This document shows, one piece after another, positions 1-64,000 of a DNA stretch of 64,000 nt (position 1 is its first letter; each line of letters opens with the position of its first letter). Both the position numbers and the translations under genes were made by a program. This stretch comes from Oscillatoriales cyanobacterium (lineage in GTDB: Bacteria; Cyanobacteriota; Cyanobacteriia; Cyanobacteriales; Microcoleaceae). The notes under the pieces were generated by a model. It ran no database searches. It had not been told where the DNA came from and worked only from the letters and a program-made list of their open reading frames with translations. Location of the stretch: contig RDYN01000035.1 of NCBI GenBank assembly GCA_004293365.1, positions 1 through 64,000 of the forward strand, in the 5' to 3' direction.

Positions 1-134
1 AAATTCCTCGTAATAAAAACGGTTCGTAGTGAGGACTTTAGTCCGCATAAATCCTAAATTCCTCGTAATAAAAACGGTTCGTAGTGAGGACTTTAGTCCT
101 CATAAATAAAGGACTAAAGTCCTCACTACGAACC
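1..134. repeat. Family A palindrome, with the left half duplicated in tandem
   Basis: A 44-bp unit at 1-44 recurs at 56-99. The second copy is completed by an inverted arm, giving perfect 25-bp arms (76-100 and 110-134) around a 9-nt loop. The core is GTAGTGAGGACTTTAGTCC. The same element recurs near 25.2, 32.7, 40.9, 55.9 and 60.5 kb and inside valS. The first copy appears to be a half element. No gene is visible from 1 to 200. Confidence 0.9.
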
Positions 135-200
135 AATATGATTGTGGTTCTTATCTTCGGACACTATCTGACGAATTCATCCAGACTTTGGATGGCAATT

Positions 201-956
201 TTAAAGTTCTGTATCTATATCTACCCCCATTTCTCGAAGCCGCTGCGCCAATCTTTCGGCACGCTGCCTTTCGGAATTAACTTGCTGTTCTAGTTGCACA
301 TTTTGCTGTTCTAGTTGCAAATTTTCCTGTCCTAGTTGCTGTAGCCGTGCTTGTTCTTCTCGAATTAAATCTTCTACTAGGGGCGGAGCTAGCACTTGAT
401 TCACCGACAAAATAAATTCAGCGAACTGCACAGACTGAACTCGCTCTCCCGGCAAAAATTCTTGATGAGAATAACTGGTTTCATTTTCAGGACGGCTGCA
501 TACTCGTATTTTCGGTCTAGTGGGGTCTACAATCCAATATTCAGGGATATCAATTAAGTCATATTCTGCCCGTTTGCGGATGTAGTCGTCCCGCCAATTT
601 TGACTCGTAACTTCGATAACTAACAGCGGTTTTTCTTCAAAGTCCAGCACGGCAGAACCTGGTTGCGCGCAGACTTGTTCCCACAGACGCTGAGTGCAAA
701 TCACCACATCAGGAATGCGAGAAGAGTTTTCCTCAGTTCGGACAGCGGTAGTCACAATTGCAACAAGAGCTAGGTTGTGTGCTGCAAAGAAGCGCCGGAA
801 CTGGTAAACCAAGAATTCACAAATTTTGATATGTATGGCTGTAGGTGTTGGCATTTCGATTAGATTGCCCCGATATAATTCATAACAAACACCTGACTCT
901 CCCTGATAGTTCAGATATTCTTCAAAGGTGAGTTTTTGGGTAGAAGTTATAACCAT
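201..956 (-). CDS. Uma2-family (DUF820) PD-(D/E)XK nuclease-like protein with C-terminal coiled coil
   Basis: The 251-residue protein has the Uma2 layout: an N-terminal TFEEYL segment, the YELYRG motif near residue 25, RIPDVVI with Asp83, and LLVIEVTS with Glu115, followed by a lysine in YIRKRAEY. These are the usual acidic residues of the restriction-endonuclease fold. Residues about 195-245 are a glutamine- and leucine-rich coiled coil (repeated LEQQ). Such proteins are very numerous in filamentous cyanobacteria and their physiological role is not established; nuclease activity is inferred from the fold. The gene stands alone. The stop lies about 65 bp inside a family A element. Confidence 0.85.
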   Translation of the reverse strand: MVITSTQKLTFEEYLNYQGESGVCYELYRGNLIEMPTPTAIHIKICEFLVYQFRRFFAAHNLALVAIVTTAVRTEENSSRIPDVVICTQRLWEQVCAQPGSAVLDFEEKPLLVIEVTSQNWRDDYIRKRAEYDLIDIPEYWIVDPTRPKIRVCSRPENETSYSHQEFLPGERVQSVQFAEFILSVNQVLAPPLVEDLIREEQARLQQLGQENLQLEQQNVQLEQQVNSERQRAERLAQRLREMGVDIDTEL

Positions 957-1013
957 GTCAGTTATCTCCCTTTTTCGGTGAGCTTACTGTCTATTTTACA
1001 CTTTTATTTGGTG

Positions 1014-1135
1014 ATACCAAATCCGGGTTTGTGACCCCCGATAAGACGGGCGCGCTTGAAACCGCTGCTATACAAACAAAACCCACTCGCCTGCGGGTTT
1101 AAGAATAAAGGGGGTATTATACCCGGATTTGGTAT
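1014..1135. repeat. Nested element: 15-bp perfect inverted repeats enclosing a family E unit
   Basis: The arms ataccaaatccgggt (1014-1028) and its exact complement (1121-1135) enclose a unit resembling the repeat at 39.8 kb (ctatacaaacaaaaccc, then cgggttt, then aagaat). One palindromic element appears to have landed inside another. It lies between the Uma2 gene and the petH terminator. Confidence 0.75.
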
Positions 1136-1169
1136 GAATCTGCCCCTGAAAGCTGAAAACTGTTTCACC

Positions 1170-1200
1170 AAAAAAATAGGGCGAGCCTAAGCCCGCCCTA
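1170..1200 (-). terminator. Rho-independent terminator of petH
   Basis: Read on the minus strand, TAGGGCG (1200-1194) pairs with CGCCCTA (1183-1177) and is followed by seven T residues (1176-1170). It begins 27 bp after the petH stop codon. Confidence 0.85.
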
Positions 1201-1226
1201 CAATTCAAATTAAATCAGGCTACACA

Positions 1227-3114
<1,888 letters not shown>

Positions 3115-4119
3115 ATGACCAGTAAGCCGGATCGCGTGGTTTTAATTGGCGTAGCCGGAGACTCCGGTTGCGGAAAATCTACTTTTTTGCGCCGATTGAC
3201 AGATTTGTTCGGGGAAGATTTCGTGACTGTAATCTGCCTTGACGACTATCATTGTCTCGATCGCAAGCAGCGCAAGGAAACAGGGATTACCGCCCTTGAC
3301 CCGAGAGCGAACAATTTTGACCTGATGGCCGAGCAAATGAAAGCGCTCAAAGAAGGTCGGGGAATAGACAAGCCGATTTACAACCACGAAACCGGTCTGC
3401 TCGATCCTCCTGAACGGGTAGAGCCGAATCACGTGATTGTGATTGAGGGGCTGCACCCCCTTTACGACGAGCGAGTGAGAAATCTCCTCGACTTCAGCGT
3501 CTACCTCGACATCAGCGACGAAGTAAAAATTGCTTGGAAAATCCAGCGCGACATGGCGGAACGGGGCCACCGTTACGAAGACGTGCTGTTTGCGATCAAT
3601 GCTCGCAAACCGGATTTCACAGCCTACATCGACCCACAAAAGCAATATGCTGACGTGGTAATTCAAGTATTGCCGACCAACTTGATCAAAGATGACAAAG
3701 AACGGAAAGTTCTGCGCGTCCAAATGATCCAGCGCGAAGGTATCGCCAACTTTGAACCTGCGTATTTGTTTGACGAAGGTTCGACAATTAACTGGATTCC
3801 TTGTGGCCGCAAGCTGACTTGTTCCTATCCAGGAATTAAGATGTACTACGGCCCAGATGCTTTCTACGGTCACGAAGTCTCGATTTTGGAAGTAGACGGT
3901 CAGTTCGAGAATCTCGAAGAAGTGATTTACATCGAAAGCCACTTGAGCAAGACTTCTGCGAAATATGAAGGCGAGTTGACTCACCTGTTGCTCCAGCACC
4001 GCGAATATCCCGGTTCCAACAATGGAACAGGTTTGTTCCAAGTATTGGTGGGATTGAAGATGCGGGCGACTTACGAGAAGTTGACTGCAAAAGAATCAAA
4101 AGTTGCTGTTAGTGTTTAG
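3115..4119 (+). CDS. prk: Phosphoribulokinase
   Basis: Calvin-cycle enzyme making ribulose-1,5-bisphosphate from ribulose-5-phosphate and ATP. The 334-residue length is normal for the cyanobacterial and plant type. The P-loop GVAGDSGCGKST is at residues 12-23. Cys19 and Cys41 are the redox pair that thioredoxin reduces and that sets CP12/GAPDH complex formation in cyanobacteria. A second pair is visible in PCGRKLTC, near residues 230-236. The ATG is preceded by GAGGGAAACT. The gene diverges from petH and ends in a strong terminator, so it appears to be monocistronic. Confidence 0.98.
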   Translation: MTSKPDRVVLIGVAGDSGCGKSTFLRRLTDLFGEDFVTVICLDDYHCLDRKQRKETGITALDPRANNFDLMAEQMKALKEGRGIDKPIYNHETGLLDPPERVEPNHVIVIEGLHPLYDERVRNLLDFSVYLDISDEVKIAWKIQRDMAERGHRYEDVLFAINARKPDFTAYIDPQKQYADVVIQVLPTNLIKDDKERKVLRVQMIQREGIANFEPAYLFDEGSTINWIPCGRKLTCSYPGIKMYYGPDAFYGHEVSILEVDGQFENLEEVIYIESHLSKTSAKYEGELTHLLLQHREYPGSNNGTGLFQVLVGLKMRATYEKLTAKESKVAVSV

Positions 4120-4140
4120 AACTCTGGCATGAAAGATTTG

Positions 4141-4167
4141 AGAGGCGCGATCGCGCCTCTTTTTTTG
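4141..4167 (+). terminator. Rho-independent terminator of prk built on a HIP1 site
   Basis: A perfect 20-bp palindrome (4141-4160) with GCGATCGC at its centre is followed by a run of seven T. It starts 21 bp after the prk stop. Here a HIP1 octamer forms the hairpin top. Confidence 0.9.
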
Positions 4168-4198
4168 TTGGTGAAATGAACGGCAGAGGGTGATTCAG

Positions 4199-4230
4199 TT
4201 GACAGTTGACAGTTGACAGTTGACAGTTGA
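4199..4230. repeat. Short tandem heptamer repeat (ttgacag)
   Basis: Four and a half copies of ttgacag, a typical cyanobacterial short tandemly repeated repetitive sequence. The rest of 4168-4338 shows no gene. Confidence 0.9.
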
Positions 4231-4338
4231 GGGCGACCTCTACCTAGAAGAAAGAGGATTGGAGTCAATACAGTTCACTTAAGACCGATCCCCCCTAACC
4301 CCCCTTAAAAAGCAGGGTGGATTAATTGTTGGGAGAGA

Positions 4339-4514
4339 GGTACGTAGTTGGGCTTGAGCCTCCTTTCTCTATATGTCTAATACCATTTTTCTTTCATATC
4401 CGATAGAGATAAAGGACGACAAGACGTTGTAATTATCTGCTTTCCCTAGTTTCCAAAAGTCTGTCATAACTTTAAAAAAATGGTATAAAGGAGGCTCAAT
4501 CCCAACTACGTACC
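4339..4514. repeat. Family B MITE-like element with 28-bp inverted ends
   Basis: The left arm 4339-4366 (ggtacgtagttgggcttgag and on) and right arm 4487-4514 are complementary with one mismatch. An inner pair (aataccattttt / aaaaaatggtat) extends the fold, leaving about 95 bp of AT-rich centre with no reading frame. This is longer than the compact family B copy at 57.3 kb, so it may be a less reduced form. Confidence 0.8.
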
Positions 4515-4560
4515 TTATCCGTAAAAAATCTTTAACCCAAGCCTATTGAGTTAGGGTAGA

Positions 4561-4607
4561 GTATTTGGCAATAGAGAGTTTAAAAATGTTTTTCCGGCTT
4601 GATTGAG
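4561..4607. repeat. Left copy of a direct repeat bracketing the NRPS-like gene
   Basis: This 47-bp stretch matches 7929-7975 at 39 of 47 positions in the same orientation, including TTTTTCCGGCTT. It starts 74 bp beyond the NRPS-like stop codon. Confidence 0.65.
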
Positions 4608-4680
4608 GGTAGTTCTACTTTTTTGAATTATGTAATTCGATGCAACCCTGTGTGAATATGGATTAAGAATGCCAAAAACT

Positions 4681-7458
4681 TTACTTCTGCACTACTACCT
4701 CCTCCAGCAATAGCTTGATTTGGTTGCCGATCGCCCCGACATTGGGTTCCTGTAAAATACTGAGATGGTCTCCCGGTACATCATAAATGGTCAGACCGTC
4801 CTTGAGATAAGGTTTCCAGCCTAGCTCCGGATCGAGGATGACACTTACGCCATCTTCAGAATCCAGTGCTCGAAACATGACTACTTTGCCAGCATAGGGT
4901 TTTGGGACGTAAGCTCGTTCTGCTTGCTCAATTATCTTCTCTGTCATCAAATAGTCCGTGGTGCAAGACATTGACTCTGTAGGTTCTTTCACCTTGTTGT
5001 ATCGCCCGATCGCCTTGCGGGCCAGCATTGTCATGCGATCTGTAAGTGTCATTATTTTATCGACGACGCTACGGATGATGTAACCTACGCCCTGCTTGGC
5101 AATTTTTTGGGCATGGAAGCGCAGCCGCCGATCGAGGGGTAGGGGCTTGTAGGCAGAGGGTAACATCGAATCAAACATCACCAATAACGCTGTTTCCTGT
5201 CCTTTAGCTGCCAATTTTTGAGCTACTTCAAAAGCCACAATACCTCCAAATGACAAACCACCCAAATAATAGGGGCCTTCTGGTTGCACCTTCACGAGTT
5301 CATTGATGTAATAGTCTGCGATCGCCTCAACCTGATTGACTGGCCCGTTAACGCCATCTTTAACAAGAGCAATTAAGCCATATATCGGCCGATCTAGCCC
5401 TAAATATGGAATTAACGGATGATAAATAGACACTCCTTCAAACAGAAAGAGTGGTGGCTGAGAACCTTTCGGTTGAATATCAACTAAGGAAAGGCTTTGG
5501 TTGGGGATATTGCCTTGACGTAGAATGTCGGCTAATTGTTTGATGGTTGGGGCTTGGAAGATCATCGATAGTGACCAACTCTGCTGCAACTTTTCGTCAA
5601 TTTTGTCAGCTAAGCGAGCTGCTAACAGGGATGTACCGCCTAAATCCATGAAATTATCCGTAGTGCCGATCGGCTTAATATTGAGTACCTGCTCCCAAAT
5701 TTGGACAAGTTGAGCCTCTAGTCCATCAATAGGTAACACAACTTCACTGTTTTTAACCAGATCGGCAACCTGCGGTTCTGGAAACCCACGGCGATCGACC
5801 TTACCATTGGGGGTCATGGGGAAGCTCTCCATCACTACAACCGCTGCCGGAATCATGTATGCCGGTAGCTTGGTTTGTAGAAAACTACGCAATGCAGACA
5901 CCTCCATTGGTTGTCCGTGCTTCGGAATGATATAGGCCACTAAGCGCTTTTCACCGGGTACGTCTTCCCGTGCCAAAACTATACCTTGCTGCACAGATGG
6001 GTGCTGTTCCAAATAGGTTTCAATTTCTAGTAACTCAATCCGAAAACCTCGAATTTTTACTTGAAAATCGATGCGACCAATAAACTCCAACGTTCCATTG
6101 GGTAAATAGCGGGCAGTATCCCCTGTTATGTAAAGTTTGGCTCCAGGTCGATCGCTAAATGGATTAGCAATAAACTTACTAGCAGTACGTTCTGCCAAGT
6201 TGAGATATCCCCTGGCAACCCCTGGGCCGCCAATATACAGTTCTCCAATATCGCCATCTGGCACAGGATTTAGGTTTTCATCCAGAATGTAAATTTGGCT
6301 GTTGGGAAGGGGACGACCGATGGGAATGTCTGCTTCACTACTGAGATCGTAGCCTTCAGCGATCGGGTCAAAAATGGTGGCCGTCACCGTAGTTTCAGTC
6401 GGCCCGTAGGTATTAAGCCAACGAGGATATTCCCCAACCAATTGTCGCCATTCACCATACAGAGCGCGAGAGGCTTTTTCTCCGCCTACAATCACCAATC
6501 TCACATCTGGCGACATGGGAACACCTAGCAATGAGAGTCCGCTGACGAGGCCGTGCCAAAAAGCAGTGGGCAAGTCCAGAATAGTAATGCGTTCTTGCTC
6601 AATAAATTCGAGGAATTGGCGAGTAGAGCTAATACAGTCTTCAGTTCGCAACACGATTGTTGCACCGCTTACCAAGGATGGAAAAACTTCCTCAATGATG
6701 ATGTCAAAGCTCATGCTAGAGAATTGCAGTACCCGATCGCCAGCCCGAAGATTAAATTCCTGTACGATCGCCTTGCTGTGGTGAACCATGCCCCGGTGAG
6801 TAATCATTACACCCTTGGGATTTCCCGTCGAACCAGAGGTGTAAATAACGTAAGCCAAATGGTCGGGCGTTGTCAGCAGAGACAGATTTTCAGTGCTGTA
6901 TGGCGCTATATCCTGCCAGTCTGTATCTGGACAAATCACGCGAGCATTGTGTTCTGGCAAAAATTCAACCAGATGCTGTTGAATCAAAATGAATCGCACG
7001 CTGGCGTCTCGTAACTTGTACGCTCGGCGCTCGTGGGGATAGGCTGGGTCGATCGGCACATAGGCCGCCCCAGCCTTCATCACCCCCAAAAAGCAAATCA
7101 CCATTTCCATGCAGCGATTCATAGAGATAGCAACCAGTTCATCGGGTTGCACTCCTAGTGCTTGGAGGTAATGGGCTAGCTGGTTTGCGCGTTGGTTTAA
7201 GGCGTTATAGGTTAATTCTTGCCCTTGAAATGATAGGGCGATCGCATCAGGAGTCTGCTTAACCTGCGCTTCAAACCATTGATGGATGCTCACATAGTCA
7301 GATGCAGTTAGATCGCCTTGAAACTCCTGGACAGAGGAGACATCGTGACTGGATGCTGGAACACCAACACAGACATCGTGGGTAGTTTTTAGTAAATCAG
7401 TTTGCTTATTGGGTGAGTACCCATCACCACTCGTCAAAAAATCTTGAGAGTTCATCAT
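4681..7458 (-). CDS. Stand-alone NRPS-like enzyme: adenylation, carrier and thioesterase domains
   Basis: The 925-residue protein would activate one acid as an acyl-adenylate, load it on a phosphopantetheine arm and release it. Residues about 60-560 are the adenylation domain: YTSGSTGNPKGV (near 208), LNTYGPTETT, YITGDTARY, GRIDFQVKIRGFRIE, and NGKVDRR with the catalytic Lys near 552. The carrier domain has DLGGTSLL with its Ser near 609. A type I thioesterase follows (GGLSFGG with Ser near 735, FDSMLP for Asp, GDHLSIL for His). There is no condensation, epimerisation or oxidase domain. By hand alignment to GrsA the pocket reads D-I-E-D-I-G-T-V-T-K; the Asp at the first position suggests an alpha-amino acid substrate, but I recognise no specificity. 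No partner synthetase, phosphopantetheinyl transferase or exporter lies nearby. Confidence 0.93.
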   Translation of the reverse strand: MMNSQDFLTSGDGYSPNKQTDLLKTTHDVCVGVPASSHDVSSVQEFQGDLTASDYVSIHQWFEAQVKQTPDAIALSFQGQELTYNALNQRANQLAHYLQALGVQPDELVAISMNRCMEMVICFLGVMKAGAAYVPIDPAYPHERRAYKLRDASVRFILIQQHLVEFLPEHNARVICPDTDWQDIAPYSTENLSLLTTPDHLAYVIYTSGSTGNPKGVMITHRGMVHHSKAIVQEFNLRAGDRVLQFSSMSFDIIIEEVFPSLVSGATIVLRTEDCISSTRQFLEFIEQERITILDLPTAFWHGLVSGLSLLGVPMSPDVRLVIVGGEKASRALYGEWRQLVGEYPRWLNTYGPTETTVTATIFDPIAEGYDLSSEADIPIGRPLPNSQIYILDENLNPVPDGDIGELYIGGPGVARGYLNLAERTASKFIANPFSDRPGAKLYITGDTARYLPNGTLEFIGRIDFQVKIRGFRIELLEIETYLEQHPSVQQGIVLAREDVPGEKRLVAYIIPKHGQPMEVSALRSFLQTKLPAYMIPAAVVVMESFPMTPNGKVDRRGFPEPQVADLVKNSEVVLPIDGLEAQLVQIWEQVLNIKPIGTTDNFMDLGGTSLLAARLADKIDEKLQQSWSLSMIFQAPTIKQLADILRQGNIPNQSLSLVDIQPKGSQPPLFLFEGVSIYHPLIPYLGLDRPIYGLIALVKDGVNGPVNQVEAIADYYINELVKVQPEGPYYLGGLSFGGIVAFEVAQKLAAKGQETALLVMFDSMLPSAYKPLPLDRRLRFHAQKIAKQGVGYIIRSVVDKIMTLTDRMTMLARKAIGRYNKVKEPTESMSCTTDYLMTEKIIEQAERAYVPKPYAGKVVMFRALDSEDGVSVILDPELGWKPYLKDGLTIYDVPGDHLSILQEPNVGAIGNQIKLLLEEVVVQK

Positions 7459-7752
7459 ATTTGTGATTTAAGTAGGGCGATCGAGGTTAATAGATGGCAC
7501 CCTGTGGGCAATTCCTTGTCCCCCATTCATGCAGCTCACAGATCCTTGTGGATGGCTTGTGCAGTGTCGAAACTGTCGCAGTGCAGTAATACTGCGTCGA
7601 ATCAATCTGTCACAGTTACCAGGTCGATCTGAATATGGCGGCGCGCATCAATGCGCTTTTGGGGAACGGGAGCTGTTTCTGGATAATTGCTTTTTCTCCT
7701 GTTTGAATTATACGACTTATTAATTAACTTGTTGTACATCAAGACTGTTTTG

Positions 7753-7831
7753 GGGAGCATCTAATTAGCGATCGGGGGCGATCGCACTAAAAAAGCAAAA
7801 CAGAGATGCTCCCTTACTGCTTCAAGGGAGC
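7753..7831. promoter_or_regulatory. Two mutually exclusive hairpins upstream of the NRPS-like gene
   Basis: GGGAGCATCT (7753-7762) can pair with AGATGCTCCC (7804-7813), while GCTCCCTT (7808-7815) can pair with AAGGGAGC (7824-7831). The pairings share bases, so only one can form. On the minus strand the second hairpin comes first and is followed by a T-rich stretch (TTTTGCTTTTTT), as in a terminator. It lies about 300 bp upstream of the NRPS-like start. The rest of 7459-8100 shows no gene. Confidence 0.4.
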
Positions 7832-7928
7832 TAAACTGCTTGGCCTGTAAAAGTTTCAGCTATTTACATTTTTTGTTGTATGCCTTAAAAATTTGTACGT
7901 TTTCTTAAGTTGTCACCAATAGGAGACG

Positions 7929-7975
7929 GTGTTTGGAAGTAGAGAGGCTAAGAATATTTTTCCGGCTTCATTGAG
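7929..7975. repeat. Right copy of the direct repeat bracketing the NRPS-like gene
   Basis: Partner of 4561-4607 (39 of 47 identical, same orientation, no gap). It sits 470 bp upstream of the NRPS-like start codon. Confidence 0.65.
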
Positions 7976-8100
7976 ATCGTCATCTAGGGAAAAGCTGAGA
8001 CTGCGAACGGCTCTTCTGGGTTTAGGGTAAATATTGTATTATTGGATACAATTACGAAATTTCTTGATTAGTGAAACCCTTGCTAGAAAAGGCTTACAAC

Positions 8101-8637
8101 TCATATTGCGTCATTTTTTATGTCTAGTGGCTGTTTGAGGTGTTCCGGGTAGATAAGAATTGCATTTTTACAGTTTACTGCATTTGCGTAGGCAACTATT
8201 TGATGGCGGTCTCCACTGTCTACTCGATCGGGATTTTTGTATTTGGTATCGAGGACGTATTGGACTTTACCTGTTTCTCTGTCGCACAGAAGTAAGTCAA
8301 TGCGATCGCAATAATTTTGGTCATGTGCGACCGTGTGTTTTTTCTTGACAAAAAAGCCTTTTGGTGTATTTGTCTTGAGCCATTCAGCGACAAATTGTTC
8401 GTATAAACTAGCCATGTTTATCAGAAAAGGTAGCATTTGGCGATCGCCCGTTTCGTGACTTGGCCCAGTATTCTCCAGAAAGAAGCGGCAGAGGGCGTGT
8501 AATATTTGATAATCTTGATTAAGACGGTGATAAGTGCGATCGATACAAGCTTCAGGTTTAAAAGATGTTAGGATAACAAATCCTTGGAGTGCGTGAAAGG
8601 CTTTTCGCACTCCAAAGTCATGTTTTTTATGCTGCAA
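8101..8637 (-). pseudogene. Truncated McrC-like restriction nuclease remnant
   Basis: The 178 residues match the C-terminal part of McrC, the nuclease partner of the McrB GTPase in modification-dependent restriction. INMASLYEQFVAEWL (about 73-87) is the conserved helix. RIDLLL with Asp114 and VLDTKYK with Asp130 and Lys132 form the PD-(D/E)XK site, followed by QIVAYANA. McrC proteins are usually 350-450 residues. Here the N-terminal half is missing, the C-terminus is short, and no McrB gene is nearby. Because the active-site residues remain, a solitary trimmed nuclease cannot be excluded. Confidence 0.7.
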
Positions 8638-8709
8638 TTTTCGATCGCTCTAATTGTAGCATTTAAGCTGATATCTTGCACCCTTCTCAACTCTTAAGTG
8701 AAAATTGCT

Positions 8710-10689
8710 TCAGTCATGGCTCTGACTGTAGGAACGCCGACTAAAAATATCAGTATCGGGTGGCTCGTAGGGTTTATAGGATCGTATAGACTGAATTTGT
8801 GCCTTTAATTGTGTGGGAAAATTTAATGGCTTCTGCTCTTTAATTGACGAAGTATTAACAGCGTATTTTTCCCAAAATAGGGAGAGCTTATTAAGCGTAC
8901 CTAGTGCCGATGTTTCATGGTGCTGAATAGCCGTAAGTTCTTTGCCTAATTCGTTAAGTACAATCTTTTCAGATTCCTTTTTAGCATCTTGCCACCGCTC
9001 GGTCGCCAAGAAGTATTTTAGTAACTTATAGTCGTGAAACACTTCAGGCTCTAGTGCATTGATATAAGGCCATAATAGCGCTTGGATTGCTGGTTCTTTC
9101 CGGCTTTTAAGTTGTGAAAATGCAGCTTCTTGTTCTGCTTTGGTTCCACTATTCAGTAATTGAATTACTTTGTATAAACTAGAGTTTTGAGGTTGCTTGA
9201 TTTCTAAGTAGCTGTGGAATAATGCAATCGGATCGACTATGTTCAGATTAAGAAGTGTTGCTTTCCACAACAGGGTGTCATGATTTCCGACACTGGCAAA
9301 AAGTTGTCCGTTGGGACTGAAGGCTACGTTTCCAGCAGGAATCGAGAGATTAGCTATAAGCTTACCAGTTTCTGTATTCAACAGCTTGATAGTACCACCA
9401 TAGTATCCAGCAGCTAGAAGTTGTCCGTTGGGGCTGAAGGCTAAGTACGTGCAAGATGAATCCGCAGACGCAGAGAAAGTAGCTGTGAGGGTACCCGTCT
9501 CTGTATTCCACAGTTGGATGATATTTGTGACCGTATTGGCGTTGGCGACGGTATTCCGTGTGTCCGTCGTAGCAAGGAGTTGCCTGCTGGGGCTAAATGC
9601 CAATAAATGCAACCCAGAGAGATCTGTGAGTGTAACGGTCTCCGCATCATCCCACGGTTTGATGGTAGACTCCTCTCTGCTAAGGTCAATAAGTTGTCCG
9701 TTGGGGCTGAAAGCAACGTGGGAAGAATGACCTGAATGCTCAGAGAGAGTATCTACGAGCATACCCGTCTCCAAATCCCACAGCTTGATAGTAGAGATGG
9801 ACCAATCACTACTACCGTTTTGGCTCAGGGCAAGAAGTTGTCCGTTAGAGCTGAAAGCAACGTTGCGAAGCAGATCTGAATCCACAGAGAGAATATCTAT
9901 GAGCTTACCCGTCTCCACATCCCACAGCTTGATGGTAGCAGACAGACACTTACGACCCGGATCGACGCTAGCAAGGAGTTTTCCGTTAGGGCTGAAGGCT
10001 AAGATGGAAGGAACAAACCAATGAGAGTTTCCATACCCAGGAAGAGTATCCTCACACAGAAGAGTAGCTGCGAGCATACCCGTCTCCACATTCCACAACT
10101 TGATGATGGGGTCATCATCCGAATTCCAATCGGTCTTACTGTTACTAGCAAGGAGTTGTCCGTTGGGGCTGAAGGCTAACTTGCCAATCCTATCTGAATC
10201 GTAAGGGATAGTAGCTGTAACTATACCCGTCTCCACATCCCACACCTTGATGGCTTTTTCATAAGGATTCCTCATCGAAACGGCACGAGCAAGGAGTTGT
10301 CCATTGGGGCTGAATACGACCAAGGAGCTATCAGCACGATCGTTCAGCTTCATGGTATGGATATGCTTGTGCGGGTAAGGCTCGTATATTTCTAGTGCCA
10401 TTTTCAACTCTGGTTCTACATTTTCCTTTAGCAATTCCTGTAGCAACGAGTAGGCAACCAACCCGACTTCTGACACTTCATCTTTCAAACCATGCAGCAA
10501 CAATTCCATGGCTGGTTCCCCATGTTTAACTGCTTCTTGCAGTCCAGCGATTCTGACTTGAAAATCTGGATTTGCACAACGATGTTTGACTCCTTCTATT
10601 CCTCCTAAAACTGCTGCACCGATGGGAGGTGGATTGTTGCCGCCAAGGACTGCATCGCCTGGTTTTGGTTGAGAAGATTCGTTTACCAT
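8710..10689 (-). CDS. WD40 beta-propeller protein with a GUN4-like C-terminal segment
   Basis: The 659-residue protein has an N-terminal helical part (about 25-110) resembling HEAT-like repeats (VKHGEPAMELLLHGLKDE). At least eight repeats of the (V/L)AFSPNGQLLA type, with KLWDVETG strands, span about 115-480 and would form a propeller for protein contacts. The C-terminal part includes YKLLKYFLATERWQDAKKES near 575, which resembles the start of the GUN4 fold (tyrosine, leucines, then W-x-x-A). No enzymatic motif was seen. Several cyanobacterial signalling proteins combine WD40 with other modules, but the partner here is unknown. The gene is single, with no obvious operon. Confidence 0.8.
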   Translation of the reverse strand: MVNESSQPKPGDAVLGGNNPPPIGAAVLGGIEGVKHRCANPDFQVRIAGLQEAVKHGEPAMELLLHGLKDEVSEVGLVAYSLLQELLKENVEPELKMALEIYEPYPHKHIHTMKLNDRADSSLVVFSPNGQLLARAVSMRNPYEKAIKVWDVETGIVTATIPYDSDRIGKLAFSPNGQLLASNSKTDWNSDDDPIIKLWNVETGMLAATLLCEDTLPGYGNSHWFVPSILAFSPNGKLLASVDPGRKCLSATIKLWDVETGKLIDILSVDSDLLRNVAFSSNGQLLALSQNGSSDWSISTIKLWDLETGMLVDTLSEHSGHSSHVAFSPNGQLIDLSREESTIKPWDDAETVTLTDLSGLHLLAFSPSRQLLATTDTRNTVANANTVTNIIQLWNTETGTLTATFSASADSSCTYLAFSPNGQLLAAGYYGGTIKLLNTETGKLIANLSIPAGNVAFSPNGQLFASVGNHDTLLWKATLLNLNIVDPIALFHSYLEIKQPQNSSLYKVIQLLNSGTKAEQEAAFSQLKSRKEPAIQALLWPYINALEPEVFHDYKLLKYFLATERWQDAKKESEKIVLNELGKELTAIQHHETSALGTLNKLSLFWEKYAVNTSSIKEQKPLNFPTQLKAQIQSIRSYKPYEPPDTDIFSRRSYSQSHD

Positions 10690-10810
10690 TGCATCTGCCT
10701 CGCTGTGAAGTTTGTAATTTCGATATTTTGGGGCTGTTTTTCTGATGGTGAGTTTCGCGCTTCTTTTGGTGTTCTTGCTGTTGTTAAATTAACGCTACAC
10801 CCGCAGTCCG

Positions 10811-11084
10811 GCAGGGGTTTAAACCCCTGCCTCATAGCTGAAGTCCTCTAAAAGAGGACTGAAGAACTTATTACATCAAATTTGGTTTGGAATTTCAGAT
10901 CTAATTTGGCGGTTGAAACTCGTGCGGCGTGCAAAATCGAATGTATTTTGTTTGTGATTCGATTTTGTCTTGTCACATGAAGTCTGCCTTCAATGGCTTA
11001 AAGAATTCATGGAACCAAAAACCCAGATTTGGCATTAGTCCTCTTTCAGAGGACTTTCGCTACTCGCGGTGGGTTTAAACCCCT
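10811..11084. repeat. Family D palindromes in the 10.7-11.5 kb gap
   Basis: Each cluster joins two palindromes. GCAGGGGTTTAAACCCCTGC is at 10811-10830 and a variant at 11070-11084. AGTCCTCT with AGAGGACT arms is at 10842-10860 and 11037-11055. The two clusters are in opposite order, so the pair itself forms a larger inverted repeat with about 170 bp between. The same modules recur at 28.0-28.2 kb. The remainder of 10690-11482 has several HIP1 sites and only an unconvincing minus-strand frame (11131-11424). Confidence 0.75.
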
Positions 11085-11482
11085 GGCGGTCTTTCGGGTT
11101 AAGCGATCTTGCCTGTCGCGCCTTTAGCACTTAGCACCGCAGATGCACTTGTAAAACTGATGCTCTAACAACAGGTGATTTTTTATCCGTGCTTCCCAAG
11201 CTAGCAGCAGACTTTTGTCGATCGCACCCTTCGTAAATAAACTTAATATCAAAGTCTGCTACAAAATTTCTCCGATCGACTGACAGCAACGCTATTATTA
11301 GCAGAAAAAAAGCAAGTGCGATCGCTTTTTTAAGACAGAAAGCGCGATCGCTAATCTGCCCGATCGCAACTGTTCTCGGAAAAATTAAACTTGTGCCAAA
11401 CTTACCTAAACGTGCTATATTCAACTCCGTAAACCCTGAACAGCGCTTTCAGGTATGCCAAAATTATCAACGAGTCAACTAA

Positions 11483-13135
11483 ATGCCCTTTACTTTCAAG
11501 AAATTAGCTTCGATCGCAATCTTCTTCGCAGCCGTAAAAATTTTAGTTGACTCTGGGCACTTCCAACAAGCTGCCAATAACATCACACACAGAAACCCAG
11601 CCAGCGCCACATCAGACACCGAAACTCTGCGACACAAATCCAGCAACACGCCCGCCGCAGAACCCCACAAATCACCAGATCAAAAGTTTGATGTAGTAGT
11701 ATATGGCGATGAAGTGCCGGGGATATGTGCGGCTATATGGGCAAAAAAGACATTAGGTGAAAAGGGCAAAGTTGCGATCGTGCGATCGAACTACGCAACT
11801 GCTCTTTTGGGCGGCGTACTCACCCGCGGCGGCTTAGGTTACGTCGATTTAGATAAAATCCCCGACTGGTACCGCCAACCCTACGCCCAATGTTTCCGGG
11901 AATTCTTAGACAAAGCGAATGTACCCGAATCTTGCTTGGAACCAAAAACCGCTGACAAAGCTCTTAGAGAGATGCTTTCGGAAGCCGGAGTTAAACTTAT
12001 TTCCCACTCAACTCTGACTCCTCACGTAGTCGATCAAAAGATAGAATATGCCGAAGTTAAAGAGAGCAATATCAAAATTCAAGCTAACTCTTTTATTGAC
12101 GTAACTCAAGACGCGGAACTGGCAAGAAAAGCCGGATTATCTTATTATACAGGATATGAATCGCAAAACATCAAATCAAAAAATGAAACTTTAGCAGTAT
12201 CTGTAGTGCCGACAATTACTGGGCTAACGATGGCAGACTTCGGCAAAATAGAAGATGACATTCTCTACAACACTCCTTTAGTAGACAAGATTAAAGCAAG
12301 CATTACCAAATATAAAGATCCGGCAAGTACAGAATTCTGGATGAGGAATTTTTTGAGTCCGATTTATCAGGCCTATCGAGACGGTTACAATATCAGAAGC
12401 GTAGCCCTAGGGGCGGCCTATCACGTAGATAGAAATTTGCCCTTTACTCAAGATAAAGGATTCTTCTTTGACAAAGCCAATGTGTGCGTTTATAAAGATA
12501 ATTCGCTGTCGTGGAACGGGTTTTTGTTTAAATACCAAGTTGACGAATTGATGAAGATGGAAGCTAACGGCAGAAAACCGACTCCTGAGATGGTGAAAGA
12601 AATGTCACACCTCCAAGAATGGCTGCAAAAGAAGTCGGGTAAAGATGTGAGAGTGTTTATCCCGGAAGAGATTTATATCAGACAAACTTTGAATGTCCGC
12701 GATGTGGTGGCGCCGCTAAGTGGGAAAGAGATTATTAAAGGGGGCACAGATCCAGAAAAGTCGATCGGCAGTTTTTCCTACGATTTCGACTTGCGGGGCG
12801 GAGTCAAGGATTTGGAATCGAGAATTCCGCCGCTGCCGACCTATAATTTTGGGATAGAGAGCGCTTTGGCGAGTAAGGTGAGTAATTTGGCTATTGTAGG
12901 GCGATCGTCCGGCTATGTCGGGATGGCCGTATCAGTCGGGCGAATTGCGACGGTGAATATTTATCAAGGACAAGGCGTGGGCGTGGCGGCGGGTTTGGCT
13001 AGCAAGTTGGGAGTGCCGCTGAATACGATTACCTCGAGTAAAACAAGGGAAACTTTGGAGACTTTAACGGGGAAAACTACGTATTTGTCGGGGAGAGATA
13101 CGAGTTATGGGGTGGATTATAAAGAGGTGAAATAG
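11483..13135 (+). CDS. FAD-dependent oxidoreductase with N-terminal membrane anchor or signal
   Basis: The 550-residue protein begins with a basic residue pair and a hydrophobic stretch (about 7-22), then a Ser/Thr/Pro/His-rich linker to about 66, consistent with export or anchoring. The Rossmann segment KFDVVVYGDEVPGICAAIWA (about 68-87) matches the FAD-dependent oxidoreductase family with a degenerate glycine motif. RGGLGYVD, DVTQDAELARKAG and the C-terminal GRSSGYVGMAVSVGR segment are typical of the FAD_oxidored group of proteins of unknown substrate. No catalytic cysteine or redox partner was recognised. It stands alone and is followed by a hairpin terminator. Confidence 0.8.
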   Translation: MPFTFKKLASIAIFFAAVKILVDSGHFQQAANNITHRNPASATSDTETLRHKSSNTPAAEPHKSPDQKFDVVVYGDEVPGICAAIWAKKTLGEKGKVAIVRSNYATALLGGVLTRGGLGYVDLDKIPDWYRQPYAQCFREFLDKANVPESCLEPKTADKALREMLSEAGVKLISHSTLTPHVVDQKIEYAEVKESNIKIQANSFIDVTQDAELARKAGLSYYTGYESQNIKSKNETLAVSVVPTITGLTMADFGKIEDDILYNTPLVDKIKASITKYKDPASTEFWMRNFLSPIYQAYRDGYNIRSVALGAAYHVDRNLPFTQDKGFFFDKANVCVYKDNSLSWNGFLFKYQVDELMKMEANGRKPTPEMVKEMSHLQEWLQKKSGKDVRVFIPEEIYIRQTLNVRDVVAPLSGKEIIKGGTDPEKSIGSFSYDFDLRGGVKDLESRIPPLPTYNFGIESALASKVSNLAIVGRSSGYVGMAVSVGRIATVNIYQGQGVGVAAGLASKLGVPLNTITSSKTRETLETLTGKTTYLSGRDTSYGVDYKEVK

Positions 13136-13203
13136 ATCTAAGGAAGTAGTAGGGGACGAGCGAAATATTCGCTGGGAATAGGAAATTTTGTAAACTAATT
13201 AAG

Positions 13204-13243
13204 AGCGATCGCACTTTTTGTTATAAAGGGCGATCGCTTTTTC
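13204..13243 (+). terminator. HIP1-based hairpin terminator
   Basis: AGCGATCGC (13204-13212) pairs with GCGATCGCT (13230-13238), followed by TTTTTCT. It lies 68 bp after the FAD oxidoreductase stop. Both arms are HIP1 octamers. Confidence 0.65.
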
Positions 13244-13438
13244 TTTGCTTGCTCAATTCAAACCCCTGAAACTTCTTTTTTCTGTAACCTTGCTTCTCTA
13301 AATTCACCAATGCGTTTTGCAGATTTCTCATCCACCGCTGTTATCATTATAAGTTCTCCAATCTAGCAATAATCCGTTCCATGCCTATTTTAGCTGGCAG
13401 CACATACAGGACTTATATCGTGTCCGGAAGATCGACCT

Positions 13439-13512
13439 TAATTAGTGCTTGCTGAATAATCGATCGCCAACCAAGAGCAGGAGCGATGGATATATTCAGC
13501 AAGACCTAATTA
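13439..13512. repeat. 74-bp MITE-like inverted repeat
   Basis: The arms at 13439-13458 and 13493-13512 are complementary at 18 of 20 positions (cttgctgaata core). The 34-bp centre has no frame. It lies at the left edge of the HIP1-free block, 40 bp beyond the DUF2000 stop. Nothing else is recognised in 13244-13551. Confidence 0.6.
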
Positions 13513-13551
13513 AAGAGCGATCGCCGCCACAGGTCAATCCCAAAAAGATTA

Positions 13552-13986
13552 TCAGCCATTAAACAATGAGAATTTGCGGGTAAATGAAGTGAGAGTTTCT
13601 GTTTTGCCGAACATCACGATCGCCATATACGTCATATCATCCATCCTGGTGCTTTTGGTATTTGACATCTGTTCTTCGGCTGAAGATCCCAACATGCTGT
13701 GAGTGAAAGCATTATGGACAATACCTGCTTCATTGAGAGCTTGATGCAGTGTTTTGAGTTGGTTATTATTCTTTGCTTTCAGAATGATGTACGGATATTG
13801 ACTAATGTGTGATGGATCGCTCCAGCTTTCCTGGAATTCGTACTTGAGAAACTGTAAATCCTCTGAACCACCAATTTTGGACACTAACCCTGCGGTCGCA
13901 TGTCCCAAAGCGTTCATTAGTTGGGGGGAATTGATGTTCGGATTAACAACTGCAATAGTTTTGTAATCATTATCTTGATACAACAT
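13552..13986 (-). CDS. DUF2000-family protein
   Basis: The 144-residue protein resembles DUF2000 proteins, which share the fold of peptidyl-tRNA hydrolase II: a beta strand (KTIAVVNPN), a helix starting LMNALGHATAGL, then QYPYIILKAKN and the late FTHSMLG segment. The biochemical role of the family is not established. It is the last of three genes on this strand, 83 bp after the second desaturase half, so co-transcription is likely. A purine-rich AGAAG precedes the ATG. It could act on a product of the neighbouring enzyme, but that is a guess. Confidence 0.7.
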   Translation of the reverse strand: MLYQDNDYKTIAVVNPNINSPQLMNALGHATAGLVSKIGGSEDLQFLKYEFQESWSDPSHISQYPYIILKAKNNNQLKTLHQALNEAGIVHNAFTHSMLGSSAEEQMSNTKSTRMDDMTYMAIVMFGKTETLTSFTRKFSLFNG

Positions 13987-14069
13987 GATTGATTCTTCTT
14001 TTTTTGTGGATTGGGATAAGTCACCTAATCAACCAGCAGATAGATATTTCTGCTGACTGATTAAGAAGT

Positions 14070-14696
14070 TTATGAATCAGAATTACAATCAACTTTTGCT
14101 AGTCCTTGAAAGACATGTTCAATTGCCTGACCGATGCCCCAGAAATCGATATAATCCTTGCCTGCTTCAACTTCGCGTTGACGGGCATAGGTGCCATTTG
14201 CCCATTCTTTTTGGGTTTTGGGACTTTTATGGTGCCAATCATGTTCTGGCATTTCTCCAGATAAGACAGCGACACGTACTAGGAAGTGTCCCAGCATTTT
14301 GATGATCCAATAGCACCAAGCCCAAGGCGAAGAATCGGTAGGAGGAGTTACACCGCAAAATCGACCATGACTTTTGGTTGTCTTGTTATGAGTGCTTCCC
14401 CACTTGTGCTCCGATAGAAATTGCAAAAGCGATGCAATGTGATACAGAAAAGTTAGAGGAAAGATGATTGCTAGCACAAACTTGAAGAATGATTGGGTGA
14501 GGATGGCGCCAGCTATGAGAAATATGATGAATAGGATAGTAATTATCCGACGATAGATTGACTCGTTCATGAAGTTGGCTTTAAAACGAGCTTCTAGAAA
14601 TAACCAATGGAATCGAGGCGAAATTGCTGTTCGCCATAGGTGTTTCCAGTATGGGCGGGTATCGATGGTAGGCGATGGATTAAGGATGAGTTTCAT
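14070..14696 (-). CDS. Split fatty-acid-desaturase-like protein, C-terminal half (histidine box 3)
   Basis: The 208-residue protein starts MKLILNPSPT at an ATG preceded by AGGAGG (14707-14712) with a 10-nt gap; an in-frame ATG 45 bp upstream (14741) is less likely. It begins with PYWKHLWRTAISPRFHWLFL, which in one-chain relatives follows soon after the GFRPG segment that ends the upstream gene. Two membrane segments (about 50-95) follow, then SEHKWGSTH and EHDWHH with H152-x2-H155-H156, the third iron-ligating box. Boxes 1 and 2 are absent here and present in the upstream gene. The two products probably assemble into one membrane di-iron enzyme; the substrate is unknown. A broken gene remains possible, though the strong ribosome site argues against it. 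Confidence 0.75.
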   Translation of the reverse strand: MKLILNPSPTIDTRPYWKHLWRTAISPRFHWLFLEARFKANFMNESIYRRIITILFIIFLIAGAILTQSFFKFVLAIIFPLTFLYHIASLLQFLSEHKWGSTHNKTTKSHGRFCGVTPPTDSSPWAWCYWIIKMLGHFLVRVAVLSGEMPEHDWHHKSPKTQKEWANGTYARQREVEAGKDYIDFWGIGQAIEHVFQGLAKVDCNSDS

Positions 14697-14797
14697 TTTC
14701 GACAGTCCTCCTAAAAGATAGAAGATACACGTAACCTTCACAACTACAGGATTTTCGGGAATACCTACCTTTTCTGATAGACATTCCTTCGATTGAA

Positions 14798-15406
14798 TTA
14801 GGACTCTGAACCAGGACGAAAACCTAACAAGTAGAGGAACTGGGCATCAGGGTCATGTTCAAAACTGGCAAACTTCTTTACATGGTGGTGAAGTTTGATA
14901 TGATCGTGGTAATAGCCTGCAAAATCTTGAACGATCAGCATCGTTGATAAAACTTCTGCAAGCCATTTATCACGATAGTCCCCAAAAAATTCGTAGTGTA
15001 CGCAACGATGGCAGATCGTTGCCTGAATTTTACGAGCACCACCCACTGTATATGCCCAAGAAAAAATCAGCAAAGGAAAGAAAAATGGAGAAGATTGCAG
15101 AATGATGAAACTGGCTGTAATTCCGCTGAACAGTGACAAAAGTGCGGCGATCAATTGGTAAATGCGACCGACTTTCAAGAGGGGCTGTTGTCCCCAGTAG
15201 GGTTTACCCGTTAGCCAAGTGATGAATTCCTGAATCAGCACATACATGACGGGAGGCAGGTTTCCCCCAATTTTGGCAAGTTGTTCTCGAATGCCACCTT
15301 CATTATCAATAGCTACGCCTACACCATCTTCACTGTCTTGGGCTGAAGTTTCGGTTGTGGATTGGACAACTTCAACAGGGGCAGAGACAAAAAGTAACAC
15401 GGACAT
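14798..15406 (-). CDS. Split fatty-acid-desaturase-like protein, N-terminal half (boxes 1 and 2)
   Basis: The 202-residue protein has a hydrophilic start, a helix pair at about 83-120, then H133-x3-H137 (ICHRCVHYEFFGDY) and H169-x3-H173-H174 (HDHIKLHHH), the first two histidine boxes of membrane desaturases and hydroxylases. It stops just after LLGFRPG, the point where one-chain relatives continue into the second membrane pair. The third box is encoded by the next gene, about 100 bp downstream in another frame. AAGGAGA lies 5 nt before the ATG. A symmetric hairpin stands about 145 bp upstream. Confidence 0.75.
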   Translation of the reverse strand: MSVLLFVSAPVEVVQSTTETSAQDSEDGVGVAIDNEGGIREQLAKIGGNLPPVMYVLIQEFITWLTGKPYWGQQPLLKVGRIYQLIAALLSLFSGITASFIILQSSPFFFPLLIFSWAYTVGGARKIQATICHRCVHYEFFGDYRDKWLAEVLSTMLIVQDFAGYYHDHIKLHHHVKKFASFEHDPDAQFLYLLGFRPGSES

Positions 15407-15550
15407 GGTTTTCTCCTTTGTTTAATCGATTAGGGGCAGTACATCAGACAAAACAAACAGTAAAATCGTGGATCTTTACAGGAGGATCGCGAATCGATTG
15501 AGGCATTTTTACTTGTGTAAATTTCATAGAAATGAGCCTATAAACATCAA

Positions 15551-15599
15551 AAGGCTGACATTTTTGGTGACAGAGTTAGTCACCGAAAACGTCAGCCTT
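15551..15599. promoter_or_regulatory. Two-tier hairpin upstream of the split desaturase
   Basis: AAGGCTGAC (15551-15559) pairs with GTCAGCCTT (15591-15599), and inside it GGTGAC (15566-15571) pairs with GTCACC (15579-15584), separated by a symmetric 6-nt internal loop and closed by a 7-nt loop. It lies in the gap before the first desaturase half, probably in its leader or operator. No T run follows on the minus strand, so it is not a standard terminator. Confidence 0.5.
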
Positions 15600-15682
15600 G
15601 TATGCCAACAGATATTGAATGTGCCAACCAGAACCTTTTTAGAGAATTGCTCTAAATCAAGTTGCTAGTCAGATCGCTTGTG

Positions 15683-16063
15683 CTAGGTAGAATGGCCCGC
15701 CAGCGCTACCTTAATACGGCGTGAGAAAATACATTCGACGTTGAAATGGATCGCGCCAGTCTTGGACTCCACTTTCCTCCAAGGGGTGATGATGACCTTG
15801 CCAAAGCCTTCTGCATCGATGATGGTCTGCAATGCGTGGATGATGCACTGTTTGACTTCGACCATTGCTGAGTGATGGGGAATACGACATTGAGCAAGAG
15901 CCTTGGGGCAGAGTTCCAATTTATTATCGTTCCAGGTCATTTGGACTTGCGCTTTTCCCTTGCAGGGATGAACGTGAATCGTGGCTGACCGTATATCTCC
16001 TTCTTCCCACCTGCTTAGGCGGTCAAGAATGAGTTGTAGGAACTGACATGGCGTTATCTCCAT
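15683..16063 (-). CDS. Small protein of unknown function
   Basis: I do not recognise this family. The preferred ATG (16063) gives 126 residues starting MEITPCQFL; an in-frame GTG at 16078 would add five. GTGAGG lies upstream of the ATG. The protein is soluble, with four cysteines and alternating strand-like segments (SATIHVHPC, KAQVQMTW, AIHFNVECIF) around a helix (VKQCIIHALQTIIDAEG), suggesting a small alpha-beta fold. It is on the same strand as the split desaturase and 276 bp upstream of it, so it may belong to the same unit. Confidence 0.5.
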   Translation of the reverse strand: MEITPCQFLQLILDRLSRWEEGDIRSATIHVHPCKGKAQVQMTWNDNKLELCPKALAQCRIPHHSAMVEVKQCIIHALQTIIDAEGFGKVIITPWRKVESKTGAIHFNVECIFSRRIKVALAGHST

Positions 16064-16231
16064 AGGGCACAACCTCACTTTTTGCGTAGGCGGGGAACGC
16101 TTCTCGTATACCTATCTTAGCACTGCCATCCAGAGTTGTCAAGACTTATTGTAAAATATTTTTGCAATCTAAGATAGTTATAACCATCTTTCAATGACAT
16201 GAACAGAGCGTCAATCCCATAGATACTACTA

Positions 16232-16324
16232 CAGGACTTACGCACTAACAACGTAATGATGTCATTCTGAGGCTTAGCGAAGAATCTCAAACCCTTGCAG
16301 CAACGTTACAGTGCGTAAGTCCTG
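16232..16324. repeat. 93-bp MITE-like repeat (caggacttacgcact ends)
   Basis: The ends CAGGACTTACGCACT (16232-16246) and its exact complement (16310-16324) continue with partial pairing. The centre holds gtcattctgaggcttagcg, a motif common in cyanobacterial intergenic repeats. A similar end (gaggacttacgca) occurs near 26.39 kb. In the rest of 16064-16714 I find only short unconvincing frames on both strands at 16374-16619. Confidence 0.75.
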
Positions 16325-16714
16325 CACTAATGATGCATATTATGATGACCCAGTTTTCCTACCAGGCTCTAGTCTAAGTCATAAGTCTTTTGCCTTGTGT
16401 TGCTTTCACGCACTTGTCGGGTGAGTTAATCGAGCGAGGTTGGTTTTCCAAGCCTTTTGTCAATAGACTCTCCAATAATTCTTGTGGGGCAGACAGGATA
16501 CCTGCCTTTGACTGGCTTTTCTGGAGAGGTCTAATTATTATGCCAAATAAGACTATCGTTTCACGCTTTCCGGATTTTGCAAAATGAGTATGTTTAATTA
16601 TCTTAGGTACGGCATCCACTCATGACGATCGAGCATATGTCTGTTAGGATTGGGGCAGATGGCAAATGAATCTGTCTTATCAAGATCGTCAAAACTTACA
16701 GTTGCTACGCTCAA

Positions 16715-16762
16715 AGGCTAGCTATATGGTGTAAACTCTTGTGGGCTTAGCACACAGCTAGC
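16715..16762 (+). promoter_or_regulatory. Dyad upstream of the HTH/solute-binding regulator
   Basis: GGCTAGCT (16715-16722) and AGCTAGCC (16755-16762) are exact complements with a 32-bp gap, and the outer gttgc and gcaac also match. It is about 120 bp before the regulator start and is a candidate operator or promoter dyad. A strong AAGGAGGG (16858-16865) precedes the regulator ATG. Confidence 0.35.
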
Positions 16763-16878
16763 CGCAACGACCCAAGCTTGACCTCTGAAGTGCAAGCAGG
16801 ACAACTAGCACCTCGCAGCAAGTCAGCTTTATTGCGAGTGTATTGGTTTCAGAAAAAAAAGGAGGGTAAATAATCTCA

Positions 16879-17919
16879 ATGGCACGCCCAAAACGCACTC
16901 GTTCTGAAGATACCGCGTCCCAGTCGAAATTTGTTCAGGTTGTGGAAGGCTATCTTACCAAAGCAAACTGGACAAAGCAGCAATTTATGGCTGAAATCCA
17001 GGTTGGAGAAGCTCAGTTCTATCGGTGGGCGAGGGGCGAAAACGTTCCGTCAAAAGCAATTGTTAATCGTATTGCAGTATTTTTAGGTCGTCGCTTAGAT
17101 GAAGTCTATCAGAATCTTCCTCATAATCCCTTTCCAGTTTCTGATACGATTGATGGCTTGTTGAATGAACTGCTTGAAGCGGCAGGCTACAGCGCCAGTA
17201 TTCGGGGAAAGGGAGTTGATTCTAGCTGGCAAGAAATAGCTCATAATCGCTCATGGAAACTTGGGTACACTCTTGTTTATCCAAATTGGGCAGAGCCTCC
17301 GGAAAGGTATGGAGAAAAGCCTATTGGTATTGCCATTGACTGCGCTGAAAGAGTAGGTGATTTGCTTGGGATAGACACAGAATGGCAATACTTAACTTGG
17401 CAAGAAATGCCTCTTGCAATTGCTGAACGTAAAGTTCATGGGATTGCCCCTTTCATGCTGGCTGCACCAGGCAGATTTTTTGATTACCGCTTATCTGATC
17501 CGTGGTATTCAGGGGGAAAACTTAAACTGACCGCAGTTACTCTACCAATAGAAATTGATGCAGACTTTCTAGAAGATTTACCACATAAACGTGTTCGGTT
17601 GGTTTACATAGAAAATGAGATCGGAGATTGGGTAGTCAGTATGCTCGGTAATTCTTACGAGCGAGAGGCATTTGCAGACAAAGCAAAAGCTTTTAGTTAT
17701 ATGAAAGCCTTTGAGTCCAAGGAAAGTGATGTGATTCCTATTCTATGCTCTGACCACGTTCTTTGTAAAAGTGTAGCTGATGAGAATAACTGGCAAGTTC
17801 TCAACATAAGATGTGTGAAGGATTTGGAATTGTATCCAGCATTTGCTTTTCACCCAAATGAAGAACAATTAACCGCCTCTGTTAATGCTGTTTTGAAGTT
17901 GGTTAATCAAGTTTCATAA
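16879..17919 (+). CDS. Transcription regulator: HTH domain fused to a solute-binding-like sensor
   Basis: The 346-residue protein has no signal peptide, so it is cytosolic. Residues about 14-76 form an XRE-like helix-turn-helix (WTKQQFMAEIQVGEAQFYRWARG). Residues about 125-345 resemble the SBP_bac_3 fold of polar amino acid binding proteins: GIAIDCAERVGDLLGI, then ITERK-like IAERKVHGIAP, then PGRFFDYRLSDPWY, where Arg199 sits at the carboxylate-binding position, and a late CSDHVL. The regulator thus appears to sense an amino-acid-like ligand with a domain related to the binding protein encoded three genes downstream. AAGGAGGG precedes the ATG. It heads a five-gene plus-strand run with short gaps (28, 28, 7 and 19 bp). 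Confidence 0.8.
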   Translation: MARPKRTRSEDTASQSKFVQVVEGYLTKANWTKQQFMAEIQVGEAQFYRWARGENVPSKAIVNRIAVFLGRRLDEVYQNLPHNPFPVSDTIDGLLNELLEAAGYSASIRGKGVDSSWQEIAHNRSWKLGYTLVYPNWAEPPERYGEKPIGIAIDCAERVGDLLGIDTEWQYLTWQEMPLAIAERKVHGIAPFMLAAPGRFFDYRLSDPWYSGGKLKLTAVTLPIEIDADFLEDLPHKRVRLVYIENEIGDWVVSMLGNSYEREAFADKAKAFSYMKAFESKESDVIPILCSDHVLCKSVADENNWQVLNIRCVKDLELYPAFAFHPNEEQLTASVNAVLKLVNQVS

Positions 17920-17947
17920 ATCATCAGTGCAAGGAGCTAGTCAAATT

Positions 17948-18637
17948 GTGAAAATTTCATTTAGTCTGTTAGCAGAACAAATAATTAATGACGAAGAACG
18001 AATTCTCAAAGAATTGGCGGTGGAAAAATCTCTGTGTGATATTACAAGTAATATTGAGGGCTTAAAGCAATTTGCTGAAGCTTTTCACTTTATCCGCTAT
18101 GACTTCTGCCACCTCAACTTTATTGTGGGTGAGCGGTGCTGCACCAATGAATTTTTGTGGGAGGGAATAGCGAAAAATCTGTACGAAGAATTGGGCGGAA
18201 AAAGTGGGCAGAGCCACAACCAGTTGTACCGAGATTTTTTAGCTTCCGTTGGCGCTCGGGAAGAAGATTCTCTAAAGGAACCTGCATTTGCCTCCCTGTT
18301 TAATCGGGCGCTGCAAACCTACTGTCGGCAAGCGCCCGTTGCAGAAGCCCTGTTTACTATCGCAATCTATGAAGCTTTTGACATCCCCGACTACCAACTA
18401 CTACTACGGGTTGTGAAACAAGCAGATGTCTCACAGCAAGGGCTACGTTTCTTTCAGCTTCATGCTGTCGCCAACCACTTTGAAATGTTTGAAGATGTTG
18501 TAGCTTGGCTTAGAAAACAAGAAGGTGGAGAAAGTGCCTTCAATCGGGCAAAAGAATTTGTTTTTCAGACACAAACCGAAATGTGGCGTGGATTAATAGC
18601 GCACTTACAAGAACAAACAACCGATTGCTGTGTTTAA
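17948..18637 (+). CDS. Haem-oxygenase-like di-iron oxidase family protein (TenA/CADD/PqqC fold)
   Basis: The 229-residue all-helical protein resembles iron-containing redox enzymes of the haem-oxygenase-like superfamily. In the chosen numbering Glu80/Glu81 and His90 (EELGGKSGQSH), Glu142 (AIYEAF) and His172 (FFQLHAVANH) fit the metal ligands. The last ligand helix differs: the usual H-x3-D-x2-H reads with Asn and Glu at the second and third positions, with another His at 177. The GTG at 17948 is chosen because AAGGAG lies about 12 nt before it; an earlier GTG (17927) overlaps that site. Relatives oxidise or cleave amino acids, fatty acids or haem-like molecules. Its place between a ligand-sensing regulator and an amino-acid-type importer suggests it acts on the imported compound. 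Confidence 0.7.
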   Translation: MKISFSLLAEQIINDEERILKELAVEKSLCDITSNIEGLKQFAEAFHFIRYDFCHLNFIVGERCCTNEFLWEGIAKNLYEELGGKSGQSHNQLYRDFLASVGAREEDSLKEPAFASLFNRALQTYCRQAPVAEALFTIAIYEAFDIPDYQLLLRVVKQADVSQQGLRFFQLHAVANHFEMFEDVVAWLRKQEGGESAFNRAKEFVFQTQTEMWRGLIAHLQEQTTDCCV

Positions 18638-18665
18638 AACTTTTGATTTTTTTTGGAGGAACGCA

Positions 18666-19541
18666 ATGGGCATTAAAACACTTAGAAATCGCTGGTTTAC
18701 GATCGCCATTTCACTAGCAATAGTCTTCTTGGTCAGCTTGGCTTCATGCACAAAAAATTCTGCACAACAAACCAGTCCAAATACCACCAGCACGTCAACC
18801 TTGGGGCAAATCGCAGCCAGTAGCAAAATCAAAGTCGCCTATCTCGTCTTTCCGCCAACCATCACCAAAAACCAAACCACTGGAGAATTGGGCGGGCATT
18901 TAGTGGATACCATCAAAGAAATTGCGCGGCTCAACAACTGGACTCCCGAATTCATCGAAACCGACTGGTCGGGCTTTGCTACCGGGCTGGACTCCCGTCG
19001 GTTTGATGTTTCGATCGTCCCCACCTTCGTCACCGTCCCCAGAGCCTTATCCGTCTACTTCACCAATCCCCTCTTCTACGCAGGCAACAGCGCCATCACT
19101 AAAGCCGACGAAACCCGCTTCACAACCCTGGAAAGCATCGACCAACCCGGAGTCACCGTTGCTGTCACCCAAGGCGAAGCAGGCGACGAATATGCCAAAG
19201 CCAACTTCAAGAAAGCCAAAATCACCCGCTTCTCTGGTGGCGACCAATCCCTTGCCTTCCAAGCTGTTGTGGCAGGTCGCGCCAATATTGCCCTCGGTGA
19301 TGCCTACGTGACCTCCCAATTCGCCAAAGCCAACCCCCAAGTCAAAGACCTTTTTGCCAAAGCCCCCTACAATCTCACTCCTGTCTCCTGGGCAGTGCGT
19401 AAGGGCGACACTGAAATGTTGAACTTCCTCAACAGCAGCCTGGAATCCCTGGATTACCAAGGTCGCCTCCGGGAGTGGGAACAAAAAGCAGGCGCAAACT
19501 GGCTCCACATTAAAAAAGTCTGGGAATTTACTAAATCGTAA
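18666..19541 (+). CDS. ABC transporter solute-binding lipoprotein, polar amino acid type
   Basis: The 291-residue protein starts MGIKTLRNRWFT at an ATG preceded by GGAGG; an upstream in-frame ATG overlaps the previous gene. A signal sequence ends in a lipobox (SLASC) with Cys28 as the lipid site, then a Thr/Ser linker. The SBP_bac_3 fold follows: ELGGHLVDTIKEIA, FDVSIVPTFVTVPRAL with the carboxylate-binding Arg, NPLFYAG and ANIALGDAYV with the late Asp. This pair of residues is the usual signature for an alpha-amino acid or close analogue. It delivers substrate to the permease and ATPase that follow. Confidence 0.9.
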   Translation: MGIKTLRNRWFTIAISLAIVFLVSLASCTKNSAQQTSPNTTSTSTLGQIAASSKIKVAYLVFPPTITKNQTTGELGGHLVDTIKEIARLNNWTPEFIETDWSGFATGLDSRRFDVSIVPTFVTVPRALSVYFTNPLFYAGNSAITKADETRFTTLESIDQPGVTVAVTQGEAGDEYAKANFKKAKITRFSGGDQSLAFQAVVAGRANIALGDAYVTSQFAKANPQVKDLFAKAPYNLTPVSWAVRKGDTEMLNFLNSSLESLDYQGRLREWEQKAGANWLHIKKVWEFTKS

Positions 19542-19548
19542 TTCATCA

Positions 19549-20223
19549 ATGAACTGGAACTTTTCCATCATCTGGAATAACCTTTTACCCCTATGCTTTG
19601 CCTTACTAACCACGATCGGGATTAGTCTTGGTAGTATTGCTCTTGGAACGATCGTCGGCGTGTTAGTCGGGGTGCTTTCCCTCACATCCTCCCGACTCAT
19701 TTCTGGGTTCGCCAAATTCTTCATCGAACTTTTCCTCGCACTCCCCGCCTTAGTCCTACTCGTTTGGCTTTACTACAGTCTGCCTCTACTCATCCCCGGC
19801 TTTATCCTGGACGGGCAAAGCTGTGCCGTGTTGGGGCTAGGTTTGAGCCTCGCTGCCTTTGTTGCAGATATCATCCGGGGTGGGATTAACTCCATCCCGC
19901 CCGGAGAAATTGAGGTTGCCTATTGCACGGGAATGACTCGCTTAGAAACGATTCGCTATATCCTGATTCCCCAAGTTTTTCGCAAATCCTGGCTGCCCCT
20001 CATGGGACAGTACATCACTACCTACAAATTCTCCACCCTGGCATCGGTCATTGCCGTACCAGAAATCCTTCATACCGCCAATTCAATCATCGCTCAAACC
20101 TACCGCCCGATCGAGATTTATTCAACGGTTGCCGTGATGTTCATCGCTACCGTTGTTCCCCTCAACCTCCTACTAAGACGGGTACAGCAAGTCAAAGAAC
20201 TGGGTGGTACGGAGACAATATAA
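19549..20223 (+). CDS. ABC transporter permease, polar amino acid type
   Basis: The 224-residue inner membrane protein has about five membrane helices and the HisM/GlnP permease signature. The EAA loop EVAYCTGMTRLETIRYILIP (about 122-142) docks the ATPase. It begins 7 bp after the binding-protein stop. Only one permease gene is present, so the pore is probably a homodimer. Confidence 0.9.
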   Translation: MNWNFSIIWNNLLPLCFALLTTIGISLGSIALGTIVGVLVGVLSLTSSRLISGFAKFFIELFLALPALVLLVWLYYSLPLLIPGFILDGQSCAVLGLGLSLAAFVADIIRGGINSIPPGEIEVAYCTGMTRLETIRYILIPQVFRKSWLPLMGQYITTYKFSTLASVIAVPEILHTANSIIAQTYRPIEIYSTVAVMFIATVVPLNLLLRRVQQVKELGGTETI

Positions 20224-20242
20224 GCAAGCTCTCAATCCTACA

Positions 20243-20917
20243 ATGCAAAGTTCATTCCTAAGCATCGAAAATCTGGGCAAACGGTTTAATAATGCCAATA
20301 TTCTAGAGAATGTCAGCTTCTCGCTAGAAAAAGGTGAGAGTATGCTGATTCAAGGCAAAAGTGGCTGCGGGAAAACTACCCTGTTGCGCTGCATTGCGTT
20401 GCTCGAAGCGATCGATCGAGGTCGAATTATCTTCAATGAAAGAGTCGTTTCCCAAGCAGGTCATCTCGATCGTGCGAACAGTCGGCTAGAAATTGGCATG
20501 GTTTTTCAACAACTATACCTCTGGTCGCACATGACTGTTCTAGAAAACGTAGCACTACCCCTTTGGTTGCGTAACGGTAAACGTAAAAAGCTAGCAGATG
20601 AGGTTGCCAAGCATCAGCTAGCCCAGCTTGGGATTGAAGATAAAGCGAATGAGTACCCCAATCAACTATCAGGAGGACAACGGCAACGGGCAGCATTTGC
20701 CCGTGCGCTGGTACACTCTCCTCAACTCCTGCTACTCGATGAAATTACAGCAAATTTAGATCCTGAAACAGCTTATAAAGTTGTAGGCATTGTTGAAAAA
20801 ATTATTGAAGCAGGTACATCTGTCATTTGGGTGACGCATTCCGAGCTACCTTCTGCGATCTGGTCTTATGTTCTGCGTTTTGGCGATCGCACCTGGCTCA
20901 AAGAGAAATATAATTAG
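20243..20917 (+). CDS. ABC transporter ATPase, polar amino acid type
   Basis: The 224-residue protein has Walker A GKSGCGKTT (about 37-45), a Q-loop (MVFQQLYLW), the signature LSGGQRQR, Walker B LLLLDE and the switch His in VTHSE. The D-loop reads ITANLDPE rather than the usual PTSALDPE. The ATG at 20243 lies after the permease stop; a frame starting at 20204 would overlap it. This gene completes the importer and is the last in the run. Confidence 0.93.
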   Translation: MQSSFLSIENLGKRFNNANILENVSFSLEKGESMLIQGKSGCGKTTLLRCIALLEAIDRGRIIFNERVVSQAGHLDRANSRLEIGMVFQQLYLWSHMTVLENVALPLWLRNGKRKKLADEVAKHQLAQLGIEDKANEYPNQLSGGQRQRAAFARALVHSPQLLLLDEITANLDPETAYKVVGIVEKIIEAGTSVIWVTHSELPSAIWSYVLRFGDRTWLKEKYN

Positions 20918-20953
20918 GGATTAGTTGGAGAAAGCGAATTGAGTCAAAGCATA

Positions 20954-21031
20954 ATGACAGAAATTTTTGAGAGAGAGCCAGAAATTAAAGACTACATTAT
21001 TCAAGCATCTTTGAACTCGGAAAATATGTGA
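20954..21031 (+). other. 25-codon frame at the right edge of the 13.4-21.0 kb block
   Basis: The frame MTEIFEREPEIKDYIIQASL and on runs head-on into the 3' end of the toxin gene and overlaps it by 31 bp. It reads like the N-terminus of a soluble protein and may be the cut-off start of another gene. No convincing ribosome site was seen. It may also be chance. Confidence 0.25.
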
Positions 21032-21231
21032 GTGTCGCTATTTCGGACTCTCAACTTGAAGACTGCATAACCCACTCCAGCAATTCGATCTCCTGGCAGT
21101 TCTCCCCCTATGAGTTGTTCGATAATGGGTTGAATATCATTGCGAATGCTGCGGTATTTTTTTGCAAGAGTGCGTAAATTGCGATTGAAGGTTGGCGAAA
21201 CTATAACTTGAATTAAGGGCAAGTCAGTCAT
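21001..21231 (-). CDS. RelE/ParE-like toxin with altered, truncated C-terminus
   Basis: From ATG 21231 the product is 76 residues: VIVSPTFNRNLRTLAKKYRSIRNDIQPII, then GYAVFKLRVRNSDTH, typical of RelE-like ribosome-dependent ribonucleases. In relatives the strand after RNSD continues into a G-x-R-V-I-Y-type segment that carries active residues. Here it is replaced by IFSEFKDA and a stop, so the toxin is probably dead. The start overlaps the antitoxin stop by 8 nt, and GGAATTGAG serves as the ribosome site. The break falls at the right edge of the presumed insertion. Confidence 0.65.
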   Translation of the reverse strand: MTDLPLIQVIVSPTFNRNLRTLAKKYRSIRNDIQPIIEQLIGGELPGDRIAGVGYAVFKLRVRNSDTHIFSEFKDA

Positions 21232-21559
21232 TCTCAATTCCTTCCCACATTTGAGCAACCGGAATGGTTTGCCCACTCATGGCTTCGTGCCAAGCTTGCC
21301 GAAAATCTTGTAGAAGCGCTGCTTTAGATTCGCCCTCCCCGTCAATTTCTGAGGGTTCTGAAATACTAAAAGAATTAGCAGCAGGCATCTCTTGGATTTC
21401 TGCTGAGAAAACCTCTGGCAGATTATTTTGCGAAATGATTACCCCCTGATGTTGCTTTTGGCTTAGAAACTCTATAAAACTCGCAACCAATGCCAGATGT
21501 TCTGGAGAAAGTCGATCGATGGCTCGATCGATTTGATGTCGAAGTGCCACTACATTCAT
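21224..21559 (-). CDS. Antitoxin-like protein paired with the RelE-like toxin
   Basis: The 111-residue protein begins MNVVALRHQIDRAIDRLSPEHLALVASFIEFLSQ, the helical start common to cyanobacterial antitoxins found next to RelE-like toxins, then an acidic low-complexity middle and a short C-terminal helix. It overlaps the toxin start (ATGACTGA), so the two are translationally coupled. With the toxin damaged, it may be an orphan. Confidence 0.65.
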   Translation of the reverse strand: MNVVALRHQIDRAIDRLSPEHLALVASFIEFLSQKQHQGVIISQNNLPEVFSAEIQEMPAANSFSISEPSEIDGEGESKAALLQDFRQAWHEAMSGQTIPVAQMWEGIEND

Positions 21560-21719
21560 AATGCCATCAGACCTGTTAATTTTACCTTCATTTTAACGTA
21601 AACCCGCCCCGCCTTGAATATCGCTCTTCCCTCTGCTTTCTCTGGCACTGATGCAGTTCAAAACTCTTCTCCTCCCTTCTGTGGCACAATCATAAATAAG
21701 ATCAAACCCTGAAGCCACC

Positions 21720-24572
21720 ATGACCGCAAACCTACCGCCCCAATACGACCCCAAAGCCACCGAAACCAAGTGGCAAAAATACTGGGAAGACAACCAAACC
21801 TTCAAAGCCGATCCAGAAGCAGGCGGCGAACCCTACTGCGTCGTCATTCCGCCGCCCAACGTGACCGGCAGCCTCCACATGGGACACGCCTTTGAAGAAA
21901 CCCTAATTGATGTCCTCGTCCGCTATCACCGCATGACTGGACGCAATACCCTGTGGTTGCCGGGAACGGATCATGCTAGTATCGCAGTTCAAACTATTCT
22001 CGAAAAACAACTCAAAGCACAAGGCAAAACTCGCCACGATTTAGGTAGAGAAAAATTCCTAGAACGGGCTTGGGAATGGAAAGCTGAGTCTGGCAATACT
22101 ATTACTAATCAATTACGCAGTTTGGGCGTGTCTGTTGATTGGTCGCGGGAACGCTTTACGATGGATGAAGGCTTATCCGCTGCGGTTTTAGAAGCCTTTG
22201 TCCGCCTCTACGATGAGGGGCTGATTTATCGCGGCAATTACTTGGTGAATTGGTGTCCGGCGAGTCAGTCTGCTGTGTCGGATTTGGAGGTTGACCAGCA
22301 GGAAGTTGAGGGCCATTTGTGGCATTTCCGCTATCCTTTGACGGATGGTTCTGGTTATTTGGAGGTGGCGACGACTCGGCCGGAGACGATGCTGGGCGAT
22401 ACTGGCGTTGCGGTGAATCCAGAGGACGATCGCTACAAGCATCTTATCGGTAAAACTGTCACTTTGCCAATTGTCGATCGCGAAATTCCAATTTTTGCCG
22501 ATGAATTAGTTGACGCGACTTTTGGAACAGGCTGTGTCAAGGTGACTCCCGCCCACGATCCGAATGACTTCGAGATGGGTAAGCGCCACAATTTGCCGTT
22601 TATCAACATCATGAACAAGGACGGCACTTTAAATGAAAATGCCGGAGAGTTCCAAGGACAAGACCGATTTGTTGCCCGAAAGAATGTCGTAAAACGTTTA
22701 GAAATAGACGGCGTCTTAGTTAAAATTGAAGATTACAAACATACAGTTCCCTACAGCGAACGCGGCAAAGTTCCCGTCGAACCGTTGCTATCTACGCAAT
22801 GGTTTGTGAAGATAGAACCGCTTTCTGGGCGCGCTTTGGAAGCCTTAGATCAAAACAATTCACCTGTCTTTGTTCCTGAGAGATGGACAAAGGTTTATCG
22901 CGATTGGTTGGTGAAGCTGAAAGATTGGTGTATTTCCCGACAATTGTGGTGGGGACACCAAATCCCGGCTTGGTATGCTGTTAGCGAAACTCACGGCGAA
23001 ATTACTGATACAACGCCGTTTGTGGTGGCGAAAACTGAAGCTGAAGCTAGGGAAAAAGCTACTGCTAAATTTGGTGAGGATGTCCAGCTAGCAAGAGATC
23101 CAGATGTATTGGATACTTGGTTTTCCTCGGGGTTGTGGCCTTTCTCAACTTTGGGCTGGCCGGACGAAACTAAGGATTTGGATTTTTACTATCCGACAAC
23201 TACTTTGGTTACGGGTTTTGATATCATCTTTTTCTGGGTTGCGAGAATGACGATGATGGCAGGACATTTTACTGGAAAGATGCCTTTTGAGACTGTTTAC
23301 ATTCACGGTTTGGTGTTGGATGAAAATGGTCACAAAATGTCTAAGAGTAAAAATAACGGTATTGACCCGCTGCTGTTGATTGGCAAGTACGGGACTGATG
23401 CTTTGCGCTACACTTTGGTTAAGGAAGTGATTGGGGCCGGGCAGAATATTCGCATGGAGTACGATCGCAAAACTGATGAATCTAAATCAGTCGAGACTTC
23501 GCGGAATTTCACTAATAAGTTGTGGAATGCGGCCCGGTTTGTGATGATGAATCTGGAAGGACAAACTCCTCAGCAGTTGGGTAAACCTCTCACTCAGGTT
23601 CGTAGTGAGGACTTTAGTCCGCAGGGGGAGAGGACTGAAGTCCTTACTACAAACCAGGTTCGTAGTGAGGACTTTAGTCCGCAGGGGGAGAGGACTGAAG
23701 TCCTTACTACGAACCTTACTACAAACCTTAGCGATCGCTGGATTCTTTCTCGCTATTATCAAGTTGTACAACAAAGTCGCACTTGTTTAGAAAATTACGG
23801 TTTGGGGGAAGCGGCGAAGGGACTTTACGAGTTTATTTGGGGCGATTTTTGCGACTGGTATATTGAGTTAGTCAAGTCTCGCTTACAACAAGATGCTGAA
23901 CCCAATTCTAAGAAAGTTGCACAGCAAACTTTTGCTTTTGTGTTGGAAGGAATTCTGAAATTGCTGCATCCTTTTATGCCGCACATTACTGAGGAGATTT
24001 GGCACACTCTGACTCAAACGGGCGAGGATGAATGTCTGGCTTTGCAAGCTTATCCTGAACCAGAACCATCGCTGATAAATCCTGAATTAGAACAGCAGTT
24101 TGAGTTGTTGTTCGGGACAATTCGCACTATTCGCAATTTGCGGGCGGATTCGGATATCAAACCGAGTGTGAAGGTGACGGTGATTTTGCAAAGCGACAAT
24201 GAAAAAGAACGCCAAATTCTCTTGGATGGAGGCGTTTACATTCAGGATTTGGCTAAAGTCGAAAATCTGACGGTGACAGCTAGTTTAGATGCAGAACCAA
24301 CCCTTGATAAGGGGGGGTCAATTGCTGGGGTTGTCGGTACTGTCCAAGTCTTGATTCCTCTGGCTGGTGTGGTCGATTTGGTGGCTTTGCGCGGTAAGTT
24401 GGAGAAGAAGCTGGCTAAGGTGGAAGCTGAAATTAAGCATACGGCGGCGCGTTTGACTAATCAGAAGTTTGTGGATAAGGCTACTCCTGATGTGGTTCAG
24501 GGGGCGAGGGATGCTTTGGCTGAATCCGAAAAACAAGCTGAGATTTTGCGCGATCGGCTAAAGTTGTTTTAA
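21720..24572 (+). CDS. valS: Valyl-tRNA synthetase carrying an in-frame repeat insertion
   Basis: Class I synthetase charging tRNA-Val. The 950-residue chain has the HIGH-type motif [15 protein letters not shown] (about 45-59), the editing domain, KMSKS (near 540), the helical anticodon domain and a C-terminal coiled coil ([16 protein letters not shown]). Between the catalytic part ([14 protein letters not shown]) and the anticodon domain ([11 protein letters not shown]), about 44 residues come from two tandem copies of a family A palindrome plus a partial third: [20 protein letters not shown] twice, then LTTN. The reading frame stays open and the gene is otherwise complete, so the enzyme is probably functional with an extra loop. 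It stands alone. Confidence 0.97.
23595..23726 (+). repeat. Family A palindrome, two tandem 60-bp copies inside valS
   Basis: Copies at 23595-23654 and 23655-23714 differ at one base near the end; a 12-bp tail repeats the last part. Each copy has arms of the ggttcgtagtgaggacttta type and a gcaggggga loop. The 60-bp period is a multiple of three and the frame chosen has no stop codon. Confidence 0.95.
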
Positions 24573-24748
24573 GGAGTAATTAGTCATTAGTCATTAGTCA
24601 TTAGTCATTAGTCGCGGGTGGGGTGAGAAACCGGGTTTCTACGAAATTTTGTGTTTAGTCACGATAAATCTCGAAAGAAACCCGGTTTCTGAGGTTATTG
24701 CCGAAATTACCAATTACCAATTACCAATTATCAATTACCAATTACCCC
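24573..24748. repeat. Heptamer tract, family C palindrome and taccaat tract
   Basis: Three repeats fill the gap after valS: tagtcat units (about 24579-24613), a family C element with gaaaccgggtttct and agaaacccggtttct arms (24627-24690), and taccaat units (about 24707-24747) running up to the next ATG. Confidence 0.85.
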
Positions 24749-24749
24749 C

Positions 24750-25223
24750 ATGTTATATTTAGCCCAAGTACAAAAGAAGGAAATTTCAGGTGAGATAAGT
24801 CTGCAATTGCTGGCTTGTCAAAATTCTGATGATACTTGGGCTATGCTTTTTCAAGAAACTGTTTTGACGCTACCGCCAGATTTCGATCGAAATGTTTTAA
24901 ATGAAGGGATGCTAGTCTTAGCACATCTTGGCGAAAATAGCAAGGTTTTGCACATTCAATCAGCTACAAACTGGGTGCTAGAATTAGTTCAGAAGTATTT
25001 AACAACGGGCTTTACTCCCGATTTTTTGCAGCAAGAAGCCCAGAAGGCGGAAGGGTGGCGGCAGTCTCTCACTTTGCAAAGTCAAGAGTTGTCTCGCCGA
25101 TCGATCGAAGTTGAAGCCCGCCGGGAACAAATTCAAAATTTAGAGGCAAAACTCCAGCAGGAAAAGGAATTGCTGGAAAGTACGATCGCCCAATTGAAAA
25201 ATTCACCACAACTACCGGAATAA
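24750..25223 (+). CDS. Conserved-looking cyanobacterial protein with C-terminal coiled coil
   Basis: The family is not recognised. The 157-residue protein has an N-terminal beta-rich part (MLYLAQVQKKEISGEISLQLL) and a helix (NWVLELVQKYLTTGFTP). From about residue 95 it is a charged coiled coil (EVEARREQIQNLEAKLQQEKE). No signal or membrane segment was seen. The ATG directly follows a repeat tract and no ribosome site is obvious. Confidence 0.6.
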   Translation: MLYLAQVQKKEISGEISLQLLACQNSDDTWAMLFQETVLTLPPDFDRNVLNEGMLVLAHLGENSKVLHIQSATNWVLELVQKYLTTGFTPDFLQQEAQKAEGWRQSLTLQSQELSRRSIEVEARREQIQNLEAKLQQEKELLESTIAQLKNSPQLPE

Positions 25224-25228
25224 AATTG

Positions 25229-25289
25229 GTTTGATCGTTCGGACTTTAGTCGTCATAAAATCAGAGGACTAAAGTCCGAACGATCAAAC
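25229..25289. repeat. Family A palindrome, gatcgttcggac variant
   Basis: Perfect 23-bp arms (25229-25251 and 25267-25289) around a 15-nt loop. The outer arm reads gtttgatcgttcgg instead of gttcgtagtgagg. Confidence 0.9.
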
Positions 25290-25384
25290 ACCTTTATTAC
25301 GGGTAATTTGCTGGACATGATATAGTTTGTAACCTCACAAATACCCCTTACCCGTTGCTGAATCGCCAGCCAAATTGCCCGCTG

Positions 25385-26314
25385 CTAAAGCACTTTTGAC
25401 TTCAACCAAGCGGCGGGGAGACACAGCAGTTTCTGAGAATTGGTAACATAAGCCCGCTTCTGAAACACATCGTACTGATTGCGTTCGATCGCATTTAATA
25501 TCTTACTGTACAGCATTGTCGCAGCCCAAACTGTCCAGCGGATATCGGGACTGAGCACTTTAATTCCCGGTTCCGCGCTGGCGTACAATTTGCGAGCTCG
25601 CTGAATTTGAAAGCGCATCAATTCCCGCCAGCGGTTGTCAATTACACCGTTGAATAAGTCTTCCTCAGTGTAGTTAAACAAGGCTAAGTCTTCTAGGGGA
25701 ATGTAAATGCGGCCGCGGCGGGCGTCTTCTCCCACATCGCGCAGAATGTTAGTTAACTGCTTGGCAATACCGAGAGATATGGCTTCTTCTTTGGGAATTC
25801 TATTCCCCCAGTGCCAATTCCAGTTAGCAGCGGAGTTGGATTCGTCTACGCCCATGACAGACATTGACATCATCCCGACAGTGCCGGCTACTCGGTAACA
25901 GTAAAGATTGAGCTCTTCAAAAGTTTCGTAACGGCTGCGGTACAAGTCCATTTGCTGGCCCGCAATCATTTCGCGAAACGGTTGAATGTCGATCGGGAAA
26001 CGAGACAGCGTATCCACCAAAGCCACGTCATAATCATCGTGGGGATGGCCCGCAAACACAGATTCTAGGCGTTTTTCCCACAAATTTAGCGTTTCAGGGG
26101 TCGTAGCCTCAGAACCAGGCCCGTCTACGAGTTCGTCGGTGCGGCGGCACCAGACGTAAATCGCCCAGATTGCCCGACGCTTGGCTTCGGGCATGAGTTG
26201 AGTGCCTAAATAAAAATTTTTGGCATAACTCGCTGTGATTTGGCGGCACAGTTCGTAGGATTCATCCAAAGAGGCCAGAGTTCTCATGCACTGGAGTTTT
26301 GACAGTTGCAGCAT
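25385..26314 (-). CDS. crtB: Phytoene synthase
   Basis: Joins two geranylgeranyl diphosphates to make 15-cis-phytoene, the first committed carotenoid step. The 309-residue protein has both aspartate-rich magnesium-binding motifs, RRTDELVDG (near 58-66) and NILRDVGEDARRGRIYIP (near 190-207), plus YCYRVAGTVG. It lies 208 bp downstream of crtP on the same strand, the usual cyanobacterial order, so a crtP-crtB operon is likely. Confidence 0.97.
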   Translation of the reverse strand: MLQLSKLQCMRTLASLDESYELCRQITASYAKNFYLGTQLMPEAKRRAIWAIYVWCRRTDELVDGPGSEATTPETLNLWEKRLESVFAGHPHDDYDVALVDTLSRFPIDIQPFREMIAGQQMDLYRSRYETFEELNLYCYRVAGTVGMMSMSVMGVDESNSAANWNWHWGNRIPKEEAISLGIAKQLTNILRDVGEDARRGRIYIPLEDLALFNYTEEDLFNGVIDNRWRELMRFQIQRARKLYASAEPGIKVLSPDIRWTVWAATMLYSKILNAIERNQYDVFQKRAYVTNSQKLLCLPAAWLKSKVL

Positions 26315-26409
26315 CCGAGAATAAGAAATTTAAAGATTAGAACTGACATTCCCCCGTTTAGAAAACGGGAGATTCTTTTACGTCTTGAGGACTTACGCAT
26401 CTGAACAAA

Positions 26410-26475
26410 GAAACTGGGTTTTTGAACCGAGATTGAGGGTTCTAAGCAAATATTTTGGCTAAAAACCCGGTTTCC
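26410..26475. repeat. Family C palindrome between crtP and crtB
   Basis: Imperfect arms aaactgggtttttgaacc and ggctaaaaacccggttt enclose about 30 bp. A fragment resembling the end of the 16.2-kb element (gaggacttacgca) lies just before it, at 26388-26400. Confidence 0.7.
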
Positions 26476-26522
26476 GGTCGTCCGTGCGTCTGTCCCAGTC
26501 TTTATGAAAAATTCTTAATTTT

Positions 26523-27896
<1,374 letters not shown>

Positions 27897-28004
27897 TTAA
27901 TACTACTGCCCTCTGTTCGCTTCGCCTTAATTATACGTTACAACTCGTTACATTTTCCACGAAATGTCTGGGGATGTGGTTGTGTCCGTTGGTGTTGGGC
28001 CCGA

Positions 28005-28207
28005 GTCCGACAGGGACTGAAAGTCCCTGTCTCATAGCGCAAGTCCTCTCAAAGAGGACTCAAGAGTTTATTACCCGAAAGCCCGCCAGGGACTGAAAGT
28101 CCCTGTCTCATAGGGCAAGTCCTCTCAAAGAGGACTGAAAAATGTATTAGTCCTCAGTCCTCTTTGAGAGGACTTTTGCTTTGAGGCAGGGGTTTAAACC
28201 CCTGCCG
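28005..28207. repeat. Family D repeat cluster
   Basis: Two direct units (cagggactgaaagtccctg, then ctcatag, then agtcctctcaaagaggact) near 28011 and 28086, then an inverted unit ending in gcaggggtttaaacccctgc at about 28186-28205. The 27897-28351 gap contains this cluster and no gene. Confidence 0.85.
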
Positions 28208-28351
28208 GACTCAGGGAACTGCGGGCAATATCGTTATTCAGCAGTCAGCAATGTCCTGTTTTAAAAGACTGAATACTTCAAGTATTTGAGAAAAATTTAG
28301 CAAGCTTTGCTATCATAAATAAAAAGCAAATTTAATAATTTAGTTAAGTTT

Positions 28352-28990
28352 ATGGTACAAACAATTCAAGCTAGAAATGTCGCGCTGACAGATTTGGAAA
28401 GCCAATTCAAAATAGAGTGGGTTGAGGACGATCGGTTCTTTCGCGAGTGGCAAGACGATCTGCCAGAAATTAGCGCTTATGAAAAACAGCGGCTGGACAG
28501 AGTGAAAGCAAGTTACAGGAATTTGCTCAAACATCCGCCACTTCTAGAAAATACAGTCAAAATGGTGGTGCTGTCTCCGTTTTTGGATTTGGCAGATTTT
28601 TATCTCGAACCTTTTCACGTCTCTTCGGAAAAATCTGTTGAAATTATTGACGAAGATGAAGGACTACTTGTGAGGGGACAGTTGGATGTTTTGGCTTTGT
28701 GTCGGGAGTTGTGGGTAGTAGTTATCGAATCTAAAAAAGCGGCGTTTTCTTTGGAGGTAGGGATTCCGCAGTTATTGGCTTATATGTTAGCTAGCGTGAC
28801 GGGCGATCGACCTGCTTACGGCTTGTTAACGAATGGTTCTAATTTTTTGTTTGTCAAGTTAGTTAAGGGGGAAACACCGCAGTACGCTTTTTCTCGCTGG
28901 TTTTCTATGTTCAATCCGGGAAACGATTTGTACGCGGTATTGAGTATTTTAAAGCGCCTCGGTGAGTTGAGTGTTGGTAATCTGGTTTAG
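28352..28990 (+). CDS. PD-(D/E)XK nuclease-like protein related to type I restriction R subunits
   Basis: The 212-residue protein has RGQLDVLAL with Asp112 and VVVIESKKA with Glu126 and Lys128, the D...E-x-K site of restriction-type nucleases, followed by IPQLLAYMLAS, where the Gln is typical. It resembles the N-terminal nuclease part of HsdR but has no helicase domain, and no HsdM or HsdS genes are near. Such solitary genes are frequent in filamentous cyanobacteria; their role is unknown. Confidence 0.75.
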   Translation: MVQTIQARNVALTDLESQFKIEWVEDDRFFREWQDDLPEISAYEKQRLDRVKASYRNLLKHPPLLENTVKMVVLSPFLDLADFYLEPFHVSSEKSVEIIDEDEGLLVRGQLDVLALCRELWVVVIESKKAAFSLEVGIPQLLAYMLASVTGDRPAYGLLTNGSNFLFVKLVKGETPQYAFSRWFSMFNPGNDLYAVLSILKRLGELSVGNLV

Positions 28991-29000
28991 TGGGGGAATC

Positions 29001-29153
29001 AGAAACCGGGTTTTTTTACGAAAATCTTTGGTTTTCACCCACAAACTCGGTAAAAAACCCGGTTTCTCGGCCGCGCAACTGCGGGTCAGAAACCGGGTTT
29101 TTTCCGACAATCTTTCGCTGTCACCGACTGATTCGGAAAAAAACCCGGTTTCT
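29001..29153. repeat. Two family C palindromes in tandem
   Basis: Elements at 29001-29067 and 29088-29153, each with agaaaccgggttttt and its complement as arms. They fill the gap between two convergent genes, where they could act as a bidirectional hairpin. Confidence 0.85.
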
Positions 29154-29187
29154 TTGCCACCAATAGTAACCATCGAATTTTTGCCAT

Positions 29188-30231
29188 TCAAGTTTGTACT
29201 GAAAACTCTTCTGGATCGACTCCCCAATTAGTCCAGCGAATTGCTTCCCGTGCTGAGTTAATATCCGGCGGCACTCGCAAAGCGTGAATAAATCCGGTGC
29301 TGGGACAAGTCATCTTTAACAGATAAATTGGCTCTACGTCAAAGTTTGTATCAATTTTTAATAAGGTGTATTCCTGCCAAGTATCTAATTCAACTGCTGC
29401 TAATTCGCGGGCTATGCGATCGTATCCAATTCCTTGAATTAGCACTCGCCGCAGTTCGGCGTTTTCTTCTTCTAAAAGCCATTGAGGCTGCCATTCGCGG
29501 GGGTGCAGTTTTCCGTATTTTTCGGGTAAGGTGACGCCGTGATAGGAGTAGATGCTGTATCCGTCGGCAAATTGAATTGCGGGCCCTCCTTCGGCGTGGA
29601 GGCGGTGTTGGGAGTCGAAAGATAGGATGCGGGGGCGATCGCACACAATACAAATTTTTTCATAGGGAAAAATCCAGCCGCATTGCGTTGTAAAAGATTG
29701 AAGTGCTTGCCACTTTATGGGGTTGTGTTTACACTTTAATACGGAAAAGCAGAAGTCACAATCTGCCGCAAATTCTGCCCATACTATAGAATCTAGAGGC
29801 GCATAATTTTCTTCGTCACTGAAAAATTCTACATGACCAATACTTGTTTCTAATAGTTTCTTAAAAATATCAGAAAAGTTATTCCATGCTTCCGGGTAAA
29901 ACGTGCCAGATAACTCATCTGAAAGCTGTTCGCTTATATTTTCCCAAGTTTCATTGTACAGTTGCTCTGCAAATTGCTTAAAAAGGTTGACTCCGAATTC
30001 CTCGTATAACTGAGGAAGTGATTCGCAGCCAATAACAAGATTAGCAGCTTCGTAGGGGCTGCCACAAAAAAGAATTTCCGGTTCTTTTTCGTCAATTGCG
30101 AGGTAAGCTTGTTTAACTGCTTCTGCTGATTTGTCGCGATCGATCGGCTCAGTGGAGTACATGATTTGCCTCCACTTTACATCATAAACTTCCATTAAAT
30201 CTTCTTGTTCGGGAGTAAGTGTTTCAATCAT
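29188..30231 (-). CDS. DUF6745-type protein of unknown function
   Basis: The preferred start, ATG 30231, gives 347 residues beginning MIETLTPEQEDL, the usual N-terminus as I recall it; an in-frame ATG at 30279 adds 16. YSTEPIDRDKSAEAV and KEPEILFCGSPYEAANLV near the start match the family. The core CDRPRILSFDSQHRLHAEGGPAI followed by YSYHGVTLPE and ENAELRRVLIQGIGYDRI (about 200-290) is a repeat-like module found in many filamentous cyanobacteria and actinobacteria. No catalytic motif is recognised. Confidence 0.7.
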   Translation of the reverse strand: MIETLTPEQEDLMEVYDVKWRQIMYSTEPIDRDKSAEAVKQAYLAIDEKEPEILFCGSPYEAANLVIGCESLPQLYEEFGVNLFKQFAEQLYNETWENISEQLSDELSGTFYPEAWNNFSDIFKKLLETSIGHVEFFSDEENYAPLDSIVWAEFAADCDFCFSVLKCKHNPIKWQALQSFTTQCGWIFPYEKICIVCDRPRILSFDSQHRLHAEGGPAIQFADGYSIYSYHGVTLPEKYGKLHPREWQPQWLLEEENAELRRVLIQGIGYDRIARELAAVELDTWQEYTLLKIDTNFDVEPIYLLKMTCPSTGFIHALRVPPDINSAREAIRWTNWGVDPEEFSVQT

Positions 30232-30378
30232 CGTTCTTCTCTCAATTCGATCGACCCCTGCACGCAGCAATTCAGTCATTGCTTTGTAAAATTATAGTTG
30301 AAAGCTACGACGAGCGCAATTGCATATTTTTAAGTGCGATCGCTCCCTAGTTTTCCAGTCGCTAAACTTACAAATAAA

Positions 30379-30633
30379 TCACAACAATTCCTCTCGTTCT
30401 TCATATTCTCCCTGTTCTCCACGCACTAAAGGCTCATCGCGAAAACATCCTAAAGTTCTCTCAAAAAAACCGGGCGGCCAGCCTAAATCTTCCGGTGTTT
30501 TAGCCTCAGTTGCTGGTGCTACGGGCTGGAAAACTACAATAACTTCCAAATCTGTATCTTTGATACCACCGGGGATTTGCAAATGCAACATCCCGTCGGA
30601 ACCAACTCGCGATCGCACTTTAATACTTTGCAT
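30379..30633 (-). CDS. Antitoxin-like small protein without a visible toxin
   Basis: The 84-residue protein begins MQSIKVRSRVGSDGMLHLQIP with an AbrB-like beta start and contains TPEDLGWPPGFFERTLG and a final EEREELL. As I recall, small cyanobacterial proteins of this type usually precede a PIN-domain toxin gene. Downstream (30282-30378) there is no room for one, so this is probably an orphan antitoxin. Confidence 0.55.
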   Translation of the reverse strand: MQSIKVRSRVGSDGMLHLQIPGGIKDTDLEVIVVFQPVAPATEAKTPEDLGWPPGFFERTLGCFRDEPLVRGEQGEYEEREELL

Positions 30634-30696
30634 AACTCTTGCCTCCTTAAGTTTGTCGTGAAATTTAATCTTGTTCAGGCGTCAGCTTTGGAATAA

Positions 30697-30996
30697 TCAT
30701 TCCAACTCAGCTAACAAATCAAGCACATCGTCATAATCATAAGGCGGACGCTTCCTGATAGCCAAGACCGCGATTTGTTGAAATTCATCATCAACAGCGT
30801 AAATGATTCTCCACAAATCAACTCTAATTCGCCTGGGTTCCCAATTCGCGTTTGCATAAAACCGAAGCATAATGCTGTTGTCAGGACGTGGATTTTCACC
30901 CAGCGCCTCAATTATTGTCTTAATTCGCTGGCGAATAACTCCTGGTAAGTTTCGCCTCTCCTCGTGAGCAGATGCCAATAGCCGAACTCGATACAT
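30697..30996 (-). CDS. RelE/ParE-family toxin
   Basis: The 99-residue protein (MYRVRLLASAHEERRNLP, then RQRIKTIIEALGENPRP, then RRIRVDLWRIIYAVDDE, then IAVLAIRKRPPYDYDD) has the complete RelE-like fold with the RIIY strand and C-terminal basic residues, so it looks intact. It lies 9 bp after the antitoxin gene on the same strand. Confidence 0.8.
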   Translation of the reverse strand: MYRVRLLASAHEERRNLPGVIRQRIKTIIEALGENPRPDNSIMLRFYANANWEPRRIRVDLWRIIYAVDDEFQQIAVLAIRKRPPYDYDDVLDLLAELE

Positions 30997-31005
30997 CTAA
31001 TAACC

Positions 31006-31245
31006 TCAATCTTCATCCCATTCATCTTTAACGGCTTCCCAATCAAGCCAACCCGCCTTTTCTGGACTACCACCGACTTTTTGCAATTGATCCATTGCCG
31101 TTTTAAAAATCTGTTCGTCTTCCCGATCTTCGATCCAGTCCAGCAAAGCTTCCCAAGCTGATATGCTCAACTGTGCGGCTTTCTTTTTGCCGTTACCATC
31201 CACCACAAATTCAACTGATTTTAATATTTCTTTGAGCCTCGTCAT
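31006..31245 (-). CDS. Antitoxin partner of the RelE-like toxin
   Basis: The 79-residue acidic protein starts MTRLKEILKSVEFVVDGNGKKKAAQLSISAWEALLDWIED, a Phd-like or RelB-like antitoxin N-terminus, and has an acidic C-terminus (WDWEAVKDEWDED-like) expected to wrap the toxin. It directly precedes the toxin, with 9 bp between them. Confidence 0.75.
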   Translation of the reverse strand: MTRLKEILKSVEFVVDGNGKKKAAQLSISAWEALLDWIEDREDEQIFKTAMDQLQKVGGSPEKAGWLDWEAVKDEWDED

Positions 31246-31316
31246 TTTTTCTGACCAGTTTTAGCTATATTTGTTTTCTATTATAGTCTCTGATTGATGG
31301 GGATTGGTGTATCTCA

Positions 31317-32567
31317 TTACTCTTCCACGCGCACCCGGGTGGGGCCAAAAGCAATTAATCGCGCTGGGATATTTCGCAAAATAGGCAACTGCAAGAACGC
31401 TGGAGGTGTAAACTGTCTATTAGTATCCAACGCTCCTTTAATAATTTGCTCTTGCATCAAGGACTGAAATCCTTGAATAATGCGCGTCGGCCATTCCCGC
31501 TGTCGCTGCACCTCTGCCAAATCCCACAGGTGCAAGCTATGATTTTTCAGGGACGTACTGAGTACGTTAGCCGCAACGACAGCATCTTGAATGGCATAGT
31601 TAATTCCCACACCGCCTATGGGTGACATGACATGGGCGGCATCCCCAATTAACAGCAATCCGGGACGGTACCAGCGGGGAAGACGGCTCGATTCTACTGA
31701 TAGAAATGATATTTGCGACCAATCTTTGATTAGCTCGACTCTATCTGCAAATTCCGGTGCTAATTGGGCAACGGATTTTTGCAAATTTTCTATGCCTGAA
31801 TCGCGCAATTTCTGATAGCTGCCTTTGAGAATTACATAACCTAGCTGCCAGTAATCCAAGCGGTCAATAACCACTAATAAATGACCTCCGGCAGCTCGCC
31901 CTACCACCCCTAAATCTTTGGCATCGCCCGGATGGCGCGGCAAACGGAACCACAGAACGTCCATCGGCGGGGAAGTTTTTATCGGTTCAAAACCTGCTAA
32001 TTGGCGCAGGCGGGAAAAGCGACCGTCGGCACCGACAGTCAGGACCGATCGCACTTCATGACATCCCCCATGTCCGCGATAGCGAATTCCGCACACTGCC
32101 CCATTTTCTACAATTATTTCTTGGACGTTAGCTCCCATTACTAGCCCAAAATTGGGGTAGCGCTGGGCTTCGGCGGTGATGAATTCCAGAAACTTAACTT
32201 GGGGAAGAATCGTAATGTAAGGGTATTTGGTTTTCAGGCTGCTCAAATCAACGAGGGCCGCAGTATTTCCCCCAGCTTGGATGGTGAGGCGGCGCATTTT
32301 TGTATGGGGCAATTCCAGTAATTTGTCGGCTAGTCCCAATTGCTCCATAATTTCCATTACTGATGGATGCAGGGTATCGCCGCGAAATTCTCGATCGAAA
32401 TCTTTGTGTACTTCTAGCAGCATTACGGGAATGTTTTTCCGCACTAAAAGCAATGCTAAAACAGCGCCAGCGGGCCCGCCTCCTACTATGCAGCAGCTTG
32501 TTTCCTGCGAGTCAATGACAGAATGAGTTGTAGTGAATTCTGAATTCTCAACCGAGTTGACAGCCAT
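31317..32567 (-). CDS. FAD-dependent monooxygenase, PHBH/UbiH type
   Basis: The 416-residue protein has CCIVGGGPAGAVLALLL (about 25-41) for FAD, the GADGRFSRLRQLAG motif near 180 (GD-type motif for FAD and NADPH), and LLLIGDAAHVMSPIGGVGINYAIQDA near 300, all typical of class A flavin hydroxylases. Substrate not predictable. It stands alone, and its start is about 270 bp from dnaK on the opposite strand. Confidence 0.88.
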   Translation of the reverse strand: MAVNSVENSEFTTTHSVIDSQETSCCIVGGGPAGAVLALLLVRKNIPVMLLEVHKDFDREFRGDTLHPSVMEIMEQLGLADKLLELPHTKMRRLTIQAGGNTAALVDLSSLKTKYPYITILPQVKFLEFITAEAQRYPNFGLVMGANVQEIIVENGAVCGIRYRGHGGCHEVRSVLTVGADGRFSRLRQLAGFEPIKTSPPMDVLWFRLPRHPGDAKDLGVVGRAAGGHLLVVIDRLDYWQLGYVILKGSYQKLRDSGIENLQKSVAQLAPEFADRVELIKDWSQISFLSVESSRLPRWYRPGLLLIGDAAHVMSPIGGVGINYAIQDAVVAANVLSTSLKNHSLHLWDLAEVQRQREWPTRIIQGFQSLMQEQIIKGALDTNRQFTPPAFLQLPILRNIPARLIAFGPTRVRVEE

Positions 32568-32656
32568 ATGTTTCTGCTCCCGCTTGATGAATAAGTTTGC
32601 TAATTACTTACATTGTATGGCTTTGTTAGAGAATGGGAGTTATATCCTGTGCGATC

Positions 32657-32716
32657 GTTCGATCGTTTGGACTTCAGTCCGCAGGCTGTTACGGACCCAA
32701 GTCCAAACGATCGAAC
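32657..32716. repeat. Family A palindrome upstream of dnaK
   Basis: Arms gttcgatcgtttggacttcagtcc (32657-32680) and its near complement (32693-32716) around a 12-nt loop. It lies 125 bp before the dnaK ATG, so it could be in the leader or promoter. Confidence 0.85.
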
Positions 32717-32840
32717 CGTTTGGGCCGCGAGTGAGAGAACCCCCCGCAGCCCCGTGGCTCGACGCGGTACAATAAATGCGATCGAACTTAACGCTTATAT
32801 TGAAAAAGCTACACACAACGCCACAGGAGACAACGGACGT

Positions 32841-34967
32841 ATGGGAAAAGTAGTTGGCATTGACCTCGGAACGACAAACTCAGTAGTAGCCGTCATGGAA
32901 GGCGGCAAACCGGTTGTGATTGCCAGCGCAGAAGGGATGCGGACAACTCCTTCGGTGGTGGCTTTCACAAAAGAAGGAGAACGCCTTGTCGGACAGATGG
33001 CCAGACGCCAAACTGTTCTCAACCCCCAAAACACCTTTTACGCTGTCAAGCGGTACATCGGACGCAAGTATACCGAACTGACTCCAGAAGCAAAGCGCGT
33101 CCCTTACACAACTCGCCGCGACGACAACGGAAACATCAAAATCAAATGTCCCCGCCTGAAAAAAGATTTCGCCCCAGAGGAAATTTCGGCGATGGTGTTG
33201 CGGAAGTTGGCCGATGAAGCCAGCCGCTACCTCGGACAAGAAGTCACGGGGGCTGTAATTACTGTTCCTGCTTATTTTAACGATTCGCAGCGACAGGCGA
33301 CGCGGGATGCTGGCAGAATTGCCGGACTTGATGTTAAACGGATTTTAAATGAACCGACGGCGGCTTCTTTGGCCTACGGTTTGGAAAGACGAGAAAGTCA
33401 AACAATCTTAGTTTTTGATTTGGGCGGCGGTACTTTTGATGTATCTATCTTAGATGTTGGAGATGGAGTATTTGAAGTTAAGGCAACTAGCGGCGATACT
33501 CAGTTGGGTGGTAATGATTTTGACTCTAAAATTGTTGATTGGTTGGCTGAACAATTCTTAGAGAAAGAAGGCGTGGATTTGCGAAAAAACCGCCAAGCTT
33601 TGCAGCGCTTGATTGAAGCGGCAGAAAAAGCGAAGATTGAGCTTTCGGGAGTTGGCGTCACCGAGATTAATTTACCGTTTATCGATGCGAATGAAGATGG
33701 GCCTTTGCATTTGGAAACGCGCTTGACTCGCGGTCAATTTGAGGGGCTGTGCAGCGATTTGGTGCAGCGGATGCGCCGTCCGGTGAAACAAGCTTTGGCT
33801 GATGCCAATATGAGTCCTTATCGGATTGATGAAGTTGTGTTGGTCGGCGGTTCGACTCGCATTCCTTTGGTGCAGCAAATTGTTCGCAGTTTGATTGATA
33901 AAGAACCGAATCAAAATGTGAATCCCGATGAGGTTGTGGCGGTGGGTGCTGCTATTCAGGCGGGGATTTTGGGCGGGGATGTCCGGGACGTGCTGCTGTT
34001 GGATGTGACGCCGCTGTCGCTGGGTTTGGAAACGATCGGCGGGGTGATGAAAAAACTGATTCCGAGGAATACTACTATTCCTGTTAGGCGATCGGACATT
34101 TTTTCGACTGCTGAAAACAACCAAACTGTGGTAGAACTTCACGTGATCCAAGGGGAACGGGAATTAGGCAAGGATAATAAGTCTTTGGGACGGTTTAAAT
34201 TAACTGGAATTCCGCCGGCACCGCGAGGGATTCCGCAGGTACAAGTGGCTTTTGATATTGATGCTAACGGGATGCTGTTGGTGACTGCTTTGGACAAAAC
34301 AACGGGCAGGGAACAAAGCATTACTGTGCAAGGTGCTTCGACGCTGAGCCAGCAGGAAGTGAATCAAATGATTCGCGATGCGGAACAGTTTGCTCAAGCT
34401 GATAAGTTGCAGCGGGAAAGGGTGGAAAAACGCAATCGCGCTGAGGCTTTGGCTTATCAAGCTGAGCGGCAGTTGCGGGAGGTTGCCCTCGATCGCGGAA
34501 TGCAGTTTGCTCAAAGAAGCCGACAGCGCATTGAAACGTTAATTCGGGAATTGCGAGATAGTTTGGAACGCAAGGATGAGCGCGGAGTTGACCAAGTTGG
34601 CTCGGATTTGCAGGATGCTCTTTATGATTTGAGCCGGGAAGTTGCAGCCTTTGCTCAGGATGACGATGATGATGATTTCTTTGAGTCTGTGAAGCGGACT
34701 TTTACGGGCGACGGTAACAAGCGACGCAGCGATGACAATAGCTATTATCAAAATGCTAGGCCGTACAGGCGATCGACTGTCGATCCAATTCCCGATCGCC
34801 CTTACGATCGCTCTTACGATCGCGATCGGATGCCAGATCGCGATCGCTCCTACGATCGCGATCGCTCCTACGATCGCACACCCGATCGCAGAACCAACAG
34901 TAACCGCCCGACTCGCCCCTATCAAAATCAAAGCGACGACTGGGATGATGACGACGATTGGCTGTAA
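32841..34967 (+). CDS. dnaK: DnaK-type Hsp70 chaperone with HIP1-encoded C-terminal tail
   Basis: ATP-driven chaperone. From ATG 32841 (AGGAGA 10 nt upstream) it has 708 residues; the frame runs open further upstream but through repeat [54 protein letters not shown] and [15 protein letters not shown] mark the ATPase domain; the substrate domain has [16 protein letters not shown]. The tail (from about 620) is unusual: DDDDDD, then SYDRDR/YDRSYDR repeats encoded by clustered CGATCG sites, ending DWDDDDDWL. Cyanobacteria have several DnaK paralogues; with dnaJ next door this is a DnaK1/DnaK3-like copy rather than DnaK2, though the exact paralogue is uncertain. Confidence 0.95.
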
Positions 34968-34973
34968 TTAATC

Positions 34974-35074
34974 ATTAGTCATTAGTCTTTAGTTTGAAAG
35001 TATAAGCAGGATGACTAATGACTAATGACTGATAGCTGATGACTAATGACTAATAACTAATGACTAATGACTAA
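34974..35074. repeat. tagtcat / atgacta heptamers between dnaK and dnaJ
   Basis: Copies in one orientation (34974-34995) and then the other (35010-35074) allow a large hairpin between the two genes. It reaches to within 3 bp of the dnaJ ATG, so no classical ribosome site is seen there. Confidence 0.85.
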
Positions 35075-35076
35075 TA

Positions 35077-36144
35077 ATGCAAAACTTTCGTAATTACTAT
35101 CAAATACTGGGAGTACCCAGAGATGCTACGGCTGACGAGATAAAAAAAGCCTATCGACGACTCGCGAGACAGTTGCACCCTGACGTGAATCCGGGGGATA
35201 AATCTGCTGAAGATAGGTTTAAAGATATTAATGAAGCTTACGATATTCTTTCCGATGTCGAAAAGCGCGCTCAATACGACCAGTTTAGTAAATTCTGGAA
35301 ACAAAAGGGATTTCAAGGCAAACAAGGCGTAAAACTTCCGAATTTTACAAGTTGGGGAAACAGTAAAAATAGCCGCAAAAAACCTGCCGAAGATATCGAT
35401 TTTAGCGATTACTCAGATTTTAATAAATTTCTCGATCAAGTGCTCGGAAGGCGCCGGGAAGTGAGGATGGCGACAGAGAACGATGCACCGCGAGTTCCCG
35501 CTTCGGAACCGTGGCATACGGGTTCTAAGAAAACGAGTTATGTTGCTAATTCTCGGGAAGAGAGAAGGGATTTGGACGATCGCGAAATTCGACGCGAAAC
35601 TCGCGAAATGGACGATCGCGAAATAAGAAGAGACATTGATGCTAGACTGACTCTGCCCTTGGAAAGAGCTTATTCCGGCGGTACCGAGCGCATCCGGTTA
35701 GATGACGGGCGGTGGATCGAGGTAAATATGCCGGGGGCGATGGTATCGGGCCAGCGAATTCGCCTGCGAAATCAAGGTATTGGCGGCGGCGATTTGTACT
35801 TGAAAATCACCGTTTCTCCCCATCCATTTTTCCGCTTAGAAATGTCGGATATTTGCTGCGAATTGCCGCTGACGCCCTGCGAAGCGGTGCTTGGTGGAGA
35901 TATTGAAGTACCGACTCTAGACGGCTTGGTGAAGATGAAACTGCCGCCTGGAGTCACGTCTGGGAAGCGGTTGCGGCTGGCGAATAAGGGCTATCCGACG
36001 GTCAATGGCGATCGGGGCGATCAGCTAGTAGAAATTATGGTGTTAATTCCCAAGGAAATTAGTGACGAAGAACGGGAATTGTACGAGAAGTTGCGAGAAG
36101 TTGAGTCTTTTAAACCACGTCAAGATTTGTCTGTTTATTGGTAG
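35077..36144 (+). CDS. dnaJ: DnaJ-type co-chaperone without zinc fingers
   Basis: The 355-residue protein has a J domain (about 5-70) with the HPD triad at residues 34-36 that stimulates DnaK ATPase. A charged spacer with DRE repeats ([26 protein letters not shown]-type, again rich in CGATCG) spans about 165-190, and the C-terminal DnaJ substrate domains follow ([42 protein letters not shown]). There is no CxxCxGxG zinc module, so it is a type II (CbpA-like) J protein. It follows dnaK on the same strand and probably serves that paralogue. Confidence 0.93.
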
Positions 36145-36166
36145 GGTGCGCACTGCGCACCTTACC
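36140..36166. repeat. Family F palindrome overlapping the dnaJ stop codon
   Basis: ggtagggtgcgcactgcgcaccttacc is split here as ggtagggtgcgca and its near complement. The dnaJ stop TAG lies inside the left arm. No T run follows. Confidence 0.8.
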
Positions 36167-36208
36167 AATAAACAATAAACAACAAATTACCCATTACCCA
36201 TTACCTAT

Positions 36209-37195
36209 ATGTTTACATTCATCAATCCTAAAACTGATTTTGCCTTCAAAAAGATATTTGGCTCTCAAAATAGCAAAGACATTCTCATTAGTTTTTTGAA
36301 TGCCTTGCTGTATGACAATCAGCCCACCATCGAAAGTTTAGAAATCGTCGATCCTTATTCATTGCCCCTAATTCGAGGTCTTAAGGATACTTACTTAGAT
36401 ATTAGAGCCAACTTAAATGACGGCACAACTGTCATTATCGAGATGCAGGTTTTGAACGTAGAGGCTTTTGAAAAGCGAATTTTGTACAATGCAGCAAAAG
36501 CTTATTCCACTCAATTAGAAACAGCCGATCAATATGTAATGTTGAATCCAGTGATTGCCTTGACAATCACTGATTTTGAAATGTTTGAGGATTTTGACAA
36601 AGTAACTTCGCGGTTTGTTCTGAAAGAAGTAGAATTTTTAAGTGATTATCCTATTTACGATATCGAATTAGTTTTTGTTGAGTTACCCAAGTTTAAAAAA
36701 AGTCTTGAGGAGTTAGAAACTTTGACAGACAAATGGCTTTATTTTCTCAAAACAGCCAGAGACTTAAACACAGTACCTCAAACAATGGAAGTTGTGCCAG
36801 AAATCAATAAAGCATTTGCAATAGCAAGTAGAGCTACTTTGAATCGCGACGAGTTAAGTGACTTGCTAAAACAGGAGATTTATATCCAAGATCGGCGAGG
36901 TGCAATATCTAAAGCAGTGCGAATAGGAACAGAAAAAGGCAGAGAAGAAGGCAGAGAAGAAGGCAGAGAAGAAGGCAGAGAAGAAGGCAGAGAAGAAGGA
37001 ATCAAAGTAGGACAAATAGCACTGATTGTTCGTATGTTGGAACGTCGGGTAGGTGCTATCACTCCCGAAGTTCAAAGTCAAATCGGGGAATTGTCGATCG
37101 CCAAATTAGAAGATTTAGGAGAAGCTTTGCTCAATTTCACCCAAATCTCAGATTTAACAGCGTGGCTGGAAACACCAGATTTAGCCGCCCAATAG
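36209..37195 (+). CDS. Rpn/PD-(D/E)XK transposase-family nuclease with DUF4351 end
   Basis: The 328-residue protein starts MFTFINPKTDFAFKKIFG, the hallmark of Rpn-type recombination-promoting nucleases. Asp64 (YLDIRANL) and Glu78-x-Gln80 (VIIEMQ) form the active site. A charged linker holds five GREE-type repeats from a 12-bp DNA repeat (36939-36998). The C-terminal helices LIVRMLERRVGAI and LSIAKLEDLGEALLNF match DUF4351. Family members cut DNA in vitro; the role in cyanobacteria is unknown. Confidence 0.85.
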   Translation: MFTFINPKTDFAFKKIFGSQNSKDILISFLNALLYDNQPTIESLEIVDPYSLPLIRGLKDTYLDIRANLNDGTTVIIEMQVLNVEAFEKRILYNAAKAYSTQLETADQYVMLNPVIALTITDFEMFEDFDKVTSRFVLKEVEFLSDYPIYDIELVFVELPKFKKSLEELETLTDKWLYFLKTARDLNTVPQTMEVVPEINKAFAIASRATLNRDELSDLLKQEIYIQDRRGAISKAVRIGTEKGREEGREEGREEGREEGREEGIKVGQIALIVRMLERRVGAITPEVQSQIGELSIAKLEDLGEALLNFTQISDLTAWLETPDLAAQ

Positions 37196-37335
37196 CCGTT
37201 AGGGCGGCCCTCGAAGAGGATCGCACTTTCAGCAATCCCGGATAACATAAGTAAAATTACTGTTGCAATTATTCCTGAACTAGCCGAAGATTAACAACAA
37301 GCTAATTTTCCCACAATCAGGAGCAGTCTGCAGCA

Positions 37336-39762
37336 ATGACTCAAATGCCGCCTCAATGCAACAACCTGCAAGAGCAAGTTGACTCTCTACTGCAACTGCT
37401 GCGTCAGGAATCGTCTTTGCGACAACAAGATATCACGGCGGTACAAGCTTCTCTGAAAAAGGCAATTTCTCCCGAGTTTGAGATTGTGTTTGCGGGCGCT
37501 TTCAGTGCGGGAAAATCGATGCTGATTAATGCTTTGCTGGAGCGAGAATTGCTATACAGTGCGGAAGGACACGCAACGGGTACTGAGTGCTATATCGCCT
37601 ATGCTGAATCTGCTGATAAAGAGCGCGTTGTTCTCACTTTTTTGAGCGAAGTTGAGATTAAATCTCAAGCGTATGCTCTTTGCACTCAGTTGAATTTAAC
37701 TACTGAAATCGATGTTAATCAAACAGATGTAGCGACGAATTTATCTAAGGGATGTCAGACAATTATTCAACTAGAAGGTGGAGAAAATAAATCGGAGCGA
37801 GCTAAAAAAGCTAAGGCTTTGATACTGTTGCTAGAAGGGTTTGCAGCGAATCGCGAGCGCATCCAAACTGTCGCAAATGCCACATATTCGATGGCACAGT
37901 TTAACTTTTCCAATCTCAAGGAAGCTGCTAGTTATGCGCGGCGCGGTAGCAACAGTGCTGTACTCAAGCGAGTTGAATATTATTGTTGTCATCCGCTGCT
38001 GCAAGATGGCAATATTATTATTGATACGCCGGGAATTGATGCGCCTGTCAAACAGGATGCGGAATTGACCTATGATAAGATTGAAAGCCCGGATACTTCG
38101 GCGGTTGTCTGCGTTTTGAAGGCTGCGTCGTCTGGGGAAATGACGACGGAAGAGACGGAGTTGATGGAGAAAACGCGATCGAATCCCGGAATTCGCGATC
38201 GGCTGTTTTACATTTTCAACCGCATTGACGAAACTTGGTACAACGCGCAACTGATCCAGCGCTTGGAAAATCTGATTAATTCCGACTTTCGCGACACCGC
38301 CAGAGTCTATAAAACCAGCGGGTTGCTGGGATTTTACGGGAGTTTGATAAAAGGGACAACGGGGCGCGATCGTTTTGGTTTGGATAGCATATTTGTCGAA
38401 AGTCGCGATCGGGTAGATGCGAGTGATGGCGCGATCGCAAACAGTGAAAAAACACCGCAATTCGTCAGCGAATTCAACCGCTACTGCGCGAATTCCGGGA
38501 AACTATCTCCCAGCAAATTTCGGATTTCAGTTAACAGCTACGAAACGCCAAGTCAAAACTACGTGCGGATTCTGGCGGAACAAGGTCAACCGTTAATTCA
38601 GCAATTAATTCAAGATAGCGGCATCGAAGATTTCCGTACAGGTATTACCGATTATCTCACCAAAGAAAAGCGCCCGCAACTGTTCAGAAATCTCGCTGAC
38701 GATTTAGAAGATTTGTGCATTCAACTGCGGAAACAGTACCAAACAATTCAGCGGAATTTAGACAGCCAGCCCCGCGAAATAGAAGCGATGAAAGCGCAGG
38801 AACTTTTGCGCTTAAATCAAGAATTGCAGCAAGTCGGACAGGAATTTCGCGAACATATCGCCACAGAAATCAATGAAATGATTATGAATAAATGCGATAT
38901 TTTCGATACAGATTTTCGCCAACTGCAATCTCGGATGATTCGCCGCTTGGATGAATTGTTAGACGGATTTTCGGTTGAGGCGGCTTACGGACGCACTTTG
39001 ATGACTCATCCCCGCAATGCTACTGCACCTTTAATTGCGGTTTTAGTTGAAGCGCTTTATTATTTAGCGAATCAGTTGGAAGATATTTTAGTAGAGGCTA
39101 CTAAGTCACTGGTTGAGAATTATTTCCAGTATTTAAAAGACAGTGTTCGCAAGTCGGAATACTATCGATTGCTTTATCGGTTGTTGGGGAATGACGGGGG
39201 AATTGAACAGCAGTTACAGGAGTTGTCACAGCAGGTTTCTCGTGCTTTGGTGAATGCGGCGGGCGTGGAGTGCGATCGCTACGTGCGAGAAAGTCCCCGT
39301 TTTTACGACGAAGGGACGTTTTCGATTTACCAATTCCGGGAAACATTGCAGCAAACATCCCAAGGTTTTGACTGCGAAAACATGGTGGACGCGCAACCAG
39401 CAATTCGGCAATTATTGAGGCTAGATTTCGAGCCGAAAGTGTCTAAAACTATTCGGCAAACTTTCCGCCAAACTGTGAATCAAACGCTGAAAGAGCATTT
39501 GTTACCGATGGCGGAACAGCAAGCTGATGATATTTTGCAGAAATACAGTCAAGCCCGCGATTATTTGGAGCAAACTTTGGCGCAGGAAGCTGAGGATAAG
39601 ATTGCTAAGAATCTGCGGCTGCAAGCTGAGAATGAAGAGAAGATTCAAGAGTACGATCGGGCGGTTTCCGGGATTAATAGCTGTTTGCAGGCGATGAAGT
39701 TGCACGAGCATTTGTTGCCTGTAATTGGAGATAATAATAGCGTGGTTGTGGATTGTGAATGA
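37336..39762 (+). CDS. Bacterial dynamin-like GTPase
   Basis: The 808-residue protein has the P-loop GAFSAGKSMLINALL (about 54-68), a switch Thr region (HATGTECY), DTPGID (near 231) and NRID (near 294), the G1, G3 and G4 motifs of dynamins. Long helical segments fill residues about 460-800, as expected for the stalk, including a hydrophobic helix near 555-580 that may touch membrane. Bacterial dynamins remodel membranes and some protect against phage lysis; which applies here is not shown. No second dynamin gene is adjacent, unlike many paired systems. Confidence 0.85.
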   Translation: MTQMPPQCNNLQEQVDSLLQLLRQESSLRQQDITAVQASLKKAISPEFEIVFAGAFSAGKSMLINALLERELLYSAEGHATGTECYIAYAESADKERVVLTFLSEVEIKSQAYALCTQLNLTTEIDVNQTDVATNLSKGCQTIIQLEGGENKSERAKKAKALILLLEGFAANRERIQTVANATYSMAQFNFSNLKEAASYARRGSNSAVLKRVEYYCCHPLLQDGNIIIDTPGIDAPVKQDAELTYDKIESPDTSAVVCVLKAASSGEMTTEETELMEKTRSNPGIRDRLFYIFNRIDETWYNAQLIQRLENLINSDFRDTARVYKTSGLLGFYGSLIKGTTGRDRFGLDSIFVESRDRVDASDGAIANSEKTPQFVSEFNRYCANSGKLSPSKFRISVNSYETPSQNYVRILAEQGQPLIQQLIQDSGIEDFRTGITDYLTKEKRPQLFRNLADDLEDLCIQLRKQYQTIQRNLDSQPREIEAMKAQELLRLNQELQQVGQEFREHIATEINEMIMNKCDIFDTDFRQLQSRMIRRLDELLDGFSVEAAYGRTLMTHPRNATAPLIAVLVEALYYLANQLEDILVEATKSLVENYFQYLKDSVRKSEYYRLLYRLLGNDGGIEQQLQELSQQVSRALVNAAGVECDRYVRESPRFYDEGTFSIYQFRETLQQTSQGFDCENMVDAQPAIRQLLRLDFEPKVSKTIRQTFRQTVNQTLKEHLLPMAEQQADDILQKYSQARDYLEQTLAQEAEDKIAKNLRLQAENEEKIQEYDRAVSGINSCLQAMKLHEHLLPVIGDNNSVVVDCE

Positions 39763-39772
39763 TTGAAATTAA

Positions 39773-39985
39773 GGCGATTGAAAATCGCGTCTACACAGGC
39801 AAAACCCGCCGACCCGGGTTGAAGAGATTCTTATTCCGCGGAGGCGGACATTGTTTGTATAGGAAACCGGGCGATTGGAAATCGCGGCTACACAGACAAA
39901 ACCCGGATGGTGCGCGGGTTGAAGACATTCTTAGTCCGCGCACCATCCGGACATCGTTTGTATAGCCGCGGTTTCTAACCGCCGG
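39773..39985. repeat. Family E repeats, two direct units with an inner palindrome
   Basis: Units starting gcgattgaaaatcgcg (39773) and gcgattggaaatcgcg (39870), each followed by ctacaca..caaaacccg and cgggttgaaga.attctta. The second has a ggatggtgcgcgg / ccgcgcaccatcc palindrome. A final inverted part (tatagccgcggtttctaac) closes the cluster. No gene is present. Confidence 0.8.
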
Positions 39986-40118
39986 GATTCTTGCCAAAAC
40001 AGAGATGCTACTCTAAAATAGTTAGGATAACATTTGAAAAGACTTAAAGATTAATATCGAAGATAAATTTGATTTTCACAACTGCGGTAATGATGATGCT
40101 TTATCTTTTAGTCATGCA

Positions 40119-40496
40119 ATGCTTAAAATAGAAAAACTTAAGGAAACAGTAAATAGAGTTTTGCCTGAAAATGGGTTAGGACAAACACTCAATCAGTTCT
40201 TAAGCCAGCAAGCCCTAAATATTGATGTAGCTTTAACTACCGATCAAACACGTCGTTTATATGAGAACTGGTTTGGTGAAGGTATAGATTGTGAAATTCT
40301 CAGAGTGGGTGCTCAGGGCTGGAAGAAAGGAAAGATTAAACTCAAACTCAATGTCACTATAGAGTTTTGCCCAGACGAACCTGAAGTAGAAGAAACACCA
40401 GAAAACGACGAGTCAGAAGCTAGCCAACCAGAATCCCCCCTCGATGATTTGCGCCGCCAACTACTAAACCCTGAAAATCAACCGAACAATTCATGA
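40119..40496 (+). CDS. KGK-domain protein
   Basis: The 125-residue form from ATG 40119 contains GWKKGKIKLKLNVTIEFCPDEP (about 67-88), the core of the cyanobacterial KGK domain of unknown function, and an acidic C-terminal tail. The family's N-terminus (D-K-F-..-DD-..-LSF) is encoded in the same frame upstream: AAT ATC GAA GAT AAA TTT and on from 40053, open back to 40038 but with no ATG, GTG or TTG. An ATT at 40050 would restore MNIEDKFDF. Either translation starts at a rare codon or the start was lost by mutation. The last 32 bp are part of a 62-bp tandem duplication. Confidence 0.7.
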   Translation: MLKIEKLKETVNRVLPENGLGQTLNQFLSQQALNIDVALTTDQTRRLYENWFGEGIDCEILRVGAQGWKKGKIKLKLNVTIEFCPDEPEVEETPENDESEASQPESPLDDLRRQLLNPENQPNNS

Positions 40497-40610
40497 GTAA
40501 AACCCCCAGTAGGGTGCGCAATGCGCTAAACCCTGAAAATCAACCGAACAATTCATGAGTAAAACCCCCAGTAGGGTGCGCAATGCGCACCGGTGCGCAT
40601 TGCGCACCCT
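40464..40610. repeat. 62-bp tandem duplication plus a 38-bp perfect palindrome (family F)
   Basis: 40464-40525 is repeated exactly at 40526-40587. The unit includes the KGK gene end and atgagtaaaacccccag, which matches the start of the HNH gene (atgagcaaaacccccag at 40651). A perfect family F palindrome (agggtgcgcaatgcgcacc and its complement) lies at 40573-40610. Confidence 0.9.
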
Positions 40611-40650
40611 ACATAATCTGGAAAATTAGCAGATAATAAAGCAAAACAAG

Positions 40651-40896
40651 ATGAGCAAAACCCCCAGAATTCCCATCCCCCCAGAAGTCAGAAAATACGT
40701 ATTCACTCGCAATAAATACCAGTGCCAAAGCTGCGGCCAAACCAAACTAGAAGCAGAACTGTCGATCGATCATATCATCCCCCTAGCCCGCGGCGGCAGC
40801 AACGACATCAGCAACCTGCAAACCCTCTGCCGCACCTGCAACCAACAGAAAACCGACAAATTAGACCCGCGCTTTAAGCGACACTTTGACCTGTGA
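40651..40896 (+). CDS. HNH endonuclease
   Basis: The 81-residue protein has CQSCG (25-29), LSIDHIIPLARGG with the HNH histidine pair region, NLQTLCRTCNQQK with the second zinc-binding CxxC, and a short basic tail. It is a minimal HNH nuclease of the McrA-like type with both cysteine pairs. It stands alone. Its role is unknown, and two duplicated false starts precede it. Confidence 0.85.
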   Translation: MSKTPRIPIPPEVRKYVFTRNKYQCQSCGQTKLEAELSIDHIIPLARGGSNDISNLQTLCRTCNQQKTDKLDPRFKRHFDL

Positions 40897-40925
40897 TATT
40901 TAGTTCGATAGAAATACAAATTACT

Positions 40926-41080
40926 GTTTGTAGTGCGGACTTCAGTCCGTTAGATCGAAATTTTTGCCCAATGCGGACTAAAGTCCTCACTACAAACCTC
41001 AATTATCTGTTTGTAGCGCGGACTTCAGTCCGTTCTGAGAAATTTTGACCCAATGCGGACTAAAGTCCTCACTACAAACC
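40926..41080. repeat. Two family A palindromes in tandem
   Basis: Elements at 40926-40997 and 41009-41080 with gtttgtagtgcggacttcagtcc-type left arms and cggactaaagtcctcacta-type right arms, between convergent genes. Confidence 0.88.
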
Positions 41081-41089
41081 TTATAAATT

Positions 41090-44000
41090 CTACCATCGAT
41101 AATACCGATAAGGATCGTCCCCATTCTCAAAATCCGTCTTGTAATCCGGGTGATAAAACTCCTGGCTCGAACCGTTAAATACAGCACCATCCGCCCTAAA
41201 ACTCGCCCCTAAATTAGCCAAAATCTGAGCATTTGCCCGAGTTTGCCGCCAGCGAGTAAAACGCAAATAAGTCTTAGCATCAGCATTCAAACTATCCGGG
41301 TCAATTTGAGAGAAAATCGCCACCCCCTTACCTACAGCAACCCGGCTTAACAAACCGTCAGCACCGATTTCTCCCCCAGACTTAATCAACCAAGTATCAT
41401 AAAAAGAGCGCGATCGCAAATCCGAACCGCTAAGCCCCTTCACCTCATCCCAACCCGGCACCGCCAGCGAACCTCCGAAATCCTTCGCCTGCTGCAAACC
41501 CACGCCTAAACCCGCAACAGGTACTTGACGCGGCAAGAAAAACGCATTCCCCCCACCATTCAAATAAGCGCGCAAATCTGCATCTTTCAGATTCGCTTCG
41601 GCACCCACAACCGCCAAACCAACATCCTGAGAAAGCACACTAGCCCGCTGATAAATTACCCCCAAACTGTCCAACTTCTTGGCATCCTTGTCTCCCCCAA
41701 TTAAAACCACTTTATTCGGCTTTCCAACCACCGGAGAATTCATCCCGTAACTCACAATTTGTTGGACTAACTGCGCCGCCCCACCATCTACAGAATAATG
41801 GTCTTCCACATCCAACTCGTTTAAAATCAGTCGCCCTTTTCCATAATCCAATTCCATCAGCGGCGAATAAGCTAAATCAAACTCAGATTCCAAAATTGGC
41901 CGCCAACCGCTGCGGTGCGGCTTCTCCATTGAAGCGCTGCTGACTGCGCCGCGATTTCCCCAATGCCAGCCGTACCAAGGCATATTTGCCGGACTCAATC
42001 TTGACCCAGTTTGAGTTGTATCTGGATAAGCTTCAACCAGCGTGCTTTCCCCCATCCAATCCCGCAAATCTTCACCGTCTAAACCGCTAATTGCTGGATG
42101 GTTGCTATCTACTGGATAGGCGCGGCGGCTGACGTGTTCGGCCACCCGCAAACCCATGTTTTTTAGCCATTCCCGGCGCTGAGCAAATACCATTGCTTTG
42201 CCGCCGTTTCGCACGAAATTTTCTAAATTTCCGGGAAAATTTTGCCCGCTAGAAAAGGCTTCCCGACCGATAATTAATAGCGATGAAACTTGGGAACCGT
42301 TCCAAGGCACCAGACTATAACCTAGCTGCTTTAACATGGCTGATGTTTTGCCAACAGGATCGAAGATTGTCAGCGTATCCTTGATTTTGGCTTGATTGGC
42401 AAATACCCGGAAAGCAAATGTATCGGAATGCGGCCGATCGCCAATTCGTGCAGTTAAACTAATTTCGCCGTCAGCTTTGCTAGAAATTGTATTTGGCAAT
42501 TTCACGTCAATTGGGAAAAATAGCGTGCCTGCCGTCTCAATTTTCCCCTTCTTCTCGCCAGTGCCGACCTCTTCTCCCCCGACCATAACTCGCCAATTTA
42601 ATGCAAAATCCTGCGACCCTCTGGTATCGTTAATTAATACTATTTGCTTAGCCAATTTTCCGCCTGCAAAAAAGCTGCGATCTTTCGCAGCAAAAGCCTG
42701 ATTAGAACCAGCAATCCAAGCCAAAGTCGGGCCGTTATTATTGATAATTGCCTCCCCTGCCGGATAAATTTTGTAAGCTTCGGGCTGCAAATGATTCATC
42801 AGATTCTTCGACACTTGCTTCAAATAAACGCCCCGGCGACCCGATTGAAATCCCCCAATATCCACCTTAGTTCTGCCAGCATCCGAAACATCCCAACCGT
42901 GTCCTTGCTGCCAAGGAATCATCCCTCCAGACATTCCAAAAGTCCGCCAAGTCCGCCAAGTATTTGTACTAAATAACTGCTGCAACTTTTGAAAAGCTGG
43001 GGCAAAATCTAAATCCTTGCTCATATGCCAGCTTTTATACTGCATATCCTTGACAAATTGCTCGCGAACTTTATTTCTATAACCCGGAGTTTCTAACTCG
43101 TAAGCCTGTTTTCCCAAGTAAATTGCTGCAAATTCAGTCATCCAAGGTTCGCTAACAATCACTTTATCAAAACCTTGGCGGTTTCGCATCATTGTCGCGT
43201 GCAGGGGCGTGCCAAATTCTACCACCATATAGGGCATTTCTCCGGTTTTGCTCCACTCGGAAATCCACTCTTCCCTTTCTTGCAACGGTATCACATTTAA
43301 ATAAGAGTTCAGCGAATAAACATCGCCAAAAGTGCCGCCTTGATGTACCATTACAGGTCTGGTTGGGTCTACGGATTTCATAGCAGCAAAAGCTTCATTT
43401 CCTAAGGGAGTTTTTGCCCGCAACCGTTGGTCTTCCACGGGGCCGATTGTTCCTTCTACTGTTTTCTTGCCGATGCGGCGGGGATTTTGGTCGTCGCCGT
43501 TGCCGAAATAATTGGGACTTGTCGCCCACATTAATACTGAGGGATGATTGCGGTAGCGGCGCATTTCTGCTGTCATTCGTGCTTTCCAGCGATCGATAAT
43601 TTGGCGGTTATTCCACTGTTCGCTCCAAGCTATGGGGGTAATATCTAATGCGGGAGCCATAATTGGAAAACCTTTGAGATCTGCGCGTTCTGAAAATAGT
43701 TCTCGGAAGTGCCATCTACCCCGTTCGTCGTGATTCCAAGGCCAGATTTCTGCTATATTGAAACCGGCTTTGACATAGGCGTCTATTAAACTGTCTGAAA
43801 CTTCTATTGTGCCGCCTTCCCAAGTGTCGGAATGCAAGGTTGGGCGGAGGCGAAATTCGGTGCCATTTAAGAAAAACTTGCGCCCTTCTACCCAAAATTC
43901 TCGGAAGCCGAAGGGTTGGTTGTATTGCGTTTTTACGCCGCTGCCTGTTACTTCTAGTTGCAGGGTGTAGAGGTTGGGTTTGCCGGCATCCCAAAGGCGG

Positions 44001-44902
44001 GGATTTTGCCAATCCCATTGGACTTTTACTGTTTGAATTGGTTTGGCTTGAACAGTGGCACTGCCTGTAAATTTTTGTTCGACTTTGCCTTTTTCGTCGA
44101 GCATTTGCGCTACAAGCTGAACTTGACCGTTTTGGGTAATGTCTTTGAGTTCTACATCTAATTTAATTTGTTTCTTTCTGGTGGAAGTTTGGACGTATAC
44201 GTCGCTAATTAGCGGGCCTGGGGGAAGGCTCAAAACTCTGACTTCGCCGATGATTCCCCGCGATTGCAAGTTGGATTTTGTGGTGTAGATTTCTGTAGGA
44301 CTCATAATCACGGCTTTGTCTTTTTCGTCGGAGACTGCCGCGACTAAAATAGATATTGTATTTTGACCGGGTTTGGCTACTTTGGTAATTTCAACATTGC
44401 CGTAGGGCCATTCGATTTGACCGCAGTTAATGCCGTTGACAAAGATAATTGCATCGGTGCTGACTCGGGCTAAGTCGATAAAAATTCGGCTGTTTTTCCA
44501 GTCGCCGGGAATGTCTATTTTTTTCTGATACCAAGCTTTTGATAGTTGTTTGCTGTTGAAGTTTTCCCAGTCTTTGCCGGTGCCGCGAGTGATGATTCCG
44601 GGTATGAATTCGTTTTTTTCTTCTTGCCAGTCTCCGGGTACTTGGATGGAGCCCCAATTGGGGGAGGCGGGGGGATTTTGGGGGTTGCCTGTGGCGGGGA
44701 CAAATTGCCAGGTGCCGTTGAGATAGATTTGGTTGCGCTGGTTGTCGATCGCGCTGGCGGTAGCTGGGGTAAGATTGGGAAAGCCGATCGACATTACGGA
44801 CTTGCTGACCGAGTAGGGATTTTGCAGGGCGTAACCGATGAATCCGAAGACGATGGCGGCTGCGAAAAATAATCCGATAATTTTTGCCAGCTTGTGATTC
44901 AT
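41090..44902 (-). CDS. Membrane-anchored glycoside hydrolase family 2-like protein
   Basis: The 1270-residue protein has a single N-terminal membrane helix (about 7-26), so it faces the periplasm. Residues about 50-230 are the GH2 sugar-binding domain (NQIYLNGTWQFVPA, VPGDWQ), then an Ig-like domain and a TIM barrel (about 340-640) with FFLNGTEFRLRPT and PYMVVEFGTP, where Glu near 560 fits the GH2 nucleophile. The usual W-x-x-x-NE acid/base motif instead reads MWATSPNYFGNG near 456, so the acid/base is missing or displaced. The C-terminal 500 residues look like a ThuA/glutamine-amidotransferase-like sandwich (GYSLVPWNGSQVSSLLIIGRE, GKGRLILNELDVED). Substrate unknown; exopolysaccharide processing or binding is a guess. 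Confidence 0.8.
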   Translation of the reverse strand: MNHKLAKIIGLFFAAAIVFGFIGYALQNPYSVSKSVMSIGFPNLTPATASAIDNQRNQIYLNGTWQFVPATGNPQNPPASPNWGSIQVPGDWQEEKNEFIPGIITRGTGKDWENFNSKQLSKAWYQKKIDIPGDWKNSRIFIDLARVSTDAIIFVNGINCGQIEWPYGNVEITKVAKPGQNTISILVAAVSDEKDKAVIMSPTEIYTTKSNLQSRGIIGEVRVLSLPPGPLISDVYVQTSTRKKQIKLDVELKDITQNGQVQLVAQMLDEKGKVEQKFTGSATVQAKPIQTVKVQWDWQNPRLWDAGKPNLYTLQLEVTGSGVKTQYNQPFGFREFWVEGRKFFLNGTEFRLRPTLHSDTWEGGTIEVSDSLIDAYVKAGFNIAEIWPWNHDERGRWHFRELFSERADLKGFPIMAPALDITPIAWSEQWNNRQIIDRWKARMTAEMRRYRNHPSVLMWATSPNYFGNGDDQNPRRIGKKTVEGTIGPVEDQRLRAKTPLGNEAFAAMKSVDPTRPVMVHQGGTFGDVYSLNSYLNVIPLQEREEWISEWSKTGEMPYMVVEFGTPLHATMMRNRQGFDKVIVSEPWMTEFAAIYLGKQAYELETPGYRNKVREQFVKDMQYKSWHMSKDLDFAPAFQKLQQLFSTNTWRTWRTFGMSGGMIPWQQGHGWDVSDAGRTKVDIGGFQSGRRGVYLKQVSKNLMNHLQPEAYKIYPAGEAIINNNGPTLAWIAGSNQAFAAKDRSFFAGGKLAKQIVLINDTRGSQDFALNWRVMVGGEEVGTGEKKGKIETAGTLFFPIDVKLPNTISSKADGEISLTARIGDRPHSDTFAFRVFANQAKIKDTLTIFDPVGKTSAMLKQLGYSLVPWNGSQVSSLLIIGREAFSSGQNFPGNLENFVRNGGKAMVFAQRREWLKNMGLRVAEHVSRRAYPVDSNHPAISGLDGEDLRDWMGESTLVEAYPDTTQTGSRLSPANMPWYGWHWGNRGAVSSASMEKPHRSGWRPILESEFDLAYSPLMELDYGKGRLILNELDVEDHYSVDGGAAQLVQQIVSYGMNSPVVGKPNKVVLIGGDKDAKKLDSLGVIYQRASVLSQDVGLAVVGAEANLKDADLRAYLNGGGNAFFLPRQVPVAGLGVGLQQAKDFGGSLAVPGWDEVKGLSGSDLRSRSFYDTWLIKSGGEIGADGLLSRVAVGKGVAIFSQIDPDSLNADAKTYLRFTRWRQTRANAQILANLGASFRADGAVFNGSSQEFYHPDYKTDFENGDDPYRYYRW

Positions 44903-44994
44903 CCTAAGTTGCTCCCTGAAATCAGCTTATCCAGTTTGTCGCTTCATTTATCATAAGCTGCTGCGTGCATCAATTGCTTGGTTTAGACGAGTGG

Positions 44995-45240
44995 AGAAAG
45001 GGGAGAGGGGGAGAGGGGGAGATGGGGAGATGTGGAAGAGGGGGAGAGGGGGAGAGTGGGAGAGGGGGAGAGGGGGGAGAGTGGGAGCATTTTTCTTATT
45101 CCCTTTGACTAATGACTAATGACTAATGACTACTGACTACTGACTACTGAGGGCGGGCACGCACCATCCACCGCCCCTACCTACTGACTAATGACTAATG
45201 ACTAATGACTAATGACTAATGACTAATGACTAATGACTTC
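44995..45240. repeat. Purine-rich tract followed by ctaatga heptamers
   Basis: A ggggaga/gggagag tract (44995-45090) and then tgactaa or tgactac units (about 45108-45238), interrupted by gggcgggcacgcaccatccaccg. The 44903-45382 gap holds nothing else recognisable except the leader of the kinase gene. Confidence 0.85.
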
Positions 45241-45382
45241 GGCAAATCTGTCTGTGGGAAGATGGCAGGGTTCCCACAAATGTGGTTTGGTATAGAAAAA
45301 ACACCTAATTAGTTTTAACAGTGTTGTTTTAGAGGCCCAAAAAGAAATAGTGCGATCGCGCCATCGCTACAGGTTAAAAAAA

Positions 45383-48300
45383 ATGAGTCGGTTTCAGGTC
45401 TTGCCCTTACCCATTAAATCTTATAACATTGCTACATTTAGCGCAGGCACGGCCTTACTGCTGACAACTCTGTTACTATTTGCACTCCAGGCAACTGCTG
45501 CAATCTTACTTTTTGCCGCTGCCATGGTTGGCGCTTGGTATTTTGGCTTAAAGTCAGCAGAAAAAGAACTAGAAATAGAACGCCAGATTATTTCAAAAGT
45601 AATTGACACGACGGCTTGCTTAATTGTAGTTCTCGACAGCCAAGGACGGATTGTCCGCTTCAACGAAGCTTGCGAAAAAACCACAGGCTACTCGGTAGCA
45701 GAAGTTCTGGATAAATATGTTTGGGATCTGTTCTTGATTCCCGAAGAAGTTGAGCCAGTTCAAACAGTTTTTTCTAACCTCAATACCGAAGTTGTTTACA
45801 CCGAATATCAAAACTATTGGCGCACTAAAAATGGTGATAAGCGCTTCATTTCTTGGTCGAATACTGTGATGCTGGGTGGCGATGGTTTGGTAGAATATGT
45901 GATAGCAAGTGGCATCGATATTACCGATCGCAAATCAGCAGAAATAGCCCTAGCTTCATCCTACGCCCAGCTAGAAACCCGCGTCAAACAGCGCACGGCT
46001 GAGCTAACAGTAGCTAAAGAAGCGCTGCAAGCTCAAGAAGAACGATTTCGCTGTTTGAGTTCCTGTTCGCCGATGGGAATTTTTATGGCAGATTTCGAGG
46101 GGCGCTACACCTATGCAAACCCTCGCACTCAGGCGATTTGCGGCTTGAGTTTGGCAGAACTTTTAGGAGAAGGTTGGGAGAATTGCATTCACCCGGAAGA
46201 CCGATCGCGCGTATTGAGCCAATGGCTGGATTATACTCGGGAAGCTGGGGAATATGCGATCGAGTATCGCCTGCAAACAGCAGACGGGATTGTCCGCTGG
46301 ATTAACGTTTGTTGTGCGCCGATGTTCTCCGACTCCGGGGAACTCATCGGACACGTTGGTACGGTGCGAGATGTCACGGAAAGACAACAAACACAAGCAG
46401 CTTTGGCTAGCAGCGAACAGCAACTGAGAACGCTGCTAGAAAATACGCCCGATGTGATTATCCGCACCGACAAACAACAGCGTTATATTTATGTCAATCA
46501 AGCAGTTGCCAGAAGCCAAGGAAAACCAGTTTCATTCTTCCTCGGGAAAACCAGTCAAGACCTAGGAACGCCGCCGGAACTGTGCCAGGTGTGGGATGAA
46601 ACCCTGCGAAAAGTGTTAGAAACAGGTCGAGAAGAAATCATCGAATTTCAGGCTTATTCAACCGACGGTATCAGAAGTTATCAATCTCGTGTAGTTCCTG
46701 AATTTGACAAAGACGGCGTACCAGAATCGGCTTTAATTGTCGCCCGCGATATCACAGAACTCAAACTTGCAGAAACTCAAAGATTGCAGTTGACAATCGA
46801 GCAAGCAGCCCGGGAAAAAGCCCAAATAGAACAGCAGCGATCGGCATTTTTAGCAGAAGTTAGCATTTTGCTGGCTGATGCGTTTGACGGGGAAACGGTG
46901 CTGCAAAAAGTAGCAGAATTAGCAGTAAATTCCGTTGCTGACGGGTGCTACATTGATTTGACCGAAACCGACTCAAAAGTGCGCCGAGTCGCTGTAGCTC
47001 ACGCAGAAGCCTCTACGGTTGATACGATTAATAACTTGAGAATCCGCAGCCCCTTAGCCGACAATGCTGTTAACGGCTATCCGCTGGTAATTTGCAGCGG
47101 AAAATCCGAGCTAATTGCCGAAGTGGATGAGGAAATTTTAGCAGCAGCAGCCGAAAATGCTGCTGAAATGGAAATACTGCGTGAAGCGAAGCTATCCCGT
47201 AGGGAATCGCTCAATATTGGATCTCACGCTTGCGTACCGCTGAAAGCGCGCGGGCGGGTAATGGGTGCGATCGCTTGCTTTACCTCAAAGTTGGGGCGCC
47301 GCTACAGCGCCGAAGACATGGCAATGCTAGAAGATTTAGCATACCGCGTGGCGATCGCCCTGGACAACGCCAGACTTTATGCAGAAGCGCAGCAAGCACT
47401 ATCACAAACAGCTCAATCCTTTGCCTTAATTGACTCGCTCCTAGAAGCATCTCCCCTAGCGATTTGTTTTCTCGATCGCGAAATGCGTTTTATCCGCATC
47501 AATCAAGTATTAGCAGAACTCAACGGTTTACCGGCCGAACAGCATATCGGTCAAGACTACCGCCAATTGTTGCCAGAATCAGCCGCCCAAACTTGTTTAT
47601 TTATTGAGCAAGTTCTAGAAACTGGCGAGCCTGTTTTAAACGTAGAAATCAGCGGCGAACATCCTGGAAAACCGGGAGCTTTCGGCTACTGGCTCGCCAA
47701 CTACTACGCGGTGAAAAATGAAAGGGGAGAAATCATCGGAGCAGGCTTAATTCTCGCAGATGTTACCGCAGCCAAACAAACAGAATTAGCGTTGCGGGAA
47801 AGCGAAATGCGTTTCCGCAGCGTGGTAGATTCTAATATGATCGGCATCGGTTTCTGGGATGGGGGCGGCGCAATTACTGAAGCTAACGACGCCTTGCTGG
47901 AAATGATCGGATGTACGACGGAAGACTTAGTTTCCGGACAAATCCGCTGGGTCGATATCACGCCGCCGGAATACGCAGAACTCGATCGCAGCGCCATCGC
48001 CCAAATCGCAGAATTCGGAAGTTGCACGCCTTATGAAAAAGAATACATCCGCTCTGACGGCTCGCGCTTCCCGATATTAATCGGCGCCGGAAACTTGCAA
48101 GGATGCACAGACAAAGGAGCATTTTTCGTACTCGATATCACCGATCGCAAACAAGCTCAAAACCAGATCCGAGAAAACGAAATTCGCATCCGCCGCCAAC
48201 TAGCAGAACTCGACTTAGTTTACAACACCACACCAGTCGGGCTGTCCTTTGTCGATACCAATTTGCGCTACGTCCGCATGAACGAATGCCTCGCTGCGAT

Positions 48301-50914
48301 CAACGGCCGCACGATCGCCGATCACATCGGGCGCACAGTCAGAGAAGCGATTCCAGAAATCGCCGATATGGTAGAGCCGATTTACCGCCAAGTGCTGGCG
48401 GCGCAAACCCCCGTGCTCGACTTGGAAATTAAGGCTGCAACCCTCCAGCAGCCGGGAGTTGTGCGGGATTGGCAAGTCAGCTTTTACCCCGTGATCGATG
48501 AATCGGGAACGCTGTTGGGAGTCAGCAGCGTAGTTGCCGAAATCACCGATCGCAAGCAAGCAAAACGGGTAATGCAGCAAAGCGAAGCCATATTCCGGCG
48601 TTTGTTTGAGTCCAATATTTTCGGAGTCGCGATCGGCGATTTTACCGGCCGCATCGCCTACGCCAACGACTGCCTGCTCAACATGGTCGGCTACACCCGC
48701 TCAGACGTGCTCTCGGGTCAAATGCGGTGGGACAGGATGACCCCCCCCGAATACCTCCACCTCGACGCCTTGGCGGCCGGGGAACTGCGGGCTACGGGAG
48801 TCGCAACTCCTTTCAAGAAAGAGTACATCCGCAAAGATGGCAGCCGCGTCCCGATTTTGATGGGAGGGACGACTTTGTGTCCTGATAAGGGCGAACCGGA
48901 GACGATCGTCGGATTCTACATCGACTTGACCGAGATCGCGCGGGTGGAAGCAGAACTCAAAAACAATCAAGAACGCCTGCAAATCGCTCAGCAAGCAGGC
49001 AAAATCGGAACTTTTGAATGGAACGTCCAAACCGGCTCCGTCGCGTGTACGCCGGAGTTAGAGGCTTTGTACGGGCTGCAGGCCGGCGGTTTAAACAGCT
49101 ATGAAACTTGGCTGGAAATGGTGCATCCAGACGATCGCGCTTTCACCGAACAGCAGGTGCAGGCGGCGGCGGCCTCCGGGGAGGAATTAAACATTGAGTA
49201 CCGCATCTGCCGCCCGGACAAAAGCGCGGGCTGGATTGCTTGCAGGGCTAGGGTGTTTCAGGACGATCGCGGTTTGCCCCTGCGGGCGATCGGCGTGAAC
49301 GTCGATATCAGCGATCGCAAACAAGCAGAGGAAGCCCGATCGCAAATCAATCAAACTTTAGAAGCCTTGATCCGGGCTTGTCCCCTAGCAATTACCGTTT
49401 TTAGCGCTGACGACGGGATTGTGAAAATGTGGAACCCAGCCGCAGAGAGGATTTTTGGCTGGTCAGAATCAGAGGCGGTAGGTCAATTCGTGCCCAGCGT
49501 TCCCCCAGACAAGCGGGAGGAATTCAGGGCGAAGTTGAAAGGAATTCGCGCCGGACACGCGATCGCCGGCATGGAAACCCAGCGCCAAAGGAAAGACGGC
49601 AGCTCGATCGACATCGGTTTGTGGGCAACTCCAGTCCGCGACGGCAATGGTAACATTAACTGTATGTCGATCGTCGCCGACATCAGCGATCGCAAGCAAG
49701 TCGAGGCAGAACTCGCTCAGTTGCTCGATCGCGAACAAGCCGCGCGGGCCGAAGCAGAAGCCATCAACCGCCAAAAAGACGAGTTTCTAGCCACTCTTTC
49801 CCACGAACTCCGCACGCCTTTAAACGCGATTCTGGGCTGGGCCCAGATGCTGCGCGGCCGCCCGTACACGGAAGATTCTTTAGCTTCGGGTTTGGAGGCG
49901 ATCGAGCGTCAGTCTAGGGTGCAGGCGCAGCTAGTCGAAGATTTGCTCGACGTTTCCCGGATTATTCAAGGCAAGCTGGTTCTGAAACCCGGCTGGTTCG
50001 TCATGAGAAAGACGCTCGAAGTTGCTCTGGATTCAGTTTGTTTCGCCGCTCAGGCTAAGTCGGTGAATATTTCCTCGGAATTTGACCCCGCAGTCAGTTT
50101 GATGTGGGGAGACGCCCAGAGGTTGCAGCAGGTAGTGTCGAATTTGCTGACTAACGCCGTGAAGTTTACGCCTTCTGGGGGAACTGTGGAAGTGCGCTTG
50201 GAAGCGTTAGCTGTGGCTAATTCCCCATCACCTAATTTCGTGCAAATTACTGTTAGCGATACCGGCAAGGGCATTTCTGCTGAGTTTCTGCCCTACGTGT
50301 TCGATCGCTTCCGACAAGCAGATGGCTCCATTACTCGGGCTGACAGCGGTTTGGGACTGGGATTGGCGATCGTCCGCCACTTGGTGGAACTCCACGGCGG
50401 CACTGTACGCGCCGAAAGTCCGGGTAAAGACAAGGGTGCGACATTTACGGTAATGCTGCCCCTGAAACAGCGCCGGAGTCAGCAGCAGCAGTTGAGAGAG
50501 GAAAGGCAATTAGCGGCCGTGAGTCCGGGTAATTTGGCGGGTTTAAAAGTGTTGGTAGTTGATGACGAACCCGACAACCGCGACTTTTTGGTTGTGGCGC
50601 TGCAACAGTTGGGGGCGACGGCGATGGCTGCTGCTTCAGCCGTCGAGGCGATCGACATTTTACAGCAGTCGCCGCCGGATATTTTAGTCAGCGATATCGG
50701 GATGCCAATTGAGGATGGCTATTCGCTGATCCGCAAAGTGCGATCGTCGGAAGCTGACAAAATTAAGCGCTTGCCGGCGGTGGCCCTGACAGCTTATGCT
50801 AGCGAACAAGACCGGCATCGGGCGATCGAGGCCGGTTACGACGAACACTTAGCAAAGCCGATCGATTCTGCTCGATTCGCCACAGTTTTAGCTCAGTTAA
50901 AAACCTTACACTAA
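45383..50914 (+). CDS. Hybrid sensor histidine kinase with nine PAS domains, a GAF domain and a receiver
   Basis: From ATG 45383 the chain has 1843 residues; an in-frame GTG at 45350 is an alternative. Two membrane helices lie at about 16-50. PAS-like units start near 73, 233, 357, 693, 820, 952, 1080, 1207 and 1334, often ending ITDRKQA. A GAF domain fills about 490-670. The kinase core follows: EFLATLSHELRTPLNAILGW (phospho-accepting His near 1471), NLLTNAVKFTPSGG, DTGKGIS, GLGLGLAIV. A C-terminal receiver (VLVVDDEPDN near 1722, Asp in DILVSDIGMP) completes it. The number of sensor units implies integration of several signals. It is the first of three kinase genes in a row. Confidence 0.93.
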   Translation: MSRFQVLPLPIKSYNIATFSAGTALLLTTLLLFALQATAAILLFAAAMVGAWYFGLKSAEKELEIERQIISKVIDTTACLIVVLDSQGRIVRFNEACEKTTGYSVAEVLDKYVWDLFLIPEEVEPVQTVFSNLNTEVVYTEYQNYWRTKNGDKRFISWSNTVMLGGDGLVEYVIASGIDITDRKSAEIALASSYAQLETRVKQRTAELTVAKEALQAQEERFRCLSSCSPMGIFMADFEGRYTYANPRTQAICGLSLAELLGEGWENCIHPEDRSRVLSQWLDYTREAGEYAIEYRLQTADGIVRWINVCCAPMFSDSGELIGHVGTVRDVTERQQTQAALASSEQQLRTLLENTPDVIIRTDKQQRYIYVNQAVARSQGKPVSFFLGKTSQDLGTPPELCQVWDETLRKVLETGREEIIEFQAYSTDGIRSYQSRVVPEFDKDGVPESALIVARDITELKLAETQRLQLTIEQAAREKAQIEQQRSAFLAEVSILLADAFDGETVLQKVAELAVNSVADGCYIDLTETDSKVRRVAVAHAEASTVDTINNLRIRSPLADNAVNGYPLVICSGKSELIAEVDEEILAAAAENAAEMEILREAKLSRRESLNIGSHACVPLKARGRVMGAIACFTSKLGRRYSAEDMAMLEDLAYRVAIALDNARLYAEAQQALSQTAQSFALIDSLLEASPLAICFLDREMRFIRINQVLAELNGLPAEQHIGQDYRQLLPESAAQTCLFIEQVLETGEPVLNVEISGEHPGKPGAFGYWLANYYAVKNERGEIIGAGLILADVTAAKQTELALRESEMRFRSVVDSNMIGIGFWDGGGAITEANDALLEMIGCTTEDLVSGQIRWVDITPPEYAELDRSAIAQIAEFGSCTPYEKEYIRSDGSRFPILIGAGNLQGCTDKGAFFVLDITDRKQAQNQIRENEIRIRRQLAELDLVYNTTPVGLSFVDTNLRYVRMNECLAAINGRTIADHIGRTVREAIPEIADMVEPIYRQVLAAQTPVLDLEIKAATLQQPGVVRDWQVSFYPVIDESGTLLGVSSVVAEITDRKQAKRVMQQSEAIFRRLFESNIFGVAIGDFTGRIAYANDCLLNMVGYTRSDVLSGQMRWDRMTPPEYLHLDALAAGELRATGVATPFKKEYIRKDGSRVPILMGGTTLCPDKGEPETIVGFYIDLTEIARVEAELKNNQERLQIAQQAGKIGTFEWNVQTGSVACTPELEALYGLQAGGLNSYETWLEMVHPDDRAFTEQQVQAAAASGEELNIEYRICRPDKSAGWIACRARVFQDDRGLPLRAIGVNVDISDRKQAEEARSQINQTLEALIRACPLAITVFSADDGIVKMWNPAAERIFGWSESEAVGQFVPSVPPDKREEFRAKLKGIRAGHAIAGMETQRQRKDGSSIDIGLWATPVRDGNGNINCMSIVADISDRKQVEAELAQLLDREQAARAEAEAINRQKDEFLATLSHELRTPLNAILGWAQMLRGRPYTEDSLASGLEAIERQSRVQAQLVEDLLDVSRIIQGKLVLKPGWFVMRKTLEVALDSVCFAAQAKSVNISSEFDPAVSLMWGDAQRLQQVVSNLLTNAVKFTPSGGTVEVRLEALAVANSPSPNFVQITVSDTGKGISAEFLPYVFDRFRQADGSITRADSGLGLGLAIVRHLVELHGGTVRAESPGKDKGATFTVMLPLKQRRSQQQQLREERQLAAVSPGNLAGLKVLVVDDEPDNRDFLVVALQQLGATAMAAASAVEAIDILQQSPPDILVSDIGMPIEDGYSLIRKVRSSEADKIKRLPAVALTAYASEQDRHRAIEAGYDEHLAKPIDSARFATVLAQLKTLH

Positions 50915-50919
50915 CAGAA

Positions 50920-51157
50920 GGTACGTAGTTGCGCTTGAGCGCTCCTCCAGGTACGTAGTTGCGCTTGAGCGCTCCTCCAGGTACGTAGTTGCGCTTGAGC
51001 GCTCCTCCAGGTACGTAACATACCTAAATCAAGAGCGCTTAAGCGCAACTACATACCTAAATCCAGAGCACTTAAGCGCAACTACATACCTAAATCAAGA
51101 GCGCTTAAGCGCAACTACATACCTAAATCCAGAGCGCTTAAGCGCAACTACATACCT
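50920..51157. repeat. Family B array: three direct 30-bp units facing four inverted 33-bp units
   Basis: Three exact copies of a 30-bp unit (gtacgtagttgcgcttgagc core) at 50921-51010 and a stub, then four near-exact copies of the reverse unit (agagcgcttaagcgcaacta core) to 51157. The two halves are complementary, so a large cruciform or alternative hairpins can form between the two kinase genes. No spacers, so not CRISPR. Confidence 0.93.
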
Positions 51158-51225
51158 AGAAATTAACCTCGCAGAAGACTGCAAAAGTTAAAATTCGATC
51201 GCCAGCCCAACTCCTCGATCGCGCC

Positions 51226-54200
51226 ATGCCGATTTATCCCCTCAACCACCCAGCAGCCGAAATTTTCAGCAAACCTCGCCTGGGAACAGTTGTGATTGTT
51301 CCCTTTGTGTTGCTAACAGTCAGCGCCGTCGGGCTAGTCGGTTATCTTTCTTTCAAAAGCAGCCGGGAATCCGTCGAGGATCTAGCACAGCAGTTAATGG
51401 AACAAGTAGGAGAGCGAATTGGCGATCGGCTCACCAACTACCTCAACGCCCCCCAGAATGCCGTAGCAGCCAACCGTCTAGCAGTAGAACAAGGAATGCT
51501 GAACCTCAGCAACACTGAGCAACTGCGACAGCAACTTTGGCAGCAAATAATCTTCAACCCCGCTCTGCAATCGAGCTTTTTTGTCAATGAGCGAGGAGAA
51601 CAAATTGGGTACGGGCGCCTGATGAGCGAGGAATTTGTGCAACAAGTCACAAAAGAGACAGGGGAGAAATTCTCAATCGGTACGCGTTTTTTTTGCAGTA
51701 TGAAAAGTACCGACTTGGGTAAAATGAAATACTACTCGGTTGACTCCAAAGGCAATCCCCTAAAACTGCTCTATAGCATCCCTATGGATAACCGCGAAAC
51801 AGTTTGGTTTCGCCAGGCCAAAGCCTCCAACAAACAAACTTGGTCGCCAATTGTTGTTTTCAACGTTATGCCGAAGTTAGGAATTGTTGCGGTGTCTCCC
51901 ATCAAGGATGCTGCGGGCAAATGGCGGGGGGTTTTTACTTCAAATTATGGGCTGTCGGCAATTGGCAGTTTTCTCGATCGCCTCTACTTCCCTAAATCGG
52001 GACAGACCTTTATTATGGAGCGATCGGGCAATCTGGTTGCTACATCCACCCTAGAAACGCCCTTTGTCAAGCAAGGAAAACAGCCACCGACGCGATTGCT
52101 AGCCACCAATAGCCAGGATACCCGCACCCGAGACATTGCTCGGCAACTCACCAACCGCTTTGCCAACTTGAGTTCGCTGGATAGAGCTCAGCAATTTACC
52201 ATGACGAGCAACGGATCTCGGCAGTTTGTCAGCGTCGCTCCTTATGGAGATGCCTATGGCTTGGATTGGTTGATTGTGGTGGTGGTGTCAGAGTCGGATT
52301 TTATGGCTCGCATTCAAGCGAATACCCGCAATACATTGTGGTTGTGTGCAGGTACGCTGGTGTTGGCGATCGCGATCGGATTTTTGACTGCCCGTTGGCT
52401 AACACAACGCATTTTGCGCTTGAATACCGCCGCCAAAAATTTAGGAAAAGGAGAATGGCATAGACCTTTAGAAATTAGACGCTTCGATGAACTCGGAGAC
52501 CTCACCAATTCCTTCAATCTGATGGCAGAGCAACTGCAACAGGCTTTTTCCGAACAAAAATCTTTAACAGAAGCTTTAGCGCAAAGCGAGAGCCAACTCA
52601 AGCAATTTTTAGAAGCCATACCAGCCGGGATATCTATCCACGATGCCTCGGGTAAATTCGTCTACTTAAACGAAACTGCCAAGCGTTTGAGCGGCGTACA
52701 AAATATTCCCGATGCGACTTTAGAAAAAATGGCAGAAGTTTATCAAATCTACTACGAAAACCAGCTTTGTCCAACTGAAAAAATTCCGGCCTTCCGAGCG
52801 CTGCGGGGTGAAACGGTGCTTGTTGAGGATTTAGAAATTCATCGAGATGGGGAAATTATTAAGCTTGAGGTGCGCGCCACACCAGTTTTCGATGCAGGCG
52901 GCAAGATTATTTATGCCATCAATGCTTTTAGTGACATCTCAGGGCGCAAACAATCTGAAAAACTATTAACTGACTACAATAGCACTTTAGCCACCGAAGT
53001 TGCAGAACGTACTGCTGACCTAGCTCGTGCTAACGAACTATTACATGAGGAAGTCGCCGAACGCAAATTGATAGAACAAAAACTTGACAGTTCTACTCAA
53101 AGAATTCTAAAAATATTTGAGTCAATTGCAGATATTATACTAATTTTAGAATTGCCAGAAAAAACAATTCAAGTTATACCAACTAGGGGAATTTTTCAAG
53201 ACTACACTCAGACAGAGCAGCTCGACTCTATCCTAGAACAAATTTTTAATGAGAGTTCCCAAGACATTTATTTCACTCAAGTTCGAGAGGCATTAGAAAC
53301 CCAGCAAACTATAAATTTTGATTACAGGATGCAGATTAACAACCAAGAAGTTTGGTTTGCTGCTAAAATTTCGCCATTGTCCGATCGCTCTGTGGTTTGG
53401 GTAGCTCGCGACATTAGCGATCGCCAGTTGGCCGAAGCCCGACTGCTGGAAGCCCAAAAAATTGCCAGGATTGGCAGTTGGGAATACGATATAGGCCAAG
53501 CAACAAGCACTTGGAGTGAAGAACTCTATCGTATGTTCGAGATCGAACCGACTCAAAAACCCGTAGCAACCCCAGAATTAGTCGATCGTTTTCATCCCGA
53601 AGATCGATCGCCCTATCTAACAATGCTTCAGGAGCGATCGATCAGTAAAAAAAGCTTTGAACTCGCTCTGCGCCTGATCCGCAGAGATGGCTCGCTCACT
53701 TACATGGAAGTCAGAGGGAAACCCGTTTTTGATAAAAAAGGGCAGTTGCTCCGTTGGTTTGGCACTGTCTTGGATATTACCGCTTACAAACAAGCCGAGG
53801 CAGCTTTGCGAGAAAGCGCCCAGCGGGAACAAGCAATCGGGCGATCGATCGATCGCATCCGTCAGTCCTTAGATATTGATACCATATTCCAAACCACAAC
53901 CTCAGAATTGCGAGAAACACTCAAATGCGATCGAGTCGCTATCTATCGTTTCAATCCAGATTGGAGTGGCGAATTTGTTGCCGAGTCAATGGGGGAGGGC
54001 TGGATATCTGTGATACAACAATTGGACAAACTTAATTTACCAAACAATCTCGCCACCGACTTTCGCTGTGCGGCGACAAACTTACAAGCCTGCGGTGAAG
54101 GAGTACGAGATACCTACCTACAAAAAAATCAAGGCGGTATCTACGAGATAGGTGTTTGTTACCGCATGGTTGAAGACATATACACTGCTGGATTTACTCC

Positions 54201-55848
54201 TTGTTACGTGGAAGTGTTAGAGCAATTTCAAGCCAGAGCCTACATTATTTGCCCCATATTCTGCGGCAGTCAACTTTGGGGTTTGCTCGCCAGCTATCAA
54301 AATTCTGGGCCCCGCACTTGGCGCGCAGCAGAAATCAATATCGCGCTGCAAATTAGCACTCAACTCGAAGTCGCCTTACAACAAGCTCAATTACTCGAAG
54401 CCACTCAACAGCAAGCCGTACAGCTCCAACAAGCCGCCTTAGCAGCAGAAGCTGCCAACCTCGCGAAAAGCACTTTTTTGGCCAACATGAGCCACGAATT
54501 ACGTACCCCTCTCAACGCAATTCTGGGATTCTCCCAATTGATGCAGCGAGGGGCCAACCTCAACCGCGAACAACAGGAAAATATCGGCATCATCAACCGC
54601 AGCGGAGAACACTTGCTAACTCTGATCAATCAAATATTAGATTTAGCCAAAATAGAGGCGGGACGCATTACTCTCAACCCAACAGACTTTAAATTAAGCA
54701 GACTGCTAAACGAGGTGGAAGAGATGTTCCAACTCCAGGCGCGGGAGCAACAATTGGAGTTAATATTTAGCTGTTCTAGCGATATTCCCCAATACGTGCG
54801 TACCGATCAAGTTAAGTTGCGCCAAGTTTTAATCAATCTGCTTTCTAACGCCATTAAATTTACGAAAGATGGAGGAATTGCAGTAAGAGTAAGTTTGGTT
54901 AAGGAGCAGGAAAATCAGCAATTACCAATCAATTACAAATTACATTTTGAAATAGAAGATACAGGCTGCGGCATGGCTCCCGATGAGTTAGCTCGGCTTT
55001 TTCAAGCCTTTGTGCAAACCAAATCAGGGGAAAAATCGCAGCAGGGAACCGGTTTGGGGCTGGCCATCAGCCAACACTTTATTAAGCTGATGGGCGACAT
55101 CATTACTGTACGCAGTAAAGTAGGACACGGTACCACCTTCGCCTTTAATCTCCCCGTCAGCGCGGTTGAGGCGGCGGCGATGGCACCCGTACAGCCGTCG
55201 CGTCGGGCGATCGCCCTAGAACCCAACCAACCGCGCTATCGTATATTGATTGTGGACGATCGCACTGACAACCGCCAACTGCTGTTCAAAATCCTCGCAG
55301 CCTTTGACTTCGAGCTCAAAGAAGCCAGTAATGGTGTAGAAGCCATTGAAGTGTGGGCGAGTTTTGAGCCGCACTTAATTTTTATGGATATGTGGATGCC
55401 CGTGATGGATGGAGGCGAAGCCACGCAACGCATTAAAGCCACCGTTAAAGGTGAAACTACCGTCATTATTGCCGTGAGTGCCGCTAACGCCGAGGAAGCG
55501 CGAAGCGTTACTGTATCAAATGATTGGGATGACTTTATCCACAAACCCTTTCGAGAGGCCGACATCTTTGCCACCCTCCACAAACATCTCGGAGTGCGTT
55601 ACATTTACGATGAACCCGAGAGTGTGCCGGCGCCAACTCAAATCGAGCCTCCGACTCCAGAAAACGTTGCAGCTTTACCAGCGGATTGGCTGACAGCTTT
55701 AGAAAAAGCCACTATTGAGTGCGATTTAGAGCTGATTCTCAGTCAAATAGAGCAAATTCGCGATCGAAATAACTCATTAGCTAGCGCTCTCGCCGCCTTA
55801 GCTAACGAGTTTCAGTTCAATCAAATACTAGCTCTCATCCGTCCCTAA
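51226..55848 (+). CDS. Hybrid sensor histidine kinase: extracytoplasmic sensor, HAMP, PAS, GAF, kinase, receiver
   Basis: The 1540-residue protein has membrane helices at about 23-43 and 370-392. Between them lies a dCache-like periplasmic sensor of about 320 residues (KPTYSVDSKG-type and VAVSPIKDAAGKWRGVFTSNYGL). HAMP follows (RRFDELGDLTNSFNLMAEQL), then PAS units near 460, 620 and 755 and a GAF domain near 885-1040 with FRCAATNLQACGEG. The kinase core has FLANMSHELRTPLNAILGFS (His near 1088), NLLSNAIKFTKDGG and GTGLGLAI. A receiver (RILIVDDRTDN near 1338, Asp in LIFMDMWMP) and a helical tail end it. The GAF domain does not show an obvious bilin-binding Cys-His pair. Confidence 0.92.
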   Translation: MPIYPLNHPAAEIFSKPRLGTVVIVPFVLLTVSAVGLVGYLSFKSSRESVEDLAQQLMEQVGERIGDRLTNYLNAPQNAVAANRLAVEQGMLNLSNTEQLRQQLWQQIIFNPALQSSFFVNERGEQIGYGRLMSEEFVQQVTKETGEKFSIGTRFFCSMKSTDLGKMKYYSVDSKGNPLKLLYSIPMDNRETVWFRQAKASNKQTWSPIVVFNVMPKLGIVAVSPIKDAAGKWRGVFTSNYGLSAIGSFLDRLYFPKSGQTFIMERSGNLVATSTLETPFVKQGKQPPTRLLATNSQDTRTRDIARQLTNRFANLSSLDRAQQFTMTSNGSRQFVSVAPYGDAYGLDWLIVVVVSESDFMARIQANTRNTLWLCAGTLVLAIAIGFLTARWLTQRILRLNTAAKNLGKGEWHRPLEIRRFDELGDLTNSFNLMAEQLQQAFSEQKSLTEALAQSESQLKQFLEAIPAGISIHDASGKFVYLNETAKRLSGVQNIPDATLEKMAEVYQIYYENQLCPTEKIPAFRALRGETVLVEDLEIHRDGEIIKLEVRATPVFDAGGKIIYAINAFSDISGRKQSEKLLTDYNSTLATEVAERTADLARANELLHEEVAERKLIEQKLDSSTQRILKIFESIADIILILELPEKTIQVIPTRGIFQDYTQTEQLDSILEQIFNESSQDIYFTQVREALETQQTINFDYRMQINNQEVWFAAKISPLSDRSVVWVARDISDRQLAEARLLEAQKIARIGSWEYDIGQATSTWSEELYRMFEIEPTQKPVATPELVDRFHPEDRSPYLTMLQERSISKKSFELALRLIRRDGSLTYMEVRGKPVFDKKGQLLRWFGTVLDITAYKQAEAALRESAQREQAIGRSIDRIRQSLDIDTIFQTTTSELRETLKCDRVAIYRFNPDWSGEFVAESMGEGWISVIQQLDKLNLPNNLATDFRCAATNLQACGEGVRDTYLQKNQGGIYEIGVCYRMVEDIYTAGFTPCYVEVLEQFQARAYIICPIFCGSQLWGLLASYQNSGPRTWRAAEINIALQISTQLEVALQQAQLLEATQQQAVQLQQAALAAEAANLAKSTFLANMSHELRTPLNAILGFSQLMQRGANLNREQQENIGIINRSGEHLLTLINQILDLAKIEAGRITLNPTDFKLSRLLNEVEEMFQLQAREQQLELIFSCSSDIPQYVRTDQVKLRQVLINLLSNAIKFTKDGGIAVRVSLVKEQENQQLPINYKLHFEIEDTGCGMAPDELARLFQAFVQTKSGEKSQQGTGLGLAISQHFIKLMGDIITVRSKVGHGTTFAFNLPVSAVEAAAMAPVQPSRRAIALEPNQPRYRILIVDDRTDNRQLLFKILAAFDFELKEASNGVEAIEVWASFEPHLIFMDMWMPVMDGGEATQRIKATVKGETTVIIAVSAANAEEARSVTVSNDWDDFIHKPFREADIFATLHKHLGVRYIYDEPESVPAPTQIEPPTPENVAALPADWLTALEKATIECDLELILSQIEQIRDRNNSLASALAALANEFQFNQILALIRP

Positions 55849-55873
55849 ACCAAATAAAAATGATATTAGATCG

Positions 55874-55935
55874 GGTTCGTAGTGAGGACTTTAGTCCTCA
55901 TCAAACTTTGAGGACTAAAGTCCTCACTACAAACC
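55874..55935. repeat. Family A palindrome between two kinase genes
   Basis: 27-bp arms (55874-55900 and 55909-55935) with one mismatch around an 8-nt loop. It ends 27 bp before the next ATG. Confidence 0.92.
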
Positions 55936-55962
55936 TACAAAGGTTATTTTACCAGACTAGAT

Positions 55963-57306
55963 ATGAATTACGAAGCAACTCCCGTCTTAAAAGGGAATAT
56001 TTTAATTGTTGATGATGTTCCGAATAATTTGCACCTTCTAGCTAAAATACTATCGAGGCATGGCTACAAAACACGCACTGCACCCGACGGTCAACTAGCC
56101 CTAAGGTCGATCGAATCAACACCTCCTGACTTGATTTTGCTGGACATCATGATGCCCAGTATGGACGGCTACAAAGTCTGCGAAATTTTAAAAGCTTCTG
56201 CCACCACCAAAGACATTCCCGTCATTTTTATCAGCGCTTTAAATGAAGTGTTAGATAAAGTCAAAGCCTTTGAAGTTGGCGGTGTAGATTATATCACAAA
56301 ACCCTTTCAAGAACAAGAAGTTTTGGCCCGCGTCTCAAATCAACTCTTACAGCGCCAGTTGTTGCAGCAAACACAATCCTACGCGCAGCAACTCGAAGAA
56401 ACTTTAACTGAACTCAAGAAGACTCAATCTCAGTTAATACAGAAGGAAAAAATGGCTTCTTTAGGGCAACTAGCCGCAGGGATTGCTCACGAAATCAACA
56501 ATCCAGTCAACTTTATCTCCGGCAATATTACTATGGCTGCTGACTATGCACAAGACTTGGTTCGCCTCATCAAATTATACCGACATTACTACCCGCATCC
56601 CGTGGCAGAAATTGTCGGCGAATTGGAAAAAATTCAACCCGAATTCATTGCAGATGATTATCCAAAACTGCTAAGTTCGATGAAAGAAGGTACTTCTCGA
56701 ATTAGCGAGATTGTGCTGTCTTTTCGCAACTTCTCCCGCCTGGGCCAAGAAAAGTGCAAGCCAGTGGATATTCATGAAGGCATTGACAATACTTTAGTTA
56801 TTTTGCAACACCGCCTCAAAGGAGCCAACAATATCGGTGAGATTGAAGTGAGAAAACACTACAGTAAACTGCCAAAAATCACCTGTTATGCCAGTCTATT
56901 AAATCAGGTATTTATGAATCTGCTAATCAATGCTATTGATGCGCTGGAATCTCAACCTTATCCCCGAAAAATTACCATCAGCACTTCAGTAAGTTCAGAT
57001 TCAGAACCTGCGTTGTACAATCCAAATTCAAACTTGGCAACTCAAAAGTTTCAGTCCGTTATGATTTTAATTGCCGATAACGGTTGCGGGATTTGCGAGG
57101 CAGTGCGCCACCGGATATTTGACCCATTTTTTACTACCAAGCCTGTCGGCCGGGGTACTGGATTGGGCTTGGCAATCAGTCACGATATTATAGTAGAAAA
57201 ACATGGAGGTAAAATCAGTTGTATTTCAGCTCCCGGCGGGGGGACAGAGTTCATTTTGCAGATTCCGATATCTGTTCAATGTGACTTATTAAATGTTAAC
57301 ATTTAA
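55963..57306 (+). CDS. Response-regulator/histidine-kinase fusion (receiver first)
   Basis: The 447-residue soluble protein starts with a receiver ([18 protein letters not shown], Asp in [14 protein letters not shown] near 65, Lys in YITKPFQ). After a coiled-coil linker ([21 protein letters not shown]) comes a kinase core with [22 protein letters not shown] (His near 176), [16 protein letters not shown] and GTGLGLAIS. This order, receiver then kinase, fits an acceptor that takes phosphate from the hybrid kinases just upstream and passes it on. A transcription-type output protein is not seen nearby. Confidence 0.93.
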
Positions 57307-57324
57307 AGATGAAATATCCAATAA

Positions 57325-57393
57325 AGGTACGTAGTTGGGCTTTAGCCCTCTTTATAAGATTAGGAAAGAGGGCCCAAGCCCAACTACGTACCT
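57325..57393. repeat. Compact family B palindrome
   Basis: 29-bp arms (57325-57353 and 57365-57393) differing at one position around an 11-nt loop, 18 bp after the kinase stop. No T run, but it may act as an mRNA end. Confidence 0.92.
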
Positions 57394-57550
57394 AATTTGT
57401 CTGACGACAATAAAACCACTCTGCTTCTTAAGGGAGATGCGAGGGGGATCTAGACTCGGCTGTGAACGACAGATAAAAGGCTTTCAGTCTTAAGTTGATA
57501 ATCCTTGGGAATTGCCGTTTCCTCGCGGTTCGCAGTCAGGACTATTGTAG

Positions 57551-58090
57551 TTACTTTAAATCCAGCAAGCCGCTAGTTTTCAGCTTGGGATTAAACCGGA
57601 TTTCTTCAGTTACACCGCGAGATTTGAGCAGCGCTAAAATTTCATTTTCTACGCGGCGCGCTACATTTTTCAACAATTTATCTTTGGCAAGTTCATCGGC
57701 GACTATACCTTCATAATTTGCTACTTCTTGCGAAGTCATGACAGTTTTGGTATCGATGGGATCGTTCCACTTGGTAGCATCGGCACCGTTGCCCTGGGGC
57801 TGGGAACCGTTTTCGGCAATCCAACTCGCTCGGATGCTTTCTAGAATAGTGCGGCTGGGCTTGTCGATAGTTTGGACTTTTAGCCAGTAGCAATGTTCGG
57901 GTTGGCGTACTAAATGCTGTTTGAGGCTGAGGTAAGTATCCCGGGAATAGCCGACAAATTGCAGCACTTTCTCGCTGTCAAAAATCGCGTAGACGCCGAT
58001 TTTACCCTGGACAAATTCAGGCAATTTCCCTTCTGAGTCAATGTATGGTATGAATTCTAAGCTGGCGAGAGGTTGAATGTCTTCTGTCAT
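57551..58090 (-). CDS. GIY-YIG-like nuclease family protein
   Basis: The 179-residue protein has GKIGVYAIFDSEKVLQFVGYSRDTYLSLKQH (about 29-59), a GIY-YIG-like fold in which the two tripeptides read GVY and FVGYS and the Arg follows. The C-terminal half (NVARRVENEILALLKSRG) is helical. Similar proteins occur in cyanobacteria and plants. Nuclease activity is not assured because the motif is degenerate. A tttaga tract lies just upstream (about 58084-58124). Confidence 0.65.
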   Translation of the reverse strand: MTEDIQPLASLEFIPYIDSEGKLPEFVQGKIGVYAIFDSEKVLQFVGYSRDTYLSLKQHLVRQPEHCYWLKVQTIDKPSRTILESIRASWIAENGSQPQGNGADATKWNDPIDTKTVMTSQEVANYEGIVADELAKDKLLKNVARRVENEILALLKSRGVTEEIRFNPKLKTSGLLDLK

Positions 58091-58149
58091 CCGATTTTAG
58101 ATTTTAGATTTTAGATTTTAGATTAAACCACAGATTAACTAGCCTTTAG

Positions 58150-58476
58150 CTAACTTTTGAAAACGCGATAAATGGCACAGAGGCGGCTGGGTTTAAATAT
58201 TTTGGCTTGAAACATGAAGTTAGGCGGGACGTTGACGATCGCAAAATCGATCGATTCGTGATACTTTTCAAATTCCGCAGGCATTCCCTTGGGCGTTTCG
58301 CTGCTGTAGGGCACGGGCTGAAAAAGCAACTCGGCAAACTCAATCCGCGAGCACTGCAATTGTACGGCTATTTGTTGGAGAAAGCTTTCATTTGTTAACA
58401 AACCGAACAGTGCGGATTTAGCATCCGGTTCCAGGACAAAACTGCTATCGTAGCTTTCAATAATCTTGAGACCCAT
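58150..58476 (-). CDS. Small protein of unknown function
   Basis: The family is not recognised. The 108-residue protein starts MGLKIIESYDSSFVLEPDAKSALFGLL and ends with IFKPSRLCAIYRVFKS. It is soluble, with mixed alpha-beta character. It is on the same strand as the GIY-YIG-like gene with about 60 bp between them, so they may be co-transcribed. Confidence 0.55.
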   Translation of the reverse strand: MGLKIIESYDSSFVLEPDAKSALFGLLTNESFLQQIAVQLQCSRIEFAELLFQPVPYSSETPKGMPAEFEKYHESIDFAIVNVPPNFMFQAKIFKPSRLCAIYRVFKS

Positions 58477-58704
58477 TTTCTGTATGCTCCTGACAGACGG
58501 CGGTTAACGGTTGTCGGTTAACTTTTAGACGATCGACATATCCTGAATTTTACCTGACACTGACCCTGTTGGAGTTATTCGGCTTTCGGCTTTCGGCATA
58601 TAGAAATATGACAATCCCGAAATTTTGACAAATAGCCCTGATTTATTGGCCGAGGTCTTTTATCATGTCCCTATCGCAATCTATCAGACTACGACTAAAA
58701 GGCT

Positions 58705-59505
58705 ATGCAGAAGATCGAAGACGCATCATTCCCAGCTTTGAGAATTTCCCCAAACCAACAGGATTGGCTAGAATTGGCAGAATACGCCTCTGTTGCCGGT
58801 TCAGCGATTGGCACGATTGCTGCGGCGTTGTCGGGGCAAATTCTTTACGCTGCTGCCCCGCTAACCGCAGCACTATCGCTAAATCTCGCCAATCGCCAGC
58901 GTTTTGAGCAAAAAATGCAACAAAAGGCAAATTTTGCGATCGCAGAGGTACAGGCCGCAGCAGAAGGTCGATCGCAGCAAGTTCAGAAACTACCTGGAGA
59001 ACTTGCCAAACTTGATTCTACCGTCTCCGACCTGAAACAAAAACTCGGTATTTTGGAATCCGGCGCCATCGCCGACATACAAGCTGCGGTAGCCTCCCTC
59101 GAACGCCAAGCGCAGGCACTTCCTGCCGATTCTCAGGAGCTCTACAGCATTTTGTCGGATTTGCAGGAAAAACTCCGGATTCTGGAAAATAGTGCCCTCA
59201 GAGAGCATGATTGGGAAAATGTTAACGTCCGATTTTTATTGCTCGACGAAAGGTTAACTGAGGTTAGAAGTATTACAACTCAGTTGCAGGAGCGATCGAC
59301 TCAAGTAGACTTGAATGAAATCCAAGGTTCTCTGAAGCAATTGCAGGATTTGCTCGATCGACCGACAATAGACACAGCGACGCTGCAAACCGAGATTCAG
59401 CATTTGCAGGAGCAAGTTTCCGAGTTGCAGCGGCAAAATCAAGAAATTGTCAAGCCTTATTTGCTGCGCCTGACTCGCGCCGTCAAGAAACTATCAGAAA
59501 ATTAG
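58705..59505 (+). CDS. Membrane-hairpin coiled-coil protein of unknown function
   Basis: The 266-residue protein has a hydrophobic pair of helices near 27-62 (EYASVAGSAIGTIAAAL, then ILYAAAPLTAALSLNLANR), followed by a long coiled coil to the end (LDSTVSDLKQKLGILES-type heptads, repeated twice). It may be a cytoplasmic scaffold anchored at the membrane. Similar proteins occur in other filamentous cyanobacteria as far as I recall; no function is known to me. The gap upstream (58477-58704) shows no clear promoter. Confidence 0.65.
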   Translation: MQKIEDASFPALRISPNQQDWLELAEYASVAGSAIGTIAAALSGQILYAAAPLTAALSLNLANRQRFEQKMQQKANFAIAEVQAAAEGRSQQVQKLPGELAKLDSTVSDLKQKLGILESGAIADIQAAVASLERQAQALPADSQELYSILSDLQEKLRILENSALREHDWENVNVRFLLLDERLTEVRSITTQLQERSTQVDLNEIQGSLKQLQDLLDRPTIDTATLQTEIQHLQEQVSELQRQNQEIVKPYLLRLTRAVKKLSEN

Positions 59506-59513
59506 TCTTTCGT

Positions 59514-59560
59514 AGGGTGCGCACTGCGCACCGAACCCAAGTATTTCTTGGGTGCGCACC
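59514..59560. repeat. Family F palindrome, two parts
   Basis: gggtgcgcactgcgcacc (59515-59532) and gggtgcgcacc (59550-59560), then a gactaatgact heptamer tract that reaches the TauE-like stop codon. Confidence 0.8.
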
Positions 59561-59572
59561 AATGACTAAGGA

Positions 59573-60412
59573 CTAATGACTAAATTTTTGCCAAGCTTGC
59601 CAGAAAATATAGATTGATAAAATTGCTAAGAGCGATCGAAAGGCTAAACTAATAGTGCGATCGGACAATCTCGGCAAAAACCTGGTGCTGATTTGTGCGC
59701 CCAACAAACCGCCACACCCAAGAATCAACCCCACAACCCACAAAACATTCCCGCGCGCCGCGTGTCCCGCCGTCGCCGAAATTGCCGTAATCACGATGAC
59801 GCCCAAACTCGTTTGAATTGCCTTTTTAATGCTTTCCCCTAACAGCAAAATTTGCAGGGGAACCATAATTACACCGCCGCCTACGCCGAACAAACCTGCT
59901 AATAAACCTGCCGCACTGCCAGTCGCAATTTTAGCAAAAGTTGGATTGAATAAGATATTTGAATTGTTGGGTAATTGGGCATTGGGCATTGGGAATTGGG
60001 CATTGGGAATTGGGCTTGATTCTTCCCCTTCTGCTTTCTTAGCAGTCAAGCGCTTGCGAACTTCAATCAAATAAATATTCAGCCACAGCAACAACCCAAA
60101 ACAAACTAACAGCAAGTAAGGAGGAAATATCCCCGCCAAATAAGCACCGAGTTGTGCTGTGATGACGGCGGGAAATCCGATGCCTGCGACTTGACTCAAG
60201 CTGAGATAGCCCATGCGCCAATTCTGGATGCTGCCAGAAATAGCTGTAATGACGATCGACAAACCGCTAGTAGCAACCGCTTCCACCGGAGCATACTTGA
60301 GAGCCACCAACAAAGGCACAAGCACCGTACCGCCGCCGATACCCAAAAAACCAGCTAGGATACCGGCAAACAGTCCGGCCGCACCCAGAATCAATAATTC
60401 GCTAACATTCAT
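59573..60412 (-). CDS. TauE/SafE-family membrane transporter with a repeat-derived loop
   Basis: The 279-residue protein has about eight membrane helices in two similar halves. Each half starts with the family glycine motif: GFLGIGGGTVLVPLL (about 21-35) and GLFGVGGGVIMVPLQ (about 176-190). TauE/SafE proteins export sulfite, sulfoacetate or related anions; the substrate here is unknown. The cytoplasmic loop between the halves contains PIPNAQFPMPNAQLPNN (about 134-150), encoded by an attggga/attgggc repeat of the intergenic type at 59971-60015. This is a second case of repeat DNA translated inside a gene. Confidence 0.88.
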   Translation of the reverse strand: MNVSELLILGAAGLFAGILAGFLGIGGGTVLVPLLVALKYAPVEAVATSGLSIVITAISGSIQNWRMGYLSLSQVAGIGFPAVITAQLGAYLAGIFPPYLLLVCFGLLLWLNIYLIEVRKRLTAKKAEGEESSPIPNAQFPMPNAQLPNNSNILFNPTFAKIATGSAAGLLAGLFGVGGGVIMVPLQILLLGESIKKAIQTSLGVIVITAISATAGHAARGNVLWVVGLILGCGGLLGAQISTRFLPRLSDRTISLAFRSLLAILSIYIFWQAWQKFSH

Positions 60413-60505
60413 CAGATTTTAGCTTGTAGTAATGAGTAGAAATTTTAACTCAAAACTCAAAATTTACAAGTCATATCATGTCTAGTCGATTACCCTAACA
60501 AAAAC

Positions 60506-60641
60506 GGTTCGTAGTGCGGACTTTAGTCCGCATTTTTGAAGGACTAAAGTCCGAACGATCAAACCAGATATAGATCGTTAACGGTTCGTAGTGCGGACTT
60601 AAGTCCGCATTTTTAAAGGACTAAAGTCCTGACTACAAACC
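60506..60641. repeat. Two family A palindromes
   Basis: Elements at 60506-60565 and 60583-60641. The first has a hybrid right arm (ccgaacgatcaaacc) as in the 25.2-kb variant, which suggests exchange between subtypes. The 60413-60733 gap contains these and a short ggcggcgcggc-type stretch only. Confidence 0.9.
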
Positions 60642-60733
60642 AGATTTATCCCAGTCAATCTATCGAACACGATCTCAAAAATCAACCTTAAAAACTGCGC
60701 CGCATTACCAAGGGCGGCGCGGCAATGTAAAAA

Positions 60734-61579
60734 CTATTGAGAATCATTAGTGGCCCCGTCAGGCATAATTGCCCGCCTCAAATCGGCATCGCGGAAGTTA
60801 GTTCGATTGATATTAGCATCAATCAAAACCGCTTCCACCAAAACAGCTCCGCTCAAATTAGACCAACACAGCTTCGCCCGGTACAAATTAGCACCGCTCA
60901 AGTTAGCACCGCGCAGAGTTGACCAACTCATATTGGCAACTCTCAAATTAGCATTGCTCAGATTAGCTTCGCTGAGATTAGCTCCAACCATCGTGACTTG
61001 GCGCAAGTCTGCACCAGTCAGGTTGGCCCCGCTCAGCATCGCCCCACTGAGAATTGCCTGAGTCAGATTGGCTCTTTCTAAAAGCGAATCGCTGAGGATA
61101 GCATTTGTCAGGTTTACAGCTTTGAGAGTTGACCAACTCAAATTGGCCTTCATCAAATTAGTGCGAATCATACTAGCTTCGGTTAAGTTAGCCGCAAACA
61201 AATTCGCTTCGGTAAAGTTGGCTTCTGTCAAATTTGCTTCCGTCAAATTTGCTTTAGTCATGTTGACTTCTCTCGCCATTGAGCCGCGGAGGTTTGCTCC
61301 CATCAGGTTAGCCCCGCTGAGATTGGCGCGGCTCAAATCGGTACCGATGAGATTTGCTTCGCTGAGGTTGGCTTCCGTCATGTCCACCCCACCCAATTTC
61401 ACCTCGCGCAAGTTCGCTCCCGTCAGGTTAGCGCCTTTGAGGTTTGCGTTTTGGAAATTTGCTCGGGTAAAATTAGCCTCGCTGAGGTTTGCCCCTTTTA
61501 AGTCGGCGCCCGCGAGGTTAATCTCTCGAAAAATTCTTTCTCCGGCCGCATATTGCCTCAGAATTCGATCGGCCTCCAT
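60734..61579 (-). CDS. Pentapeptide-repeat protein
   Basis: The 281-residue protein consists almost entirely of A(D/N)Lxx repeats (for example ANLSEANFTRANFQNANL) from about residue 23 to 275, which fold into a right-handed square beta-helix. The short N-terminus (MEADRILRQYAAGERIF) is helical. No catalytic part or signal peptide was seen. Roles in this large cyanobacterial family are mostly unknown. Confidence 0.92.
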   Translation of the reverse strand: MEADRILRQYAAGERIFREINLAGADLKGANLSEANFTRANFQNANLKGANLTGANLREVKLGGVDMTEANLSEANLIGTDLSRANLSGANLMGANLRGSMAREVNMTKANLTEANLTEANFTEANLFAANLTEASMIRTNLMKANLSWSTLKAVNLTNAILSDSLLERANLTQAILSGAMLSGANLTGADLRQVTMVGANLSEANLSNANLRVANMSWSTLRGANLSGANLYRAKLCWSNLSGAVLVEAVLIDANINRTNFRDADLRRAIMPDGATNDSQ

Positions 61580-62130
61580 GTCATTCGCCTCGCAATTTTT
61601 GTTTCAAACGTTAGAGTGATGGGTTTTACACATCATCCCAGATAACCACGGTATTCACCCTGCACACTATAATATCTGTATAATTTTTGCACTCTGCTGT
61701 GCCCGGAAAGCAGTACGGCTCCATTGTCAAGGGCCTGACAAATATCAGCGATTCTGAGAAAATCAAAAATAGTGTAAAACTCTCGGTACTGGGCAGTCAG
61801 TCAGTCGATTTTCCATTTTTCGATTTTCCATTTTTCGATTTTAGAATTGACTCCACAGATTAATCTGAGAGCTTGAACTAGGGTATAAAATTAGGGGTTC
61901 TCCACGACGATTGTACGTGGGACTGTATCCGTTTTTGGGCGGGGTCAACAGCGAACAGCAAACACAAGACTAAGACCCAAAAATGGTTTGACGCGCAGAC
62001 GATAGCGGTAAAGTGTGCAGTGCACAACCTACTACATCTATACTACATACAGATGTTCTGCGTCCAAGACAGAAAGAAGAACAGACAACAGACAACAGAC
62101 AACACAACAACAGACAAAGGAAGTTTGAGA
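61580..62130. promoter_or_regulatory. Intergenic region between the pentapeptide gene and ilvD
   Basis: AT-rich gap with two possible -10 boxes (tataat near 61672 and 61680) and tataaa near 61883. A cgattttccattttt tract lies at about 61806-61842, and acagaca units at about 62080-62118 just before ilvD. No gene was seen. AAAGGAAG at 62116 is the ilvD ribosome site. Confidence 0.35.
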
Positions 62131-63816
62131 ATGCCTGAAAATTTAAGAAGCCAAGCCGTGACTGGGGGCGTACAGCGCGCACCCAACCGAGCCATGCTGC
62201 GCGCCGTCGGTTTTGGCGACGGCGATTTTACTAAGCCCATTGTGGGGATTGCTAACGGGTACAGCACGATTACGCCGTGCAATATGGGATTGAACGACCT
62301 CGCTTTGCGGGCTGTTGCGGGTGCAAGGGAAGCCGGCGCGATGCCGCAGATGTTCGGTACGATTACTATTAGCGACGGAATCTCGATGGGAACCGAAGGG
62401 ATGAAATATTCTCTGGTGTCGAGAGATGTGATTGCAGATTCGATTGAAACGGTTTGCAACGGTCAAAGTATGGACGGCGTGCTGGCTGTGGGCGGTTGCG
62501 ATAAGAATATGCCGGGGGCGATGATTGCGATCGCCCGCATGAACATTCCTGCTATTTTTGTCTACGGTGGCACGATCAAACCGGGACACCACAACGGACG
62601 CGATTTAACGGTTGTCAGCGCTTTTGAAGCAGTCGGTCAATTCAGCGCGGGCAAAATTGACGAAACAGAACTCAACGCAGTGGAACAAAAAGCTTGTCCC
62701 GGTGCGGGTTCCTGCGGCGGAATGTTCACAGCAAATACGATGTCCAGCGCTTTTGAAGCTATGGGCATGAGTTTGCCCTATTCTTCGACAATGGCTGCTG
62801 AGGATGCCGAAAAAGCCGACAGCGCTGAGGAATCTTCAAAAGTTGTGGTGGAAGCAATCCGCAAACAGTTGTTACCGAGCCAAATTTTGACTCGCAAAGC
62901 CTTTGAAAATGCGATCGCCGTAATTATGGCGATCGGCGGTTCAACCAACGCTGTGCTGCATTTATTGGCTATTTCAAATGCGATCGGCGTTGAGTTGTCC
63001 CTGGACGATTTTGAAACAATTAGAGCCAAAGTTCCGGTACTGTGCGACCTCAAACCAAGTGGCAAATACGTAGCAACCGACTTGCACAAAGCTGGCGGCA
63101 TTCCTCAAGTAATGAAAATGCTTTTGGAATGCGGCTTGTTGCACGGTGACGCCCTGACAATTACAGGCAAAACAGTTGCCGAATCCCTAGCAGATATTCC
63201 CGCCGAACCGCGCGCCGACCAAGATGTAATTCGCCCTTTTGACAATCCGATGTACGCCCAAGGACATTTAGCAATTCTCCGGGGAAATCTGGCAACAGAA
63301 GGATCGGTTGCTAAAATTACAGGTGTTAAAAACCCGCTAATCACCGGCCCAGCGCGGGTATTTGAATCCGAAGAAAATTGTTTGGCGGCAATCTTGGCTG
63401 GCAAAATTCAAGCCGGAGATATCATAGTTATCCGCTACGAAGGGCCAAAAGGCGGGCCGGGAATGCGCGAAATGCTAGCACCAACTTCGGCAATTATTGG
63501 TGCAGGTTTAGGCGATTCTGTCGGGTTAATTACTGACGGCCGCTTTTCCGGCGGAACCTACGGTATGGTGGTCGGTCACGTTGCACCAGAGGCGCAGGTT
63601 GGCGGCACAATTGCTTTGGTAAATGAGGGCGATTCGATTACGATTGATGCTAACAATCGCTTGTTGCAGCTCAATGTTGATGATGCAGAATTAGAGCCGC
63701 GGCGCGCTCTTTGGCAAGCTCCTAAACCCCGGTATACTAAGGGTGTTTTGGCTAAATACGCTAAGTTGGTTTCTTCTAGCAGTGTGGGTGCTGTGACTGA
63801 TTTAGGTTTGGGTTGA
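62131..63816 (+). CDS. ilvD: Dihydroxy-acid dehydratase
   Basis: Fe-S enzyme of valine, leucine and isoleucine synthesis: converts 2,3-dihydroxy acids to 2-keto acids. From ATG 62131 it has 561 residues, normal for the family; an in-frame upstream ATG (62020) would add repeat-encoded residues. Cluster ligands are visible in [17 protein letters not shown] and [14 protein letters not shown], and the C-terminal [24 protein letters not shown] is complete. It stands alone. Confidence 0.97.
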
Positions 63817-63834
63817 AGAGGAAAGCCTGTTTTT

Positions 63835-63912
63835 AACCGCAGATAAACGCAGATAAACGCAGATGAAATTCTATCTGCGTTCATCTGTGTTCATCTGTGT
63901 TCATCTGCGGTT
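63835..63912. repeat. Palindromic repeat after ilvD
   Basis: aaccgcagataaacgcagat and its complement atctgcggtt frame repeated cgcagat and atctgtgttc units. It starts 18 bp after the ilvD stop and may stabilise the transcript end. 63913-64000 shows no gene. Confidence 0.8.
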
Positions 63913-64000
63913 ATAAAATCTCGATCGCTCCGCTAGCTAACATACCTGACAAATTGCTAAAATAATCGAGATAAAACTGTCAAGAATAGATACTGCGATT

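Follow-up and report, generated by a model that had tools for sequence, protein, structure and literature searches.

An in-frame GTAG-class REPIN in an interdomain linker of Microcoleus valyl-tRNA synthetase, and its likely RAYT transposase

Repeats of the GTAG class are characterised by a GTAG tag, a small palindrome and an arrangement in inverted pairs, an anatomy described by De Gregorio (2013, PMC3733652) and by Bertels and Rainey (2011, PMC3116915). In-frame REPs within genes, tRNA synthetase genes included, have been reported in several species and, in the same survey, recB of two Xanthomonas species is the only gene noted in which different REPs occupy roughly one position (PMC3733652). 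In-frame intragenic REPs are therefore a kind of finding already known. The palindrome described here, family A, resembles the RAYT-linked GTAG REP/REPIN in its tag, in its inverted pairs, in its hundreds of copies and in a flanked Y1 transposase. It differs from the recB case, since three unrelated families occupy one linker, filled in 21/28 genomes, with signs of nesting and a further repeat site elsewhere in ValRS. An earlier note on this DNA had likened the element to the Rickettsia palindromic elements (RPE), and the comparison holds as an analogy, both being palindromic repeats found as in-frame protein segments; by class, nevertheless, the element belongs to the RAYT-linked GTAG REPs/REPINs and is not an RPE. 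Indeed, RPE-4 and RPE-6 are listed as CGTC-tagged families in PMC3733652, whereas family A is GTAG-tagged, RAYT-linked, mostly intergenic and hosted by Microcoleus. A further parallel is CAAD, a membrane anchor in cyanobacterial ValRS according to PMC4893482: it is also an extra segment at a ValRS interdomain junction, the same one that holds our second repeat site, but the inserts reported here are repeat-derived and predicted to be disordered, and the main loop (residues 626–669) is not the CAAD place in the ValRS examined. Among the papers listed by our searches of the open-licence PMC literature, none described unrelated families settling one after another in a single linker of an essential enzyme throughout a genus, and no title or abstract start announced such a case in valS or Microcoleus.

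The window, i.e., the whole stretch of 64,000 nucleotides analysed, belongs to a genome of the same genus as Microcoleus sp. LEGE 07076 (L001) and carries a valS gene coding for a ValRS of 950 aa in one open frame. Pfam assigns tRNA-synt_1 to residues 17–570 and Anticodon_1 to residues 672–822, and also recognises Val_tRNA-synt_C; the top Foldseek match is 1gax_A (TM 0.81 by query length). As the earlier note had stated, two 60-bp copies of family A lie in frame between the catalytic and the anticodon-binding domains, at about residues 626–669. The features referred to in the text are the following.

21720..24572, + strand: valS, valyl-tRNA synthetase, 950 aa (ORF, Pfam, Foldseek)
23595..23654, + strand: family A REP pair (REPIN), copy 1; RNA hairpin of -37.8 kcal/mol, z -6.9
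23655..23714, + strand: family A REP pair, copy 2, in tandem; RNA hairpin of -44.5 kcal/mol, z -6.7
23602..23620, + strand: GTAG-tagged REP half-site, exact
23632..23650, - strand: GTAG-tagged REP half-site, 2 mismatches
23662..23680, + strand: GTAG-tagged REP half-site, exact
23692..23710, - strand: GTAG-tagged REP half-site, 2 mismatches
23714..23727, + strand: partial further copy with CCTTACTACAAACC tail, a repeated 14-nt piece (family D2 in the repeat listing)
23731..23738, + strand: GCGATCGC, HIP1 octamer, at the right edge of the valS loop
24300..24317, + strand: second valS repeat site, B-like ACCCTTGATAAGGGGGGG, coding for TLDKGG
40930..41075, and within 26-129, 55879-55930 and 60511-60636: other family A half-sites of the window, outside predicted genes

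The two 60-nt copies are 98% identical to each other, and each is an inverted repeat with 25-nt arms, 92% complementary, around an 11-nt spacer. The array spans 44 codons, in agreement with the about 44 residues first proposed, but the net gain is of 38–40 residues, with 80 residues between anchors versus 40–42 in empty-loop relatives; Thermus ValRS (1gax) has 5 residues opposite window residues 616–666. The octamer GCGATCGC, named HIP1 in PMC4390886, is also present in the other Microcoleus valS loops examined.

The family A half-site is GTAGTGAGGACTTTAGTCC, in which GTAG stands at the base of a short palindrome whose stem, GGACT/AGTCC, is 5 bp long, at the lower end of the 5–13 bp range given for GTAG REPs in PMC3733652. 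Searching the 19-mer with at most 2 mismatches retrieved 15 half-sites in the window versus 0.00 expected (100 shuffles) and 945 + 953 = 1,898 genome-wide, with 0 + 0 for the reversed control pattern. A sample of 859 kb contained 51 inverted half-site pairs, with a spacer of 10–15 nt in 40/49 pairs outside genes. Family A thus consists of two inverted REPs round a spacer, folding as a hairpin; it joins a GTAG tag to a palindrome and is of high copy number and mainly extragenic. Family A is a GTAG-class REPIN.

The position of the repeats with respect to genes was examined in the same sample (61 sources, 858,911 readable bases), which is non-random, being composed of the window, 20 hand-picked stretches, some on contigs already known to hold repeats or RAYT, and 40 taken by consecutive contig number. 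Of 164 A half-sites, 156 lie outside genes, although our own simple codon-usage caller assigns 75% of the sample bases to genes, indicating that family A is normally kept out of them. Two more lie near ORF ends (L247, L263) and were set aside as end effects; the six internal ones are the four in valS and two in a histidine kinase gene (L162:16-2655), where they are in frame within the HATPase_c domain, in repeats at 1658–1712. The earlier claim that family A is otherwise intergenic throughout the window is therefore valid, 4/15 half-sites there being genic, all in valS, but it does not extend to the genome. For the other families, the sites inside genes are 0/29 (D), 0/20 (E), 7/28 (B, in three genes) and 2/2 (C); B-like repeats are found in a third gene at L241, and a C match in L247. 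The spacing on the same strand is divisible by three in 3/3 cases inside genes (two loci) versus 15/61 outside. In the 49 inverted pairs outside genes, a mean of 1.63 of the 6 frames is open. The G010 and G011 arrays that were read have several open frames and are nonetheless intergenic, so that an open frame through such an array is by itself weak evidence of coding. These arrays, retrieved by the ValRS query, were accordingly rejected as coding. Two adjoining tandem arrays, with periods of 30 bp and 33 bp and palindromes of the GTAGTTGCGCTTGAGCGC type, were also observed at window positions 50919–51158.

Pfam Y1_Tnp matches occur at four places in the genome of the window. One of them, the gene G000:C116 (14879-15475; 199 aa), has family A repeats on both flanks, the arrangement typical of a RAYT and its cognate REP. 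Two others adjoin different palindromes, GTAGGGTGCGCANTGCGCACC and GAAACCGGGTTTC. The GTAGGGTGCGCANTGCGCACC repeats adjoin a second RAYT at L112, occur in the window at 40575–40608 and have 0/29 sites inside genes in the sample; the GAAACCGGGTTTC palindromes adjoin a third RAYT at L111 and are found just downstream of valS as well (about 24627–24689). Among the 30 of 39 RAYT matches that were read, the remaining 9 being weak matches, family A lies beside 7/7 relatives at least 71% identical, on both sides in 6/7, and beside 0/23 of the others. RAYT relatives at least 90% identical are present in 6/29 genus genomes, own genome included, and all six hold full family A copies in valS. Where no such RAYT was found, G021 has a full copy in valS and G015 a decayed one. 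G021, with 659 A copies, family A in valS and a RAYT that is only distant (28% identity), counts against the explanation that we favour. Taken together, the Y1 (HUH) transposase RAYT at G000:C116 likely mobilises family A, its catalytic activity being presumed.

The valS loop could be seen in 28/29 Microcoleus genomes (none was found in G009, 84% complete). It is filled in 21/28 and empty in 7/28. Family A is in the loop of 8 genomes, full in 7 and degenerate in one (G015); an unrelated palindrome, family B (CCCCCCCTTGCTAAGGGGGGG type), fills 10, of which G014, where the contig breaks within the loop, was read on one side only and G019 holds a run of N; family C (GTAGGGGCGGTGCCCCCGTGCC) fills 2, and C within B was observed in one (G008). 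Twenty of the 21 filled loops are readable side to side, one of them with the N run, and all are in frame and stop-free. Of the other 32 genomes in the family, representing 10 further genera, 29 have a short loop, the exceptions being B-like repeats in G035 and G036 and another repetitive segment in G029. In a wider ValRS alignment the loop is of 6–9 residues in 22 of the other 25 sequences, so that the segment is not shared with ValRS of other bacteria, and this refutation envisaged in the earlier note fails; the exceptions have 15, 24 and 28 residues, the 24 belonging to Microcoleus L001, while the 15 and 28 are those of the non-cyanobacterial L029 and L041. The 29 genus genomes contain from 7 to 2,489 A half-sites. 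A-filled genomes are richer in A (245–2,489 half-sites versus 7–651 in the others; 8 vs 19; p 7e-5) and C-filled genomes in C (3 vs 24; p 0.004), while no significant relation of this sort was seen for B (10 vs 17; p 0.18); these tests omit G009 and G014 and, the species being related, are non-independent and confounded by phylogeny. G006, with 651 A copies and yet family B in the loop, also counts against our preferred explanation.

We consider it highly probable that REPIN family A is a tolerated passenger in the ValRS linker, likely mobilised by its RAYT. The RAYT at G000:C116 would copy inverted REP pairs round the genome; family A would have inserted into the ValRS linker that joins the catalytic domain to the anticodon-binding one, and families B and C into the same stretch in other species. 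Copies would be retained if their length was a multiple of three, their phase stop-free and the linker free of folding need. A later tandem duplication of the 60-bp unit would have given the present insert, which would be translated as an unstructured spacer with no essential role; both its translation, judged from the frame, and its near-neutrality are presumed here. Mobility and tolerance in a protein, as earlier suggested, are both supported as inferences by the range of copy numbers, by the flanked transposase and by the full or degenerate inserts of 8 of the 28 genomes.

Near relatives, as judged by the 300 bp either side of the loop, may hold different things in it: A in L083 but B in L093, A in L094 but nothing in L095, B in L103 but C in L089. 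In L094 an A half-site lies inside an apparent B remnant, and L106 has C inside B as a nested remnant, although its genome is 86% complete and 7% contaminated and its valS matches in three pieces; family B was probably the earliest arrival in some lineages at least. All eight A alleles have a similar left junction, making one or few insertions with later spread likelier than eight; many independent A insertions are hence unsupported, and the eight alleles may all stem from a single event, passed on since by descent or recombination. Parsimony on a valS-flank tree (30 tips, 3 outgroups) required 12 loop-type changes versus a mean of 15.9 in 1,000 shuffles, a result limited by recombination and weakly supported nodes. 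The loop edges of filled and empty alleles are too diverged to define a target-site duplication by eye.

That a longer linker is selected for, helping ValRS in domain motion, tRNA release or partner binding, would account for three families filling the same place in so many genomes, and for A arms 91–100% identical between species despite divergence of 15–45% at 4-fold sites in the flanks. We regard this as quite unlikely, since the insert is missing from a quarter of the genomes, near relatives of filled ones included (L095 next to L094; L096 near the filled L088, support 0.72), and neither sequence nor length is common to A, B and C. Moreover, the 11-nt A spacer is only 27–100% identical between species and alters amino acids, and a free spacer between constant arms is unlike a constraint at the protein level. 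The constancy of the arms fits homogenisation with the many genomic copies, selection on the stem being the alternative; degenerate sites being few, silent changes in the arms are no more than suggestive. The hairpins are very stable (z -6.7 and -6.9) and lie at a domain boundary, and their arms are better conserved than the spacer, which could also point to a role of the RNA or DNA, namely a valS mRNA hairpin that pauses the ribosome between domains or that protects or destabilises the transcript. This we hold to be very unlikely: the same genomes do without the insert, any REP pair folds likewise, the linker is where protein disorder is tolerated anyway, and homogenisation would explain the arms equally well.

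The AlphaFold2 model of the window ValRS (26 sequences) had a mean pLDDT of 85.2 and a pTM of 0.79, and pLDDT fell below 50 over at least 3 residues only at 628–666 and 858–861, that is, at both repeat sites; the main insert is thus predicted to be disordered. B-like repeats occupy the second linker in 9/27 genomes, L089 having a remnant only and L100 being empty. In Nostoc ValRS, CAAD lies at this junction (Pfam matches in L007 and L017), and a similar segment there was recognised by eye in L009 and L010. No CAAD (PF14159) match was found in the window ValRS; L007, L017 and L012 do match.

Repeats were also noticed in other proteins. Long B-like arrays, variable across the genus, are found in ligA (NAD-dependent DNA ligase) of the window's genome (L238:128-2383) and in L273-L301, in the adenylation domain just before the KIDG motif, which we take to hold the catalytic lysine of LigA. 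Twenty-three of 29 fetched loci were readable over this stretch, which is filled in 19 (18 B-like, G007 different) and short in 4, and in frame in 21/23. In AroE (shikimate dehydrogenase) of the same genome (L161:4978-5955), B-like repeats separate the substrate-binding domain from the NADP domain.

Palindromic inserts are bypassed by ribosomes in some yeast mitochondria, and the two ligA loops that are out of frame (G003 and G028), among the 23 with both anchors, might suggest that such inserts, including that of valS, are skipped by ribosomal bypass or RNA excision; however, those two loops hold long G/C runs, in assemblies of 6 and 1 contigs, where base-calling errors are possible, and all 20 read-through filled valS loops are open and in frame, which would be needless if skipped, making skipping extremely improbable. 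An assembly or binning artefact, for which one could cite the contig break within the loop of G014 and the several G000 contigs starting with family A repeats, is hardly credible and was rejected, since many separate assemblies have a filled loop, in every case surrounded by valS sequence of the species concerned.

The case is a real and correctly read instance of mobile DNA turned coding segment, its translation being presumed from the frame. As a tentative idea, unlikely as a whole, linkers of essential enzymes (ValRS twice, LigA, AroE) might be standing landing sites for palindromes in Microcoleus, where a first repeat enlarges the safe target for unrelated families, and junctions so opened may, in other cyanobacteria, have given whole domains such as CAAD their way into ValRS. 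The genus offers a natural series from selfish DNA to protein, with empty, single, tandem, nested and decayed states, in an enzyme that has to stay functional. The way in which mobile palindromes build up or wear down protein segments can thus be tested directly, and such linkers should not be taken as conserved protein sequence.
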